Positions 1 to 64,000 of a stretch of DNA of 64,000 nt are shown here, piece by piece. Within the stretch, counting starts at the first letter, position 1. Each line of letters opens with the position of its first letter. Both the position numbers and the translations under genes were made by a program. The DNA comes from Oscillospiraceae bacterium (GTDB lineage Bacteria > Bacillota > Clostridia > Oscillospirales > Oscillospiraceae): the NCBI GenBank assembly GCA_015067725.1, contig SVLX01000007.1, positions 1-64,000 on the forward strand, written 5' to 3'. The notes beneath the pieces are model-generated. The model saw nothing but the letters and a program-made list of their open reading frames with translations. It did no database searches and was not told the origin of the DNA.

Positions 1-171
1 ACCGAAACAGGATATGTACAGGAAGTGACCGTATACGAATGTTCTGACTGCAAAGGTTGCCCGGTTAAAGAAAAGTGCATCCGACAGAAGAAAACAGACA
101 AAGTTCCACTGACGGAAAGAACGAAGCAACTACATGGGCGCACTGCTTCAGAACCGCACGAACCCCATTAG
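1..171 (+). pseudogene. IS1182-type transposase, C-terminal fragment
   Basis: The reading frame is open from the window edge to a TAG at 169-171. It encodes a zinc-finger-like Cys cluster (YECSDCKGCPVKEKC) that resembles the segment between the catalytic blocks of IS1182-family DDE transposases. In intact family members a long C-terminal catalytic part follows. Here the frame degenerates after PLTERTKQ and ends, so this is a truncated relic. The 5' part lies outside the window. The family call is from motif memory only. Confidence 0.5.
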
Positions 172-240
172 TTGAACATTCGGCGTTCCTTCATTGCCTG
201 TCTGATTTCAAGATTATTCATGGAAACCCTTCCTTTCTGC

Positions 241-269
241 TTGACATTTTTCGATTCACATCATATAAT
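241..269 (+). promoter_or_regulatory. Sigma-A promoter of the XRE repressor gene
   Basis: TTGACA at 241-246 and TATAAT at 264-269 are separated by 17 bases, a perfect consensus. A weaker candidate TTGCGC (290-295), 17 bases, TATATT (313-318) lies just downstream. Both read toward the repressor gene at 442, giving a leader of about 165 nt. Confidence 0.85.
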
Positions 270-273
270 GTGA
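256..273. promoter_or_regulatory. Candidate repressor operator 1
   Basis: This is an 18-bp dyad, TCACAT-N6-ATGTGA, overlapping the -10 element. A second copy of the same design lies at 373-390. Binding by the adjacent XRE protein (autorepression) is inferred from position and symmetry only. Confidence 0.55.
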
Positions 274-372
274 TTATCAGCAACAACCATTGCGCTTGCT
301 TGTTGATAGTGTTATATTATCACATTGTTTGGTGTTTTTCAATATATCACCCTAACCGACCTAAAGCGAGAA

Positions 373-390
373 TCACAGTGTTAAATGTGA
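373..390. promoter_or_regulatory. Candidate repressor operator 2
   Basis: TCACAG-N6-ATGTGA has the same arm length and 6-bp spacer as operator 1, with one arm base changed. It lies about 50 bases before the repressor start codon. A half-site TCACAT occurs at 320-325. Confidence 0.5.
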
Positions 391-441
391 TCAAAAGGGC
401 TTAAAATCGAAAAAATCACACCAAACAGAAAGGATGTTAGT

Positions 442-1113
442 GTGAAAAGTAAAAATCAGTATTTTTCAGAAGTCTTTTCCGACTTGTTGAAAGAATGGTG
501 CAAAGCCAATGGAAGCACACAGGCAGAATTTGCTGATGTTGTCGGTGTGCATCAAAACATGATATCAAGATATAAGAAGGGGGAAGCATATCCCACTGAT
601 GATGTGATTGACTGGATTGCACAGGCTCTAAAGGTTGACAAGTCTGTTTTCTTCCCTGATAAAAGGCAGATTGCCCTTGAAGAAATAGGAAGGATTGCAA
701 CCGATTCAGAAACACAACGGAAGCTTGAACGCATGTCAAGAATTGCAGAACTGTCTGATGTATTTCAGAAGCTTCAGGAAGTGTATGGTGTGCCTGATGG
801 CTGGTCAAAAAAAACCCTTGCAGAAGGCTTTGCATTCATTGCATATCTTGATGAACAGATTGAGCATGCTTTCAAGACATACTTCAAATATATGGCAGCA
901 TTAGACATCCCTGAAGAACAATCCGAAAAGATTGATGTTGTTATGGATGGCATATCTGGAATTATGGGTGACTGCTTGATGGGCATCAAAGATGTGTTTC
1001 CACAAGGCATGACAGATGGTCAGTTCTTTGACATGATGGAATCTGAAGAAAACAGGGACAAGGTACTGAAGGTTCTGCAAAATAAGCTATCTGATATAAA
1101 AAAGAAGCAGTGA
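442..1113 (+). CDS. XRE-family helix-turn-helix repressor of an integrated element
   Basis: The 223-residue protein has an N-terminal HTH of the lambda-repressor (XRE) type at about residues 12-70, with the sequence stretch TQAEFADVVGVHQNMISRYK. This is followed by an uncharacterised helical region of about 150 residues. The start is GTG, eight bases after an AGAAAGG ribosome site at 428-434. It is the first gene behind a consensus promoter carrying two matching dyads, as expected for a self-regulating phage or ICE repressor. A weak hairpin, CAGTG-N4-CACTG followed by TTTT, follows the stop. The C-terminal domain is not one I recognise, and no peptidase (LexA-type) motif is evident. Confidence 0.85.
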   Translation: MKSKNQYFSEVFSDLLKEWCKANGSTQAEFADVVGVHQNMISRYKKGEAYPTDDVIDWIAQALKVDKSVFFPDKRQIALEEIGRIATDSETQRKLERMSRIAELSDVFQKLQEVYGVPDGWSKKTLAEGFAFIAYLDEQIEHAFKTYFKYMAALDIPEEQSEKIDVVMDGISGIMGDCLMGIKDVFPQGMTDGQFFDMMESEENRDKVLKVLQNKLSDIKKKQ

Positions 1114-1153
1114 TTTCACTGTTTTAAAAAAATAATATGAAAGGTTGATAAAA

Positions 1154-1318
1154 ATGAGCAAGAAACAAGAACTTCTGGACTACATCATGTCACTGACCCC
1201 GGAACAGGTGGAGAAGGTGACACAGCGGCTTGACCTTCTTCAGAAGGTTGTCAGCATGAGTGAGCCGGAAGCAATCTACACCAATACCCTGACAGGCAAG
1301 CTGTTCTTCGGGGAATAA
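1154..1318 (+). CDS. Small hypothetical protein of the element (54 aa)
   Basis: A 54-codon frame starts MSKKQELLDYIMSLTPEQVE and is preceded by AAAGG. It is charged and predicted helical, and it ends LTGKLFFGE. It lies between the repressor and the integrase, where integrated elements of Clostridia often carry one or two such tiny genes. No domain is recognised and its role is unknown. Confidence 0.6.
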   Translation: MSKKQELLDYIMSLTPEQVEKVTQRLDLLQKVVSMSEPEAIYTNTLTGKLFFGE

Positions 1319-1329
1319 GGGGGATCACC

Positions 1330-1452
1330 ATGAAGCAGGAATACATTGAAGCAATCACCCGCAAGCTGGATGAATGTGAAGACTTAGCACTGCTTGACCT
1401 GATCTTCAAGCTGTTATGCAAGTCCGCAGAAACAAAAAAAGACCGTCCCTGA
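1330..1452 (+). CDS. Small hypothetical protein of the element (40 aa)
   Basis: A 40-codon frame, MKQEYIEAITRKLDECEDLA to a TGA at 1450-1452, starts 11 bases after the previous gene behind GGGGGA. It appears translationally linked to the upstream small gene. Its last codons lie inside a terminator-like hairpin that reads on the other strand. It is short and amphipathic with no recognised domain. Confidence 0.55.
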   Translation: MKQEYIEAITRKLDECEDLALLDLIFKLLCKSAETKKDRP

Positions 1453-1471
1453 CGGCAATCAGGAACGGTCT
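1433..1471 (-). terminator. Rho-independent terminator reading on the minus strand
   Basis: Arms at 1440-1452 and 1459-1471 form a 13-bp stem. The single imperfect position is a G-U wobble only on the minus strand. The A-tract at 1434-1440 becomes the U-tract on that strand. It would stop antisense transcription entering from the integrase side. Confidence 0.6.
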
Positions 1472-1484
1472 GCAAGGATCATCA

Positions 1485-1535
1485 AAGGGAAACCTCTGAC
1501 AATCAGTCGCAACAGTATTGTAACAGGTTTCCCTT
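1485..1535 (+). repeat. Long hairpin in front of the integrase
   Basis: An 11-bp perfect inverted repeat (AAGGGAAACCT at 1485-1495, AGGTTTCCCTT at 1525-1535) encloses a second 5-bp stem (ACAAT/ATTGT). It ends 27 bases before the integrase start, with no U-tract. It could be an RNA control element or a recombination-related site. Confidence 0.6.
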
Positions 1536-1562
1536 CCATTTTCAATAAGAAAGGGAACTTTT

Positions 1563-2608
1563 ATGGCAACAATCAAAAAACGGGGCAATTCCTATCTGAT
1601 CCGCTGTTATGATGGCTATGACCAAAACGGCAAGCAGATTGAACGGACTATGACATGGAAGATTCCGGCGGGAATGTCCGAAAAGAAGGCAGAGAAGGAA
1701 GCACAGCACGAAGCGGCACTGTTTGAAGAACGGGTCAGAACAGGGCAAATCCCGCCACCGAAGAAACGGCGCAAAAAATAGCCGATGCTTTACACATCGA
1801 CTTTGACAAGCTGTTCCAGCCTTCCGGTGATCCCCAGCCCCTTTCCGGGCAAACAATCCTTCACTATCACAGATTGATTTCTGTGATCCTGCAAACCGCC
1901 GTGGAATGGCAGTATATCCCCGCCAACCCCGCAGAGCGGGTGAAAGCCCCGAAAGCCAACAATCAGGAAGCAGAATATCTTGATGATAAACAAGCAATCC
2001 GGCTTTTGGAACTTCTGGAAGGACAGCCGATTTATTACAAAACCGCAATTCAAGTCCTGCTGTTCACAGGAATGCGCCGGGGTGAATTGTTGGGTCTGGA
2101 ATGGACGGACATTGACTTTGACAATCAGACCATCACGATTCAGCGTTCCTTGCAATACCTCCCAGAAGTCGGCGTGTTCAAGGATGAAACAAAAACGAAG
2201 TCCAGCCACCGGGTTATTAAAGTCCCGTCCTCTGCGTTGGTATCACTCCGGCAATATCGGACATGGCAAAGAATGACCTTCCTGAAGAACGGTCTTCCGT
2301 GGAATGAATCTTGTCAGGTGTTTGTCACCCAGAACGGAACGCCTATGCACCCGGACACGCTGACAAGCTGGTTCGGCGGGTTCATCAAAACAACTGATCT
2401 TCCGCAGATTCACATTCACAGCCTACGGCACACAAACGCAACCCTTCAGATTGCTAACGGCGTTTCCGTCACCACCGTGGCGGGCAACCTCGGACACAGC
2501 AACGCCAACACCACAACAAAGGTTTACGCCTACGCAATCCAGAGTGCCGCCGCCGCATCCGCTGAAATGATGGACAACCTCTTGAACCCCATCAAAAAAC
2601 AGGCTTAA
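1563..2608 (+). pseudogene. Tyrosine integrase, disrupted by internal deletion and frameshift
   Basis: The N-terminal arm-binding piece (1563-1781, 72 codons, MATIKKRGNSYLIRC) runs into a stop. The catalytic part resumes in another frame at about 1745 with ETAQKIADALHIDFDKLF, and continues with ILHYHRLISVILQTAVEWQY to the end. The core-binding domain, which normally lies between them, is missing. The catalytic half keeps Arg in GMRRGE, HSLRH, the LGHSN histidine and a C-terminal Tyr in KVYAYA. Together this indicates a deletion that also changed frame. The gene is convergent with tRNA-Trp and its 3' end lies about 100 bases from the tRNA 3' end, a usual integration position. An internal start near 1874 could still yield a catalytic fragment. 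Confidence 0.8.
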
Positions 2609-2667
2609 CGGACAAATAACGGACAATTCATTATTTTAGATTATGAAAATGTCCCGAAAAATACAGA

Positions 2668-2703
2668 AAACACCGGGTTTCGTACTGAAACTCGGTGTTT
2701 TTA
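2668..2703. terminator. Bidirectional terminator between integrase and tRNA operon
   Basis: A 14-bp stem with one G-U pair has arms at 2668-2681 and 2687-2700 around a GTACT loop. It has a T-run on the plus side and an A-rich flank on the other, so it can serve both converging units. Confidence 0.75.
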
Positions 2704-2704
2704 C

Positions 2705-2780
<76 letters not shown>

Positions 2781-2810
2781 AAATTATATATCAAGCAAAA
2801 GCTGAATATG

Positions 2811-2887
2811 TGGTGGGCCTTCAGGGATTCGAACCCGGGACTATCCGGTTATGAGCCGGAGGCTCTAACCAACTGAGCTAAAGGCCC
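2811..2887 (-). tRNA. tRNA with CAU anticodon (Met elongator, or Ile2)
   Basis: This is a 77-nt cloverleaf with acceptor GGGCCTT/AAGGCCC, anticodon loop CTCATAA and encoded CCA. CAU can be elongator Met or Ile2, which is read as Ile after lysidine modification; the gene alone does not settle this. The T-stem CCGGG/CCCTG has one C-U mismatch at positions 50-64. Confidence 0.93.
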
Positions 2888-2922
2888 GTTTCGGTCACTG
2901 GCTTGTCGCCATCACGAGAGGT

Positions 2923-2951
2923 ATAATAACACTTTTTCTCCCGGTTGTCAA
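2923..2951 (-). promoter_or_regulatory. Promoter of the tRNA pair
   Basis: On the minus strand TTGACA (2951-2946), 17 bases, TATTAT (2928-2923). The start point would lie about 30 bases before the CAU tRNA. Confidence 0.85.
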
Positions 2952-3118
2952 CTGTTTTTTTGCGATTTTGGAAAGATTTTTTTGCGTGGCTTGAACCCGG
3001 CGATCCATCTGAGATTCGCTGCTGTCAGGATCAAAATCCTGATACAAGAACAACCGGAGAATAAAACGGAATATCTGTGTCATAATAGACATATCCATGA
3101 GGAAAAGGAGGTAAACGA

Positions 3119-3325
3119 ATGGATACGTTGGCGTTAATCCTCTCTGTTGTCGGCTCACTGAACTGGGGGCTGGTGGGACTTTTCCGCTTCGATCTGGTGG
3201 CCTGGCTCTTTGGCGGTCAGACGGCCCTGGGCAGTCGTATCGTTTATGCACTGGTGGGTCTGGCCGGTCTGTGGTGCGTGACACTGCTGTTCCGTAAAGA
3301 AGATCGGATTGGTCTTACAGACTGA
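3119..3325 (+). CDS. DUF378-family small membrane protein
   Basis: The 68-residue protein has two hydrophobic segments. It matches the DUF378 (YuzA-like) pattern, with SVVGSLNWGLVGLFRFDLVA near the start and a second span YALVGLAGLWCVTLLF. It starts at ATG behind AAAAGGAGG. Its function is unknown; the family is small integral membrane proteins. It stands alone between the tRNA unit and a minus-strand gene. A CATAAT -10-like box lies at about 3083, with no convincing -35. Confidence 0.85.
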   Translation: MDTLALILSVVGSLNWGLVGLFRFDLVAWLFGGQTALGSRIVYALVGLAGLWCVTLLFRKEDRIGLTD

Positions 3326-3332
3326 TGGCCAA

Positions 3333-3370
3333 AAATGAGCCGATGAGGAAAAGAATCCTCACCGGCTCAT
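3333..3370 (-). terminator. Terminator of the zinc-ribbon/Big2 gene
   Basis: 15-bp arms (3335-3349 and 3356-3370) pair with a G-U wobble on the minus strand, followed by TTTTTGG. Confidence 0.75.
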
Positions 3371-3392
3371 CCCATGGCTTACTTATTGGGAC

Positions 3393-4973
3393 TTACCTGA
3401 CCCGGACAATGCACTCGTATTCAATGCCGTTGTAGGTGCATCGAACAACAGTCTTGCCTTTTTGCAGACCGGTGATCTTATTGCCGTCTGCGGAGCAGAT
3501 ACTGCTGTCGTCCACACTCCAGGTGACCTCCAGCGTGTTCCCCTCAGCATCCTTGAGCCGGAGGTTGAAGGACTCATCAACGGAGATGGACACATCGGTG
3601 TGGCTGATGGTAACCCCATCGTCTTCACCGTCACCGGTGTTGTTGCTCTCAAACCGGCAACGGAAGATGCACTTGGCCTCCAAATCGCCGTATTTGGCAT
3701 AAACATAGGCCGTACCGCCACCGACTGCTGTGACCAGACCATTTTCCACAGTGACCACACTTGTATCGGAACTGGTCCAGGTGACGATGTCGTCATAGTC
3801 GCCGGTGGTGAGTTGGACGGTCTGACCCTTTGCATCAAAGGAGATGTCGTCCCGGTTCAGTTCCAGACTCTCCGGACCGGCAATGGTGGGTTCGGTGGTT
3901 TCGCTGGGTTCGGTTTCCTCAGTGTGTTCGGTGGTTTCACTGGGTTCGGTTTCTTCTTCAATTTCGCAGGTGACGGTACAAATGGCCATCACATTGCCAC
4001 AGGTGACGGTGATATTGGCTGTACCGGCGGAGACCACCGTCAGCATACCCTCACCGGTTACGGTGACCACGTTCGGCGCGTCGGTAGAGAACGTCAGCGC
4101 ATCGGTTGTGTTCACGGGGTCAAGAGTGACTTCCAGAATATGAGTCTGGCCGATTTCTTTCAGTTTCACGGTCTTGTCGACCAGAATGGATCGACAACTC
4201 AGGTCAGCCGGAGGCTCGGTCTGCATGGTGGAGGGTTCGGTTGCTTCATTGTTTGACAGATAGGGGCGCAGGAAGCGATAGAGGATAAACAGACCCATAA
4301 TACAGACCAGAGTTGCCAGCACCAGACAGACCACCTTATCCCGGGTGGTGATGGTTCCCTTTTTGCGGCGGCGCTTCTTCTCGGGCGCATCGGCGTCCGG
4401 GGTGGAGTAAGGTTCTGCGGTATCGGGTTCGTCAATGGCATACATGGGCTTTTCTTCGGGACGGGGTCTGCGCTCGGGTCTTGCGGGGCGATCTTCCGGG
4501 TTGCGGGTTCTGGGCTGGGGAGCGGATGTGGCTCTGGGGCTGGGCGCAGACCGGGGGGAGGGAGCGGTTCTTGGGCGGGGAGCCGGTGCGGTTCTGGGGC
4601 TGGGTGCGCTGGGCTTTCTGGGGGCAGGCGCAACCGGCGTGGCAGAATCCGGGCGTTCTTCCTGAACTGGTGCAGGCTCTGCAGGCTTGGTATCCTCACC
4701 AAACAGACCATCCAGGAAACTCAAATCCACAGGCTCATCCCCATTGGGGGTGGTGGCTCTGGGCGTGGGCTTTTTCCGGGGAGCAACGGGTGCTTTCTCC
4801 GGCTGGCTTATGTCCGACTCCGGCAGGATATCATCGGTGGAGACTTCTCTCTCCGGGACATCAGTCTTTTCGGGCTCCGCATCGCGGAAGAAAGTGGAGC
4901 CACACAGGGGGCAAGCGCCCTTATGGGAATCAAAAACGGTTCCGCAGTATTCGCAGCATAGCATTTTACTCAA
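3393..4973 (-). CDS. Zinc-ribbon, single-TM protein with three extracellular Big2-like domains
   Basis: The predicted protein has 526 residues. The chosen start is TTG at 4973, eight bases after GGAGG; upstream in-frame codons lack a ribosome site. Residues 7-24 form a zinc ribbon (CEYC...CPLC). A Pro/Ala/Arg-rich, low-complexity linker runs to about residue 210, then a basic patch (KKRRRKK) and one TM segment at about 215-237, giving an N-in orientation. Outside are three bacterial Ig-like (Big2) repeats, each with a WxSxDxSVVTV-like core and rich in Thr, separated by a TEETEPSETTE-type linker. It is divergent from the kinase-like gene at 5129, which has the same cytosolic-TM-Ig plan. A role in envelope sensing or anchoring is inferred; no function is established. 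Confidence 0.8.
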   Translation of the reverse strand: MSKMLCCEYCGTVFDSHKGACPLCGSTFFRDAEPEKTDVPEREVSTDDILPESDISQPEKAPVAPRKKPTPRATTPNGDEPVDLSFLDGLFGEDTKPAEPAPVQEERPDSATPVAPAPRKPSAPSPRTAPAPRPRTAPSPRSAPSPRATSAPQPRTRNPEDRPARPERRPRPEEKPMYAIDEPDTAEPYSTPDADAPEKKRRRKKGTITTRDKVVCLVLATLVCIMGLFILYRFLRPYLSNNEATEPSTMQTEPPADLSCRSILVDKTVKLKEIGQTHILEVTLDPVNTTDALTFSTDAPNVVTVTGEGMLTVVSAGTANITVTCGNVMAICTVTCEIEEETEPSETTEHTEETEPSETTEPTIAGPESLELNRDDISFDAKGQTVQLTTGDYDDIVTWTSSDTSVVTVENGLVTAVGGGTAYVYAKYGDLEAKCIFRCRFESNNTGDGEDDGVTISHTDVSISVDESFNLRLKDAEGNTLEVTWSVDDSSICSADGNKITGLQKGKTVVRCTYNGIEYECIVRVR

Positions 4974-5025
4974 TTTAGTACCTCCATTTTTGGCGTGGGG
5001 ATGGTGTGAAATGGACTTCGACATG

Positions 5026-5054
5026 ATTATACCATTTTCTTTCCCAGAAAACAA
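5026..5054 (-). promoter_or_regulatory. Promoter of the zinc-ribbon/Big2 gene
   Basis: On the minus strand TTGTTT (5054-5049), 17 bases, TATAAT (5031-5026) with an extended TGG. It is back-to-back with the promoter of the kinase-like gene. Confidence 0.7.
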
Positions 5055-5065
5055 CCATAATCCTG

Positions 5066-5094
5066 TTGCATTTTTTTGTTTTTTCGCTTATGAT
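5066..5094 (+). promoter_or_regulatory. Promoter of the kinase-like gene
   Basis: TTGCAT at 5066-5071, 17 bases (T-rich), TATGAT at 5089-5094. The start codon is 35 bases further on, behind AAGGAGG. Confidence 0.65.
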
Positions 5095-5128
5095 ATAAGA
5101 TAGCTACCGATACAAGGAGGCGAGTATC

Positions 5129-7975
5129 TTGCCGGAAGTAAAAAAAGTATCTCCGCTGTTGGATGAATTTGCCCTGGGCAGGCAATTCAGTGACCATCAT
5201 GGTGTATCCTGTTATCCAGCGGTTCATACGGTGACCAATGAAAAATTTATTCTGAAATTTGTTTCTATCCCTGAATCTCAGACTAAGGTGGATGCCCTGT
5301 TGCTGACTGGGGCCTGTCTTGACCGGACTGCGGCACAGACCTATTTTGAGGAAATTGCGCAAAATATGGTTAAAGAGCTGGAGATTCTCCGGGACCTGTC
5401 CCAGACCAGAGCTTTTGCCCCGGTCTATAGCCATCAACTTACGCCCAAGGAGAATGGACAGGTCGGCATGGACCTGTGGATTCTGACCCCTTACCGCCAG
5501 ACGTTGGCAGCATATATGCGCAGAGGAACAATGACATATCTTGATGCGGTCAATATGGGCATTGATGTCTGTGCGGCACTGACCTTATGCCGGAAGGCTG
5601 GGTACATCTACCAGAATCTTCGCCCGGAGAATATTTATGTCACGCCTCAGCGGCGGTTCCAGTTGGGCGATTTGGGGCTGGTGTCCACAGATGAGCTGGC
5701 TTATGCCATGCTGCCGGACCGTTACCGCAGTGACTATACCCCGCCGGAGCTGTCCGACGCCATGGCGGAGCTGAATACCACTATGGACCTATACGCGCTG
5801 GGTGTGGTGCTGTATCAGGTTTATAACAACGGCGCATTGCCCGATGCGTCTGCCACCGATGAGAATGGTCAGATGCTGACCCCTGCCTATGCCGATGGGG
5901 AGATGTCCACCATCATTGCCAGAGCTCTGACCCCCGACCTGACCAGCCGCTGGCAAAGTCCGGAGGAGCTGGGGCAGGCACTGGTGTCCTACCTGCAGCG
6001 CAATGTGGTCAATGATGAGCCCATCATCCCGGAGATGGTAGAGGCACAGGCGCTGTACCCCGAAATGGAAGCCGTAACCGGTGGCCAGGGCGTGACCGTG
6101 ATAGCGGGAATGGGTGCAGACGTGGACTTTACCCCTGAACCGGAGTTGGGCTTTACCCCTGTTGAGCCGGAGCTGGCTGAGGGTGGAGAGGCCAGCGAAG
6201 ACGGTCATGGTGCACCGGTTGCGGACCAGGAACTGGAGGATATCCTCTCCCGGGCCAAGAGTTTTATGCCAGAAGACCCTGATGCTCCACCGGAAAAGCC
6301 GGATGAAGCCCAAAGCGGCGATGCGGGGAAGGAAAAGAAGCCCGAACAATCTCTGGACGGTCAGACTCTGGAGACCACAGAATCAACCGAACCTGCCGGA
6401 GAATCTGCCGACGAAGAAGACGAGGAAGAAGATGAGGTAGCTACTGCCGGACAGAAGCGGGTATTCCGCAGAGTGGTGGCCATAATCAGTGTTCTGGTTT
6501 GTCTGGCGCTGGCGTTTATGGGCGGCTACTTCTACTATCAGAACATCTATTGTATCAAAGTGGACTCTTTCCAGGCCGTGGACAGTACACTCGACACCCT
6601 GACGGTGCAAGTCACTGCCAACGGCAGAGAAGACCAGCTCACCATCCACTGTCAGGATGCCTTTGGCAATGCCTATCCCGCCACCATCAATGGCGGTATG
6701 GCAACCTTCTCAGGCCTGCAACCCAATACCCAGTATATGGTTTCTTTGCAGGTGGAGGGTTTCCACCGCCTGGTGGGCAATACCAGCATCAGCTTCACCA
6801 CCGCCATTTTGACGGAGATTGCGGATCTGACCGCCATCACCGGCAGTGAGGACGGCTCGGCCATCTTCTCCTTTACCCCCAATGGCACTGAACCGGATGG
6901 CTGGTTCCTGACCTATAGCGCTGAAGGTGAAGAAGAGAAGACTGTAACCTTTACTGACCACATGACCACCGTTAATGGTCTGACCGTTGGTAAGGACTAT
7001 ACCTTCACCCTGACGGCAGATAACGACATCTACCTCAGTGGTACCACCACCCTTACCCACAAAGCCATGGCTGTGGTCACTGCCCAGAATGTTACCATGT
7101 CCGCCTATGACGGAAGCAACGTCACCTTGTCCTGGGATGAGCCGGAGAGTGAGGTTTCCGGCTGGTCCATCCGTTGTTACAATGCTTCCGGACACGATGA
7201 GACCACCTGGACGGAGAGTTGCTCCGTGACCTTGCCCAACATGGATCCCAGCCACGCTTACTCCTTTGAAATCACGGCTGACGGCATGACCGAAAGTGCG
7301 GTCTTTGCCCTGACTGCCAATCCGGTCTATATTCAGGAGATTCTGGTGGACGGCAGTGTAGCCGGAGAAGCCACCGTAAGCTGGACCTTTGCCGGTACTG
7401 CCCCGGAGAAGTGGCTGGTCATGTACAGCTATAACGCCGATACCACCCAGATGGTTGCCCTCCAGACGGAAGAACCGGTACTGAAGCTGGATCCCATCCT
7501 GCCCGGAACGACCTATTTCTTCCTCATTCAACCTGCGGACGGCAGTTCCGTATTCAATGGCTCCCATACTGCGGCTACTGTGGCGGCACCCAGCTTCGGT
7601 GCATTCGGCACTTCTGCGGATAAGGTGACCATTTCCACCTTCGTTGCTCCCAGTGATCCGGATTGGGGCATTGATGAGATTCCCGAGGAAAAGACCGACA
7701 GCTTCAAGCCTGCGGATATCATTGCCTTTGCGCTGGAAATCACCGGCAAGTATGACTATAGCGACGATGAAGTGGAGACCATCATTGTGATTCGCAATGA
7801 CCAGGGAGAGCCCATTGACTTTACATATGGCTCTGCCCAGTGGCACACCATGTGGACCAAGGACATCTATGTGGGTCAGGCTTCCCGCACCCCCCAGACG
7901 CCGGGCGAGTACACTCTTGAGGTCTATTTCAACAACCAACTGGTCTGCAGTAAGTCCTTCACCGTGACGGAGTAA
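5129..7975 (+). CDS. Membrane protein with kinase-like domain and extracellular FN3-like repeats (probable pseudokinase)
   Basis: The 948-residue protein starts at TTG eight bases after AAGGAGG. Residues about 15-290 follow the Ser/Thr kinase fold. Lys43 (FILKF) matches the ATP-binding lysine, Asp181 (GDLG) the DFG aspartate, and TPPELSD the APE motif. The catalytic HRD loop instead reads YQNLRPEN, with Asn163 where the proton-accepting Asp should be, and the glycine loop is degenerate. An acidic Glu/Pro linker of about 140 residues follows, then one TM (about 449-471). Four FN3/Ig-like modules of about 85 residues and a C-terminal beta-rich domain lie outside. It resembles PASTA-kinase topology but with other outer domains. 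It shares the intergenic region with the zinc-ribbon/Big2 protein. Phosphotransfer activity is doubtful. Confidence 0.85.
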   Translation: MPEVKKVSPLLDEFALGRQFSDHHGVSCYPAVHTVTNEKFILKFVSIPESQTKVDALLLTGACLDRTAAQTYFEEIAQNMVKELEILRDLSQTRAFAPVYSHQLTPKENGQVGMDLWILTPYRQTLAAYMRRGTMTYLDAVNMGIDVCAALTLCRKAGYIYQNLRPENIYVTPQRRFQLGDLGLVSTDELAYAMLPDRYRSDYTPPELSDAMAELNTTMDLYALGVVLYQVYNNGALPDASATDENGQMLTPAYADGEMSTIIARALTPDLTSRWQSPEELGQALVSYLQRNVVNDEPIIPEMVEAQALYPEMEAVTGGQGVTVIAGMGADVDFTPEPELGFTPVEPELAEGGEASEDGHGAPVADQELEDILSRAKSFMPEDPDAPPEKPDEAQSGDAGKEKKPEQSLDGQTLETTESTEPAGESADEEDEEEDEVATAGQKRVFRRVVAIISVLVCLALAFMGGYFYYQNIYCIKVDSFQAVDSTLDTLTVQVTANGREDQLTIHCQDAFGNAYPATINGGMATFSGLQPNTQYMVSLQVEGFHRLVGNTSISFTTAILTEIADLTAITGSEDGSAIFSFTPNGTEPDGWFLTYSAEGEEEKTVTFTDHMTTVNGLTVGKDYTFTLTADNDIYLSGTTTLTHKAMAVVTAQNVTMSAYDGSNVTLSWDEPESEVSGWSIRCYNASGHDETTWTESCSVTLPNMDPSHAYSFEITADGMTESAVFALTANPVYIQEILVDGSVAGEATVSWTFAGTAPEKWLVMYSYNADTTQMVALQTEEPVLKLDPILPGTTYFFLIQPADGSSVFNGSHTAATVAAPSFGAFGTSADKVTISTFVAPSDPDWGIDEIPEEKTDSFKPADIIAFALEITGKYDYSDDEVETIIVIRNDQGEPIDFTYGSAQWHTMWTKDIYVGQASRTPQTPGEYTLEVYFNNQLVCSKSFTVTE

Positions 7976-7996
7976 GGATATACAAGACGAACCATC

Positions 7997-8036
7997 GGGC
8001 CTGCCATCGGTCATTATCCGGCGGCAGGCCCATTTT
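7997..8036 (+). terminator. Terminator-like hairpin after the kinase-like gene
   Basis: GGGCCTGCC (7997-8005) pairs perfectly with GGCAGGCCC (8023-8031), followed by ATTTTAGG. The T-run is short and the next gene's ribosome site follows at once, so some read-through into the DUF523 gene is likely. Confidence 0.6.
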
Positions 8037-8049
8037 AGGAGGAAAAAGA

Positions 8050-8523
8050 ATGAAGATTCTGGTCAGTGCCTGCCTCATGGGCAGGAATTGCAAATACTCC
8101 GGCGGCAATAACTACAATCCTGCCGTGGTGGAGCTGAGCCAAAGCCATGAACTGGTGGAGGTCTGTCCGGAGGTAATGGCGGGCTTGCCCATTCCCAGAA
8201 CGCCCATTGAACTGGTGGGCGGGGTGTTGATGGACAAACTGGGGCAGAATGTGGACGAGGCACTGCGCCAAGCGGCTGACCGGGCGGTAAGGCTGGCGCT
8301 GTCTGCGGGGGTGGAACTGGCCATTTTACAGCCCAGAAGCCCCACCTGCGGCGTGGAGCAGGTCTATGACGGCACATTCTCCGGCAGATTGATTCCGGGG
8401 ATCGGAGTCTTTGCGCAGAAGCTCCGGGATGCCGGAATCCCGGTGGTGGACGCCGGAGATACGGCATGGTTTGACCGGGAGATGACCCCAGAGACGGCGA
8501 AAGAACCCGGAAAAGACAACTGA
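8050..8523 (+). CDS. DUF523 family protein
   Basis: The 157-residue protein starts at ATG behind TAGGAGG. It has the family's signature pieces: SACLMGRNCKYSGGNNYN at the N terminus, EVCPEVMAGLPIPRTP, and LQPRSPTCG in the middle. The conserved Cys residues suggest a metal- or thiol-dependent activity, but the biochemical role is unknown. The length is normal for the family. It follows the kinase-like gene after a hairpin and may be partly co-transcribed. No promoter of its own is evident. Confidence 0.9.
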   Translation: MKILVSACLMGRNCKYSGGNNYNPAVVELSQSHELVEVCPEVMAGLPIPRTPIELVGGVLMDKLGQNVDEALRQAADRAVRLALSAGVELAILQPRSPTCGVEQVYDGTFSGRLIPGIGVFAQKLRDAGIPVVDAGDTAWFDREMTPETAKEPGKDN

Positions 8524-8529
8524 ATCAGG

Positions 8530-8564
8530 AAAAGGCACGCTGGGTAATGCTCAGCGTGCCTTTT
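8530..8564. terminator. Bidirectional terminator between DUF523 and ClC genes
   Basis: AAAAGGCACGCTG and CAGCGTGCCTTTT form a 13-bp perfect stem around a 9-nt loop. A-run and T-run flanks allow use on both strands. Confidence 0.85.
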
Positions 8565-8574
8565 GATTATGGGG

Positions 8575-9882
8575 TTATTCCTGTTTGATGGAGTCGTGGG
8601 ACAGGTCAGCCTCGGTTTTGGACTGGAGGATCTTTTGGGTACTATAGAGACTGCTATAGCCGGATACCAGATAGCTGACGGCCACGGTGACCAGGAAATA
8701 GGGCATCCCCTCATAGCCGAACAACTCAAAGGCGATGAGCAGAGAGGCGATAGGGCAGTTGGTCACGCCGCAGAATACACCCACCATGCCGCAGGCGGCC
8801 GCCAACTCAGCAGGCAGTCCCAGAAGCCCGGCAACCGCACAGCCGAAAGCCGCGCCAATGCAGAAGGAGGGGACGATTTCACCGCCCTTGAATCCTGCAC
8901 CCAGCGTCAGGGCGGTAAAGAGCATTTTCAACAGGAAACTGTACCAATCCGCCCCGCCGTGGTGGTGGAAAATGTCCTCAATGATGCCCATACCGGAGCC
9001 AAGATAGATCCCGAATCCGGGAATCAGGGAAAGACCTGCCACCAGCACACCGGCAACACCAATGCGGACATAGGGATTGGCGAAGAAGTGGTCATAGAGA
9101 TGGTCCAGTTTGTGGAGAACCTGACAGAACAGAATGCTGACCAATCCAGCGAGAGCGGCAAAGAGGATGGTTTTCAAGAATACCGGGACGCCCATCACGG
9201 GAAGTCCGGTCAGCAGGAAAGTCTCCGGCGGAACTTGCAGAGCTTTGGCCACAAACTGGGTCACCATGGCGGCGGTTACACAGGGCACAAGGGCACTATA
9301 ACGAATCAGACCCACGGTAATCACTTCCATGGCAAAGACGGCAGCTGCCATGGGTGTGCCAAACAGAGCGGAGAAGCCTGCGCTCATGCCGCAGAGGATA
9401 ATGGTATGCCGGTCAGCCTCCTTTAGCCGGAGAAGTGCGCTCATTTTTCCGGAGATACTGCCACCCAACTGGAGAGCAGCCCCCTCCCGCCCAGCAGAGC
9501 CACCAAAAAGGTGGGTAATGACGGTGGAGACGAAAATCAGCGGTGCAGTCTTAAAAGAAGTTTGGGGTGTGCCCTGAACCGAGGAAATAACCGTATTGGT
9601 GCCCTGGTCGGCGGTGTTCTTACAGACCCGGTACAGCAGAACGATGCATAAGCCGCCCACAGGCAGACCGAAAACCAGCCACGGATTGGCGGCACGCAGA
9701 TTGTTCACCAAAATCAGCACATGACCAAAACCAGAGGCTACTGCGCCGACAATCAAGCCCACCAGTGAGCCAAGGAGCAGCCACTTCAGCAGGGACAAAA
9801 GGGGAGCGGGTTCAGCGGGGGAGGGTGCGGAATGGGGCATCAGTCTGTGCCAGGAGAGATGGCGATGATTGTTATTGGACAT
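8575..9882 (-). CDS. ClC-family chloride channel or anion/proton exchanger
   Basis: The 435-residue polytopic membrane protein has ten or more hydrophobic segments. ClC hallmarks are present: DQGTNTVISSVQG in the first selectivity region, GSAGREGAALQLG carrying the gating glutamate, and FKGGEIVPSF in place of GxFxP. TNCPIASLLIAFELFG lies toward the C terminus. I set the start at ATG 9882 (MSNNNHRHLSW) behind GAGG; the frame is open further upstream but lacks the family pattern there. No CBS domains follow, as usual for bacterial members. It would move chloride, or possibly fluoride, across the cytoplasmic membrane; the anion cannot be decided here. Confidence 0.92.
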   Translation of the reverse strand: MSNNNHRHLSWHRLMPHSAPSPAEPAPLLSLLKWLLLGSLVGLIVGAVASGFGHVLILVNNLRAANPWLVFGLPVGGLCIVLLYRVCKNTADQGTNTVISSVQGTPQTSFKTAPLIFVSTVITHLFGGSAGREGAALQLGGSISGKMSALLRLKEADRHTIILCGMSAGFSALFGTPMAAAVFAMEVITVGLIRYSALVPCVTAAMVTQFVAKALQVPPETFLLTGLPVMGVPVFLKTILFAALAGLVSILFCQVLHKLDHLYDHFFANPYVRIGVAGVLVAGLSLIPGFGIYLGSGMGIIEDIFHHHGGADWYSFLLKMLFTALTLGAGFKGGEIVPSFCIGAAFGCAVAGLLGLPAELAAACGMVGVFCGVTNCPIASLLIAFELFGYEGMPYFLVTVAVSYLVSGYSSLYSTQKILQSKTEADLSHDSIKQE

Positions 9883-10073
9883 GGTAACCTCATTCTCCGG
9901 CGGTGTTGGGGCCGGTTTTTTCTCTCTCAGGTATGAGTATCGTGTATGTTGGGAAAAGTAAATGGGAATTTGGGGAAAAGAGACGGTTTTTGGACAGAAT
10001 TTGGCTGTCCCGGTTGGCGCGTGACAAGGTTCGCCCATGCAGAAAAATTTTTCCAAAATTCCAAAAATAATGC

Positions 10074-10102
10074 TTGACATTTGGGTGCAAATCGTGTATG
10101 AT
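10074..10102 (+). promoter_or_regulatory. Promoter of tRNA-Ser
   Basis: TTGACA (10074-10079), 17 bases, TATGAT (10097-10102). The 5' leader before the mature tRNA is about 70 nt and includes a short ACCGG-N7-CCGGT hairpin. Confidence 0.85.
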
Positions 10103-10180
10103 AAGCGAGCTGATTGCGAAGGGCAACACCGGAGCTAAGCCGGTGGGATTCTTTAAGCCGGATTCCTGCCGACAACCGAT

Positions 10181-10272
10181 GGAGAAGTCGCGTAGCTGGC
10201 CGAGCGCGCACGATTGGAAATCGTGTATACCCCAAAAGGGTATCGAGGGTTCAAATCCCTCCTTCTCCGCCA
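10181..10272 (+). tRNA. tRNA-Ser (anticodon GGA)
   Basis: This is a 92-nt class II tRNA with acceptor GGAGAAG/CTTCTCC, anticodon loop TTGGAAA and a long variable arm (TACCCCAAAAGGGTA). The T-loop is TTCAAAT and the 3' CCA is encoded. Confidence 0.97.
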
Positions 10273-10279
10273 TAAATTG

Positions 10280-10312
10280 CAACCCTTGTCTTCGGACAGG
10301 GGTTGTTTTTTT
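10280..10312 (+). terminator. Terminator of tRNA-Ser
   Basis: An 11-bp stem closed by a TTCG tetraloop (10291-10294) is followed by seven T. A second, unexplained 10-bp inverted repeat, CTCCTGAGGA/TCCTCAGGAG, lies at 10330-10339 and 10348-10357. Confidence 0.9.
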
Positions 10313-10431
10313 GCCTTTGATGCAATGTCCTCCTGAGGAAATAGATGTCCTCAGGAGTTAAATTTACCTCAAATCCAGATAAATTATTGCTCTGCTGTTC
10401 GTAGAAAAAGCTACTCCCGGACAAAAAAGGA

Positions 10432-10460
10432 TTGACATTTAGGGACGATTGTGGTATGTT
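10432..10460 (+). promoter_or_regulatory. Promoter of the giant subtilase gene
   Basis: TTGACA (10432-10437), 17 bases, TATGTT (10455-10460) preceded by TGG. The start codon is at 10511. Confidence 0.8.
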
Positions 10461-10468
10461 GTGTATAA

Positions 10469-10488
10469 CGCACAAATAAAGTTGTGCG
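10469..10488. promoter_or_regulatory. Candidate operator at the giant subtilase gene
   Basis: CGCACAA-N6-TTGTGCG is a 7-bp perfect dyad lying over the expected start of transcription. A further TTGTG/CACAA pairing overlaps it at 10459-10475. The position suits a repressor site; the binder is unknown. Confidence 0.45.
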
Positions 10489-10510
10489 AATTGTACAAAG
10501 GAGAGTATCT

Positions 10511-13500
10511 ATGAAAAAGCATCTGACCAATCGTCTGCTTTCCCTGCTTTTGGTTGTGGCTATGCTGGCTGGCTTTGTGGTTCCCGCACAGGCTGCCGAT
10601 ACCCATAAACATGCAGTTGCCGTGGAAAGTGAAGCCCCGGCTTTGGAAAAGCTGGAAAACAATCTGACTCTGCTACCCATGGAAGAAGCCATGGAGGCAG
10701 AGGAAGAAGCTCTTTATGCGGATGAGGATATTGTCCGTGTCTCTATTGTTCTGGAAAAAGAATCTACTATGGATGCCGGATTCTCTACAGAGAACATTGT
10801 CACCAACACGGAGGCAATGCGTTACCGGCAGGAACTTAAGGCTGAGCAGGAGCTTGTTACCACCAACATCGAAACTGCAGTCGGCAACGAGCTGGATGTC
10901 AAATGGAACATGACTCTGGTGGCGAATATCATTTCCGCCAACGTGCCCTACGGCCAAATTGATGATATTGAGGCAGTTAATGGCGTTAAGGAAGTGGTTA
11001 TCGAGAACCGGTTCTCTCCCGCAGTGGTTAGCCGGGAAGAGGCTGCCAACCCCAATATGGCCACATCGCCCGGACAGATCGGCTCTTTTACTGCATGGAC
11101 CAATGGTTATACCGGCGCCGGCAGCCGTATTGCGATTATCGATACCGGCTCTGATACCGATCATCAGTCCTTTGCGGCTTCCGGCCTGATGTATGCTCTG
11201 CATCGTAATGCGGAGACTGAGGGCAAAGATGCTGAGGAATACATTGGCAGCCTGAATCTGCTGGATGCAGAAGAAATTGCTGCCGTATTTGATGAGCTTC
11301 ATGTTTCTGGCAGATATCGTGCGGAAGAGTTGTATGTCAATGAGAAGATTCCCTTTGGCTATAACTATATTGACGAAGATCTGGATATTACCCATGATCA
11401 TGATGATGAGGGTAGCCATGGCTCCCATGTTGCCGGTATAGCTACTGCGAACACTTATATTCCGAATGGCGACGGTACTTACGCTAAGGCGCTGGATGCG
11501 GTTTTTACACAGGGTGTGGCCCCGGATGCGCAGCTGATTACCATGAAAGTTTTTGGTAAAAAAGGTGGCGCGTACGACTCGGATTATATGGTCGCCATTG
11601 AAGATGCCATCATTCTGGGCTGTGATGCAGTGAACCTCTCTCTGGGTTCTTCCAATGCGGGCTTTGTCACCAGTGCCGTCTATCAGGACATTATGGACTC
11701 TTTGACCAAGAGTAATATTGTCGCAACAATGGCTGCCGGTAATGATTATGGCTGGGCAGAGAAGGGCACAACGGGCACGCTGCCTTTTGCCGATGACATT
11801 AACTTCAATACCGTCGGCTCTCCCGGCTCTTACACCAACTCTCTGGGCGTAGCATCTGTGGATAACATCGGACAGACAGGTGATTATTTCCGTGTTGGTG
11901 AGACCAACTTTGTCTATAACCACTATACCAAAGATGGCTGGACCAATGCGCCCCTGACCACGCTGGCCGGTGAGCATGAGTATGTTTTCCTGGATGGTGG
12001 TCATGCCGGTCTTGACAGCGAATGGGAGGCTGTTGCTGATGACCTTAAGGGTAAGATTGCTGTTTGCTACCGCGGCACAATCTCTTTCTATCAGAAAGCG
12101 GAGTATGCCGTCAAGCATGGCGCAATCGCCCTGATTGTCTGCAACAACACTTCCGGCACCATCAATATGGACCTGACCGACTATACCCAGACGGCCCCCT
12201 GTGTCTCGATTACGCAGGCTCAGGGTGGTCAACTTCTGTCCATGTCTACCCGTGTTGATGATGAGAAGGGTAATGCCAGATACTATACCGGCAAGATGAC
12301 CATTAGCGCAACAGTGGGCAGCGGTATGTCTGATTCGGCATATTACACCATGAGTGACTTCAGCTCCTGGGGTGTTCCGTCCTCTCTGACACTGAAGCCT
12401 GAGATTACTGCCCCCGGTGGCGGCATCTACTCCGTCAATGGTATTGACCCCTCCGGCAAGGCATACGAGAACAACTCCGGTACTTCCATGGCTACGCCTC
12501 AGGTTGCCGGCATGGTTGCCGTGATTGCGGAGTATATCCGGGAGAATGACCTGGTCCAAAAGACGGGCTTGTCCGCCCGCCAGTTGGCGCAGAGTCTGCT
12601 GATGTCCACCGCTGAGCCGATTGTGGAAGAAAAGAGTGAGTATTACTATTCCGTCCTGAAGCAGGGTGCGGGTCTTGCCAATGTGGGTTCTGCGGTTACT
12701 GCAAACTCCTACCTGCTGATGGATGAAAGTGCCACTGCTTCCTGGGCAGACGGAAAGATCAAAGCAGAGCTGGGCGAGGATGCTGACCGCAATGGGCAGT
12801 ATAGCTTCTCCTTTACCCTCAATAATCTGACCAATACCGCCAGGGGTTATACGTTGGCTGCTGATGTATTTACCCAGGATTTGTCCGCCACCGGGAAATA
12901 TCTCTCTGCCCAGACCACCGCTCTTGCCGCTGAGGTCACTTATCTGGTGGATGGCAAGCCCTTTGTCCCCAGCTCCAGCCTCGGTTGTGACCTTAATGAT
13001 GACGGCCAAACCGACCTGAAGGACGCCCAGATCGTTTTGGATTATTGCGCTGGTCTGATCAACGAAATTGCTCCTATTGCGGATGTCAACGGTGACGGAA
13101 ACATCACCACCTATGATGCCTATCTGATTTTGACCACCGCCGGTGATACCAGCGAGATTACCCTTCCCGCCGGCGGCAAGGTCGAGATTACCGTCCAGGT
13201 GAAGCTGCCTGCTGCCCTGAAACAGGAGCTGGATGCCAAGTATGTGAACGGTGCTTATCTGGAAGGCTATGTCTGGGTAAAGCCCACTTCCACCACCGAG
13301 GGTCTGTACACAGATGTGACCCACTCCATCCCCGTGCTGGGCTTCTATGGTAGCTGGACTGAACCCACCATGTATGACCGGACGGACTATACCTCCATCC
13401 TCTATGGCGAGAATACTGCCTCCTATACCGGGGAGAAGAAGCCCAATGTCCTGACCCTGAAGCAGAAGGGCGCGACCACCGGTTATTATCAGGTCGGTAA

Positions 13501-16500
13501 CCCCTATCTTGTGGAGGAGACCAACCCCACTGACCGGATGGCCATCAATGGCACAACCAGTATGAGCAATTACCGGATTTCTCTGATCCGGAATGCTGCC
13601 TTCGTTGCCGGTTATGTAATGAATGAGGCCGGAGATGTGCTCTATGTCTCTACGCCTACCCCCAATGTCTATGGTGCATATTACTACGCCGCCGGTGCCA
13701 TGTGGTATGCCACCAGCGTCAGTGCTACCATTGGCAAAACACCCGCCAAGCTGGGACTGAAGGAAGGCGACAAGGTCACCGCTGGTGTGGTTGCCATCCC
13801 TGAATACTACGTCATGAATGGTGAAGACCTGACTGCCGAAGACATCAGAAAGATGATTGAAAACGGTGAGTTGGGCGAGGGTGCATTCATTGGCACCACC
13901 ATGCTCATTGACAATACCGCCCCCGTGGTCACTAATGTGGTGAAGTTTACCGAGGGTGAGGGCATCATCGTCACCGCTTCTGATGAGAACTATGTTGCCG
14001 CCATTCAGGTGGCCGATGAAGACGGCATGGTGCTGACCACCGTGGGCGCACCCGGTCAGACGGAGAAGAACCAGACCGTTACCGTGAATATTGACCTGAC
14101 CGATATGTTTGTCGGTGACAAGTGCATCATTGCGGTTCTGGACTATGCCGGCAACATGACCACCTACTCCTACCGCTATGGTGGAGAGAACAAGTATGTC
14201 GTCCCCGGCACCATGTTCGGTTGGACCAAGAGCAAGGACAGAGGCGAGACTGTTGCGCGCTGGAGTCAGATTGATGTGGATACCCTGTGGTGGGGTGACG
14301 CTGAGAACTATTCCGGCACAACCACTGTCGCCAAGACCGGCTATGAAGATGATATGTTTGCCGCTGCCTATATGTGCGGTTATGTGTTCATGGTCTGTGA
14401 CGATGGAAACATTTATCGCACCAAGCACGGCAAGTGGACCAATGAGAAGGTCTTTACCAACTGGGAAGCCGCTGTGGATGCAGAGAATGATGAGAAGATC
14501 TATGATATTGCCGCCGACTACTTCCGCAAGAAGGTGTGGCTCTGCTCCAATCAGGGCAACATTTACGAGTTGAACATGGATAACGGTGAAATCACTCTGG
14601 CTTACAGCGTGACCCTCACTAACCCCTACATCACCAAGCCCAGTTCTTCTAACCTGAAGTACCGTCAGCCCCGGAGCATTATCGTGGACAAGGACGGCAG
14701 GTTCTATGCCGTCAACTACCCCGGCAATGTAAGCTATACCTTCCTGTACACCTGGACTATGGAGGATGTGGTGACCACCACCAACGAAGACGGGACGGTT
14801 ACCCGTGCCATTACTGACCTGGCACCCATCAACAATACCAGGGCAGGAAAGATTCCTCAGGACCGCAGTTATCTCCGATTCATTTTGTCCTATGACTATG
14901 ACAAGGATATCATTTACGCAACATACACCGACAATACCACTGCCGGTCGGGATACCCACACCCTGTACAAGCTGGACAAGACCGACGGCACGTCTGCTCC
15001 CGCCAACAGCTACCTGCCTGAGGGGGCTACGGCCGGAAGTGCCATTATCCACAGCAATATGTTTGGCATCTATATTGTTCCTCAGGATGATGCCGGCTTG
15101 CTGCCCGACATTTTCACTGCCACTTCCGTGAAGGCCGTTGCACCCCGGACAGAGGTTCTCGTCGGCGCAACCATGACCATGACCGCTGAGGTCGGCCCCT
15201 GGAACCTGGATGATAAGTCTGTGACCTGGTCTTCCTCTGATGAGAGCATTGCCACCATCGATGAGAAGACCGGCGAAGTTACCTTCCACAAGACCGGCAA
15301 GGTCTACCTCACCGCCACCACTGTGCTGAAGCCCTTCCTGAGTAACAGCGCGGAAATTACCGTGGGGACGTATCCCACCGACTTGATTTCTGCCGCTATT
15401 GGCAAGGCTGACGGCACTTACCACATCGCTCAGTTTAACCCCGCTGACCTGAGTGTGGTCACCAGCATCAAGGAACTGGATACTCCCTTTATGGGTGGTG
15501 GCTTCCACGACGGAAGAATCTGGTATCATGATGGCAATAAGATGTATGCCATGGATATGGAGACTCTGGAGCTGGAGGATAAGGGCGCAATCCCTGATGG
15601 TGCCGCTTGGTCTGATTCCACCACGGAGCCTTTGCTTGAGGTGGACACCTTCAATAACCTGATTGGTCTGTGCTTCAGTGGTACAGAGGTTCTGCTGTGG
15701 AATGAGGATACCGGGCTTACCCGCACTTACGACATCAGACGCTTCCTAGACGATGATCCCGCCGCACTGATTGCCTGCGCGGATTATAAGGTTAAGAATA
15801 GTCAGTATGGATATAACTACTACATCCTGACTGAGGGCGGTATTCTGATGAAGATGTACCTGTGGTGTTCTGAGCTCACCGATAACACCTACTATCAGAA
15901 CTTTGATGACCCCATGTATGCCACCGGTCTGGAGCTGATGGGTGTTGCCACCGTGGGCAGCGGCAACTATGGCTCCATGATTTATGACGAGGATACCGGC
16001 TATCTGCTGGTGACGCGTACTATGGTGGGCGAGGGGACTACCCTCTATGCCATCGACCCCAACAACGGCGTTACCGCCCCCATTGGTACATTCTCTGAGG
16101 ATATCCGTTATGTTACGGGTATGTATAAGTACGACCGTACCACGGAGCTGGCTGTTGTGCCCAACACCACCACGGTGGAGATGTTCTCTGATGAGACCTA
16201 TGATCTGGGTGTCCGGGTATTGCCGATCACCTATGGTCAGGAGATTACCTGCTCTTCCTCGGATGAAACGGTTGCCACTGTGGATAACCGGGGCATTATC
16301 ACGGCTAAGGCGGCAGGTACTGCCACCATCACCATTACTTCTGCCGCCACCAATGATGCCGGGCAGAAGGCTACCGCCAAGGTTACGGTTAATGTCACGG
16401 CTATTCAGGGACTCAGCGCACAGTTCCATGCCCAGATCACCGATGCCACTGGCACTTACTGGGCAAAAATCGATACAGCCAATATGACCATCACTAAGGA

Positions 16501-19500
16501 AGGCACAGCCTCCGTCGTGCTGGCCGGTGCCGGTGCTCACAATGGCAAGATTTACGGCACAGATGGCGATTATGTATCCGGTGGTCATTTCTATGCCATT
16601 GATCCCAGCAACGGTTACAGTGTCACGCAGGGTGCGGCAGTCGAAGGATCCGATGCTATGCTGGACGGAACGACCATGCCGTTCCTGGAGACCAACTGCC
16701 TTAACAACAATAGCGGAACGGTGCTTTACAAAACCGGAAACCTGCCTGCCTTCATCAATGCGGACAGACAGGCGCTGTTGCTGACCGATCTGGCGACCGG
16801 TGAGCATGCCGGTTATCTGGTTAATCTCACCAATACCCGAGGGTTGGCTGCCGTCACCTACGCCGGACCCGGTAAGCAGGGCAATTATGAAGGTCACTAC
16901 TATTACCTCCTTGAAAATGACGGAGATATTCATCGGTTAACCTACTATCCCGCACTTTCTGGCAGCAATGTTGTATACAGAAACAGCTTCAAGGAGAATT
17001 TCTACCGCTCCGGTCTGATTTTCCAGAATAAGGAACGGGTCACCATGACCTATATCAATGACGGCACAAATCTGGGCCTCCTGATTGCTGATTCCAGCGG
17101 CACCGAGACTGAGCTGTTCTTTGTGAACATGGGTGCGGAGCCCTATGTGACCACCAAAGTCGGCACTTTGCGGGGCGTGACCAATCTGGTTGGTGCTTAT
17201 GTGGACAGCGAAATTGCGCCGCAGCCCGACACCGGTGACGGTGAAAACGGACTTATGCCCGGGCTTTTCCCCGAGAATGAGGAAAAGGAACATCTGGTTG
17301 CGGTAAATAAGCTGGTCGGCAGCACAAGTACCTCTGGTCTGCATGAGATTCTGGAAAAAGGTCAGGATGATGAGACAGTGACCGTCAATGGATCAGGTGC
17401 CTATACCATTAGTGAGCCTGAGGATTCCACCAATGGTAAGATCATCATTACCTATGACCCCAGTGCGCTGACCTATGTATCCTGTTTGGCTACGGTAAAG
17501 CCTTACGCCATCAACGTTGATGAGGCCAATGGCGTGATTACCTATACCTATGCCTCCAAAGATGTGATCAAGGCCAATAACGGTTTGGCTATGTTGGTCT
17601 TCACCTATGCGGGAGATACTGTAGATACGCAGATCAGCGCCAAGACGCTTGAACGCAATGATCGTCTTGTGGACGAAGACCCCAGAGTCACGTTGGTTCA
17701 GGTTGGCTGCAAACACAACTATGAGGTCACTGCTTCCGCAGAGCCCACCTGTACTGAGGATGGTTACATCACTTACACCTGCAGTAAGTGCGGAGACAGC
17801 TATACAGACACCATCAAGTCTGAGGGCCATAAATATGATGGTGGTACGGTGAGTGCGCCTACTTGCACGGAGATGGGCTATACCACCTATACCTGTACGG
17901 TTTGCGGTGAAAGTTACAAGGCGGATTATGTGGATGCGCTGGGTCATAACTTCGGTGACTGGGAAACCGTCACTGAGCCCGGTTGTGACGCAAAGGGTCA
18001 GCAGAAGCGTACCTGCAATGTCTGCGGCGAGGTAGAGTATCGGGATACCGACCCTAAGGGTCATAACTACACTGCTGTGGAGACAGCGCCTACCTGTACG
18101 GAGATGGGCTATACCACCTATACCTGCTCCGTTTGTGGCAATAGCTACAAGGCGGATTATGTGGATGCCACGGGTCACAACTACACTGCGGTTGTGACAG
18201 AACCCACCTGTACAGAGATGGGCTATACCACCTATACTTGCTCTGTTTGCGGCGAAAGCTATAAGGGTGAATTTGTTCCGTCCACCGGGCACAGCTTCGG
18301 TCAGTGGGAGACGGTAAAGGAGGCCACTTGTACGGAAGCCGGCGAGGAGAAGCGCACCTGCGCAGTCTGTGGCGAGACGGAAACCCGCATGGTTGAAGCT
18401 CTGGGTCACAGCTACCTGAAGACCGTCACTGAACCCACCTGCACCAATGTGGGTTATACCAGCTATACCTGCCAGCGTTGCGGTGACCAGTATGTGGGCG
18501 ACTACATCCCCGCCAAGGGTCACAGCTATACGAAGGAGGTCACAGCGCCTACCTGTACCGAGTCCGGTTATACCACGTATACTTGCTCCGTTTGTGGTCA
18601 CAGCTACAAGGCTGACTATATTCCTGCCAAGGGTCACAGCTACACCAGAGTGGTTACTGATCCCACCTGCACGGATTTGGGCTACACCACGTTCATCTGC
18701 TCTGTGTGTGACCACCGCTATACGGGCGAGTATCAGCCTGCTTTGGGCCATGTAATGGGCGACTGGACCGTGACCAAGGCTGCTACCTGCACCGAAGACG
18801 GCGAGGAAAGCCGCTCCTGCGCGGTCTGTGCCCTGACCGAGAAGCGTGCTGTTCCGGCTACCGGGCACCACTTCGGTGACTGGATGCTGACCAGGGAAGC
18901 TACCTGCACAGATAAGGGTGTGGAGACCCGCTATTGCGACGGTTGCGACCTGACCGAAACCCGTGAGACAGAGGCCTATGGTCACAACTTCGGTGAATGG
19001 ATCGTCACCAAGGCACCCACATGCACCGAAAAGGGCGAGGAGAGCCGGATTTGTGCCTGTGGTGAGACTGAGAAACGCACGGTTGCCGCTCTGGGGCATA
19101 ACTGCACCACGGTTACCGTGCCCCCAACCTGCACTGCTGATGGCTATACCACTTATGAGTGTACCGTCTGTGGCTACAGTTACCGCAGTGACATTGTTCC
19201 CGCAACCGGTCACCGGTATGAGGCTGTTGTTACTCCGCCTACCTGCACCGATGATGGTTATACCACGAACATCTGCTCCGTTTGTGGTGAGAGTTATATC
19301 TCTGACTATGTGGATGCAAAGGGTCATGTTTACGGTGAGTGGACCGTCAACAAGCCTGCCACCTGCACCGAAGAAGGTACTGAAACCCGCACCTGTGCCT
19401 GCGGCGAAAAGCAGGAGAGAAGCATCCCCGCCACCGGTCATCACTTCGGTGACTGGGAAATGACCAGGGAAGCCACCTGTACTGAAAATGGCGAAGAAAC

Positions 19501-20458
19501 CCGTACTTGCACTTGCGGAGAAACCGAGAAGCGGGCCGTTGCCGCTCTGGGTCACAAGCTGTTGAGCGAGACCGTCGCCCCCACCTGTACTGCTGACGGC
19601 TATACCCAGCATACCTGCTCTGTCTGTGGCCATACCTACCGGGACAGCTTTGTGCCCGCTACCGGTCATGATTACGAGGCTACTGTTACTGCACCCACCT
19701 GCACGGAGGTTGGCTACACCACCTATACCTGCTGCATTTGCGCTGACAGCTACGTCTCTGACTATGTCCCCGCACTGGGTCACACCACCGAGCTGGTGAA
19801 CGTGAAGGAATCCACCTGCACCGAGGATGGCTACACCGGTGACGAGGTCTGTACCGTCTGCGGTGAGACGGTGAAGACCGGCGAAGTGGTTCCTGCCTTC
19901 TGTCCTTCTGCCGCCTATACCGACCTGAACAGAAATCAGTGGTACCACGAATACACTGACTATGTCATTGAAAATGGTCTCATGAATGGCGTTGGCGGCG
20001 ACAAGTTCAGCCCCAATGGTACGGTCAGCCGTGGCATGATGGTCACCGTCCTGTACCGGATGGCTGGCGAGCCCGAAGTTACCGGCGAAAGCAAGTTTAT
20101 CGATGTGAAGGCCGGTCAGTGGTACACCGACGCCATCGTCTGGGCGGAAGCCAACGGCATCGCCAAGGGTCTGACCGATGACACCTTTGCCCCCAACACC
20201 ACCGTGACCCGTGAGCAGGCGGCTACCTTCCTGTACCGCTATGTCACCGTTTATCTGGGTGTTGAGGTCACCGGTGGCGCTGACCTGAGCCGGTTCAAGG
20301 ATGCTTCTTCCATCTCCGGCTATGCGCAGGAGGCTATGGCTTGGGCGGTCGCTGAGGAGCTGTTCCAGGGCTTCGAGGATGGCACCATTCAGGCTAAGGC
20401 TACGCTGACCCGGGTACAGCTTGCCAAACTGCTGACGGTTTTGGATCAGAAGTTCTAA
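10511..20458 (+). CDS. Giant secreted S8 subtilase with Cys-rich repeats and SLH anchor
   Basis: The 3315-residue protein starts at ATG 10511 behind AAAGGAG. A signal peptide ends near AQA (residue about 38). The subtilisin triad is intact: Asp211 (IIDTGSDTDH), His303 (SHGSHVAG) and Ser659 (NNSGTSMATP). A PA-type insert lies at about 510-590. A dockerin-like EF pair (DLNDDGQTDLKDAQ, DVNGDGNITTYDAY) sits at about 825-880. A long middle region has propeller-like stretches and two Big2-like domains (about 1550-1620 and 1880-1965), then a cohesin-like beta domain (about 2265-2395). Nineteen Cys-rich repeats follow (about 2397-3130), and the C terminus has three S-layer-homology repeats. The protein should be held on the cell wall polymer and act as an extracellular protease or adhesin, like lactocepin-type enzymes. 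Its substrate is unknown. Confidence 0.93.
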   Translation: MKKHLTNRLLSLLLVVAMLAGFVVPAQAADTHKHAVAVESEAPALEKLENNLTLLPMEEAMEAEEEALYADEDIVRVSIVLEKESTMDAGFSTENIVTNTEAMRYRQELKAEQELVTTNIETAVGNELDVKWNMTLVANIISANVPYGQIDDIEAVNGVKEVVIENRFSPAVVSREEAANPNMATSPGQIGSFTAWTNGYTGAGSRIAIIDTGSDTDHQSFAASGLMYALHRNAETEGKDAEEYIGSLNLLDAEEIAAVFDELHVSGRYRAEELYVNEKIPFGYNYIDEDLDITHDHDDEGSHGSHVAGIATANTYIPNGDGTYAKALDAVFTQGVAPDAQLITMKVFGKKGGAYDSDYMVAIEDAIILGCDAVNLSLGSSNAGFVTSAVYQDIMDSLTKSNIVATMAAGNDYGWAEKGTTGTLPFADDINFNTVGSPGSYTNSLGVASVDNIGQTGDYFRVGETNFVYNHYTKDGWTNAPLTTLAGEHEYVFLDGGHAGLDSEWEAVADDLKGKIAVCYRGTISFYQKAEYAVKHGAIALIVCNNTSGTINMDLTDYTQTAPCVSITQAQGGQLLSMSTRVDDEKGNARYYTGKMTISATVGSGMSDSAYYTMSDFSSWGVPSSLTLKPEITAPGGGIYSVNGIDPSGKAYENNSGTSMATPQVAGMVAVIAEYIRENDLVQKTGLSARQLAQSLLMSTAEPIVEEKSEYYYSVLKQGAGLANVGSAVTANSYLLMDESATASWADGKIKAELGEDADRNGQYSFSFTLNNLTNTARGYTLAADVFTQDLSATGKYLSAQTTALAAEVTYLVDGKPFVPSSSLGCDLNDDGQTDLKDAQIVLDYCAGLINEIAPIADVNGDGNITTYDAYLILTTAGDTSEITLPAGGKVEITVQVKLPAALKQELDAKYVNGAYLEGYVWVKPTSTTEGLYTDVTHSIPVLGFYGSWTEPTMYDRTDYTSILYGENTASYTGEKKPNVLTLKQKGATTGYYQVGNPYLVEETNPTDRMAINGTTSMSNYRISLIRNAAFVAGYVMNEAGDVLYVSTPTPNVYGAYYYAAGAMWYATSVSATIGKTPAKLGLKEGDKVTAGVVAIPEYYVMNGEDLTAEDIRKMIENGELGEGAFIGTTMLIDNTAPVVTNVVKFTEGEGIIVTASDENYVAAIQVADEDGMVLTTVGAPGQTEKNQTVTVNIDLTDMFVGDKCIIAVLDYAGNMTTYSYRYGGENKYVVPGTMFGWTKSKDRGETVARWSQIDVDTLWWGDAENYSGTTTVAKTGYEDDMFAAAYMCGYVFMVCDDGNIYRTKHGKWTNEKVFTNWEAAVDAENDEKIYDIAADYFRKKVWLCSNQGNIYELNMDNGEITLAYSVTLTNPYITKPSSSNLKYRQPRSIIVDKDGRFYAVNYPGNVSYTFLYTWTMEDVVTTTNEDGTVTRAITDLAPINNTRAGKIPQDRSYLRFILSYDYDKDIIYATYTDNTTAGRDTHTLYKLDKTDGTSAPANSYLPEGATAGSAIIHSNMFGIYIVPQDDAGLLPDIFTATSVKAVAPRTEVLVGATMTMTAEVGPWNLDDKSVTWSSSDESIATIDEKTGEVTFHKTGKVYLTATTVLKPFLSNSAEITVGTYPTDLISAAIGKADGTYHIAQFNPADLSVVTSIKELDTPFMGGGFHDGRIWYHDGNKMYAMDMETLELEDKGAIPDGAAWSDSTTEPLLEVDTFNNLIGLCFSGTEVLLWNEDTGLTRTYDIRRFLDDDPAALIACADYKVKNSQYGYNYYILTEGGILMKMYLWCSELTDNTYYQNFDDPMYATGLELMGVATVGSGNYGSMIYDEDTGYLLVTRTMVGEGTTLYAIDPNNGVTAPIGTFSEDIRYVTGMYKYDRTTELAVVPNTTTVEMFSDETYDLGVRVLPITYGQEITCSSSDETVATVDNRGIITAKAAGTATITITSAATNDAGQKATAKVTVNVTAIQGLSAQFHAQITDATGTYWAKIDTANMTITKEGTASVVLAGAGAHNGKIYGTDGDYVSGGHFYAIDPSNGYSVTQGAAVEGSDAMLDGTTMPFLETNCLNNNSGTVLYKTGNLPAFINADRQALLLTDLATGEHAGYLVNLTNTRGLAAVTYAGPGKQGNYEGHYYYLLENDGDIHRLTYYPALSGSNVVYRNSFKENFYRSGLIFQNKERVTMTYINDGTNLGLLIADSSGTETELFFVNMGAEPYVTTKVGTLRGVTNLVGAYVDSEIAPQPDTGDGENGLMPGLFPENEEKEHLVAVNKLVGSTSTSGLHEILEKGQDDETVTVNGSGAYTISEPEDSTNGKIIITYDPSALTYVSCLATVKPYAINVDEANGVITYTYASKDVIKANNGLAMLVFTYAGDTVDTQISAKTLERNDRLVDEDPRVTLVQVGCKHNYEVTASAEPTCTEDGYITYTCSKCGDSYTDTIKSEGHKYDGGTVSAPTCTEMGYTTYTCTVCGESYKADYVDALGHNFGDWETVTEPGCDAKGQQKRTCNVCGEVEYRDTDPKGHNYTAVETAPTCTEMGYTTYTCSVCGNSYKADYVDATGHNYTAVVTEPTCTEMGYTTYTCSVCGESYKGEFVPSTGHSFGQWETVKEATCTEAGEEKRTCAVCGETETRMVEALGHSYLKTVTEPTCTNVGYTSYTCQRCGDQYVGDYIPAKGHSYTKEVTAPTCTESGYTTYTCSVCGHSYKADYIPAKGHSYTRVVTDPTCTDLGYTTFICSVCDHRYTGEYQPALGHVMGDWTVTKAATCTEDGEESRSCAVCALTEKRAVPATGHHFGDWMLTREATCTDKGVETRYCDGCDLTETRETEAYGHNFGEWIVTKAPTCTEKGEESRICACGETEKRTVAALGHNCTTVTVPPTCTADGYTTYECTVCGYSYRSDIVPATGHRYEAVVTPPTCTDDGYTTNICSVCGESYISDYVDAKGHVYGEWTVNKPATCTEEGTETRTCACGEKQERSIPATGHHFGDWEMTREATCTENGEETRTCTCGETEKRAVAALGHKLLSETVAPTCTADGYTQHTCSVCGHTYRDSFVPATGHDYEATVTAPTCTEVGYTTYTCCICADSYVSDYVPALGHTTELVNVKESTCTEDGYTGDEVCTVCGETVKTGEVVPAFCPSAAYTDLNRNQWYHEYTDYVIENGLMNGVGGDKFSPNGTVSRGMMVTVLYRMAGEPEVTGESKFIDVKAGQWYTDAIVWAEANGIAKGLTDDTFAPNTTVTREQAATFLYRYVTVYLGVEVTGGADLSRFKDASSISGYAQEAMAWAVAEELFQGFEDGTIQAKATLTRVQLAKLLTVLDQKF
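17706..19890 (+). repeat. Array of 19 in-frame Cys-rich coding repeats
   Basis: Each unit is about 35-43 codons. The core is PTCTE-x-GYTTYTCSVCG-x-SY followed by a GH(N/S) turn. Two forms mix: form A (GYTTYTCSVC..Y) and form B (GEEKRTCAVCGETEKR, often followed by HxFGxW). Most units hold three Cys and one His, a possible metal-binding or disulfide knot. Units 12, 15 and 16 lack one residue between the last two cysteines. Confidence 0.9.
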
Positions 20459-20495
20459 GATTCGCTTTCTTCATTGTTTAACCCACATCGCGGAC

Positions 20496-20535
20496 AACCC
20501 CCACAGCTTTGCCGGCTGTGGGGGTTCGTTCTTTT
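20496..20535 (+). terminator. Terminator of the giant subtilase gene
   Basis: A 12-bp perfect stem AACCCCCACAGC/GCTGTGGGGGTT is followed by CGTTCTTTTCC. A second inverted repeat, GCCACGCC/GGCGTGGC (20550-20557 and 20576-20583), lies toward the end of the minus-strand operon and may mark its 3' end. Confidence 0.8.
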
Positions 20536-20609
20536 CCTGAAGATCAAGCGCCACGCCCAGACCAATATAAGTCGAGGCGTGGCACTTCCGCTTATCTGGT
20601 TGCCGTGGA

Positions 20610-21539
20610 TTACAGGGTGTCCCTGGCGGACAGGGGAGGGGTGCTCTCCCGGAACAGGTCCAGGGCGACCGGTTGTATGGTGGAAAGTGGTATAGCTTTC
20701 AGGGCTTCTGCAGAGATTCCCAGCTTTTCTTTGAATCCGGCGACAATGCGCTCTGCGGCGAGGCTGTGACCGTTTGTCTGGTCATTGCTACCGGCTTCAT
20801 GGAGGAAGGGGAGAAGCAGATTTCGGGAGTTTGTATAAACCAGCTCCACCAGCTTCGCCCGATATTCCAAATCCTCCGGCGTCATCTCTGGCCAGCGGCG
20901 CAAATCCATGACGTGTTGCGCCTCATGCTTCAGCAGGGACACGGTAAAAGACTCACTGTCCAAATCATAGGCAGACCGTACACAGTTGATGATGCCGTCG
21001 CCATCCGTCCAGCCGCCGGTACCGATTTTGCCCAGGGAGAGGTAATCCAGCCAACTCCGGGAAACAAAGCCGTCAAGCAGTTTTACGGTGTAGCACTGTT
21101 CACCCTCTGGGAGTTCTACGGTATAGCATACCTCCTCCGTGGTTTTCCAGACATAAGGACCATAGAAGCCACCGGTTTTGCCGCCAAGAAAGTGGTAGCC
21201 CGCGGAAGAAAAGGCGGTAGCTACCGGACCTTCTTCCAGTGCATCCAGGGTCAGACCTTCACTGCTTGCCCCCAGACAACGGCATAAATCCTGAGCCAGT
21301 ATATCAGCGGATTGCTGACGATCATGGCGCAGGTAAAAGACGGCCCGGTAGTATTTTTGATATGCGCACAAAACTTTGCCCGGAATGCCCTCCAGAGGGG
21401 GTTCGGATTCGCATTGTATAAATCGTGCGTGGTACTGCTGACAGAGGTCGCTCTGGTCAGGGTCGGATTTCAGCATGGTCATCGCTTCCGGCAATTCGCC
21501 CCGGAGAAGATGACCATAGAAGCGGTCAAAGTCCATCAT
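20610..21539 (-). CDS. Putative HEXXH zinc metallopeptidase-like protein
   Basis: The 309-residue protein carries HEAQH at residues 205-209, a zinc-peptidase motif, with EYRAKLVEL about 18 residues later as a possible third ligand. No signal peptide or TM segment is seen, so it appears cytosolic. The start overlaps the stop of the HD gene as ATGA, showing translational coupling. It is the last gene of the pst-pho run. I do not recognise a named family; the function is inferred from the motif alone. Confidence 0.7.
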   Translation of the reverse strand: MMDFDRFYGHLLRGELPEAMTMLKSDPDQSDLCQQYHARFIQCESEPPLEGIPGKVLCAYQKYYRAVFYLRHDRQQSADILAQDLCRCLGASSEGLTLDALEEGPVATAFSSAGYHFLGGKTGGFYGPYVWKTTEEVCYTVELPEGEQCYTVKLLDGFVSRSWLDYLSLGKIGTGGWTDGDGIINCVRSAYDLDSESFTVSLLKHEAQHVMDLRRWPEMTPEDLEYRAKLVELVYTNSRNLLLPFLHEAGSNDQTNGHSLAAERIVAGFKEKLGISAEALKAIPLSTIQPVALDLFRESTPPLSARDTL

Positions 21540-22192
21540 AGCAACTGCTGACCGTTAATCACCAGCCGGAAGTTCAGCTTCAGCTTTGCCGCGGCCTTGC
21601 GGCAAAGCACCATTCGGTGAAGGAAGATTTCAAAGTAATTCATGATGGAGCTAACTGTAGTGTCAATGGTCAGGTCCAAAGTCACATTTTCCTTGGCGTC
21701 GTCAATGGTGAGTTTGGAGCCGGTGACAGAGTAATTTACCCGGTCATGGATGTCAAAAGTGGCCATATCCCGGTTGCGGACACGGGAGCGCCGGACATCA
21801 GACTTATCCGCCAGAATCAGGGCGGCGGCGACGTCGCTGACCGGTACGCCGGTGCCTTCATCGTGATTGCCAATGGCGGTGGTGATGACGGCGATTTCCT
21901 CCGGGAGAAAGCCCATGTTGTCCAGAATCCGGAATGCCATGACTGCACCGCTCTGACTGTGGTCCACCCGGTTGACCAGATTGCCAATGTCATGGAGATA
22001 ACCGGCAATCTTGGCAATTTCTACGGTTCTTGCCTCAGCGCCCATGGTACTGAGGATGTATCCGGCTATTTCTGATACTCGGGACACATGGGCAAAGCTG
22101 TGCTCCGTAAAGCCCAGAGCCCCCAGAGAGGCATCCGCCTGGGCGATATATACGCGAATGGCGTGGTCTTTTCTGATTTCATCATAAGTCAT
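21536..22192 (-). CDS. HD-domain phosphohydrolase-like protein
   Basis: In this 218-residue protein residues about 30-140 carry the HD metal-site pattern: EHSFAHVSRV, then GYLHDIGN, then GNHDEGTGVP and LADKSD. It is likely a cytosolic phosphohydrolase acting on a nucleotide or signalling molecule; the substrate is unknown. It starts 12 bases after the phoR stop, behind CGAGG, and overlaps the HEXXH gene by four bases. The position suggests co-expression with the phosphate regulon. Confidence 0.85.
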   Translation of the reverse strand: MTYDEIRKDHAIRVYIAQADASLGALGFTEHSFAHVSRVSEIAGYILSTMGAEARTVEIAKIAGYLHDIGNLVNRVDHSQSGAVMAFRILDNMGFLPEEIAVITTAIGNHDEGTGVPVSDVAAALILADKSDVRRSRVRNRDMATFDIHDRVNYSVTGSKLTIDDAKENVTLDLTIDTTVSSIMNYFEIFLHRMVLCRKAAAKLKLNFRLVINGQQLL

Positions 22193-22204
22193 ATATTTAC
22201 CTCG

Positions 22205-23875
22205 TTATCCTTTTGTTTCTGCTTCTTTAGGAAAAATGACAGTGACGGTTGTACCCTGCTCCGGTGCACTGGTCAGTTCGATTTTAGCCCGGTGGATGGC
22301 GGCGGCATGCTTAACAATGGACAATCCCAGACCGGTACCACCTACAGCCTTGGAGTGGCTCTTGTCTACGCGGTAGAACCGTTCAAAGACACGGCTCTGA
22401 TGTTCCGGCGGGATGCCGATTCCGGTATCGGTTACGGTGACGAGGGCTTGATGTTCTTCGTCTGAAACCTGAATCCTGACGCTGCCTCCGGGGCGGTTGT
22501 ATTTTATGGCATTACTGCACAGGTTGGACAAAATGGTACTTAAAAGCTGACGAATACCATAAATGCTGACGGCTGCTCCGGAAACTTCCAATTCCACCTG
22601 CGCTGTTTTTCCGGTTATGGCAAAATTCCGAACAGTCTCCTGTGCCAATTCCAACAAATCGATCTGTTCCCAGCTCATATCCTCTGCGCCCTCGTCCAGT
22701 CGGGAGAGCCGGATGATGTCTTCAACCAGCTTGATCATTCTCTGGGCTTCGGTGTAGATTTTTCCGGAAAAGGCGGGGACATCTTCAGCCTGCACAAGAC
22801 CGTGGGACAGCAATTCCGCATAACCGGATATGGCATGAAGCGGTGTTTTCAGCTCATGGGATACATTGGCGGTAAACTCACGGCGCATAATTTCTCCATC
22901 CCGCTTTTCCGTCACATCAAAAAGCAGGAGCACAACGCCTGTCACCAGTCCTTCGCTCATCACCGGGTTGGCGTCCACCTGATACGCACCGTCACGGAGG
23001 GAGATGGTTTTCTCTGCCCGCTGAGCCTGAATGGCATGGGTCACCATTTCCCGAATTTCCACGGCACAGTTGACCGCAAAAATATCCTGCCCCGCAGCGT
23101 TTCCTATGCCCAAAAGTGCACTGGCTGCCGGGTTGATGCTGAGGATAATACCCCGGCGATTCAAAAGCACTAAACCCTCCGTCATGTTGGCGGTAACGGT
23201 CTGGAATTCCTCTTTTTGCCGGTTCAACTCCCGACGCTGTTGCCGGAGCTGTTTTTGCTGGCTGTCCATTCGCCGGAGCAGGGGAGACAGCTCTTGATAA
23301 CCCTTGCCGGAAAGAGGTTCTTCCAGATTCAGATCATTGAGGGGCTTTACGATTCGCTTGGACAGTCTCAGCGCCAGCAAAAGCGCCAGTGCCATAGCTG
23401 CCAACAGCACAAAGCACACCGGCTTCAGCATCCCCAAAACCAGATTCAGCACGGAACTCTGCAAAATGGACAGCCGCACCACAGTCCCGTCTTCCAATTT
23501 CTGGGCGGCGTACAGCGACTGTTCCATGAGGGTATCGGAATACCGTGCGCTCTCGCCATAACCCAGAGACAGAGCTTGCTGTACTTCCTGCCGCTCCAGA
23601 TGATTTTCCATTTGGGTGGAGTCGGTGTCGGTGTCATAGAGGACAGTGCCGTCCTTGTCGATCCAAGTGACCCGGCAGTTGGTCATATCAAGACCCTGAA
23701 GGTAGGTCAGTCCCTGCTCCTCTACGGCCCGGGCGGCGAGAGCAGTCTGGTTGCGGAGCTGTTGGTGTTCCAACCGGTTAAAGTACCGGTACAACAACCC
23801 CATGAGCAAGGAAATCACACTGATCAGCACCGCCAAAGCCACCAGACAAATGGAGCCAAATATTCTCCTGGTCAT
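22205..23875 (-). CDS. phoR: Sensor histidine kinase of the phosphate system (PhoR-type)
   Basis: The 556-residue protein has TM1 at about 6-28, an extracytoplasmic sensor of about 115 residues and TM2 at about 145-168. A linker and a PAS-like domain (TEGLVLLNRRGIILSINPAA) follow. The HisKA phosphorylation site is NVSHELKTPLHAISGYAELL (His at about 340). The ATP-binding part shows NLCSNAIKYN, DTGIGIPPEH and GGTGLGLSIV. Its ATG overlaps the phoP stop. The PhoR name rests on gene context and domain order. Confidence 0.92.
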   Translation of the reverse strand: MTRRIFGSICLVALAVLISVISLLMGLLYRYFNRLEHQQLRNQTALAARAVEEQGLTYLQGLDMTNCRVTWIDKDGTVLYDTDTDSTQMENHLERQEVQQALSLGYGESARYSDTLMEQSLYAAQKLEDGTVVRLSILQSSVLNLVLGMLKPVCFVLLAAMALALLLALRLSKRIVKPLNDLNLEEPLSGKGYQELSPLLRRMDSQQKQLRQQRRELNRQKEEFQTVTANMTEGLVLLNRRGIILSINPAASALLGIGNAAGQDIFAVNCAVEIREMVTHAIQAQRAEKTISLRDGAYQVDANPVMSEGLVTGVVLLLFDVTEKRDGEIMRREFTANVSHELKTPLHAISGYAELLSHGLVQAEDVPAFSGKIYTEAQRMIKLVEDIIRLSRLDEGAEDMSWEQIDLLELAQETVRNFAITGKTAQVELEVSGAAVSIYGIRQLLSTILSNLCSNAIKYNRPGGSVRIQVSDEEHQALVTVTDTGIGIPPEHQSRVFERFYRVDKSHSKAVGGTGLGLSIVKHAAAIHRAKIELTSAPEQGTTVTVIFPKEAETKG

Positions 23876-24549
23876 GCCTTGACCTCCAGACGATACCCCA
23901 CGCCACGGACAGTGCGGATATATTCGCCGCAGGCGTCCAGCTTGGTTCTCAGCGTGCCAATATGTACGTCCACGGTTCGGGTCTCTCCGGCAAAATCAAT
24001 ACCCCAGATGGACTCAAGAAGCTGATCGCGGGTATAGACTCTTCCCGGATTTTCCAGAAAAAGCCGCAAAAGTTCATATTCTTTCCGGGTAAGCTGTACG
24101 CTTTGCCCGGAAACCGTCACTTGATGCTGGCTCAAATCCATGTTCAGTTGTCCAAACTGCAGATGTTCGGGTTTGGCTTTCGGTTGGGTTCTGCGGAGCA
24201 CTGCCCGGATGTGGGAGATCATCTCCATCATACCGAAAGGTTTTGCCAAATAGTCGTCAGCACCCAAATCCAGCCCCAAAACCTTGTCATATTCCGTCCC
24301 CCTGGCAGAGGCCATAATCACGGGAATGTCCTGTGTGGCGTGTTTTGATCTGAGCCGCTTGAGAATCTCGATGCCGTCCATGCCGGGAAGCATAATGTCC
24401 AGCAGAATCAGGCTCGGCTGTTTCCCTGCGGAGAGGGCAGAAAACAGCGCCTGTCCATCGGAAAATCCCTCCGCCTCGAAGCCGGAGGTACGCAGGGCAT
24501 AGAGCATCAGTTCCCGGATGCTGCCCTCATCTTCTACACAATAAATCAT
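23872..24549 (-). CDS. phoP: Response regulator of the phosphate system (PhoP/PhoB-type)
   Basis: The 225-residue OmpR/PhoB-class regulator has an N-terminal receiver with acidic pocket (CVEDEG), phospho-acceptor Asp in LILLDIMLPGMDG and Lys in LAKPFG. The C-terminal winged helix (LTRKEYELLRLFLENPGRVY to RTVRGVGYRL) binds DNA. The start is ATG 24549 (MIYCVEDE) behind AAAGGGGG, four bases after phoU. It is expected to bind the TTTACA repeats found upstream of pstS and of the Na/Pi gene. Confidence 0.94.
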   Translation of the reverse strand: MIYCVEDEGSIRELMLYALRTSGFEAEGFSDGQALFSALSAGKQPSLILLDIMLPGMDGIEILKRLRSKHATQDIPVIMASARGTEYDKVLGLDLGADDYLAKPFGMMEMISHIRAVLRRTQPKAKPEHLQFGQLNMDLSQHQVTVSGQSVQLTRKEYELLRLFLENPGRVYTRDQLLESIWGIDFAGETRTVDVHIGTLRTKLDACGEYIRTVRGVGYRLEVKA

Positions 24550-24553
24550 GGGT

Positions 24554-25195
24554 TTATCCCCCTTTACTGCCGGTAATGGAAAATTGTACCCACTGAGCAA
24601 TGTTGACCGCGTGGTCACCAATACGCTCAAAGTATTTGGAAATCATCATCAGGTCAATGGCATATTCGCTGTCTCCGGGCTGCTCGCTGAGCCGGCGAAT
24701 CAAAGCCAGCTTGATCTCATCAAAGTAGCCGTCCACCACATCGTCATTTTTAACCACATTCCGGGCTATGGCGACATCCTTATGGACGAAGGCATTGATG
24801 CTGTCCACCACCATCTGAATGGTGGCATTTGCCATGGCAGAGATATTCAAGGTTTCGTTGGAAGCGGAGATATTGGCTGTGGTGATGATTTCCGCAATGT
24901 CTGCCGACTGGTGACCAATGCGTTCCATATCGGTAATCATCTTCAGGGCAGAGGAAATGGCGCGCAAGTCCCGGGCGACAGGTTGCTGTTGCAACAGCAG
25001 CTTCAGGCAAAGTCGCTCAATTTCCCGTTCTTTCTCCTCAATCTGTGCGGCGATTTCCGGGACAGATTCTGCCAATGGAAGACTGCCCTCCAAAAGTGCC
25101 CGGGCAGAAGTGCCGATGGCTTTCTCGCACAGTGTGCCCATGGCCATCAACTCCCGGTTCAGGGTCTGCAATTGCCGGTCAAATCTTGTTCGCAT
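24554..25195 (-). CDS. phoU: Phosphate signalling protein PhoU
   Basis: The 213-residue all-helical protein has two PhoU repeats with EKEREIERLCLKLLL and DLRAISSALKMITDMERIG in the first and MISKYFERIGDHAVNIAQW in the second. In the known family it links PstSCAB transport to the PhoR kinase and restrains signalling when phosphate is ample. Its ATG shares one base with the pstB stop (TGATG). Confidence 0.96.
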   Translation of the reverse strand: MRTRFDRQLQTLNRELMAMGTLCEKAIGTSARALLEGSLPLAESVPEIAAQIEEKEREIERLCLKLLLQQQPVARDLRAISSALKMITDMERIGHQSADIAEIITTANISASNETLNISAMANATIQMVVDSINAFVHKDVAIARNVVKNDDVVDGYFDEIKLALIRRLSEQPGDSEYAIDLMMISKYFERIGDHAVNIAQWVQFSITGSKGG

Positions 25196-25944
25196 CAGCC
25201 AAACCTCCCTGTGATGTAGTCTTCTGTCCGCTGGTCTGCGGGCTGGGAAAAGAGTTGCTCAGTGGCGTCATACTCCACCAGCTCACCCAGCAGGAAGAAG
25301 GCAGTCCGGTCGGAAATGCGGACGGCTTGCTGCATATTGTGGGTAACAATGGCTATAGTATAACGCTTTTTGAGCTCCATTGCAAGTTCTTCTATCTTTG
25401 CGGTGGAAATTGGATCCAGTGCGGAGGTTGGTTCGTCCATCAGCAATACCTCCGGCTCAACGGCAAGGGCTCTGGCAATACACAGTCGCTGCTGCTGTCC
25501 GCCGGACATTCCCAGGGCCGACTTTCCCAATCTGTCTTTGACCTCGTCCCAAATGGCCGCATTGCGGAGAGAGCGCTCTACAATCTCATCGAGTGCCTTT
25601 TTGTTGCGGATGCCGTGGGTTCTGGGGCCGTAGGCCACATTATCATATATGCTCATGGGGAAGGGGTTGGGTTTTTGGAAGACCATACCCACACGGCGGC
25701 GAAGGTGATTTACATCCATGTTGCCGTAAACATCATCCCCATCCAGAAAGACTCTGCCGGTGATATGGCAATCTTCCACCAAATCGTTCATCCGGTTGAT
25801 GCATTTTAAGAGGGTGGACTTGCCGCAACCGGACGGGCCGATAAAGGCGGTGATTTCCTGACTGGGGATGGTCAGATTCACCGATTTCAGAGCTTGAAAA
25901 GAACCATAGAACAGGTTCAAATCTTCTATGCGCAGTTTATCCAT
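25195..25944 (-). CDS. pstB: Phosphate ABC transporter ATP-binding protein PstB
   Basis: The 249-residue ABC ATPase shows Walker [11 protein letters not shown]-loop [15 protein letters not shown], signature MSGGQQQR, Walker [13 protein letters not shown] and a switch His in [16 protein letters not shown] is typical of PstB. It powers the PstCA permease. It starts eight bases after pstA. Confidence 0.98.
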
Positions 25945-25951
25945 GTGTGTT

Positions 25952-26797
25952 TTACCTCGTAAGTTTTTTTGCGACCAGCTCGGACAGACCGCTCACTACA
26001 ATTACCACCAGCAGAAGCACCACCGCCGTGGCATAGGTCTGGTCAAGATATAAGCCATTGCTGGAAATATTATACATATGCACGCTCAGTGTGCGGGCGG
26101 AATCGGACAGACCCGTGGCAATCTCAGGAACCGTACCTGCAGTGAAAATTAGTGCCGCTGACTCGCCAACCACCCGTCCAATGGACAGAATTACCCCGGC
26201 AAGTATCCCCGGCACGGCACTGGGCAGAACCACCCGGAAGACGGTGCGCAGTTTACCTGCCCCCAGACCGAAACTGCCCTCCCGATAGCTGTCGGGGACG
26301 GAGGAGAGTGCTTCCTGGGTGGTGCGCATAATGACCGGCAGAATCATAATGCTTAAGGTTAGCGCACCGGAGATGAGGGACAGCCCCAGATGGAGAAACT
26401 TCACAAAGAATATAGAGCCAAACAGACCATAAACGATAGAGGGAATGCCGGACAGGGTTTCTGCCGTAATTCCTACAACAGCCGTCAATTTGTTTCCCCG
26501 GCGGGCATACTCCGTCAGGTAAATGGCTGCGCCAACCCCAACCGGCACGGCGAAGAGTAGAGAAAGGGCAATCATATAGACGGTGTTGACCAAGGCAGGA
26601 AGTAAAGACACATTCTCCGTGGTGTATTTCCGGGCAAAGAGACCGGGTGTCAAGTGGGGGATACCCTTGAAGAGAATATAGCCCACAAGAAGTGCCAGCG
26701 CAGAGAGTGTCAGTCCGGCGGCGACCCAGACCAGCATCCGCAGGAGTCCGGAGATATAGTTTTGCTGCTTCAGGTGGTGGGATGGATTGTACATCAT
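25952..26797 (-). CDS. pstA: Phosphate ABC transporter permease PstA
   Basis: The 281-residue membrane protein has six predicted TM spans. The permease motif region is [20 protein letters not shown] and the coupling loop is [20 protein letters not shown]. It pairs with PstC to form the channel. ATG overlaps the pstC stop by four bases (ATGA); a second in-frame ATG follows directly. Confidence 0.96.
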
Positions 26798-27642
26798 TGA
26801 CCCCTCCGTTTCAGTAGGGAAAAGCTGAGATTGATGATGAGCACGAAGACAAAGAGTACCACAGCTGTGGCGATTAACGCCTGACGGTGAAGCCCCTCGG
26901 CATAGCCCATTTCCAAAACAATGTTGGTGGTCAGGGTTCTTACCCCATCCAGCAGACTCCCGGGGATAACCGGCTGATTTCCGGCAATCATCATTACAGC
27001 CATGGTTTCACCCACCGCCCGACCTACACCCAGCACCACACCGCTGAATACGCCCCGTTTTGCTGCCGGGAGGATAACCCGGAAAACACTGCGCTCATGG
27101 GTTGCGCCCAGAGCCAGTGCGCCTTCATAATAGCTTTCCGGTACAGCCCGGAGGGAAGTCTCAGACACACTGATGATGGTGGGGAGAATCATCAGACCCA
27201 GGAGAATGGACGCCGCCAGCACACTCATGCCCCGGCCACCGAAGCTGTTCCGAATCAGCGGCACCAGCACCACCAGACCGAAAAAGCCAAAGACCACAGA
27301 CGGCACACCGGCCATCAGATTCACTGCGGGGCGCAGAAGCCGATACAGCCATTTCGGGCAAAACCGAGCCATAAACACTGCCGTAAAAATGCCAATGGGG
27401 ACACCCACCACCAGTGCCCCGGCAGTGACATAGAGACTGCCCACAATCATGGGCAGAATCCCATAGACGTCGTTACCCGGTCGCCACTGAAGTCCGGTGA
27501 GGAAGTTGATGACCCCGATTTTGCCCAGTGCAGGCAAACCACCCGCAAAGAGAAACAGGCAAATCAATATTACGGCGATAATCGATACACAGGCTGTCAG
27601 CAGAAACAGCAGGCGCATGATGGTTTCTTTTGGGTTTTTCAT
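26794..27642 (-). CDS. pstC: Phosphate ABC transporter permease PstC
   Basis: The 282-residue, six-TM permease shows VNLMAGVPSVVFGFFGLVVL and EGALALGATHERSVFRVILP (coupling loop). It starts behind GAGGA, 63 bases after pstS. It is the partner of PstA. Confidence 0.96.
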   Translation of the reverse strand: MKNPKETIMRLLFLLTACVSIIAVILICLFLFAGGLPALGKIGVINFLTGLQWRPGNDVYGILPMIVGSLYVTAGALVVGVPIGIFTAVFMARFCPKWLYRLLRPAVNLMAGVPSVVFGFFGLVVLVPLIRNSFGGRGMSVLAASILLGLMILPTIISVSETSLRAVPESYYEGALALGATHERSVFRVILPAAKRGVFSGVVLGVGRAVGETMAVMMIAGNQPVIPGSLLDGVRTLTTNIVLEMGYAEGLHRQALIATAVVLFVFVLIINLSFSLLKRRGQ

Positions 27643-27705
27643 GGTTTCATATCCTCGATTCTACAGCCATTTGCCGGAGAGATGTCCCTCCGGCAAAGAA
27701 GCCCT

Positions 27706-28584
27706 TTACTCCAGTTCAGCCCAGGTGGTAATCTTACCCATAAAGATGTCCCGTACCTGTAAAGTGGTCAGGTCACTGATGGGGCATTGGTTGTTGACAA
27801 TGACCGCGATACCATCCAGAGCGATTGCTGTGGCGGTGACACCCTGCGCCAGCTCCGATTCTTTCAGCTCCCGGGAAGCCATACCAATGTGGCAAGTGCC
27901 GTCAATGGTATCGGAAATGCCGGTGGAGGAATCGCTCTGTTGAATCTCAATGGTGATGTCAGGATTCAGAACTTCATAGCCTTCTTTCAATTTCTCCATC
28001 ACCGGGGTTACGGAGCTGGAACCGGAAATTACCAGCTTACCGGAGAGATTCGCCGCTTCGTATGCCGCGCCACCGGAAATGGGAATGTAGTTGTTCCCGG
28101 CGACGATGTTTTGCCCGTCGGCGCTGAGGATATAGCGGATAAAATCCTCAGCCAAAGGGGAGAGATCATCACCGGTCACGATGTTAAAGGGACGGGCGAT
28201 GGCATATTCCCCGATCAGGATATTCTCCACGGTGGGCGCAACGCCGTCAATGGAGATGGCCTTCACCGTGTCGTTGAGACTTCCCAGAGAGATGTAGCCC
28301 ATGGCGTACATATCCCCGGAGACGGTGGTCATCATCACAGAGGTGTCCTTGGTGATGATGGCAGAGAGGGTGGTATAGTCCACTTTTTCTCCGGCTTCAT
28401 TCTTCTGCTCCACACCAAAGAGCTCCACAAAGGCACTGCGTGTACCAGAGCCATCCTCCCGGGAAATGACCCCAATCTCCTGAGCGGGGTCGAACCCCTG
28501 AGTGGTGTTTTGACAGCCGGTGAGGGCAGTTACGACCACGAGAAAAGCCGCAACAAAACCCGTGATTTGCTTAAACAGATTCAT
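27706..28584 (-). CDS. pstS: Phosphate-binding lipoprotein PstS
   Basis: The 292-residue protein has a lipoprotein signal peptide with lipobox VTALTGC (Cys at about 24) that anchors it outside the membrane. Phosphate-binding family pieces are REDGSGTRSAF, KLVISGSSSVTPVMEKL and QQSDSSTGISD. The order is unusual: the GSSSVTPVMEKL block, normally near the N terminus, lies in the second half after REDGSGTR. The two halves are therefore circularly permuted relative to the E. coli type, or it is a duplicated-lobe variant. It is the first gene of the operon, behind a Pho-box-like repeat. Confidence 0.9.
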   Translation of the reverse strand: MNLFKQITGFVAAFLVVVTALTGCQNTTQGFDPAQEIGVISREDGSGTRSAFVELFGVEQKNEAGEKVDYTTLSAIITKDTSVMMTTVSGDMYAMGYISLGSLNDTVKAISIDGVAPTVENILIGEYAIARPFNIVTGDDLSPLAEDFIRYILSADGQNIVAGNNYIPISGGAAYEAANLSGKLVISGSSSVTPVMEKLKEGYEVLNPDITIEIQQSDSSTGISDTIDGTCHIGMASRELKESELAQGVTATAIALDGIAVIVNNQCPISDLTTLQVRDIFMGKITTWAELE

Positions 28585-28629
28585 CTTGTTGTCTCCTTTT
28601 TGTACTTATTATGACCCTTCCGGTCACAG

Positions 28630-28688
28630 GTATAACTTACACCAAAAAGGTAAGATTTGTTATCACGGCTTTGTAAAATGAACGTAAA
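28630..28688 (-). promoter_or_regulatory. Pho-box-like promoter of the pst-pho operon
   Basis: On the minus strand TTTACG (28688-28683), five bases, TTTACA (28677-28672) gives 6-bp direct repeats at 11-bp period, the known Gram-positive PhoP layout. A -10 candidate TTATAC lies at 28635-28630. No good -35 is seen, as expected for an activated promoter. Confidence 0.65.
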
Positions 28689-28704
28689 TTTGGAAGAATA
28701 ATGC

Positions 28705-28740
28705 GGAAGAAGACCGAACCCATTCAGAGTCCGGTCTTCC
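28705..28740 (-). terminator. Terminator-like hairpin after the aminotransferase gene
   Basis: GAAGACCG/CGGTCTTC arms (28709-28716 and 28732-28739) are followed on the minus strand by CTTCCGCATTATTCTT. The U-tract is weak. Confidence 0.55.
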
Positions 28741-28762
28741 TGTGCTGTTGGTTATTTAAGAT

Positions 28763-29971
28763 TTAGTCGCAGAAGACATATTCCTTCAGCCGTGTAAAGG
28801 CTTCCTCCACCCGGCTCAGCGGCAGAGCCAGATTCATCCGCAGGTGGCACGGGCCATTAAACTGACGACCATCCTGAATGGCAACGCCCACATCCCATGC
28901 GGCGGAGAGAACCGCATCAATGGTCTTGCCCTTTGCTTTGCACCAGGCGGTGCAGTCCACAAACAGCATATAAGTACCCTCGGGGCAGGATACCTCCAGA
29001 CCCGGGAAATTCTCCCGGATGTACCGGCAGGCGAAGTCCACGTTTCCTTTCAGCACCTGACGCAGTTCTTCCAACCATGCTTCTCCCGTGGGGCTGTACG
29101 CACCGATGAGGGCATACATGGACAGCACATTCATGCCGTTATAGTGGGGCATGGAGGCGGCCTTGTCCACCCGATCCCGGAGATAGTCGTTGTAAATTAT
29201 CCGGTAGCTACCCACCAGACCAGCCAGATTGAAGGTCTTGCTGGGGGCATACATGGCAACGGTGCGCATTTTGGCGTCCTCGCTGACAGACTGGGTGGGG
29301 ATGTGCTGATGGTCACCCAAAGTCAGGTCAGACCAGATTTCATCGGAAATAACATAGACATCATATTTCTGGAACAGGGCCATGGCCTTTTCCAGTTCCC
29401 ACCGCTCCCAGACTCTGCCGCAGGGGTTGTGGGGACTGCAGAGGATGGCGGCGTGAATCTTCTCCCGGGAGAGCTTTTCTTCCATGTCGGCATAGTCCAT
29501 ACGCCAGATGCCCTGCGCATCCTGCACAAGCGGGGAGTGAACCAGATGATAGCCGTTGTCCTCATCGACAGCGTGAGTGAAGCCAACATAGGTTGGGCTG
29601 TGTACCAGCACCTTGTCTCCCCGGGAGCAAAGAACATTGAGGGCGCTGACAACGCCACCGAGAACACCATTGGCATAGCCGATATGCTTGGGCTCCAAGC
29701 CCTCTACACCATTGCGGCGGCGGTGCCAGTCAATGATGGCATCAAAGTATTCCTGACGGGGGGAGAAGTAACCGAAGGTGGGGTGCTGTGCCCGCTGAAT
29801 CACTGCCTCCTGAATGGAGGGGGCAGTGGGGAAGTTCATATCGGCAACCCACATGGGGATGGGGTCAAATCCGGCTTTGGGTGCGGCAGGGGCAAACCCC
29901 TGGCCCAGCATATCCACGGCAATGGCATCCAGACCACGGCGGTCAATGATGGAGGTAAAGTCAAATTTCAT
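28763..29971 (-). CDS. MalY/PatB-type PLP aminotransferase (C-S lyase)
   Basis: The 402-residue fold-type I PLP enzyme opens with the family's FDFTSIIDRRG and PMWVADMNFPTAPSIQ. It has LCSPHNPCGRVW, the ISDEIWSDL metal/PLP aspartate segment and the Schiff-base Lys in APSKTFNLAGL. MalY/PatB proteins are cystathionine beta-lyases that release homocysteine, pyruvate and ammonia. It is cytosolic. It is a single gene with its own promoter and terminator. The substrate is not decided by the sequence. Confidence 0.9.
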   Translation of the reverse strand: MKFDFTSIIDRRGLDAIAVDMLGQGFAPAAPKAGFDPIPMWVADMNFPTAPSIQEAVIQRAQHPTFGYFSPRQEYFDAIIDWHRRRNGVEGLEPKHIGYANGVLGGVVSALNVLCSRGDKVLVHSPTYVGFTHAVDEDNGYHLVHSPLVQDAQGIWRMDYADMEEKLSREKIHAAILCSPHNPCGRVWERWELEKAMALFQKYDVYVISDEIWSDLTLGDHQHIPTQSVSEDAKMRTVAMYAPSKTFNLAGLVGSYRIIYNDYLRDRVDKAASMPHYNGMNVLSMYALIGAYSPTGEAWLEELRQVLKGNVDFACRYIRENFPGLEVSCPEGTYMLFVDCTAWCKAKGKTIDAVLSAAWDVGVAIQDGRQFNGPCHLRMNLALPLSRVEEAFTRLKEYVFCD

Positions 29972-30015
29972 GCTTTTGGTGTTCCTTTCTGTAAGAGGTT
30001 GGATATTATGGGTAT

Positions 30016-30044
30016 ATTATAGGGGTTTTTCGGGGAGTTTGCAA
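30016..30044 (-). promoter_or_regulatory. Promoter of the aminotransferase gene
   Basis: On the minus strand TTGCAA (30044-30039), 17 bases, TATAAT (30021-30016). Confidence 0.75.
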
Positions 30045-30256
30045 TGGTAAATTTCACTAAGCTGGGAATCTGTTCAGATACAGCTCCTAAGAGGTCACAC
30101 AGGCATACTACTGGGGGTTACAAGATACCTACAACCGGATACAGCGGAAGCGGAACAAATTCTGAGCCCCAGACAGAGAAATTCGGTTTAGCGTCTGTAA
30201 AAGCGAAATTCTCAGCCACCACCTGCATAGGCTTATCCCGAAAGGTGGTGCAATCC
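30045..30256. other. Intergenic region before spmA
   Basis: No gene is supported here, although the spmA frame stays open through it. It holds a 10-bp imperfect inverted repeat, GAGAAATTCG (30176-30185) and CGAAATTCTC (30204-30213), flanked by CAGAC/GTCTG. I see no convincing sigma-A promoter; spmA is normally read by a sporulation sigma factor whose boxes I cannot assign. Confidence 0.4.
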
Positions 30257-30841
30257 ATGGTCATGTCCTATGTCTGGTTCTTTATGGTCCTGCTGTCCGT
30301 GGTCTTTTCCCTGCTCTCCGGAGAGGGAGGGAAGCTCAGCGAAAGTCTGTTGTCTGGGGCACAGTCGGGAATCACGCTGGCCATTTCCATTGCCGGGCCA
30401 ATGTGCCTCTGGTCGGGATTGGGGAAAGCCATGGAGCGCTCCGGGCTCAATCGGGTGGTGGCAAAACTGTCCAGCCCCCTGGTGGGGAGACTCTTTCCAT
30501 CTGCCCGGAAAGATGAGACCACTGCCGCCTACCTGTGTGCCAATCTCTGTGCCAATTTTCTGGGTTTGGGTAATGCCGCTACCCCCATGGGCATTGCCGC
30601 CACAAAACGAATGGCCAGCCTCGCCCCAAAAGGGGAGGCCAGCCACGAGATGTGCCGCCTGATTGTGATGAATACCGCCTCGATTCAGCTCATTCCTGCC
30701 AATGTCGCTGCTGTCCGTGCCTCTCTGGGCTGTGACAGCAGCTTTGACATTCTGCCCGCGGTCTGGGTGACCTCCCTGTGTTCCGTGGCTGTGGGATTGC
30801 TGGCAGCCAGAGTGTTTCAGGGGGTGCGGAAAGATGGGTGA
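30257..30841 (+). CDS. spmA: Spore maturation protein SpmA
   Basis: The 194-residue membrane protein of the nucleoside-recognition (Gate) family starts at ATG 30257 behind AGGTGG, giving MVMSYVWFFMVLL, the usual SpmA N terminus. It has CANLCANFLGLGNAATPMGI and MCRLIVMNTASIQLIPANVA. In Bacillus it acts with SpmB in dehydration of the spore core. Its end overlaps spmB by eight bases. Confidence 0.93.
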   Translation: MVMSYVWFFMVLLSVVFSLLSGEGGKLSESLLSGAQSGITLAISIAGPMCLWSGLGKAMERSGLNRVVAKLSSPLVGRLFPSARKDETTAAYLCANLCANFLGLGNAATPMGIAATKRMASLAPKGEASHEMCRLIVMNTASIQLIPANVAAVRASLGCDSSFDILPAVWVTSLCSVAVGLLAARVFQGVRKDG

Positions 30842-31340
30842 AGTGATTCTTCCGTTGGTGCTTCTTGCTGTTAGCCTCTTTACCCTGCACAGGAAAGAAA
30901 ACCTCTATGATGCGCTGATTTCCGGGGCAGGGGATGGGCTCAGCACCTTGAAATCCATTGTGCCTGCCTTAGTGGTGCTGCTGACGGCGGTGCAAATGCT
31001 CCGCACGTCCGGGGCGATGGAAGCATTGACCGGACTTCTCTCTCCGGTATTCCGGTTTCTGGGAATTCCGCCGGAGACCGCCCCGTTGGTGCTGATTCGT
31101 CCATTCAGCGGCAGTGCGGCGCTGGCGGTGGGCGCGGAAATCATGGCTGCTTATGGCGTGGACAGCGCCATCGGTCGCACCGCCGCCATTATGCTGGGCA
31201 GTACAGAGACCACATTTTATACCATCAGTGTTTACTTTGGGGCGGCGGGGGTCAAGCGGACAAGATATGCTGTCCCGGCGGCTCTGCTGGCTGATTTAAC
31301 CGGTTTTTTGATGGCCAGCATCACCGCCCGGTTTTTTTAG
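30834..31340 (+). CDS. spmB: Spore maturation protein SpmB
   Basis: The 168-residue, multi-TM Gate-family protein has IRPFSGSAALAVGAEIM and GRTAAIMLGSTETTFYTISV, which are SpmB hallmarks. It is translationally coupled to spmA. It marks the organism as a spore former. Confidence 0.94.
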   Translation: MGEVILPLVLLAVSLFTLHRKENLYDALISGAGDGLSTLKSIVPALVVLLTAVQMLRTSGAMEALTGLLSPVFRFLGIPPETAPLVLIRPFSGSAALAVGAEIMAAYGVDSAIGRTAAIMLGSTETTFYTISVYFGAAGVKRTRYAVPAALLADLTGFLMASITARFF

Positions 31341-31346
31341 ACGCAA

Positions 31347-31385
31347 AAGGACTCTGCCCAGACCAAAATCCAGGCAGAGTCCCTT
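31347..31385. terminator. Convergent terminator between spmB and the lipoprotein gene
   Basis: GGACTCTGCC (31349-31358) and GGCAGAGTCC (31373-31382) pair perfectly around a 14-nt loop with A- and T-rich flanks. Confidence 0.7.
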
Positions 31386-31416
31386 GGTATCAGAAATGTC
31401 TTTTATAAAAGTGGGA

Positions 31417-32880
31417 TTAGAAGCCGCTGAGCTGGAAGGCAACCAGTTCCATGGCAGACTGGTCGGCACGGTCTTCGGTCATAATCACCAGAATGCTGCC
31501 GTCGGGGAGTACCGCACCGCCACAGAACCAGGGATAGCTGGTACCGAAGACATCACCGTCTTCCAGAGAACCCAGATAAGTACCGTCAGCGGACCAGAAG
31601 ACCAGTTCACGCATATTGGCATCGAGACCCATGAAACCGTTGGCGGTCTTTGCCACGAAGGTTACACTGCCCAGACCCCAGTCGCTGTCGCCGTCAAGAG
31701 TCATGACTAAAGTGCCATCGGGGTTATACACGAAGACATAGTGGTCGCCATCAAGGTTGCTGCCGCAGACATAGATGTAGCTGTTGTCCACCATCAGGTG
31801 GGAGATGGTGTCCACCTCTGCAAAGATCATGTCCTGTGTGGACATGTTGCCGCCGGAGATGGTAATCTTCTGGCACTCGTTGCTGGAGAACCAGCTAATG
31901 CCCCAAGTGCCATCAGGAGCCATGCAGACGGAATCCGTGTCCTCATAGCTGGCAACCAGAGTGCCGTCGGTGTAGCAGGACAGGGGTTCCATAAAGGCGG
32001 AGAGCCACAGACTGCCGTCATTAGACACCTGAATGGCGTCAAATTCACCATCCACTGCCACATCACTGTCATAGACCAGCTCGGCGCCGTCCATGGTATA
32101 GCGCTTCAGAACGCCATCGGTGAGGATGTACACATTGCCGCCGGCGGCATAAGCCACAGCATGCTCAAAGGTTTCCTTGGTGACCAGGGGATCAGAGATG
32201 GGAATCCACTGGCTGTTGATGGCAATATTGCCCAGCATAGCGGTGCGGTTCTCTGCGGAGAAGGGCTCGCCATCCCAGGGCCAGGGGAAGTCCACATTGC
32301 CTACGTCGGTCAGCGTGAACTCCAGACCGGCGAGAAGCTGCTGGGTGGTGGCGCTGTTATAGTCGCCCAGGATTTCCACAAAGACAGTGGCACCGGCGGC
32401 TTCGTCGCGGCCAAAGTACCGCAGGCAGGGCTCGCCCCAGTAGTTGCCTTCCTGCATCAGGCAGGGGAAACCACCGATGGTGACAAAGTCATAGCTGTTG
32501 TTCACGGCATACTCGTAAGCATCGAAGCCATAGCTGTCCAGATAACTCCGGAAGGACTCGGCATCCTCAATGCTGACCCGGATTTCCACGTTGATTTCAT
32601 AGCCCTCGTCTTCGGCGGGGACAATGATCAGGAGCTTGGCATATTCCTCGTCGTGGTAGAAGTCGTCTTCTGCGTCATAGGTCCAGACATCAGCATCATA
32701 GGTCAGGTTAAACAGCTCAGTTTCCAGCTTGGTGCCGTTTTCGGGTACCTCAACAGGCTCACTGGGCTGGTTGGTCTGGGGCTCGGTAGCCTCGTTGGAG
32801 GGGTTGGGCTCATCGGTGTCGCAAGCCGCAAAGGTCAGCAGCATACACAGAGCCAGAAGCAGTGCAAGTAACTTTTTCAT
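31417..32880 (-). CDS. Secreted lipoprotein with propeller-like C-terminal domain
   Basis: The 487-residue protein has a signal peptide with lipobox LTFAAC (lipid Cys20), then a Pro/Glu/Thr-rich spacer. Residues about 50-200 form a domain similar in style to small lipoproteins of Clostridia. The rest shows repeated blade-like stretches (GGNVYILTDGVLKRY, NDGSLWLSAF, PDGTLVMTL, ADGTYLGSL, LPDGSILVIM), suggesting a six- or seven-bladed beta-propeller facing outside. It follows the TM2-domain gene by 40 bases, probably in one transcript. No named family is recognised. Confidence 0.8.
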   Translation of the reverse strand: MKKLLALLLALCMLLTFAACDTDEPNPSNEATEPQTNQPSEPVEVPENGTKLETELFNLTYDADVWTYDAEDDFYHDEEYAKLLIIVPAEDEGYEINVEIRVSIEDAESFRSYLDSYGFDAYEYAVNNSYDFVTIGGFPCLMQEGNYWGEPCLRYFGRDEAAGATVFVEILGDYNSATTQQLLAGLEFTLTDVGNVDFPWPWDGEPFSAENRTAMLGNIAINSQWIPISDPLVTKETFEHAVAYAAGGNVYILTDGVLKRYTMDGAELVYDSDVAVDGEFDAIQVSNDGSLWLSAFMEPLSCYTDGTLVASYEDTDSVCMAPDGTWGISWFSSNECQKITISGGNMSTQDMIFAEVDTISHLMVDNSYIYVCGSNLDGDHYVFVYNPDGTLVMTLDGDSDWGLGSVTFVAKTANGFMGLDANMRELVFWSADGTYLGSLEDGDVFGTSYPWFCGGAVLPDGSILVIMTEDRADQSAMELVAFQLSGF

Positions 32881-32920
32881 GTCTTCAATCTCCTTTATTG
32901 GTCAGATATTTATTGTTCGG

Positions 32921-33580
32921 TCAGTCCTTGACCAAAGGTTGACCCTTTTTGTCGGTAAAGCTACCGGTGAGGATGCGGATAATGTCCACCAGCCAGCCAA
33001 TACCCAGCAAACCGCCGGTAATGAGCCAGAGAATGCCGGTGCCAACTTTACCCACATAGAACCGATGGAAGCCTAACCCGCCAAGGAAAATGGCCAGCAA
33101 CAGAGCGACCAGCTTCTTCTTGCTGCCTTCTGCGCCGGGCTTCTCCTCGGGGGCGGGAGCAACGTAATTCTCCACCGCTTCGCCGTTGATGATCTTCTGG
33201 ATGGTCTCGGTGACGGTATCGATATATGCCCCCTGCAACAGCGGACGCTCTGCCACACCCTTGACCCCTTTGCGCAGGACACTGTTCTTACCCACATCCA
33301 TGGAGAAGTTGCCCATATGTACATTGGTCTGGCTGGTGGCGATGGAGGGCATCACCTTCAGCTTGCCTTCTTTGACGGTAACCGACAGCATCACATCCAA
33401 ATCCGGCTCCTTCTTGAAAGCGATCCTGGGTCCGCCAATACCACCTTTCAAAGAGAAGGGCATCTGGAAAGCCTGCGCTCTGGCCGAAAGTTTCTCATAG
33501 AGCAGTTCCGTGGTCAGCTCCGGAGATACCTGAACTGTTCTGGCGGTGGTTGCCGATGCGTATTCCTGAAAACTTGCCAT
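32921..33580 (-). CDS. TM2-domain membrane protein
   Basis: The 219-residue protein has an N-terminal soluble part of about 145 residues of unknown fold. It ends in a TM2 domain: [40 protein letters not shown], then [12 protein letters not shown]2 domains have two TM helices joined by a short turn. The gene starts at ATG behind AAAGGAGG and leads the lipoprotein gene. Its role is unknown. Confidence 0.85.
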
Positions 33581-33640
33581 AATCTAACCTCCTTTTTACA
33601 AAATTCCCGGACAAAAAATACAGAAACCCACATTCCCCCT

Positions 33641-33669
33641 TTGACCATTGGGAAAAAATGTGGTATACT
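33641..33669 (+). promoter_or_regulatory. Promoter of the structured leader/LuxR gene
   Basis: TTGACC (33641-33646), 17 bases, TATACT (33664-33669) with extended TGG. Transcription should begin near 33676, about 250 nt before the first start codon. Confidence 0.8.
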
Positions 33670-33672
33670 GTT

Positions 33673-33750
33673 CAAAAGGGGAGTCTTAAGTGTCCGTTGG
33701 CGCGCCCACTTAAGACCACCATGCGAATGCACAATGAGGGACCCCTTTTG
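33673..33750 (+). ncRNA. Candidate structured small RNA or leader RNA
   Basis: It lies directly behind a strong promoter. An outer 9-bp stem CAAAAGGGG (33673-33681)/CCCCTTTTG (33742-33750) encloses a perfect 10-bp hairpin GTCTTAAGTG (33683-33692)/CACTTAAGAC (33707-33716). The 3' arm ends in CCCCTTTT, which resembles a terminator. It could be a free RNA of about 75 nt or the first part of the LuxR leader. A short mobile repeat is also possible because the ends are inverted repeats. Confidence 0.5.
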
Positions 33751-33834
33751 TTGAATCATCCGTAACGATGCTAAGGACCATACCCCTTTCTGAATCCTGT
33801 ACATTAGATTATAACTGCATTTCACCCCCGTGTC

Positions 33835-33894
33835 CCCACCCTTTGCCCATTTTACGGGGTGGGCTACCCACAATTCTCCCGGAGAAAGTGTGGG
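33835..33894 (+). promoter_or_regulatory. Two hairpins in the LuxR-gene leader
   Basis: CCCACCC/GGGTGGG (33835-33841, 33857-33863) is followed by a compact hairpin, CCCACA..TTCTC-CCG-GAGAA..TGTGGG (33867-33894), just before the ribosome site GGAGAGG. They may control translation. I see no match to a known riboswitch. Confidence 0.45.
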
Positions 33895-33924
33895 AAAGTG
33901 TGGGGTGGTTGAAGGAGAGGACGT

Positions 33925-35091
33925 ATGAAGAAGTTGTTTATTTGCTCTGCATTGGTGCTGACCACACTGATGCTCGCCGGGTGCACCAATGGCAACACGA
34001 TAATTTCTGGTGCATCTGCGGTTTATACGGTTATGGCCGGCCTTTCGCTGCTCCTGCTGGTCACATATTGCTATTTAATTCAAAAGAAGAACGGCTGGTT
34101 CCTCCTACTCTTTTCGTTGGTTACCATCATCAATGCCGGCTATCTTTCTTTGGCTTTGTCGACAACATTGGAGGAGGCGTTACTGGCTAATCGAATCGCT
34201 TATCTGGGATCTGCTTTCCTGCCCATGAGCATACTGATGATTATCCTCAGTGTGACCAGGCTTCGTGTTCTTAAGATTGTCCCAGGTCTTCTCTTTGTGC
34301 TGGGCATGGTGGTCTTCCTGGTGGCGGCAAGTCCCGGATTCTCGGATATCTACTATAAAGAGGTTGCGCTCCATTGGGTGGGCGGTGTTGCCGTCCTGGA
34401 CAAAGTTTATGGGCCATACCATAGTCTGTACGGCGCATATCTCTTGCTGTACTTTGTGGCCATTATTGGTGCTGTTACCCACGCTATCCTGAAAAACCTG
34501 TTGGATTCCAAGAGCCACATGGTGATTCTGGCTATGGCCGCCTTTGTCAATATGGGTGTCTGGCTCATGGAGCAGTTGGTAAAGATTGACTTTGAATTGC
34601 TGTCAGTGTCCTATGTGATCAGTGAGCTGTTCCTGCTGTGTTTGTGCCTGCTGATCCAGGAGAGTGAACGTGTGGCCACGGTTGTCATTGACGGTAAGGA
34701 AGAAGCTGTTGCGCCAAAAACGCACCATACCATTGTGCCGGATAACCAGACGCTGACGGACAAATCAACAGAGTTTTGTGACGGCATCGGATCCCAGTCC
34801 ATGGAGTTGGGCGCTCTTGCGACTGAGATGCCGGTCTGTCCCATAAGTCAGCCCTCGGTGGATATGTTGGAGCTGTTCCGGAATGGGCTTGAAGAGCTGA
34901 CCCCCACCGAAAGACTCATCTATGATTTCTATCTGGAAGACAAATCCACCAGAGAGATCATGGCGGAACTGAACATCAAGGAGAATACCTTGAAATACCA
35001 CAACAAGAACCTTTACAGCAAACTGGGCGTCTCCTCCAGAAAACAATTGGTTGTTTTGGCCAGAGCAATGGAGGCCAATTCTCCACTCTGA
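33925..35091 (+). CDS. Membrane-bound LuxR-type regulator with N-terminal 7TM-like region
   Basis: In this 388-residue protein a first hydrophobic segment ends in a lipobox-like LMLAGC (Cys20). About seven more TM spans (residues 30-245) follow, in the style of the N-terminal 7TM sensor of some histidine kinases. A soluble linker runs to about 310. The C terminus is a LuxR/FixJ HTH: ELTPTERLIYDFYLEDKS, then REIMAELNIKENTLKYHNKN and LYSKLGVSSRKQLV. It has no receiver or kinase domain, so it looks like a one-component membrane-anchored transcription factor. It has its own promoter and a long structured leader. Confidence 0.85.
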   Translation: MKKLFICSALVLTTLMLAGCTNGNTIISGASAVYTVMAGLSLLLLVTYCYLIQKKNGWFLLLFSLVTIINAGYLSLALSTTLEEALLANRIAYLGSAFLPMSILMIILSVTRLRVLKIVPGLLFVLGMVVFLVAASPGFSDIYYKEVALHWVGGVAVLDKVYGPYHSLYGAYLLLYFVAIIGAVTHAILKNLLDSKSHMVILAMAAFVNMGVWLMEQLVKIDFELLSVSYVISELFLLCLCLLIQESERVATVVIDGKEEAVAPKTHHTIVPDNQTLTDKSTEFCDGIGSQSMELGALATEMPVCPISQPSVDMLELFRNGLEELTPTERLIYDFYLEDKSTREIMAELNIKENTLKYHNKNLYSKLGVSSRKQLVVLARAMEANSPL

Positions 35092-35123
35092 GGCAAAAAA
35101 CCGGATAAATCCCAATTTTCCCC

Positions 35124-35152
35124 TGTACATTTGAGGGAAGATTTGGTATACT
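35124..35152 (+). promoter_or_regulatory. Promoter of argS
   Basis: TGTACA (35124-35129), 17 bases, TATACT (35147-35152) with extended TTGG. The leader is short (about 30 nt), with no T-box features. Confidence 0.6.
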
Positions 35153-35189
35153 ATGAAGAACCACAAAAACAAGTACGAGGAGTTTATCC

Positions 35190-36941
35190 ATGGAAAAGAT
35201 TCTCGATCTCATTTCTCAAAAGATGGGCGATGCCTTTGAAGCCGCCGGCTATGACCGGAGCTATGGCAGAGTCACCGTCTCTAATCGCCCCGACCTGTGC
35301 GAGTACCAGTGCAATGGTGCCATGGCCGCGGCCAAGGTCTATCGTTGCGCCCCCATTCAGGTGGCTCAGGCTGTGGTAGAGAAGTTGGATGCCGCCGATT
35401 TTGAAGAAGTTACCGCCGTTATGCCCGGCTTTATTAACCTGCGGTTATCTGGTGCATTCCTCTGCCGGTATCTGGAAACCATGCGCACTGCCGTTGATTT
35501 CGGTGTCAATAAAGAGCCGGAAGCCAAGACAATCGTGGTGGACTATGGCGGACCTAACGTAGCAAAACCTCTGCATATCGGCCATCTCCGCTCTGCGATC
35601 ATTGGCGAGAGCATGAAGCGTATCTATAAGTTCTTCGGTAACCACACCATCGGTGATGTCCATTTGGGCGACTGGGGTCTGCAGATGGGGCTGATCATTA
35701 TGGGCCTCAAGTCTCAGCAGCCGGAACTGTGCTATTTTGACGACAGCTTTACCGGTCCTTACCCTACTGAGGCTCCCTTCACCATTGGAGAGCTGGAGAA
35801 AATTTACCCCGCTGCCTCTGCCCGGAGCAAGGAAGACCCGGAGTTTGCCAAGGCCGCCCATGAGGCTACTTTTGCACTTCAGGAAGGTCGCCCCGGCTAT
35901 AAAGCGCTCTGGCAGCACATCATGAATATCTCCCTGGCCGATATCCGGAAGAATTATGACAATCTGGATGTCCACTTCGAGTCCTGGTTGGGTGAGAGTG
36001 ACGCACAGCCCTTCATCGCCCCCATGCTGGAAGACATGAAAGCTAAGGGCTTGACGCAGGAAAGTGAGGGCGCAGTCATCTTCCCCGTTGCCCGGGAGGA
36101 TGATAAGAAAGAAGTACCCCCCTGTATTCTGGTGAAGTCTGACGGTGCAACCCTCTATGGCACTACGGATTTGGCCACCATGGTACAGCGTGAGCGGGAC
36201 TTTAAGCCCCATAAGATTCTCTACCTCACCGATAAGCGGCAGAGTCTCCATTTTGAGCAGGTTTTCCGGGCCTCCAGAATGGCCGGTATCATCCGCCCGG
36301 AGACGGAGCTGGAATTCCTTGGCTTCGGCACCATGAATGGCAAGGATGGCAAGCCCTTTAAGACCCGCACGGGCGGCACCATGCGTTTGGAACAGCTCAT
36401 TGCCGAAATCACCGAGTTCGTCCGGGCCAAAGTGGTGGAAAACAAGATCGTCAGCGAGGATGAGGTGGAGAATACTACCCGAATGATTGCCATGGCTGCA
36501 CTGAAGTATGGCGATTTGTCTAACCAGCCCACCAAGGACTATATCTTCGATATGGATCGCTTTGCCGCTTTTGAAGGCAACACCGGTCCGTATATCCTCT
36601 ATACCATCGTCCGCATCAAGAGCATTCTCGCCCGCTATGGAGCTTGGGAGCATCTGCCCATCCAGATCCCGGTGAGCCGCTCTCAGAAGGATTTGATGCT
36701 GACCATCACCCGGCTCGCTCCGGCACTGGAGTCTGCATATCGCACCTCCGCTCCCAACCTGATTTGCGCTTACATTTATGAGTTGGCCGGTGCGGTCAAT
36801 GCCTTCTACCACGATACCCGTATCCTTTCCGAGACGGACAAGAATCTGCAGGCGGGCTACATCTCTCTGATTGCTCTGGCCAAGGGCATTCTTGAACTGT
36901 GCACCAATCTTCTGGGTTTCAAGGCCCCGGAGAAGATGTAA
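35190..36941 (+). CDS. argS: Arginyl-tRNA synthetase
   Basis: The 583-residue class I synthetase charges tRNA-Arg with arginine in the cytosol. It has the N-terminal Add1 domain, the HIGH signature in GGPNVAKPLHIGHLRSAIIG and LYGTTDLATMVQRERDFKPH. The KMSK site is the family's relaxed form, FKTRTGGTMRLEQL. A helical anticodon-binding domain ends in a Phe-rich C terminus of the usual kind. The start is ATG 35190 behind GAGGAG. The normally seen Ser in SPNVAKP is Gly here, a minor change. Confidence 0.97.
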   Translation: MEKILDLISQKMGDAFEAAGYDRSYGRVTVSNRPDLCEYQCNGAMAAAKVYRCAPIQVAQAVVEKLDAADFEEVTAVMPGFINLRLSGAFLCRYLETMRTAVDFGVNKEPEAKTIVVDYGGPNVAKPLHIGHLRSAIIGESMKRIYKFFGNHTIGDVHLGDWGLQMGLIIMGLKSQQPELCYFDDSFTGPYPTEAPFTIGELEKIYPAASARSKEDPEFAKAAHEATFALQEGRPGYKALWQHIMNISLADIRKNYDNLDVHFESWLGESDAQPFIAPMLEDMKAKGLTQESEGAVIFPVAREDDKKEVPPCILVKSDGATLYGTTDLATMVQRERDFKPHKILYLTDKRQSLHFEQVFRASRMAGIIRPETELEFLGFGTMNGKDGKPFKTRTGGTMRLEQLIAEITEFVRAKVVENKIVSEDEVENTTRMIAMAALKYGDLSNQPTKDYIFDMDRFAAFEGNTGPYILYTIVRIKSILARYGAWEHLPIQIPVSRSQKDLMLTITRLAPALESAYRTSAPNLICAYIYELAGAVNAFYHDTRILSETDKNLQAGYISLIALAKGILELCTNLLGFKAPEKM

Positions 36942-36958
36942 CCCCGAAAGGAGTTGCC

Positions 36959-37213
36959 ATGTCCCAGATTATCTCTGTGGTGGCCGTTGTGGCCTTTGCC
37001 TTTCTGTTCATTAAGCTGATTTCTACCCCTATGCGCTGGGTGATGAAACTCCTCATCAATGCCGCAGGCGGGTTTGTCTCCCTGTTCCTGCTGAATCTGC
37101 TTTCCGGCTTTACCGGAATTACCTTTGAGCTGAATCTGTTCTCTGCTCTTCTGGTGGGTATTCTTGGTCTGCCCGGTGTGGTGATTCTGCTGGTCATTAA
37201 GCTTTTTTTGTAA
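36959..37213 (+). CDS. BofA-like pro-sigma-K processing regulator
   Basis: The 84-residue protein has two or three TM segments and the BofA-family pattern: VMKLLINAAGGFVSLFLLNL and a C terminus GLPGVVILLVIKLFL. In Bacillus BofA holds the SpoIVFB protease inactive during sporulation. It starts 17 bases after argS behind GAAAGGAG and is probably co-transcribed. Confidence 0.85.
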   Translation: MSQIISVVAVVAFAFLFIKLISTPMRWVMKLLINAAGGFVSLFLLNLLSGFTGITFELNLFSALLVGILGLPGVVILLVIKLFL

Positions 37214-37219
37214 TTTTTA

Positions 37220-37262
37220 CCTCTCCGGCGGCAAAAAACTGCGGCCGGAGAGGCGTTTTTTT
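37220..37262 (+). terminator. Terminator of argS-bofA
   Basis: CCTCTCCGGC/GCCGGAGAGG is a 10-bp perfect stem followed by CGTTTTTTT. Confidence 0.92.
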
Positions 37263-37284
37263 GGAAATAAGCTACCGTTGACCC

Positions 37285-37313
37285 TTGCAAAAGCGACACA
37301 CAGGGGTTATAAT
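37285..37313 (+). promoter_or_regulatory. Promoter of the nucleotidyltransferase gene
   Basis: TTGCAA (37285-37290), 17 bases, TATAAT (37308-37313). Confidence 0.75.
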
Positions 37314-37350
37314 AGAAATATGCAACACAATTCATACAGGAGGTCGTTCT

Positions 37351-38277
37351 ATGAATAAACCTGTTCTTGTGGTTATGGCCGCTGGTATGGGCAGTCGTTA
37401 CGGCGGTCTGAAGCAGTTGGACCCGGTGGGTACCCATGGAGAGCTGATTATCGACTACTCCATTTACGATGCCCGCCAAGCCGGTTTTGAGACCGTGGTA
37501 TTTGTCATTAAGGAGGAAATTGATCAGGCATTCCGGGAGGCGATTGGTAACCGGCTGTCTCAGGTCATGGAGGTGCGCTATGCCTATCAGGACCGGTTTG
37601 ACTTGCCGGAGGGCTATACCTGCCCCGAAGGTCGGGAGAAGCCTTGGGGGACCGCACACGCCGTCCTCGCTGCCCGCAAGGTAATTGATGGCCCGTTTGC
37701 CGTCATCAATGCTGACGACTACTATGGCCCCAACAGCTTTAAGGAAATCTATACTTATCTCTCCGCCCACCCCGACACGGAAGATGGCTATGAGTATGCT
37801 ATGGTGGGCTACCTTCTGGAGAATACCGTCACGGAGAATGGTCATGTGGCAAGAGGTGTCTGCCAGGAGGACAGTGACCACTTCCTCACCAGCGTCATTG
37901 AGCGCACCAAGATTCTCAAGGGCGAGACCTGCCCCCGGTATACGGAGGATGAGGGTGCAACCTGGCATGACCTGCCCGGCGATACCATAGTCTCCATGAA
38001 TCTCTGGGGATTCTCTCACAGCTATCTGGAAGAAGCATGGGCCATGTTACCCGGGTTTTTGGATCGGGCCCTGAAGGAAAATCCCCTGAAGGCGGAGTTC
38101 TTCCTGCCTTATGTGGTGAGCCAGCTCATTGAAGCCGGGAAAGCCCGGGTTAAGGTCCTCCGTAGCACCGACCGGTGGTATGGCGTAACCTATCGGGAAG
38201 ACCGCCCAAGAGTGGTCGCCGCCATTCAGGGGCTTGCCCAGCAGGGAATGTACCCTCAGCCCCTCTGGGGAAAATAA
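37351..38277 (+). CDS. Sugar nucleotidyltransferase-like protein
   Basis: The 308-residue protein has the nucleotidyltransferase fold. Its N-terminal nucleotide loop is VVMAAGMGSRYGGLKQLDPV, and the metal-binding aspartates are in AVINADDYYG. It lacks the left-handed helix domain found in full NDP-sugar pyrophosphorylases. It may activate a sugar phosphate for envelope polysaccharide, but no polymer genes lie near. The start is ATG 37351 behind CAGGAGG. The substrate is unknown. Confidence 0.85.
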   Translation: MNKPVLVVMAAGMGSRYGGLKQLDPVGTHGELIIDYSIYDARQAGFETVVFVIKEEIDQAFREAIGNRLSQVMEVRYAYQDRFDLPEGYTCPEGREKPWGTAHAVLAARKVIDGPFAVINADDYYGPNSFKEIYTYLSAHPDTEDGYEYAMVGYLLENTVTENGHVARGVCQEDSDHFLTSVIERTKILKGETCPRYTEDEGATWHDLPGDTIVSMNLWGFSHSYLEEAWAMLPGFLDRALKENPLKAEFFLPYVVSQLIEAGKARVKVLRSTDRWYGVTYREDRPRVVAAIQGLAQQGMYPQPLWGK

Positions 38278-38297
38278 CGCTGTTTACGGCAATGGTT

Positions 38298-38336
38298 GGC
38301 ACACACCTTTATCCCGGTGTGTGCCGCCTTTTTTTG
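38298..38336 (+). terminator. Terminator of the nucleotidyltransferase gene
   Basis: GGCACACACC/GGTGTGTGCC is a 10-bp perfect stem followed by GCCTTTTTTT. Confidence 0.92.
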
Positions 38337-38354
38337 GTTTCGTCAGCTTTGTAC

Positions 38355-38383
38355 TTGACGAAACCATATTTTTCCGGTATACT
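38355..38383 (+). promoter_or_regulatory. Promoter of the PsiE-like gene
   Basis: TTGACG (38355-38360), 17 bases, TATACT (38378-38383). No Pho-box repeat is seen here. Confidence 0.75.
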
Positions 38384-38410
38384 GGTGAAAAAGAAACAGG
38401 AGGACACCCT

Positions 38411-38836
38411 ATGCACAAGAAACTCATGAAGATTATGGGCACCATTCTGGAGGCGATGGAATTTCTTTTGGCCGTCATCATCTTGCTGGTTTTGGGCGTG
38501 ATGATTGTCATTGAGGTTGGCTCTATGGTGCAGAATCCCGGTGAATTCTTCTCAGAAGGTTTCCTGGATACCTTCCTGGGCAGTATCACCACCATGATTG
38601 TGGCCGTTGAGTTCGTGAAGATGCTCCTGCGCCCCACCGTCGGCAATACGCTGGAGATGCTCATTATGGCGGTTGCCCGGTATGTGGTACTCCATCACCA
38701 TGACTATGTCGCCATTGCTGTGGGCGTTGGCGGTATTGTGGCGCTGTTTGCTGCCCGCCGTTTCCTTATCGCCAAGATGCCTATGGAGCACGACGAGGAA
38801 GTAGAAGACGAGAAACTGATGAACGCGGAACTCTAA
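38411..38836 (+). CDS. PsiE-family membrane protein
   Basis: The 141-residue protein has four TM spans and matches the phosphate-starvation-inducible PsiE family in layout (LLAVIILLVLGVMIVIEV, AVEFVKMLLRPTVGNTLEML, ARYVVLHHHDYVAIAVGVGG). The C terminus is acidic and cytosolic. Its role is not known. It converges on the Na/Pi cotransporter gene. Despite the family name, its own promoter looks constitutive. It starts behind CAGGAGG. Confidence 0.8.
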   Translation: MHKKLMKIMGTILEAMEFLLAVIILLVLGVMIVIEVGSMVQNPGEFFSEGFLDTFLGSITTMIVAVEFVKMLLRPTVGNTLEMLIMAVARYVVLHHHDYVAIAVGVGGIVALFAARRFLIAKMPMEHDEEVEDEKLMNAEL

Positions 38837-38851
38837 CCCATACATACAACT

Positions 38852-38892
38852 TCTCCCCCGGAAGGATTCGCATCTTCCGGGGGAGATTTCTT
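38852..38892. terminator. Convergent terminator between psiE-like and Na/Pi genes
   Basis: TCTCCCCCGGAAG/CTTCCGGGGGAGA is a 13-bp perfect stem. The T-run TTTCTT is on the plus side; the minus side is less U-rich. Confidence 0.8.
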
Positions 38893-38903
38893 ATGGAAGG
38901 GGA

Positions 38904-40649
38904 TTAGCTCAGCCGGTACTTGGCGGTGTAGTTGCGGTACATGACATCGTAACGCTCACTCTCGGCTTTGACCTCTCTGAGGTTATGGTGCATACTCATG
39001 TCATGGTAATCCAAATCGAGGATACAACCGGCCAGATTGGAGCAATGGTCGCTGACACGCTCCAGATTGGTCAGCAAATCGGACCAGATGAAGCCGGTCT
39101 CAATGCTGCAAGTGCCCTGCTGGAGGCGGAGAATATGCCGGGTACGCATAGCCTCTTTCAACTCGTCAATGACCTGCTCCAGCGGTTCAACCTGCCGGGC
39201 AAGGGAGGCATCTCCGGCGGAGAAGGCACGGAAAGCCATATCGATGATTTCGGTCACTGCACCCACCAGCACCTTTAGCTCCTTCTGGGCATTCTCGGAC
39301 AGGGCGATGCCTTTCCGCTTCAGCTCCTCGGCAGATTCCAGCAGGTTGACACCGTGGTCGGAAATCCGCTCCAAATCGCCAATGGCCTTCAGCAGCATAG
39401 CCGCCTCAGCCGTATCTTTGTCGCTGAGTTGGAGGGCACTGAGCTTGACCAGATAGGAGCCCAGCATATCTTCGTATTCGTCGGTGTCTTCTTCGCCTTT
39501 GCGGATTTGGTCGGCCAGAGCCTTGGTGGTACCTTCCAGAGCCTGAACACCACCCAGCAGGGTATCCCGGGCGCACATGGCCATCTGATTGGCAACGACC
39601 CGGCAACGGTCAAGCGCCACAGAGGGGGTAACCAGCAGACGCTCATCCAGTTCCGTGACTTTTTCGGGAGCCTTGCCATCGGGAACCAGCTTACAGACCA
39701 GCTTCTCCAGCATACCACCCAGAGGCAACATGAGGACTGTACAGGCGATATTAAAGATGGAGTGACAAATGGCAATACCGAATTTCGTGGCATCTTCGGC
39801 AAAGATAGCGGGGGCAAAAACCTTCTGCACAATGGCGAAGACGGTCAGCCAGACAACCGTACCAATGACATTGAAGCACAGGTGAACCAGGCCGGTGCGC
39901 TTGGCGTTCTTGTTGGTGCCGATGCAAGAGAGCATTGCTGTGATGCAGGTACCGATATTCTGACCCATGATGATGGGAATGGCAGAACTGTAGGACACCG
40001 CACCGGTGACCGCCAGAGCCTGCAGAATACCCACAGAAGCGGAACTGGACTGGATGATGGCGGTTAGAATTGCGCCGGCCAGCATACCCAGAATGGGGTT
40101 CTCAAAGGTGATGAACAACTGCTGGAAGGCGGGCACATCCTTGAGTCCCTCCACAGCGGCGGACATGGTATCCATACCAAACATCAAGGTGGCAAAACCC
40201 AGCAGAATCATGCCGGTGTTCTTCTTCTTATTGTCTTTCAGGAAGACATAGAGCACCACACCGATGAGGGCGAGAATGGGGGTGAAGGAGGTGGGCTTCA
40301 GAAGCTGGATAAAGAGACTGTCTCCCTCGATGGCGGTCAGACTGAGAATCCAGGAGGTGACGGTGGTACCCACGTTGGCACCCATAATGACGCCAATGGC
40401 CTGCTTCAGGTTCATTACCGCAGAGTTGACAAAGCCGACCACCATAACCGTGGTGGCGGAGGAACTCTGGATGACCGCAGTCACGCCCAGACCGGTGAGG
40501 AAAGCCAGCAGTCGGTTGGAGGTGAGCTTGCCCAGAACGTTGCTGAGGCTGCTGCCAGCCTGCCGCTCCAGCGCTTCGCCCATAATGTTCATGCCAAAGA
40601 GGAACAGACACAAACCGCCAATCATGTTCAGTACGTCAAAAATGTCCAT
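38904..40649 (-). CDS. Na/Pi cotransporter with C-terminal PhoU-like domain
   Basis: The 581-residue protein has two inverted Na_Pi_cotrans repeats with the QSSSA signatures (VTAVIQSSSATTVMVVGF and TAIIQSSSASVGILQAL), in a membrane part of about 350 residues. A cytosolic PhoU-like helical domain follows (LLKAIGDLERISDHGVNLLE, SDLLTNLERVSDHCSNLAGC). It imports phosphate with sodium. The upstream region carries a perfect Pho box, linking it to the PhoP-PhoR pair at 22205-24549. Confidence 0.95.
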   Translation of the reverse strand: MDIFDVLNMIGGLCLFLFGMNIMGEALERQAGSSLSNVLGKLTSNRLLAFLTGLGVTAVIQSSSATTVMVVGFVNSAVMNLKQAIGVIMGANVGTTVTSWILSLTAIEGDSLFIQLLKPTSFTPILALIGVVLYVFLKDNKKKNTGMILLGFATLMFGMDTMSAAVEGLKDVPAFQQLFITFENPILGMLAGAILTAIIQSSSASVGILQALAVTGAVSYSSAIPIIMGQNIGTCITAMLSCIGTNKNAKRTGLVHLCFNVIGTVVWLTVFAIVQKVFAPAIFAEDATKFGIAICHSIFNIACTVLMLPLGGMLEKLVCKLVPDGKAPEKVTELDERLLVTPSVALDRCRVVANQMAMCARDTLLGGVQALEGTTKALADQIRKGEEDTDEYEDMLGSYLVKLSALQLSDKDTAEAAMLLKAIGDLERISDHGVNLLESAEELKRKGIALSENAQKELKVLVGAVTEIIDMAFRAFSAGDASLARQVEPLEQVIDELKEAMRTRHILRLQQGTCSIETGFIWSDLLTNLERVSDHCSNLAGCILDLDYHDMSMHHNLREVKAESERYDVMYRNYTAKYRLS

Positions 40650-40709
40650 ATGTTACAGCTACCTTTCTTTTTCTCTCATGTAAATTTTGCTCAGATTTTG
40701 GACAATACC

Positions 40710-40764
40710 AGCATAACAGATTCAAGTCAAATCCATTACCGGATGTTTGTAAAGTTTTTGTAAA
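40710..40764 (-). promoter_or_regulatory. Pho box and promoter of the Na/Pi cotransporter gene
   Basis: On the minus strand TTTACA (40764-40759), AAAAC, TTTACA (40753-40748) are two identical hexamers at 11-bp period. A -10 candidate TATGCT lies at 40715-40710, about one and a half turns further than a -35 would allow. The layout copies the pstS region. Confidence 0.75.
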
Positions 40765-40805
40765 GTTATGCGTTCGTTGTGCTTGAGAAGAAGGGTAGAT
40801 TATGT

Positions 40806-41348
40806 TCAAAATGGCTTCCCCTGCAGCACCGTCTGGCGGACAAAGCGGAACATTTCGGCCTCCCCTTGTTCTGCCAGAATGCCCAGTACGGTTTCCAGTT
40901 TTCTTCTGGTCTCCGGATGCATATTGTTCTTGTCGCCTTTGGAACGGTTCAGGTATTGGAGGGCATCGCCGTCCTGATAATCTTTACCCTTATACACCTT
41001 GCAGGCGGCAATCCGGTCCATAACCATTTCCACAAAGTATTTGGTGGGCATATCCACCGGCTCGTAGTGGCGGGTGGCGAGGTTGATATCGGTCCAGTAT
41101 TCAAAGTGGTGACGGTTGCGCCCCTTGTGGTGCATCCACGCGGTTGAATAGCCCAGCAGTTCCCTCTGGGCGGTGTTGGGACTGCGGTTGCCCTGATAGT
41201 AGCGCACTCCGACCCGGAATTCGCTGGGGCTGTATTTGGACAGGTCATGGGTCAGTCCCTGCCAGTATAATCCCACTTTGAAGCAGTGCTTCCGGACGAG
41301 GAGACGGTGGCGGGTGATGGTGATGAAGTGTTTCCAGACATTTGACAT
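40806..41348 (-). CDS. DUF5662 family protein
   Basis: The 180-residue cytosolic protein is rich in His and aromatic residues (GLTHDLSKYSPSEF, AWMHHKGRNRHHFEYW). These match the DUF5662 pattern; the His/Asp spacing suggests a metal site, possibly HD-like. No activity is known. It follows the GH3 gene by 20 bases with its own GGAGG, so the two are probably one transcript. Confidence 0.85.
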   Translation of the reverse strand: MSNVWKHFITITRHRLLVRKHCFKVGLYWQGLTHDLSKYSPSEFRVGVRYYQGNRSPNTAQRELLGYSTAWMHHKGRNRHHFEYWTDINLATRHYEPVDMPTKYFVEMVMDRIAACKVYKGKDYQDGDALQYLNRSKGDKNNMHPETRRKLETVLGILAEQGEAEMFRFVRQTVLQGKPF

Positions 41349-41368
41349 GGAATGACCTCCGTAAACGG

Positions 41369-42709
41369 TTAGAATTGGTTGCCCAGTATCCCATACGCCA
41401 GCTTCATGGCAAGAATTCGGCGGACACTTTCATCAATGCGGGCGGTGGGAATAACGCCGGCTTCCACTGCATTTTGAAGCGCTTTGGCGGCCTGGGGCAA
41501 ATCCTCCGGCATGAGAATCAGGTCACACCCGGCTGCAATTGCCAGTACAGCGGCATCGCCGGCGGAGTGGTTCTCCGTGATGGCACCCATGTTCATGGCA
41601 TCAGTGATGATGAGGCCGGTAAAGCCCAGCTCTGTACGCAAAAGGTCGGTGATTATGACAGGCGAAAGAGAGGCGGGGGTGTTGTCGCCGGTGATTTTGG
41701 GCAGGCTGATGTGTCCTGCCATGACTACCGGCGCGCCTGCCGCGATTCCGGAAGAAAAGGGCAACAGCTCCCGGGTGCGCAGGCTGTCCAATGTGGCATT
41801 GCTTCTGGCATAGCCCAGATGAGAATCCTCTGTGGTGTCACCATGACCGGGGAAGTGTTTCAGCGTACACATCAGCCCGGACTCCTGAAAACCCGATACA
41901 CAGGCTTCCAACAACTGAGAAACGGTCCCGGCATCGTGACCAAAGGAGCGGTCACCGATGATGGGATTTCCTGGATTGGAGTTAATGTCGGCAACCGGGG
42001 CAAAGTCCAGATTGAACCCCAGAGCGGACAACTCACTGCCCAAGGTCAGTCCCACATGGTAAGCATCGCTTGATCCCTCAATCTCACCCATAGGTGGGAA
42101 TGGGGTTACATCCATATTGGGATTACTCCCCAAACGGCTCACCGCGCCCCCTTCTTCGTCCACTGCCACAAAGAGGGGAATCCGGGAAAAGGACTGATGG
42201 GCAGAAATCAGGGCGGAGGTTTGCTCCCGGGTCTGGAGATTCTGACCAAAGAGTACAATTCCACCTACCGGGAAACGCAACAAATCATCGGCAAGCCGGT
42301 CTTCTGCCGTGGTGACCACCTCGTTACCGGTGAGGGCTTCCGGGGTGACCACAAAGAGCTGGTATATTTTCTCTTCAAGTGTCATGGTGTCCATAATGGC
42401 CTGCACCGTGTCCACCTCCGGGGGGATGGTGAAGTCCTCGGTGGGTGGAGTGGACTCAGCCTCAGTGGGGGCGGTTGAATCAACAGTTAGGGGAGCTTTG
42501 GTGATGGTCACAGGCGACAGGGTCTGCGGGGGTGAGGGGTTGGCGCGCTGGGCATCGTCTGGGGTGAGACTGTCCAGAATCCCACGGTGGAGCAAAAGAC
42601 CGGCAGAAATCCCGCCTAAAAACACCAGAAAGATGACCAGTCCAGCCAAAATCTGCCGGATGCGGCGCTTTCTGTTCAGGGTGCGGATATGCTGGGGCGT
42701 TTTGTCCAT
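41369..42709 (-). CDS. Membrane-anchored glycoside hydrolase family 3 (beta-N-acetylhexosaminidase, NagZ-like)
   Basis: The start is ATG 42709 (MDKTPQHIRTLNRKRR) behind AGGAGG, giving 446 residues. One N-terminal TM (about 20-42) leaves a Thr/Pro/Glu-rich stalk and the enzyme outside. GH3 features are VGGIVLFGQN, LFVAVDEEGGAVSRL, NLDFAPVADI, the active-site loop LKHFPGHGDTTEDSH with the catalytic His/Asp of NagZ enzymes, and the nucleophile Asp in IITDAMNMGAI. It should release GlcNAc units from peptidoglycan fragments. Confidence 0.92.
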   Translation of the reverse strand: MDKTPQHIRTLNRKRRIRQILAGLVIFLVFLGGISAGLLLHRGILDSLTPDDAQRANPSPPQTLSPVTITKAPLTVDSTAPTEAESTPPTEDFTIPPEVDTVQAIMDTMTLEEKIYQLFVVTPEALTGNEVVTTAEDRLADDLLRFPVGGIVLFGQNLQTREQTSALISAHQSFSRIPLFVAVDEEGGAVSRLGSNPNMDVTPFPPMGEIEGSSDAYHVGLTLGSELSALGFNLDFAPVADINSNPGNPIIGDRSFGHDAGTVSQLLEACVSGFQESGLMCTLKHFPGHGDTTEDSHLGYARSNATLDSLRTRELLPFSSGIAAGAPVVMAGHISLPKITGDNTPASLSPVIITDLLRTELGFTGLIITDAMNMGAITENHSAGDAAVLAIAAGCDLILMPEDLPQAAKALQNAVEAGVIPTARIDESVRRILAMKLAYGILGNQF

Positions 42710-42773
42710 GGTGACACCTCCTGCTGAATTGGTCTTCATTGGATTGTCGGAAAAAAGCAATAACTCAAATTAT

Positions 42774-42802
42774 ACTATACACCAAAATGGAGGGAAATGC
42801 AA
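42774..42802 (-). promoter_or_regulatory. Promoter of the GH3-DUF5662 pair
   Basis: On the minus strand TTGCAT (42802-42797), 17 bases, TATAGT (42779-42774). Confidence 0.75.
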
Positions 42803-42842
42803 GTTTTTCCGGAAAAAAGCTGGGAATAAACCCTGCCCCCGG

Positions 42843-42871
42843 TTGCCAAAAGGGGAGAATATGTGTATAAT
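42843..42871 (+). promoter_or_regulatory. Promoter of the ABC exporter pair
   Basis: TTGCCA (42843-42848), 17 bases, TATAAT (42866-42871) with extended TGTG. Confidence 0.8.
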
Positions 42872-42906
42872 GTGGAGGAAACGGAAAACCAACAGGAGGC
42901 GAGGAT

Positions 42907-44628
42907 TTGAGAAAACTACTGCAATTCCTTCGTGGATATGAAAAAGAATGTGTTTTGGGTCCGGCATTCAAGCTGCTGGAGGCCCTTTTGGAGTTGATTG
43001 TCCCCTTGGTGGTCAAGTCCATGATTGATGTGGGCATACCCAATGGGGACAAGGGTTATATTCTGCGCCAGTGCGGGATTCTGGTTCTGCTGGCGCTGGT
43101 TGGACTGGGCTTCTCGGTGACAGCCCAGTATTTTGCGGCAAAGGCGGCAACGGGATGCTCGGCCAAGCTCCGTGGCAGTCTGTTTTCTCACCTGCAAAGT
43201 CTGTCTTACAGTCAGATTGATTCTCTGGGTACATCCACCATGATTACACGCATGACCAGCGACGTAAACCAGGTGCAGAGCGGTGTGAATCTGGCGCTTC
43301 GGCTGTTGCTCCGCTCTCCGTTTGTGGTCTTTGGTGCCATGATTATGGCCTTTACCATTGATGTTCCTGCGGCAATGGTATTCAGCGTGGTGATTCCGGT
43401 GCTGTTGCTGGTGGTCTTTGCCATTATTCTGGTGACGATTCCCATGTATAGGCGGGTGCAGACCTCCCTTGATGGGGTCACTGCGGCAACCAGAGAGAAT
43501 CTGACCGGCGTCCGTGTTCTTCGGGCCTTTGGGCAGGAGGATGAGGAAGTGAGTCGCTTCTCCGGGCTGAACCGGGTGCTGAACCACCTGCAACTCAAGG
43601 TGGGGCGCATTTCCAATTTACTGAATCCGACGACCTATGTTCTGCTGAATCTGGCGGTGGTTGCCCTGCTGTATACCGGTGCAATCCGGGTGGACAGCGG
43701 GATTCTCTCTCAGGGTCAGGTGGTTGCGCTGTATAACTATATGTCTCAGATTTTGGTGGAGCTGATTAAGTTTGCCAATCTGATCATCACCATGACCAAG
43801 GCGGTGGCCTGCGGAAACCGGATCACCGGCATTCTCGGTATGAGCCCTGCCCAGAAACCGGGAGAAATGCCCATGCCCGAAAGCAAGCGGCGGGGCAGGG
43901 TGGAATTCCGCGACGTCTCCATGGCATACCACGGAACAGGCGATGAAGCGATCTCCGGCATCAGCTTCACGGCCAATCCCGGCGAGACCATCGGTATTAT
44001 TGGCTCTACCGGCTCAGGTAAGTCCACTTTGGTGAACCTGATTCCCCGGTTTTATGATGCCAGCCGGGGTCAGGTGCTGGTGGATGGGATGGACGTGACC
44101 ACGCTGGATGCTTCTATACTCCGGGAGAGAATCGGCATTGTTCCCCAGAAAGCGGTATTGTTCCGGGGAACCATTGGCTCTAACCTCCTGTGGGGCAAGG
44201 AGAATGCCACCATAGAGGAACAAAACCGGGCGCTGACCTTAGCCCAAGCCATGGAAATTGTGGAAAGTAAGGAAGATGGGCTGGATGCACCGGTGGAGCA
44301 GGGCGGCAGAAATCTCTCCGGCGGACAGCGGCAACGGCTGACCATAGCCCGGGCACTGATTCGCCAGCCGGACATTCTGATTCTGGACGACAGTGCTTCG
44401 GCGCTGGACTATGCCACCGACGCAGCTCTGCGGAAAGCCATTTCCACCATGCCCCAAAAGCCTACCACCTTCATTGTTTCCCAGCGGGCGGCATCCATTC
44501 TCCATGCTGACCGGATTCTGGTGCTGGAAGATGGCGAAGTGGTCGGACAAGGCAGCCACGAGACATTGCTCCGCACCTGCAAGGTTTATGAAGAAATCTA
44601 CCATGCCCAGTTCAGAAAGGAGGGATGA
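42907..44628 (+). CDS. ABC exporter, TM-ATPase half 1 of a heterodimer
   Basis: The 573-residue protein starts at TTG seven bases after AGGAGG. It has six TM helices (type 1 exporter fold), then an ATPase with Walker A GSTGSGKST, Q-loop VPQKAVLFRG, signature NLSGGQRQRL and Walker B ILILDDSASALD. The catalytic Glu after Walker B is Asp (DDSASALD), and the switch His is Gln (VSQRAAS). This half therefore holds the degenerate ATP site, as in heterodimeric exporters of the YheI/BmrC or TM287 kind. The substrate is unknown, perhaps a drug or peptide. The partner lies four bases downstream. Confidence 0.94.
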   Translation: MRKLLQFLRGYEKECVLGPAFKLLEALLELIVPLVVKSMIDVGIPNGDKGYILRQCGILVLLALVGLGFSVTAQYFAAKAATGCSAKLRGSLFSHLQSLSYSQIDSLGTSTMITRMTSDVNQVQSGVNLALRLLLRSPFVVFGAMIMAFTIDVPAAMVFSVVIPVLLLVVFAIILVTIPMYRRVQTSLDGVTAATRENLTGVRVLRAFGQEDEEVSRFSGLNRVLNHLQLKVGRISNLLNPTTYVLLNLAVVALLYTGAIRVDSGILSQGQVVALYNYMSQILVELIKFANLIITMTKAVACGNRITGILGMSPAQKPGEMPMPESKRRGRVEFRDVSMAYHGTGDEAISGISFTANPGETIGIIGSTGSGKSTLVNLIPRFYDASRGQVLVDGMDVTTLDASILRERIGIVPQKAVLFRGTIGSNLLWGKENATIEEQNRALTLAQAMEIVESKEDGLDAPVEQGGRNLSGGQRQRLTIARALIRQPDILILDDSASALDYATDAALRKAISTMPQKPTTFIVSQRAASILHADRILVLEDGEVVGQGSHETLLRTCKVYEEIYHAQFRKEG

Positions 44629-44632
44629 GGGG

Positions 44633-46381
44633 ATGAAGCAGGAAGAAAAACAGGGCGCAATCCTGAAGAAAGTTCTGCGCCGCTTAAAGCCCCAGAGTCC
44701 CATGTTGGTTTTGTCGGTTCTGCTGGCTGTGGTGACGGTGGTTTTGCAACTCTATGTTCCGGTATTGGTGGGCAGAATTGTGGACTGCATACTGGGCGCA
44801 GGTCAGGTGGACTTCGAGACCATGAAGGCACTGCTGCTGAATCTGACCTTGGTGGTTGCCGGGAGTGCGCTAAGCCAGTGGCTCATGGGTGAAATGAATA
44901 ACCGGGTAACTTTCCGGGTGGTGCGCCAACTCCGGGAGGAGATGTTCAGCCACATCCAGCATTTGCCCCTGTCCCATTTGGATGCCAACCCCCACGGACA
45001 GACGCTGAGCCGGGTGATTGCGGATGTGGATCAGTTTGCTGACGGTCTGCTTATGGGCTTTACCCAGCTCTTTACGGGGCTGATGACCATTTTGGGTACG
45101 CTGATTTTCATGGTGCGGCTGGACTGGGGCATTGCATTGGTGGTGCTGGTGCTGACCCCCATTTCCCTGTTTGTGGCCAGATTCATTGCCAACAGAACCT
45201 ATTCCATGTTTAAGCTTCAATCGGAGGTTCGGGGACAGCAGACTGCCATCATTGATGAAACCATTGGAGAATTGAAGGTGGTGCAGGCATTCAACCACCA
45301 GAGCAAGAGTCAGGAAAGTTTCGACAAGGTCAATGAGTCTCTGCGGCAGGCTTCGCTGAGGGCCATCTTCTTCTCATCCTTGACCAATCCCTGCACCCGG
45401 TTTGTGAATTCGCTGGTTTATGCGGCAGTTGGGCTTTTTGGTGCCCTGAATTGCATCTCCGGCGGCATGAGTGTGGGCGGGCTGACCAGTTTCCTCAGCT
45501 ATGCCAACCAGTATACCAAGCCCTTTAACGAGATTTCCGGGGTAATTACGGAATTGCAGAATGCTCTGGCTTGTGCCGGGCGAATTTTCCGGTTGATTGA
45601 GACGCCTGCGGAAAAGCCCGACCCGGAGGGCGGAAAAGCCATCCAGCCGGTTCAGGGCGGGGTGGAGATTCAGAATGTGTCCTTCTCCTACAGCCCGGAC
45701 AAGCCCCTGATTCGCAACTTCAACCTGAAGGTCAAGCCCGGTCAATGTGTCGCCATTGTGGGCCCCACGGGCTGTGGTAAGACCACCCTGATTAACCTGC
45801 TCATGGGCTTCTATGAGGTGAACGGGGGAGACATCCGCATTGACGGCGTATCCACCAAAGACATGACCCGCCATGAGCTGCGCAGTCGCTTTGGCATGGT
45901 TTTGCAGGACACCTGGCTTCGTGCCGGGACGATTCGGGACAACATTGCCATGGGAAAGCCGGACGCCACTGACGAAGAAGTGAGAGCTGCCGCCAAGGTC
46001 GCCCATGCCCACGGCTTTATCCGCAGACTCCCTCAGGGCTATGATACCATCATTGGAGAGTCCGGTGGCAGTTTGTCGCAGGGGCAGAAACAGCTCCTTT
46101 GCATTGCCCGGCTGATGCTGGCTCTGCCGCCCATGCTGATTCTGGACGAAGCCACATCTTCCATTGACACCCGGACGGAGCACCAGATTCAGGCGGCCTT
46201 TGCCACCATGATGGAGGGGCGGACCAGCTTCATTGTGGCCCACCGGCTGTCCACCATTGAGCGGGCAGATGTGATTCTGGTCATGCGGGACGGACAGATT
46301 GTGGAGCAGGGGAGCCACGGAGAACTGCTGAAGCGGGGCGGGTTCTATGCGAAGTTGTATGAGAGCCAGTTTGCCCATTGA
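44633..46381 (+). CDS. ABC exporter, TM-ATPase half 2 of a heterodimer
   Basis: The 582-residue protein starts at ATG 44633 behind AAAGGAGG, within five bases of the first half. It has six TM helices and an ATPase with Walker A GPTGCGKTT, Q-loop VLQDTWLRAGTIRDNI, signature SLSQGQKQLL, a full Walker B LILDEATSSID with catalytic Glu, and switch His in VAHRLST. It complements half 1: canonical Glu and His here, degenerate site there. Its signature has Gln in place of the second Gly, as often in such pairs. Confidence 0.95.
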   Translation: MKQEEKQGAILKKVLRRLKPQSPMLVLSVLLAVVTVVLQLYVPVLVGRIVDCILGAGQVDFETMKALLLNLTLVVAGSALSQWLMGEMNNRVTFRVVRQLREEMFSHIQHLPLSHLDANPHGQTLSRVIADVDQFADGLLMGFTQLFTGLMTILGTLIFMVRLDWGIALVVLVLTPISLFVARFIANRTYSMFKLQSEVRGQQTAIIDETIGELKVVQAFNHQSKSQESFDKVNESLRQASLRAIFFSSLTNPCTRFVNSLVYAAVGLFGALNCISGGMSVGGLTSFLSYANQYTKPFNEISGVITELQNALACAGRIFRLIETPAEKPDPEGGKAIQPVQGGVEIQNVSFSYSPDKPLIRNFNLKVKPGQCVAIVGPTGCGKTTLINLLMGFYEVNGGDIRIDGVSTKDMTRHELRSRFGMVLQDTWLRAGTIRDNIAMGKPDATDEEVRAAAKVAHAHGFIRRLPQGYDTIIGESGGSLSQGQKQLLCIARLMLALPPMLILDEATSSIDTRTEHQIQAAFATMMEGRTSFIVAHRLSTIERADVILVMRDGQIVEQGSHGELLKRGGFYAKLYESQFAH

Positions 46382-46403
46382 TTTAACACCGATATACAGA
46401 AAA

Positions 46404-46433
46404 GCGGAGGATTCCGGGATTGGAATCCTCCGC
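46404..46433. terminator. Convergent terminator between ABC and SipW-type genes
   Basis: GCGGAGGATTCC/GGAATCCTCCGC is a 12-bp perfect stem. The minus side carries CTTTTCTG; the plus side is weaker. Confidence 0.75.
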
Positions 46434-46470
46434 ATAGTTTAGTTTGCGGTGATGCGGTAATTAGTGGGGT

Positions 46471-47940
46471 TTAGGGATGAGCAGCAACCCACTCGGCCTG
46501 GGTGTAGGTTGTGCCATTGTAGACGATGCTGCCGACGGTTGCGCCAGTCTTAATAACCAGAGCGGGGGGATAGGTACCGGCAGGGGTCAGATTAATCGTA
46601 CCAACATGAGTGCCTTCACCGATGGTCAGCTTACCGAGATTTCTAGTGCTGATAGCACAAGAATCAATTACATCGATTTCGGTATTAGTAATCGTCACAT
46701 GAGCCTGTGCAGCAAGATAAATCTTACCAAACTCACTACCGTCGATAGTGGTTTTAGTTCCGTTTACAAACGAAGCGTCGTAAGGCTTATATGCGGGATT
46801 CGCAGAAGTGGTACCGGTCATAACGCAATTCTTAAGAGTGGCAGTGCCATAATGGCAGAATGCGGCGGCGACGGGATTTCCTCCTTCTGTAATGCACAAA
46901 GTTGCGACAAGGTCGCTAACGTTCAGATTATTTGCGGTGTAGATACCACCCGTGCTGGTGCCATGATGGCCGAACTCTACAAAACCGGAACCTGTTACAT
47001 TCAGGTTGTTAACACTCGCAGTATTTCCTGCACCGGGGTTGAAGGACAGATATCCGTAGTCGGATTCACCGCTGCCTTTAACACCGCCAGCGGCGATCAG
47101 TGTAATCTCAGCACCTTTACCGTCAAAGTCGGTTTCTTCAATGGTAACGATATCGGTGTTCAAATACACATCGTTGCCGTTCTCAAGAGCTTCAAGCAGC
47201 TCGTTACCATCATTTGTTGTAATGATAGAAGTTTTTGCCCAAGGATGATTCTTGTCATCAATTACACCGAAAGCGGTATTCAGAGCGGTTTCGGCATCGG
47301 AGAAGCCCTCTGTCTGAACGGCCTGAGAGACTGCAAAAATCTCCCAAGTGTCGCCGAATTTGGCACAGTATTCATTGTCAGCCATAGAGTCCAGGAACAC
47401 CTGCACCAGAGAGGGGGCGGACTTTTCGCCTACAGCCAGAGCAGTCTTGTAGGTGTACACAATAATTACGTAGTCAATGCCATCGATTTTGGACTCAATG
47501 GGTTTGGAGGAGGTTACATCGGTACCGTTATAATTGATATGAATGTAGTCCTCTTTATCATGACCGGGGGCCTCGATTGCCACCACGGTACGAACGAAAG
47601 CATCGGACTTGCCGACGTTGTTCACGGTGATGATTTTGTCAACCACGTTCTTCAGGTCAGGGGTGAACACCTTGTACTTGACACCGTTCACTTCCACACC
47701 CTCAGTAGCCCATTCGACAGGACCAACTGCGGGGTAAGCGGGCTTCAACTGCGAGAAAGTCTTCAGATTGCCGTTAGCATCCCGCTCCTGCTCAATCTGT
47801 TCAATCTTCACATTACCCAAAGTCATCACATTGACGTCGCTCTTCTCATCGACCAGATAGGCCAGAGTAACATTGACGGCAATGGCTGCGGTCAGGGCAA
47901 CAACCAGCAGCAAGGCCAGCGCCTTCTTGAAAATTGACAT
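46471..47940 (-). CDS. SipW-type signal peptide surface protein (TasA/CalY-like N terminus)
   Basis: The 489-residue protein starts at ATG 47940 behind GGAGG. The N terminus is FKKALALLLVVALTAAIAVN then VTLAYLVDEKSDVNVMTLGN, the pattern cut by SipW-type signal peptidases in TasA/CalY fibre proteins. A TasA-like domain follows to about residue 215 (PDLKNVVDKIITVNNVGKSD, FVRTVVAIEAP). The C-terminal half is a right-handed beta-helix-like region rich in Asn/Thr/Gly (NNLNVTGSGFVEFGHHG, TATLKNCVMTGTTSAN). It is likely a fibre- or matrix-forming surface protein. No SipW peptidase gene lies in the window. Its promoter is flanked by inverted repeats and may be invertible. Confidence 0.85.
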   Translation of the reverse strand: MSIFKKALALLLVVALTAAIAVNVTLAYLVDEKSDVNVMTLGNVKIEQIEQERDANGNLKTFSQLKPAYPAVGPVEWATEGVEVNGVKYKVFTPDLKNVVDKIITVNNVGKSDAFVRTVVAIEAPGHDKEDYIHINYNGTDVTSSKPIESKIDGIDYVIIVYTYKTALAVGEKSAPSLVQVFLDSMADNEYCAKFGDTWEIFAVSQAVQTEGFSDAETALNTAFGVIDDKNHPWAKTSIITTNDGNELLEALENGNDVYLNTDIVTIEETDFDGKGAEITLIAAGGVKGSGESDYGYLSFNPGAGNTASVNNLNVTGSGFVEFGHHGTSTGGIYTANNLNVSDLVATLCITEGGNPVAAAFCHYGTATLKNCVMTGTTSANPAYKPYDASFVNGTKTTIDGSEFGKIYLAAQAHVTITNTEIDVIDSCAISTRNLGKLTIGEGTHVGTINLTPAGTYPPALVIKTGATVGSIVYNGTTYTQAEWVAAHP

Positions 47941-48065
47941 ATGTATTCCTCCACATATTGATTTTGCCTGCATCAGAAGGACATCATACCGGCAACACAG
48001 GCACACTCCGGCAGATGGCTGAATCCAGCATCACCTCGAATACATCAATCTGAACAATTCCCGAA

Positions 48066-48195
48066 CTGTCAGAATGTTTACCTTTTGACAGTCAGATGTT
48101 CACCATGATTCTATCACAATTATTCTGAAAATGCAACCATATTTGTTGTTTTTCCTGCTGAATGTCGCTCTGTCAAAAGGTAAACATTTTGACGG
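48066..48195. repeat. 26-bp inverted repeats flanking the SipW-type promoter (candidate invertible element)
   Basis: Left copy 48066-48091 and right copy 48170-48195 match at 24 of 26 positions in opposite orientation; 19 bases (CTGTCAAAAGGTAAACATT) are identical. Each copy has GTCAAAA and TTYTGAC arms around an asymmetric 8-bp core GGTAAACA, the layout of tyrosine-recombinase crossover sites. The 78 bp between them (48092-48169) hold the promoter. An alternative is a pair of repressor operators. Confidence 0.6.
48108..48136 (-). promoter_or_regulatory. Promoter of the SipW-type gene
   Basis: On the minus strand TTGCAT (48136-48131), 17 bases, TAGAAT (48113-48108). In the orientation seen it reads toward the surface protein, with a leader of about 160 nt that includes the left repeat. 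Confidence 0.7.
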
Positions 48196-48228
48196 AAAAC
48201 CCGGTATGCCGCAATAAGCATACCGGGT
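48196..48228 (-). terminator. Terminator of the aromatic operon
   Basis: ACCCGGTATGC/GCATACCGGGT is an 11-bp perfect stem, followed on the minus strand by TTTCC. It abuts the right inverted repeat. Confidence 0.85.
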
Positions 48229-48232
48229 AATT

Positions 48233-48667
48233 TTAATCCTTCAATATAGAAACAAGGTAACGCAAGGCGACTTCATAACCGTCTAAACCCAATCCCATAA
48301 CTGTTTTTACACAAGCCTGACGCACATAGGATATCTGCCGGTAACTTTCCCGCTTTCCGGTGTCAGAAATATGCACCTCAACCGTGGGAATGTTTACCGC
48401 TTTCAGTGCGTCCAGAAGGGCAATGCTGGTGTGGGTGTAGGCGGCCGGATTCAGCACAATACCATCATACACCCCATAAGATTCCTGAATCCAGTCGATC
48501 AGCATCCCCTCGTGGTTGCTTTGACGGCAGGTCACTTCTACCCCCAATTCGCTTGCTGTGCGGTGAATCCGGTCGATGAGGTCGGTATAGGTCTCTCTGC
48601 CGTAAATCTCCGGCTCACGAAGACCCAACAGATTCAGATTCGGACCGTTGAGGACAAGAATTCTCAT
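48233..48667 (-). CDS. aroQ: 3-dehydroquinate dehydratase, type II
   Basis: The 144-residue protein has NGPNLNLLGLREPEIYG at the N terminus (catalytic Tyr), RQSNHEGMLIDWI, VLNPAAYTHTSIAL and VEVHISD. It removes water from 3-dehydroquinate to give 3-dehydroshikimate. It is the last gene of the operon; its ATG overlaps the aroEK stop. Confidence 0.97.
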   Translation of the reverse strand: MRILVLNGPNLNLLGLREPEIYGRETYTDLIDRIHRTASELGVEVTCRQSNHEGMLIDWIQESYGVYDGIVLNPAAYTHTSIALLDALKAVNIPTVEVHISDTGKRESYRQISYVRQACVKTVMGLGLDGYEVALRYLVSILKD

Positions 48668-49890
48668 GGATTCAGCACCTCCAAAATGGTTTGTACGGTT
48701 TCTTCCGGCGTGCCATCGTTGGGGATGATCCGGTCGGCAAAGCGGCAGTAGCGGTCTTTCCGAGCCTTGTAGAGGACTTCAACCCCCAAATCTTGCGAGA
48801 GCGGGCGCCCTGCTTTGGGCAGTAAAGACAAATCCCGGGTCAGCCAGAAGATTCGCCCGTTCTGATGGAGCAGGGGATAGTTTTCCTCCCTGGTGACACA
48901 GCCCCCGCCTGTGGCGATCACTACACCGGAGCTTGCGCCAAGTTTTGCCAAAACCATCGTCTCAGCTTTCCGGAAAGCATCTTCGCCATGCAGACGGATG
49001 AATTCTCCCGCAGATATTCCTATGATGCGCTCAAACTCCGCATCTGCATCCAGAAAAGGTTTGCCCAACGCTTTCGCCAGCAGTGTTCCCACCGCAGTCT
49101 TGCCACAGCCCGGCATCCCAACAAGAATCAGATTCTCCATATCCAGCCCAATTTTTTGCCATGCGGACTCCATCATTTCCCGGGGAATGGTTCTTCCGGT
49201 GAAGGATTCGCTGGATTTTGCTGCCTGCGCCACCAGCATGTACAGTCCGGAAAGACTGGGGATTTGCAGTCGCTCAGCCTCCAGAATCAGGGCAGTGCGG
49301 CGGGGATTGTAGACCAAATCCAAGACTGCTTCCAAATGGGGGAAAGCATCCGGTCTCACCGGTGATGCGCCATTATTGGGGTACATCCCAACCGGGGTAG
49401 CATTGACCAGTATAGCGGCATCGGCGTGGCGTGTGAGATTTTCATAATTATCCTGCCCACTGCGGGAAATGACAATGACCTCAGCCCCGAGTTCCCGCAA
49501 AACCGTCTGCACCGTCACTGAAGCCCCACCGGAACCCAAGACCAAGGCCTTTTTTCCGGTGCAGGTGATGTTTATTCGCCTGACCATCTCCAAAAAGCCA
49601 TGATAATCGGTGTTGTCGCCGCAAATCGTTCCATCCGGCCGGCGGGTCAGTGTGTTGACACTGCCAAGTCGCTGGGCCAAAGGGGTCAGTTCCTGACAGA
49701 AATTAACCGCTGCCTTTTTATAAGGGATGGTTACATTCAGTCCATCCCACTGACCGGATTGAAGGAACTCCCCCAAATCCTCTGGCTGAACCTCAAATAA
49801 GCCATAGGGTACAGAACCGAATAACCCATGAATTGCCGGGGAATAGCTATGCCCCAGCTTTTGCCCCAACAGTCCATAATGCCCCATCAT
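48664..49890 (-). CDS. Fused shikimate dehydrogenase - shikimate kinase
   Basis: The 408-residue, two-enzyme protein starts with shikimate dehydrogenase (residues 1 to about 245; GHSYSPAIHG, NVTIPYK with the catalytic Lys, GDNTDYHGF, VLGSGGAS). The second part, from about 250, is shikimate kinase (Walker A GMPGCGKTAVG, DADAEFE, ATGGGCV). It carries out two successive steps, dehydroshikimate to shikimate to shikimate 3-phosphate. ATG overlaps the pheA stop; a second ATG follows at once with better spacing to GGAGG. The kinase half is complete by its motifs. Confidence 0.95.
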   Translation of the reverse strand: MMGHYGLLGQKLGHSYSPAIHGLFGSVPYGLFEVQPEDLGEFLQSGQWDGLNVTIPYKKAAVNFCQELTPLAQRLGSVNTLTRRPDGTICGDNTDYHGFLEMVRRINITCTGKKALVLGSGGASVTVQTVLRELGAEVIVISRSGQDNYENLTRHADAAILVNATPVGMYPNNGASPVRPDAFPHLEAVLDLVYNPRRTALILEAERLQIPSLSGLYMLVAQAAKSSESFTGRTIPREMMESAWQKIGLDMENLILVGMPGCGKTAVGTLLAKALGKPFLDADAEFERIIGISAGEFIRLHGEDAFRKAETMVLAKLGASSGVVIATGGGCVTREENYPLLHQNGRIFWLTRDLSLLPKAGRPLSQDLGVEVLYKARKDRYCRFADRIIPNDGTPEETVQTILEVLNP

Positions 49891-51032
49891 TGAACCTCCC
49901 GATAAGAGCCGAAGTAGGTGAATTCCTGCCCGCTGGCGGACAATTCGCAGATGATCTGGACAAATTCCTGCGAATAAATAGAGGTATCCAGCTCCAGAAA
50001 GAATCGAATTTCAGCCTCTCTGCCGCAAATGGCGTGACTCTCCAGACGGGTGATATTGATCCCCAGTGCATAGAACCTGGCCAGTAGCTTAAACAGAGCG
50101 CCCGGTTGATTCTGTAGAGACAACTGGATGCCACTGCGGTCAGCACCGGGGTAAATCTCCAGCATTTTGGACACACAGATGAAGCGGGTCGAGTCCAGGT
50201 CCCTGTTCTGTACCCCCAGTTTCAGCCCCCTGAGGTCAAATTGATCCATCATATTTCGCCCACAGAGCACGGCCACATCCTGCCGTGGAGATTCTGCCGC
50301 AGCCTTTGCCGCTTGCCGGGGATCGTCAAACAGGGTGAGTTTTATTGCTCTATCTAAACGACTGATGAAGTCTGAACAATGTTCCGCCGCCTGTGTGTGG
50401 GTGAAAATCTCCCGAATCTCCTCAAAACGGGTGGAAGGCTTACCCAAAAGGTGGTAGTCTGCCCGAACCTGTACCGAGCGCACCACATAACAGCCGTACT
50501 TTTCCAGCAGGTCGCAGATTTCCCGTACCGACCCGGTGGCGCTGTTCTCCATGGGCACAAGGGCATAGTTACACAGTCCCTGTTTCGTGGCGGCAAAGAC
50601 AGCCTCAATCCGGTCAAATGACATCACCAGCGGCATCCGGAACAGTTTCTCGCAGGCAAGCTGAGCCAGCCCATCTTCTGCCCCGCAGACCGCCACGTTG
50701 GCACTTTGGGGGAAAAGCTGAGGGGTCTGGGCAATTGCCTGGTCAATGGCTTGGTTCAGCTCCGTGTACTGTGCCATCTGCCTTCTCTGGCAGGAGCGGC
50801 TCAGTTCAAAGAGGGAGGAATACAGCACTGCCGTATAACTCCTTAGCTCCGGCGGCATCCGGTCACAGAGCGTTTTGGTTTTCTCCCGCTCCCGTCCGGC
50901 ATCCAGAATGGGCAGACCCTTTTCTTTTTTGTACGCCGCAATTTCCATGCTGGTCTCCATACGCCGCCGGAACAGGGCAATGAGCTGGTCATCGATTTCG
51001 TCCAGCGCCTGGCGATAATCCAGAAGATCCAT
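49887..51032 (-). CDS. pheA: Chorismate mutase - prephenate dehydratase (P-protein)
   Basis: The 381-residue protein starts at ATG 51032 (TGATG overlap with aroC). The N-terminal chorismate mutase (residues 1 to about 85) has LDEIDDQLIALFRRRMETSM and YKKEKGLPILD. The prephenate dehydratase part has VPMENSATGSVREICDLL and the TRF motif (LDSTRFICVSK). A C-terminal ACT domain (PGALFKLLARFYALGINITR) gives phenylalanine feedback. The usual GPEGTFS start of the dehydratase is CGAEDGLA here, and the ACT ESRP motif is ESHA, so allostery may differ. Confidence 0.92.
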   Translation of the reverse strand: MDLLDYRQALDEIDDQLIALFRRRMETSMEIAAYKKEKGLPILDAGREREKTKTLCDRMPPELRSYTAVLYSSLFELSRSCQRRQMAQYTELNQAIDQAIAQTPQLFPQSANVAVCGAEDGLAQLACEKLFRMPLVMSFDRIEAVFAATKQGLCNYALVPMENSATGSVREICDLLEKYGCYVVRSVQVRADYHLLGKPSTRFEEIREIFTHTQAAEHCSDFISRLDRAIKLTLFDDPRQAAKAAAESPRQDVAVLCGRNMMDQFDLRGLKLGVQNRDLDSTRFICVSKMLEIYPGADRSGIQLSLQNQPGALFKLLARFYALGINITRLESHAICGREAEIRFFLELDTSIYSQEFVQIICELSASGQEFTYFGSYREVQ

Positions 51033-52141
51033 CAACACCACCCTCTCTCCTCTTTTTTCTGCTGTAAATATGCGTCATATATGGCCACAGCGGCCGCGGC
51101 TTCGATGCAGGGGACAGCTCGTGGCACAATACAGGGGTCATGCCGCCCGCCGACCGTCAAGGTGGCGGGTTGAATCTTTTCTCCGGATAAGTCAACGCTT
51201 TCTTGTGGAAGCATAATAGACGGCGTGGGCTTCACCGCCACCCGGAAGATTATGGGCATACCGCTGGTAATTCCACCCAAAATGCCGCCATGGTGGTTGG
51301 TGGTGGTGCGGATTGATTCTCCGTCAGTGCTGAAGGGGTCATTGTGCTGACTTCCAAACATCCCGGCGGCGGCAAAACCTGAACCAAATTCAATGCCACG
51401 GATACCGGGAATCCCAAAAACAGCCTGACTGATGCGGTTTTCCATCCCCCCAAACATGGGGTCGCCCCATCCGGCGGGAAGCCCCACGCAGGCGCATTCA
51501 ATGATACCGCCAATGGAGTTCCCGGCAGCCTTTGCCGAGCGAATCGCCGCCTGCATATCCGCCGCCGAGGCAGAGGACAGGGTAGGGAAGGCCTCGTTCA
51601 GAAGCGCCCGGAGTTGGGTGGAATTGACCTCAACCGGGTCAAAGGGCGTGTCTTCCACCTGTCCAATGGTGCGAATGTGTGCAGCGATGGTTATGCCCAA
51701 ACCCTCCAGAAGCTGTTTGCAAATTCCACCCACCACACACAGCCCCGCAGTGAGTCGTCCGGAGAAATGGCCACCACCGAAATGGTCATGATAAGGGCCG
51801 AATTTCTGCCCGGCGGTATAGTCGGCGTGTCCGGGGCGGGGGATACTGCGGCTGGATACATAGTCCTGAGGCCGAATGTCCGTGTTGGCAATGGTGACGG
51901 TTATGGGTGTGCCACAGGTATAGCCAGCCACCAGTCCGGAGAGGAACTGGGGAAGATCTGCCTCTTTCCGACTAGTGCTCAAGGGACTGTTTCCCGGTGC
52001 TCTGCGCCGCAGGAAGCTGGAAAGCGCCTCCATATCCACCTTAAGTCCGGCAGGAAGACCCTCAATGGTTACCCCAATCGCCGGGGAGTGGGACTGACCG
52101 AATATGGTGAAGCGAAGATTCTCGCCATAGGTGCTTGCCAT
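51032..52141 (-). CDS. aroC: Chorismate synthase
   Basis: The 369-residue protein starts at ATG 52141 (MASTYGENLRFTIFGQSHS) behind GAGGAGG. Family signatures are GESHG-like GQSHSPAIG, RRRAPG, RPGHADYT, GGGHFSGRLTAG and ESIRTTTNHHGGILGGITSG. It forms chorismate from EPSP using reduced FMN. One base separates it from aroA. Confidence 0.97.
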   Translation of the reverse strand: MASTYGENLRFTIFGQSHSPAIGVTIEGLPAGLKVDMEALSSFLRRRAPGNSPLSTSRKEADLPQFLSGLVAGYTCGTPITVTIANTDIRPQDYVSSRSIPRPGHADYTAGQKFGPYHDHFGGGHFSGRLTAGLCVVGGICKQLLEGLGITIAAHIRTIGQVEDTPFDPVEVNSTQLRALLNEAFPTLSSASAADMQAAIRSAKAAGNSIGGIIECACVGLPAGWGDPMFGGMENRISQAVFGIPGIRGIEFGSGFAAAGMFGSQHNDPFSTDGESIRTTTNHHGGILGGITSGMPIIFRVAVKPTPSIMLPQESVDLSGEKIQPATLTVGGRHDPCIVPRAVPCIEAAAAVAIYDAYLQQKKEERGWC

Positions 52142-52142
52142 A

Positions 52143-53342
52143 CTATACCTCCTCAATCTTCCCGCCCAACGCGGTATAGTCCGACCAGAAGCCGGGATAG
52201 GATTTTGCCGTAGCTTCTGCATCCAAAATGGTCACAGACTCCCGGCAACAGGTTGCCGCCACAGCCGCCGCCATGGCAATCCGGTGGTCATTGCAGGAAT
52301 GGATAACGCCCCCCTGCAGTTTGGTGGGATAGACCGTCAGGGCTTCGTCATTTTCTTTGATTGTGCCTCCAAGGGAACGGATCAGGTTTGTTACAGAGAG
52401 AATCCGGTCGGATTCCTTCAGGCGAAGTCTCGCCACGCCCACAAAGGAGGTTTCGTTTTCAGCCCCGGTTGCTACCACGGCCAATATGGGGAACAGGTCC
52501 GGAATTTGAGACACATCAACGGGAAGACCCTTCCCCAACAAACTCAGGCAGGACAAAATTGCCCGGTCCCCCTGTATGCTATCGTGATTCAGTCCGGTGA
52601 CCGCAATCCGGCTACCCAAGGCATTGGCACCATACCAAAATGCGGCATTAGACCAGTCGCCTTCCACCGAAACAACACCGGGGCTGCAGTAGGGGGAAGG
52701 ATAAATGGTAAAGCAATTTTTCTCTTGACAGACAGGGACACCGAAGGTCTCAAGCGCCGCCAAAGTCATCCGGACATAGGGTGCAGACTCCATTGTCCCG
52801 GTAACCGAAAGCTGACTCATTCCGTTCAGCAGAGGCAGAGCCAGAAGCAACCCGGACATGAACTGACTGGACACATTTCCCGGTAAGGTATAACACCCGG
52901 GGTGCAGTTGCCCGGTGAGCAGGAGTTGGTTTTTGCCGGATACGGAGATGGACACACCGTGGGCAGACAGTTCCTCCCGCAGTGGGGACAGCGGTCGTTG
53001 CCCCAATCTTCCTTCCAGATGGAACAGACTCTGATGCCCCAAAGCTGCCGCTACCGGGAGAAGAAATCGCAAAGTTGAGCCACTTTCCCCACAGTACAGC
53101 GTGTGCTCAGGTTGACCCACGCCGGGAGACACCAGAAATCCGTCCGGCGTTCTCTGGATATCGGCGCCCAAAGCCTGAAGACAGTTTACAGTTGCTTCAA
53201 TATCCGCCGATGTGCCGCCGCAGAGGATTCTGGTGGGTGCATCGGCCAAAGCTCCGCAGATGAGCAACCGGTGCGCCATGGATTTGGCGGGAACGGCAGG
53301 TACTGTTCCGGCGAGGGAAGTTGGATAAAGTCGAAGATTCAT
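52143..53342 (-). CDS. aroA: 3-phosphoshikimate 1-carboxyvinyltransferase (EPSP synthase)
   Basis: The 399-residue protein starts at ATG 53342 (MNLRLYP) behind GGGAGG. It has VPAKSMAHRLLICGALA (substrate Lys/Ser), CGESGSTLRFLLPVAAALG, VSSQFMSGLLLALPL, RLRLKESDR and CNDHRIAMA. It joins phosphoenolpyruvate to shikimate 3-phosphate. Confidence 0.97.
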   Translation of the reverse strand: MNLRLYPTSLAGTVPAVPAKSMAHRLLICGALADAPTRILCGGTSADIEATVNCLQALGADIQRTPDGFLVSPGVGQPEHTLYCGESGSTLRFLLPVAAALGHQSLFHLEGRLGQRPLSPLREELSAHGVSISVSGKNQLLLTGQLHPGCYTLPGNVSSQFMSGLLLALPLLNGMSQLSVTGTMESAPYVRMTLAALETFGVPVCQEKNCFTIYPSPYCSPGVVSVEGDWSNAAFWYGANALGSRIAVTGLNHDSIQGDRAILSCLSLLGKGLPVDVSQIPDLFPILAVVATGAENETSFVGVARLRLKESDRILSVTNLIRSLGGTIKENDEALTVYPTKLQGGVIHSCNDHRIAMAAAVAATCCRESVTILDAEATAKSYPGFWSDYTALGGKIEEV

Positions 53343-53344
53343 GG

Positions 53345-54415
53345 TTAACCTCCCAGTGCAATCCACCGGGGCAATTCCTCCACCCCAATCCGGTGCAGGA
53401 TGCAGTGCCCGATTTCTTTTGGCACAACAAGAGTTAGCTTGTCGCCCTGCCGTTTTTTGTCACCCAGGGCCGCCTGAAGCAAGTCGCAGTGGGGAATCTC
53501 CGTGCGGGTGGGCAGACCAAACCGGGTCAGGAGTTCTTCGATATTTCGACAAGTTTCTGCGGTACAAAAACCAAGGGAAACGGCGGCTCTGCTGACCATA
53601 GCCATACCGACAGCTACCGCCTGCCCGTGAGAGAGGGTATAATTGCTGGCCAATTCCACGCCATGCCCCAACGTGTGCCCCAGATTCAGAAATTGCCGGG
53701 CACCCCGGTCAAACTCATCCTCCTGCACATAGTTCCGCTTCATGGTAATGCAGGTTTCGATGACCTCTGGCAATTGCTCGACTATAGGCCTGTGCATCAG
53801 GACGCAGAACAATTTGGGACTGCCCAAAACGGCATATTTAATCACTTCTGCACAGCCGTCCCGGAATACGTTTTCCGGCAGTGTAGACAGGATTTCCGGG
53901 TCGCAGAGGACGTATTTCGGTGGATAAAACGCTCCGGCCAGATTCTTGCCCATTGGCAGGTTAATGGCGGTTTTGCCACCAACGGAGCTGTCCACCATTG
54001 CCAGCAGAGTGGTGGGAATCTGGATATAGGGAATACCTCGGAGATAGGTGGCGGCGGTAAATCCGGCCAAATCACCGACCACGCCACCGCCCAATGCAAC
54101 CAGTAAATCACTGCGGGTCAGCCGGGATTCTGCCAGCAGGTTCAGCAGTTCCAGATAGTTGGGGCCGGCTTTGGACTGTTCGCCGTGAGGGATGATGTGG
54201 GTAAAGACACGGAATCCCGCGTCTTCCAGAGAAGAAACTGCCCGGTGCAGACAGAAATCTGCTACGACATCGTCTGTTACCACAAAGGCGACTCTGCCGG
54301 AGACAACCTGTGCCGCCCGCTGACCCAAGCTGGACAGCAGGCCTCCGGCAATCTCAACCTTATAGCAGGCAGAGGCAGAAATAGGAATGATGGACACAGA
54401 CGTCACTTCCTTCAC
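53345..54415 (-). CDS. aroB: 3-dehydroquinate synthase
   Basis: The 356-residue protein has the NAD-binding GGGVVGDLAGFTAATYLRG, PTTLLAMVDSSVGGKTAIN and zinc ligands in NLGHTLGHGVE and LSHGQAVAVGM. GTG at 54415 overlaps the aroF stop. A later GTG at 54397 is better placed after AAGGAAG and could be the true start, which would trim six residues. It makes dehydroquinate from DAHP. Confidence 0.96.
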   Translation of the reverse strand: MKEVTSVSIIPISASACYKVEIAGGLLSSLGQRAAQVVSGRVAFVVTDDVVADFCLHRAVSSLEDAGFRVFTHIIPHGEQSKAGPNYLELLNLLAESRLTRSDLLVALGGGVVGDLAGFTAATYLRGIPYIQIPTTLLAMVDSSVGGKTAINLPMGKNLAGAFYPPKYVLCDPEILSTLPENVFRDGCAEVIKYAVLGSPKLFCVLMHRPIVEQLPEVIETCITMKRNYVQEDEFDRGARQFLNLGHTLGHGVELASNYTLSHGQAVAVGMAMVSRAAVSLGFCTAETCRNIEELLTRFGLPTRTEIPHCDLLQAALGDKKRQGDKLTLVVPKEIGHCILHRIGVEELPRWIALGG

Positions 54416-55440
54416 TTAGTTACAGCAGAATTCATGGTAACGACTGCCCGTACCTGTCGGATTTTCTCTGCCACATGGTAGAATTCTTCCGGGGTCAGGG
54501 ATTGGGCACCGTCACAAAGGGCATGGGGTGGGTCATTGTGCACTTCGATCATCAATCCGTCTGCACCGCAGGCTGTGGCGGCCAAAGCCATCGGTCCAAC
54601 CAAATGGGACTGCCCGGTAGCGTGACTGGGATCAACCACAATGGGCAAATGACTTAGTTGTTTTAACATGGGCACAGCAGACAAATCCAGGGTATTGCGG
54701 GTATAGGTTTCATAGGTGCGGATGCCTCTTTCACAGAGTATTACGGCCTCATTGCCACCGGACATGATGTATTCCGCACTCATCAGCCACTCTTTCATGG
54801 TGGCGCAAAGACCCCGCTTCAACAGGATGGGCTTCTTCAGACGTCCCACCTCTTTCAGCAGGTCATAATTTTGCATATTTCTTGCCCCGATTTGGATCAT
54901 GTCCACCTGCTCAAAAAGGGGAAGCTGAGCCGGATTCATGGCCTCGGTGATGATGGGTAGTCCTGTTTCCCGCTTGGCCTCCAGAAGCATCTCGATACCT
55001 AAAGCCCCCAGACCCTGAAATTCATAAGGCGAGGTGCGTGGCTTGAACGCACCGCCACGAAGAATCTGTGCACCGGCAGACTTCACCGCCTTCGCCACGG
55101 CAATAATCTGCTCATGTGTTTCTACGGAGCAAGGGCCGGCGATGAGGCAGAAGTGGCCACCGCCAACCTTCACTTCACCGTCGCCCACAGAGATGGCCGT
55201 ATCGGCAGGCTGAAACCCTCTGCTACAGAGCTTGAACGGTTCGCTGACCCGGCGTACCGACTCCACCATGCTTAACCCTGTCAGCATCGTCATATCCACA
55301 GCATCGGTGTTGCCCACAATGCCGAGGATGGTATGTCCCGCTTCCTGAGTCAGATAGGTTTTCAGCCCCAAATTCTGCAGCCAACCGGTCAGGCTGTGAA
55401 GTTGAGCAGGGTCAGTATCTGGTTTGATCATGGCAATCAT
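54412..55440 (-). CDS. aroF: DAHP synthase, type I-beta
   Basis: The 342-residue protein starts at ATG 55440 (MIAMIKPD) behind AGGAGG. It has an N-terminal ferredoxin-like regulatory domain, LHSLTGWLQNLGLKTYL to about residue 70, then a (beta/alpha)8 barrel with IAGPCSVE, LRGGAFKPRTSPYEFQGLG, IGARNMQNYDLLKE and VVDPSHATG. It condenses phosphoenolpyruvate and erythrose 4-phosphate, the first step of the pathway. It leads the operon behind an attenuator-like hairpin. Its frame is open back to a GTG at 55515 near the start of transcription. Confidence 0.96.
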   Translation of the reverse strand: MIAMIKPDTDPAQLHSLTGWLQNLGLKTYLTQEAGHTILGIVGNTDAVDMTMLTGLSMVESVRRVSEPFKLCSRGFQPADTAISVGDGEVKVGGGHFCLIAGPCSVETHEQIIAVAKAVKSAGAQILRGGAFKPRTSPYEFQGLGALGIEMLLEAKRETGLPIITEAMNPAQLPLFEQVDMIQIGARNMQNYDLLKEVGRLKKPILLKRGLCATMKEWLMSAEYIMSGGNEAVILCERGIRTYETYTRNTLDLSAVPMLKQLSHLPIVVDPSHATGQSHLVGPMALAATACGADGLMIEVHNDPPHALCDGAQSLTPEEFYHVAEKIRQVRAVVTMNSAVTK

Positions 55441-55460
55441 GACAGAACCTCCTGAATTGT

Positions 55461-55495
55461 GATAAAAAGCCACACAGAATGACAAATCCGTGTGG
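55461..55495 (-). terminator. Attenuator-like terminator in the aro leader
   Basis: On the minus strand CCACACGG (55495-55488) pairs with CTGTGTGG (55477-55470), followed by CTTTTTATC, all before the aroF ribosome site. A GTGTG at the very 5' end of the transcript (55517-55513) can compete for CACAC. Confidence 0.6.
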
Positions 55496-55521
55496 TCGGA
55501 AAAATGGACAAACACACTTTA

Positions 55522-55550
55522 ACGATACCACCGATTGGACAAATTGTCAA
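55522..55550 (-). promoter_or_regulatory. Promoter of the aromatic operon
   Basis: On the minus strand TTGACA (55550-55545), 17 bases, TATCGT (55527-55522). It lies just after the atp terminator. Confidence 0.75.
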
Positions 55551-55570
55551 CCAAATCGGGATTTTTTCGC

Positions 55571-55602
55571 AAAAAACCAGCCCCGGGAACCCCCAGGGCT
55601 GG
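55571..55602 (-). terminator. Terminator of the atp operon
   Basis: CCAGCCC..GGG and CCC..GGGCTGG form a long GC stem, followed by TTTTTT on the minus strand. Confidence 0.9.
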
Positions 55603-55609
55603 AAAAGGG

Positions 55610-56014
55610 TCAGTGATTTCCGGCGACGCTCTGACGCACCAGCGCCCGCTTCAGGCGGGCCTGAGCCAGCTTCAGCTCCATGTCGCTGGATTCTTTGTTC
55701 CCCAGTACCTTTTGGGCACGGTCATAGGAAGCCTGTGCCCGGTCGGTATCAATGTCCTCTGCCCATTCGAAGGTGGTGGCGACCACACTGACCATGGTTT
55801 TGGTAACAGACAGCAGACCGCCTATGCAGGCAGCATACTTAGGTCCATCTTCCGTAATCACAGTTGCCTGCCCCATACCCAGAGCGGTGACCAAATCCAA
55901 ATGGTCAGCCTGAATGCCTACGTCGCCATCAATGGTGCGCAGGGTGAGACTCTGCACCTGACCATCAAAGCAAGGACCGTAGGGGGTGACGATTTTTAGG
56001 TGGAATGTCTTCAT
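55610..56014 (-). CDS. atpC: F-type ATP synthase epsilon subunit
   Basis: The 134-residue protein has an N-terminal beta sandwich (MKTFHLKIVTPYGPCFDGQV, GDVGIQADHLDLVTAL) and a C-terminal helical hairpin. I took ATG 56014, spaced from AAGGGTGA; a GTG at 56023 overlaps the atpD stop and is an alternative. It is the last gene of the operon, in the central stalk. Confidence 0.93.
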   Translation of the reverse strand: MKTFHLKIVTPYGPCFDGQVQSLTLRTIDGDVGIQADHLDLVTALGMGQATVITEDGPKYAACIGGLLSVTKTMVSVVATTFEWAEDIDTDRAQASYDRAQKVLGNKESSDMELKLAQARLKRALVRQSVAGNH

Positions 56015-56019
56015 GCCGC

Positions 56020-58286
<2,267 letters not shown>

Positions 58287-58298
58287 GGGTCAGCCTCC

Positions 58299-59816
58299 TT
58301 ACTGATGGGTATTTTGGAATTCCTCAGTGAACTGGGCGAGGAACTGTTTGAGGGCTTCTTCGTTCTCTGGCGTCAATACTTTGGTCTCCCGGATAGAGGC
58401 AAGAATCTGGGGTTGCGCATTTTCCAGTTTGCGGTACAGCTCATCTTCGTAGACACTGACCTGACTTACGGCAATGCCATCCAGATAACCCTTAGTAACG
58501 GCATAGATGATGCAGATCTGCTGGGCAACCTCAACGGGCTGACCATTCTTCTGCTTCAGCACGGCCACGATTCTTTCGCCCTGCGCCAGACGGGACTTGG
58601 TGTCCGCATCCAAATCGGAGCCAAACTGGGCGAAGCTCTGGAGCTCACGGTACTGGGAGTACAGTAGCTTCAGCGAGCCTGCCACTTTCTTCATGGCCTT
58701 AATCTGGGCAGAGCCGCCCACACGGGAGACGGAGATACCGGGGTTCACGGCGGGCATAATGCCGGCGTTGAACAGCTCGGTCTCCAGATAAATCTGACCA
58801 TCGGTGATGGAAATAACATTGGTGGGGATATAAGCAGAGACGTCACCGGCCTGGGTCTCAATGATGGGCAGAGCGGTTAGGCTACCTCCACCATGCTCAG
58901 GCGACATTCTGGCGGCTCGCTCCAACAGGCGGGAGTGGAGGTAGAATACATCGCCGGGGTAGGCTTCTCTTCCGGGGGGACGGCGAATCAGCAGGGAAAT
59001 GGCACGATAAGCCACGGCGTGTTTGCTCAAATCGTCATAGACAATCAGCACATCCTTACCCTGATCCATGAAATACTCGCCCATGGTGCAACCGGAGTAA
59101 GGGGCGATATACTGCATGGGCGCTTGCTCAGAAGCAGTGGCAGAGACAACGATGGTATAATCCATGGCGCCGTGCTGTTCAAAACTGCTGACAATCTGAG
59201 AAACGGTGGACTGTTTCTGTCCGATAGCCACATAGATACAGATCACATCCTTACCCTTTTGGTTCAGAATGGTATCGGTGGCGATGGTGGTTTTGCCGGT
59301 CTGCCGGTCGCCGATAATCAGTTCACGCTGACCACGGCCAATGGGAATCATGGAGTCAATGGCTTTAATGCCGGTCTGCAGAGGCACAGAGACACTCTTG
59401 CGCTCGATAATGCCGGGTGCTTTATGCTCAATGGGGCGGCTCTCCTTGCAGGAGATGGGGCCTTTTCCATCCACGGGATTGCCCAGCGCATCCACCACGC
59501 GGCCGATAAGCTGCTCACCCACAGGGACAGAGACGACCTGGCCGGTACGCCGGACGACAGCGCCCTCTTTGACACCACTGTCAGCGCCCAGCATAACCAC
59601 GCTGACATAGTCCGTCTCTAAGTTCAGGGCCATGCCCACAGCACCGCCGTCAAAGGACAATAGCTCATTGGCCCGGCACTTGTCCAGACCGTGAACCTTG
59701 GAAATGCCGTCACCAACCTGGATGACGTAGCCAATTTCGTCCTGCTTGGTCTTTGCACCATAACTGCGGATTTGGTCTTTGATTACTTTGGTAATTTCGT
59801 CGGTTTTCAGGTTCAT
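58299..59816 (-). CDS. atpA: F-type ATP synthase alpha subunit
   Basis: The 505-residue protein has Walker [12 protein letters not shown] and conserved [40 protein letters not shown] and [20 protein letters not shown]. It is the non-catalytic nucleotide-binding F1 subunit. Confidence 0.98.
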
Positions 59817-59829
59817 GGCTTCACCTTCT

Positions 59830-60369
59830 TTATACGATGGCTCGCTTCAGACTCTGGCGCAATTCCTCCAGACGGGACTGGAGACTGCCATCCAATTGAA
59901 CGCCGCCGAAGCGCAGTGTTACGCCGCCCAGAATCTCCTGGTCCACATTGTTCTGGAGCTGGACGGTTTTACCGGTCATGGTTTGCAGTTTTTTTGTCAG
60001 AGTCTCCACCTGAGCCTGGCTCATTTTAACGGCGGTGATGGCAGTTGCTCTGAGAATACCATGAGCCTGGTCATAGAGATCTTCATACCCACCGGCGCAG
60101 GCGGGATACTGCCGGATTCCCTGCTTCTCGCAGAGAATTTTCAGGAAATTCAGATGGTAGGGTGACAGAGTGGAGAACGACTCATCCAGAAGGGAAAGCC
60201 GCTGCGCTTTTGCTACAGCGGGAGTATCCAGCAAAGCCACATACGCCGGATTCTCGGCAAAAATATGGCAGACGGTCTTCATTTCCTCCAGAATGGTATC
60301 TTCCGCTCCGGTCTCCTGAGCCAGCTCATACAGAGCCCGGCTATAGTCGGTTGTGTTGATCATGGTCAT
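59830..60369 (-). CDS. atpH: F-type ATP synthase delta subunit
   Basis: The 179-residue stator protein has an N-terminal helical domain ([33 protein letters not shown]) and a C-terminal [20 protein letters not shown] motif. Its ATG overlaps the atpF stop. Confidence 0.95.
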
Positions 60370-60866
60370 TCACCCAGCTCGTCAATGAAGGTATCAATCA
60401 GCTTCTGGTGCTTCTTACCGTCCACATCCTGACCCAGCACCTTAGCGGCAATGTCCACGGCGATACCGGAGACCTGACCCTTCAGCTCGTGCATAGCCTG
60501 TTTCTTCTCCAGGGCAATCTGCTCCTGCGCCCGCTCCAAGGTTCTGGCAGCCTGAGCCTGTGCATCCCGGAGAATTTCTTCCTCCCGCTGTTGCGCCATC
60601 CGGGTGGCAGCGGAGAGAATTTGTTCACTTTCTGCTTTGGCGGCAGAGAGCTTGGCGGTGTAGGTGCTCTGCAGTTCCTGAGCCTCGGCTTTTGCTTTGG
60701 CGGCATCGGCATAAATGTCGTCAATTTCTTTCTGCCGGTCATCAATGACCTTCAGAACCGGCTTAAAAAGGAATTTCTTCAGTACCACAAAGGTGATGAT
60801 CGTATTGATCAGGGTAAACAGTGCCGTCCAGACATCCAGGGAAACTAAGCTCTGGTATTCAGGCAC
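60366..60866 (-). CDS. atpF: F-type ATP synthase b subunit
   Basis: The 166-residue protein starts at GTG behind AAGGAGTG. One N-terminal TM (about 12-32, LINTIITFVVLKKFLFKPVL) is followed by a long charged coiled coil and a C-terminal delta-binding helix. It is the peripheral stalk. Confidence 0.96.
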   Translation of the reverse strand: MPEYQSLVSLDVWTALFTLINTIITFVVLKKFLFKPVLKVIDDRQKEIDDIYADAAKAKAEAQELQSTYTAKLSAAKAESEQILSAATRMAQQREEEILRDAQAQAARTLERAQEQIALEKKQAMHELKGQVSGIAVDIAAKVLGQDVDGKKHQKLIDTFIDELGE

Positions 60867-60905
60867 GGGGAATCACTCCTTTCTGTAGTCTGCCCGCAGA
60901 CAGGC

Positions 60906-61163
<258 letters not shown>

Positions 61164-61199
61164 TTATATATGATGAAAGGTAAAATTGGAACGACTTGG

Positions 61200-62099
61200 T
61201 TATGACTCTGCTTCTTCGCTTTCCTCAGGGGGTGGGCAGGCACCGCTGATATAGACCATGGTCAGCAGGCAGAAGACAAAAGCCTGAATAAAGCCGGAGA
61301 ACAGGTCAAAATACAGGGACAACACGGCAGGGATACCCACTTGCAGGAAGGGAACACTGCCAATAATCCGAAAATGCTCCAGCAATGCGAAGATACCCAG
61401 AATGGACAGGATAATTCCCAGAATTTTCAGCAGGAGCTTGTGCTTCTTGAATCCCAGAATGGTCAGGAGTAACCCTACCGCCAGCACGACAAAGCAGACA
61501 GAGAGTCCGTTTTTGACCACAAGACTCACCAAAATGGAAGTAAGACCGGCCAGTGCCGTATAAATCATTGAACTGATGACACTGCCGCCGATGACATTGC
61601 CGAAGTGACGGAAAGCCATAGACAGCGGCTGAGCGATCTCAGAGACCAGATTCATAGGCGTCATTACCACAATAGGCTCGGTAAAGCCTTTAAGCCAGCC
61701 CAGGAAGCCATTGTTCTTGATGGAATGATACCAAATTAAAACGCTTACAGAAATTGCCCAGACCAGAACGACAGAAACATTTGCGGTGGTGGACTTCAGG
61801 AAACCGGTCATGCCAATAAGAGAGCCCAGGATTGAGGACAGGAAGATCGTTCCGATAAATGGTACCCAGTGGGCATTGTGCTCGCCCATGGTTTCAATCA
61901 CCATCTTGCGGAGCATGGTTACGCCCTTTTCCACCAAGACCTGAATCTTTCCGGGGCGCCGGGTCAGGTTGCGACCCAAAAGAAACCCGGCGATACACAA
62001 AATGAGGGTGACGACCAATACAGAGACTGTAGTCTCCGTAATGGGAATGCCGCCAAAAATGGGAATCTCATAATAAATTTTTGGTCCGTTAATTGACAT
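61200..62099 (-). CDS. atpB: F-type ATP synthase a subunit
   Basis: The start is ATG 62099 (MSINGPKIYYEIPIF) behind CAGGTG, giving 299 residues and overlapping the atpI end by 11 bases. The multi-TM stator has the essential Arg in SMAFRHFGNVIGG and the final helix FDLFSGFIQAFVFCLLTMVY. The stretch between them (about 205-245) has an added pair of hydrophobic segments, GLSVCFVVLAVGLLLTILGF and LLKILGIILSILGIFALLEH, making the protein longer than usual. Confidence 0.95.
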   Translation of the reverse strand: MSINGPKIYYEIPIFGGIPITETTVSVLVVTLILCIAGFLLGRNLTRRPGKIQVLVEKGVTMLRKMVIETMGEHNAHWVPFIGTIFLSSILGSLIGMTGFLKSTTANVSVVLVWAISVSVLIWYHSIKNNGFLGWLKGFTEPIVVMTPMNLVSEIAQPLSMAFRHFGNVIGGSVISSMIYTALAGLTSILVSLVVKNGLSVCFVVLAVGLLLTILGFKKHKLLLKILGIILSILGIFALLEHFRIIGSVPFLQVGIPAVLSLYFDLFSGFIQAFVFCLLTMVYISGACPPPEESEEAES

Positions 62100-62496
62100 G
62101 CTTATCACCTGACTTTCGGAAAAACTCACAGACGGAAACAATGGGGCGGAACAGCAAAAGGGGGACAACCAGTGCAATGGGATTGACCAAGCCACCCTTG
62201 AGAGCCATCGCCAGCACCACAAGAAGCAGGATAAACCGTAACAGCATGGAGATCTGCAGGGTGCGTTTGCCGCCGGTTACATCCTGATTGACTGCCTTTT
62301 TACTGGCCATGGCCACGCCGAGTGCGGCAAGGGCATAATAAGCAATGGTCAGCACACAGCCCAACAGACCGCCCCAGAGTACCTTCGGACTCCAGAAACC
62401 GCCTAAGGCGAAGATGCCAAACATCAGGGCAGTAACGACAATCTCGCCAATGGAGACCATCACAACCTCCCGAACAAGGGAATCGGGTTTATTCAC
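62089..62496 (-). CDS. atpI: ATP synthase accessory protein AtpI-like
   Basis: The 135-residue protein has four TM spans (EIVVTALMFGIFALGGFW, VLWGGLLGCVLTIAYYALAA, ISMLLRFILLLVVLAMALKG, PIALVVPLLLFRPIVSV). Its position before atpB and four-TM plan fit AtpI, which helps c-ring assembly in some bacteria. Sequence similarity is low in this family. Confidence 0.8.
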   Translation of the reverse strand: MNKPDSLVREVVMVSIGEIVVTALMFGIFALGGFWSPKVLWGGLLGCVLTIAYYALAALGVAMASKKAVNQDVTGGKRTLQISMLLRFILLLVVLAMALKGGLVNPIALVVPLLLFRPIVSVCEFFRKSGDKHVN

Positions 62497-62511
62497 AGGC
62501 TCACCTCTGTA

Positions 62512-62760
62512 TCAATCGTGTTGATTAAAGCTGACGGGTTTGGTTTTCAGGGTTTTGGCGGGTTTCGTCAGGGTCTTGGTTTGGCGGTAAAAGGTCAACC
62601 CGGCGCTGATTGCACCGACGATGCCAAGAACAATCCCCAACAGAATAATCCATACGCCCAGATGAAACCGCTCTTTTAACCAGGCGGCACCCAGAACAAA
62701 AAACAGCAGGGGAGAAATCAAGGATATTCCAAGCTGGGTAATCCAGACCAGCTCTTTCAT
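62512..62760 (-). CDS. AtpZ/AtpI-type small membrane protein
   Basis: From ATG 62760 it has 82 residues and two TM helices (ITQLGISLISPLLFFVLGAA and VWIILLGIVLGIVGAISAGL) joined by a short basic loop, the AtpZ plan. A basic C-terminal tail rich in Lys/Thr is unusual. The ribosome site is weak; TTG codons at 62772 or 62784 (next to GGGGAG) are alternative starts. It is the first gene of the operon. Confidence 0.75.
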   Translation of the reverse strand: MKELVWITQLGISLISPLLFFVLGAAWLKERFHLGVWIILLGIVLGIVGAISAGLTFYRQTKTLTKPAKTLKTKPVSFNQHD

Positions 62761-62813
62761 TGCGTGAACCAAGATGAACCACAACTCCCCTTATAATCAT
62801 TCTTGTGTAAAGT

Positions 62814-62842
62814 ATTTTAGCACAGTTACTCAAATAATACAA
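62814..62842 (-). promoter_or_regulatory. Promoter of the atp operon
   Basis: On the minus strand TTGTAT (62842-62837), 17 bases, TAAAAT (62819-62814). The start point would lie about 50 bases before atpZ. Confidence 0.65.
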
Positions 62843-62969
62843 GACGGAACATTGAATTTTCTGTGAAATTTCCGGGATATCGTCATTATGTCAAATCATG
62901 GACTGCTGCAGCTCCAAATAACCCGGGGTTTACCGTCAAAATGGGCAATATTACCAAAGATGGAAAATA

Positions 62970-62996
62970 GCCCCGCCGGAAAAAACCCGGCGGGGC
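62970..62996 (-). terminator. Terminator of the SPOCS/LysM gene
   Basis: GCCCCGCCGG/CCGGCGGGGC is a 10-bp perfect stem with a T-rich loop, followed on the minus strand by TATTTTCC. The rest of 62843-62969 shows nothing else I can name. Confidence 0.75.
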
Positions 62997-63020
62997 GTTG
63001 GCTTGACGGTATAAGCAGGC

Positions 63021-64000
63021 TTACAGTACCGGAATAAGCAACAGCTTGCCCGGCTCCGGAGGGGCAGACTGCAGACGGTTGGCCTTGCGGATAGCATCCA
63101 CTGTAGAATAGTTTTCTTTTGCCAGGGTCCAAAGTGTTTGGTCGCCGGAGAGCGTTTTCACAATTACTGAAGGACGCTCATCACTTGGTCTGACTTCCTC
63201 GCCCAGCACTGCGCCGCGAAGCATAGCCAACTCCTGGTCGGCATAGCAGTCAGTGGCGAGCTCCACCGGAGCGCGGACGGTAATACCTCCACCATCCACG
63301 GTCCACTGTACCGGACCGCAGACCATACCCTGTGCCAGACATTGACAGCCGGAAGCCAGATTCAGCTCCCTTGTGGTAGAACTCCGGCACTGTCGTCCCT
63401 GTAATGCCCCGGTTTCGTCGTAGTATACCAGAGAACCCCAGACCGGCAACTCAATGGTTGCCACATCCCCCTGTCTGACAACCCGTACACTACCGGGTAA
63501 AACGGTGCACTCCAGAATGGTTGCCCCGTGAAGAGGGAAGGGGATCTCTGCTACTTGTCGCAGACTCTGATGGTCTAAGCGGGTGCGGACGGGGAGGGCC
63601 GCGCTCTGCAGTGTGGTCTGGCGATTCAGGGCATAGAGGTCTGCAACCAGCTCCAGCTTATGCCGACTCATTACTACGCACTGCACTGTTATGTCACATT
63701 GCAAAGCCAGCTCGCCACCCTCGTCTTTCGTCAGGCTCATGTTGTTGATGACGGGTATGCACTGCAGTTCTTCCTCCTGCTCATAGTGCCGGGTCAACTC
63801 GCCATACTGGGAAAAGGGAACCTCCGTATCCCAGACGGACAGACGCCCCTCCGGTGTCATGTACAGCAGATGAAATTGACATATCCCTTTGAAGACGGCT
63901 TTTTCTCCCAACACCTTGCCATCGGTGATGGTGGGTTGGAACTGCCAGGATACCACGCGCCCCACTTCCGGTGTACCCACCGGCAAAGTCAGCATTTCTT
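63021..64000 (-). CDS. SPOCS (DUF3794) and LysM domain protein, 5' end outside the window
   Basis: At least 326 codons are visible and the frame is open to the window edge. Beta-rich repeats resemble the DUF3794/SPOCS domain (EKAVFKGICQFHLLYMTPEG, VWDTEVPFSQY). The C terminus is a LysM domain (SGDQTLWTLAKENYSTVDAI, KANRLQ, GKLLLIPVL). Such proteins belong to the spore envelope in Clostridia. It is transcribed toward the atp operon and ends in its own terminator. Confidence 0.88.
   Translation of the reverse strand, partial: EMLTLPVGTPEVGRVVSWQFQPTITDGKVLGEKAVFKGICQFHLLYMTPEGRLSVWDTEVPFSQYGELTRHYEQEEELQCIPVINNMSLTKDEGGELALQCDITVQCVVMSRHKLELVADLYALNRQTTLQSAALPVRTRLDHQSLRQVAEIPFPLHGATILECTVLPGSVRVVRQGDVATIELPVWGSLVYYDETGALQGRQCRSSTTRELNLASGCQCLAQGMVCGPVQWTVDGGGITVRAPVELATDCYADQELAMLRGAVLGEEVRPSDERPSVIVKTLSGDQTLWTLAKENYSTVDAIRKANRLQSAPPEPGKLLLIPVL

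Follow-up and report, generated by a model that had tools for sequence, protein, structure and literature searches.

Positions 48066–48195 of the analysed window (the whole 64,000-nt stretch at the start of contig SVLX01000007.1 of an Oscillospiraceae bacterium) very probably constitute a short invertible promoter, worked by a small serine recombinase. The sequence-only reading had proposed an invertible promoter at this place, and that proposal is supported by (i) the inverted centres of related site pairs, (ii) recombinases adjacent to the sites, (iii) spacers reversed between related loci and (iv) promoters facing both ways. Its assignment of the inversion to a tyrosine recombinase has to be replaced, because the two sites of a pair obligatorily have no more than a 2-bp centre in common, and because the enzymes linked to them belong to the small serine recombinases. 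From the sequence we infer the flipping of the window copy, the identity of its enzyme and the effect on the neighbouring surface protein.

The repeat pair, its promoter and the adjacent genes

Direct reading confirmed two 26-bp copies in opposite orientation, which match at 24 of 26 bases (including an identical run of 19 bases) and are separated by 78 bp. This is the only pair of inverted 22-mers in the window (at least 20 of 22 positions matching, starts 60–300 bp apart), and no comparable pair arose in 20 shuffles of the window. The locus contains the following elements:

46471–47940, minus strand: putative controlled gene, encoding a 489-aa predicted secreted SipW-type protein (open reading frame; paralogs; SipW-type peptidase in the genome)
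47948–47952, minus strand: ribosome-binding site GGAGG, before the ATG at 47940 (read directly)
48066–48091, plus strand: gene-proximal recombination site, CTGTCAGAAT GT-TT-AC CTTTTGACAG, with the centre TT at 48078–48079 (read directly; matches the genome-wide site family)
48092–48169, no strand assigned: predicted invertible segment of 78 bp, enclosed by the two 26-bp sites (from the pair and its family)
48108–48113, minus strand: −10 box TAGAAT with TG one base upstream (extended −10; read directly, scored by weight matrix)
48131–48136, minus strand: −35 box TTGCAT (read directly, scored by weight matrix)
48170–48195, minus strand: gene-distal recombination site, inverted, with the plus-strand centre AA at 48182–48183 (exact match to the site pattern)
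48199–48228, plus strand: terminator-like hairpin between aroQ and the switch (computed)
48233–48667, minus strand: neighbouring gene aroQ, type II 3-dehydroquinate dehydratase-like (open reading frame, sequence)

The region 48066–48195 consists of inverted repeats flanking a promoter beside a gene, which is the arrangement that characterizes an inverton. Each copy is itself a dyad, as had been proposed; the asymmetric core GGTAAACA attributed to both copies was not retained, since comparison with other copies of the site reveals a central dinucleotide that is free to vary (TT/AA in the window pair) between palindromic GT..AC flanks.

The complete TTGCAT-17-TAGAAT promoter recognized earlier within the segment was found again on the minus strand, aimed at 46471–47940. 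It is of moderate strength, with a weight-matrix score of 10.7 (the 95% level of shuffled spacers is 10.8) vs 4.9 on the other strand, where nothing comparable is present, and it is missing from the list produced by a strict promoter scan. The designation of the downstream gene as SipW-type is supported by an N-terminal sequence common to its paralogs and by the presence in the genome of a SipW-type signal peptidase (C62:6195–6641; 97.5 bits, TIGR02228 cut-off 51.85). The N-terminal half of the 489-aa protein is common to four paralogs, its comparison with Pfam and NCBIfam gave no match to any family, TasA/camelysin-type fibre proteins included, and its predicted structure (pLDDT 48) yielded no confident fold match. 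From these sequence features, its product may fairly be regarded as a secreted surface protein. The gene on the other side, whose product we take to be a type II 3-dehydroquinate dehydratase-like protein (AroQ), would be convergent with the flipped promoter and is not thought to be controlled by the switch.

Among 60 congeners, no allele of the window locus was found in either orientation; weak matches in two of them (G045 and G004) have part of the spacer in common with the window and no site pair.

The site family and its recombinases

A scan of species-representative genomes recovered at least 120 stretches with the exact site, mostly from gut Clostridia. Sequenced isolates with such pairs include Evtepia gabavorous KLE1738, Flavonifractor sp. 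An10, Pseudoflavonifractor sp. Marseille-P3106 and Cuneatibacter sp. NSJ-177. Together with three viral contigs, the exact-site set comprises 124 listed entries, 86 of which have a partner site within 500 bp. The consensus derived from 91 pairs (L050–L169, the window, L016, L017, L048 and L049) is (A)CTGTCAAAArGT-NN-ACyTTTTGACAG(T), i.e. a dyad of 26–28 bp with a free central dinucleotide. This dinucleotide is constant (inverted) within pairs and variable between pairs: among the matches listed (86 pairs), a non-palindromic centre is inverted in 69 of 69 cases and direct in none. These 69 pairs represent many families and several centre types, and they are related to each other, so that a plain binomial probability for 69/69 would overstate the result. 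Over the 91 pairs, positions 11–12 always match between partners (1.00, vs 0.48/0.73 expected), while the outer position 8 does so in 0.54 of pairs (vs 0.40 expected). The segments are 78–160 bp long in most copies, and the site spacings are periodic at 10.55 bp (R=0.73, n=85; among the matches listed). The putative targets across the family include BspA-type leucine-rich repeat proteins, sugar transferases, a CDP-glycerol glycerophosphotransferase and a collagen-repeat protein.

Two further properties of the 91 pairs concern the arms of the sites. The free inner-arm position 15 matches within pairs at 0.91 (vs 0.45 expected), and the outer arms are more mismatched than the inner ones in 48 pairs, with the opposite relation in 13. 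It may be that the segment carries its inner arms along with it.

A homologous small serine recombinase is encoded in 54 of the 124 exact-site entries, and in 51 of these it lies within 75 bp of a site (among the matches listed). Site pairs directly adjoining such a gene also occur in two genomes of the same genus as the window (G032 and G107). Serine recombinases are distinguished by exchange at a 2-bp centre; in tyrosine enzymes the exchange spans 6–8 bp. Judging by their sequences, the family sites have the form of small serine recombinase sites (a dyad about 26 bp long whose 2-bp exchange centre matches that of the partner), and a putative cognate recombinase is linked to them in the family and encoded on another contig (C80) in the genome of the window.

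In another genome of this genus (G115; L049:7089–7593), the recombinase beside the pair looks truncated, because only residues 108–200 of the query are matched. The promoter of this pair is aimed at a gene for an AMP-binding enzyme, and the pair is possibly a locked switch.

Many known invertons are flipped by tyrosine enzymes, and the genome of the window encodes three Phage_integrase proteins. One of these lies within the window itself (1874–2608, plus strand, at least 244 aa), which corrects the earlier statement that the window holds no intact recombinase; it is apparently unrelated to the sites, and none of the three was found beside a site. The genes that do adjoin the sites encode small serine recombinases, and the sequences give no indication of a common core of 6–8 bp or of a linked tyrosine recombinase, the features expected of a tyrosine-recombinase inverton. 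With 2 bp alone obligatorily common within pairs, and position 8 matching only about half the time, flipping of the promoter by a tyrosine recombinase is most improbable. We consider it equally far-fetched that the two copies are operators at which a dimeric regulator loops the DNA around the promoter, with no inversion taking place. Dyad sites present in several genomic copies, at spacings that are multiples of the helical turn (as looping needs), would fit such a regulator, but it leaves unexplained why the centre is always inverted within pairs and variable between them, and it accounts neither for the adjacent recombinases and the reversed spacers nor for the finding that the promoter faces away from its gene at the majority of one-sided loci. 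Where a strong directional promoter is accompanied by one targetable gene, 10 promoters point toward the gene and 30 away from it (according to automatic gene calls).

Signs of actual inversion were obtained from loci that were oriented by a homologous flank before their spacers were compared. In two Erysipelotrichaceae MAGs (L067/L125), the spacers are 85% identical when one is flipped vs 51% unflipped, and the right flanks share 84% identity. For a second pair of loci (L048/L137), the values are 79% flipped vs 52% unflipped, with 88% identity in the flank carrying the recombinase. The spacer reversal holds relative to one flank only, because the flanks on the other side (65% and 57% identity, respectively) are not clearly homologous. 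Among 21 orientable locus pairs, 17 have the same orientation and four are reversed, two of the latter being weaker or not independent.

A Chloroflexi MAG (JAJRVO01 contigs) contains about 10 lone exact sites, often with the centre GC and with no partner or recombinase nearby (L057, L064, L085, L089, L098, L100, L136, L146, L152 and L157). They possibly represent an unrelated kind of dyad, for instance an operator, and a lone site is therefore no proof of a switch.

Putative switches and candidate enzyme in the genome of the window

The sequence-only reading had suggested a search for the same site elsewhere in the genome, and this search was successful. With the pattern GTCAAAANGTNNACNTTTTGAC (up to three mismatches), 10 sites were detected, vs one for a reversed control pattern. 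Besides the window, pairs of sites with a spacing of 137 bp are present on contigs C70 and C13. C63 and C64 each have a single site at the extreme contig end, and C2 and C80 have one degenerate site each. The C70 pair precedes two SipW-type genes in tandem, and the contig ends of both C63 and C64 are upstream of a single gene of this type. The C13 pair (L017:7476–7634) precedes a gene of the AbiH family (L003:225–1352; PF14253, 3.3e-29), and this phage-defence gene is a candidate for phase variation. The promoters at C70 (TTGAAA-17-TATAAT), C63 (TTGCAA-17-TATAAT, read by eye) and C13 face away from their genes, unlike that of the window.

The contig ends at C63 (L018:11681–11792) and C64 (L035:6595–6620) both break at the site and have TGTCTACTTTTTGGCAGTC in common. 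These contigs may be the opposite sides of a single flip-flop promoter that separates two divergent surface genes. In a search for their adjacency by synteny, the dnaC-like gene of the relatives examined had no SipW-type neighbour.

The window pair has the smallest spacing (104 bp; the others are at least 115 bp, among the matches listed), and both of its copies carry outer-arm changes, which would suit a real family member that is locked and no longer flips. A spacing of 104 bp is nevertheless in phase with the 10.55-bp period of the family, the inner arms and the centre are intact, and the A-to-G arm change of the window site is also present at C70. We therefore regard a locked window copy as unlikely.

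Four PF00239 proteins are encoded in this genome, only one of which is small, namely a 202-aa protein of contig C80 (L020:10686–11294) with a complete Resolvase domain and the motifs RVS and DRLGR. A maximum-likelihood tree of 60 recombinases places it in a clade of 41 members (support 99/96), and all of the other 40 members have a site within 200 bp. Among proteins of solved structure, Sin (2r0q) is the best match by sequence. No site pair was found beside the C80 gene, so the enzyme would have to act in trans. Most congeneric recombinases at 54–65% identity have no such site nearby, so that site specificity seems to differ among recombinase branches. On the basis of these comparisons, the C80 protein is the likely enzyme of the window switch.

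A dimer of the small serine recombinase would bind each dyad, and two dimers would meet across the short, helically phased loop. Cleavage at the 2-bp centre TT/AA and rejoining after rotation would reverse 48092–48169. In the present orientation, the promoter is predicted to transcribe 46471–47940 (ON). After inversion no promoter would face this gene (OFF), and the flipped promoter would aim at the hairpin 48199–48228, which would stop transcription. The C80 recombinase, supplied from another contig, would act in trans on several switches.

Comparison with known systems and wider implications

The invertible promoter proposed for the window resembles the Hin system of Salmonella, in which two palindromic 26-bp hix sites surround a promoter. 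The likeness extends to the inverted orientation of the sites, the small serine recombinase and the switching of a surface structure (PMC2427008, PMC3798978). Hin differs in inverting about 1 kb, in the Fis-bound enhancer and in the position of hin inside the segment, whereas the segments of the window family are mostly 78–160 bp long and the likely enzyme of the window is encoded elsewhere in its genome. The Mpi recombinase of Bacteroides fragilis, which inverts 13 regions in trans (PMC4747536), provides a parallel for one serine recombinase acting in trans on many small promoter segments that govern surface structures (PMC4747536, PMC5903667). The C80 enzyme is nevertheless far below the cut-off of the Mpi model (NF009949 of NCBIfam; 40.1 bits, cut-off 272), and the host phylum is different. 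RecV and the Cdi regions of Clostridioides difficile are a clostridial case of DNA inversion at multiple loci that affects surface structures, but RecV belongs to the tyrosine recombinases, and the Cdi repeats are for the most part unrelated to one another (PMC5903667).

The arrangement also recalls the invertons of PhaseFinder-type gut surveys, which are intergenic promoter segments between short inverted repeats near surface genes, linked to invertases in the vicinity (PMC11892184). The text of this survey, in which reads from a defined gut community were mapped, names tyrosine-type invertases and leaves serine enzymes unmentioned (PMC11892184). The kind of inverton is already known (Hin, Mpi), and the site family is absent from the literature searched: a limited search found no papers with the site motif.

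A broader interpretation can be offered tentatively, as one that may well fail. The sites and enzymes could belong to a widespread clostridial clade of serine invertases that acts on very short, whole-turn segments by tight-loop synapsis without a distant enhancer; the window's genome would then contain an orphan master switch, operating in trans on the surface genes and the AbiH gene, and C63/C64 would form a flip-flop. The site consensus is searchable and ties the enzyme clade to its switches, which would allow the phase-variable genes of gut Clostridia (for surface proteins, glycan enzymes and phage defence) to be predicted without data other than sequence. The helical-phase rule makes a statement about mechanism that can be tested, and the set of switches in the genome of the window suggests that one enzyme may serve both surface proteins and a phage-defence gene.

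Homologues of the recombinase are also present in plasmid and phage collections, nearly all at less than 60% identity. At a contig end in the genome of the window (G000:C61:17581–22148; L036), three large serine recombinases with open frames of 383 to 659 aa are clustered, which suggests an integrated mobile element.
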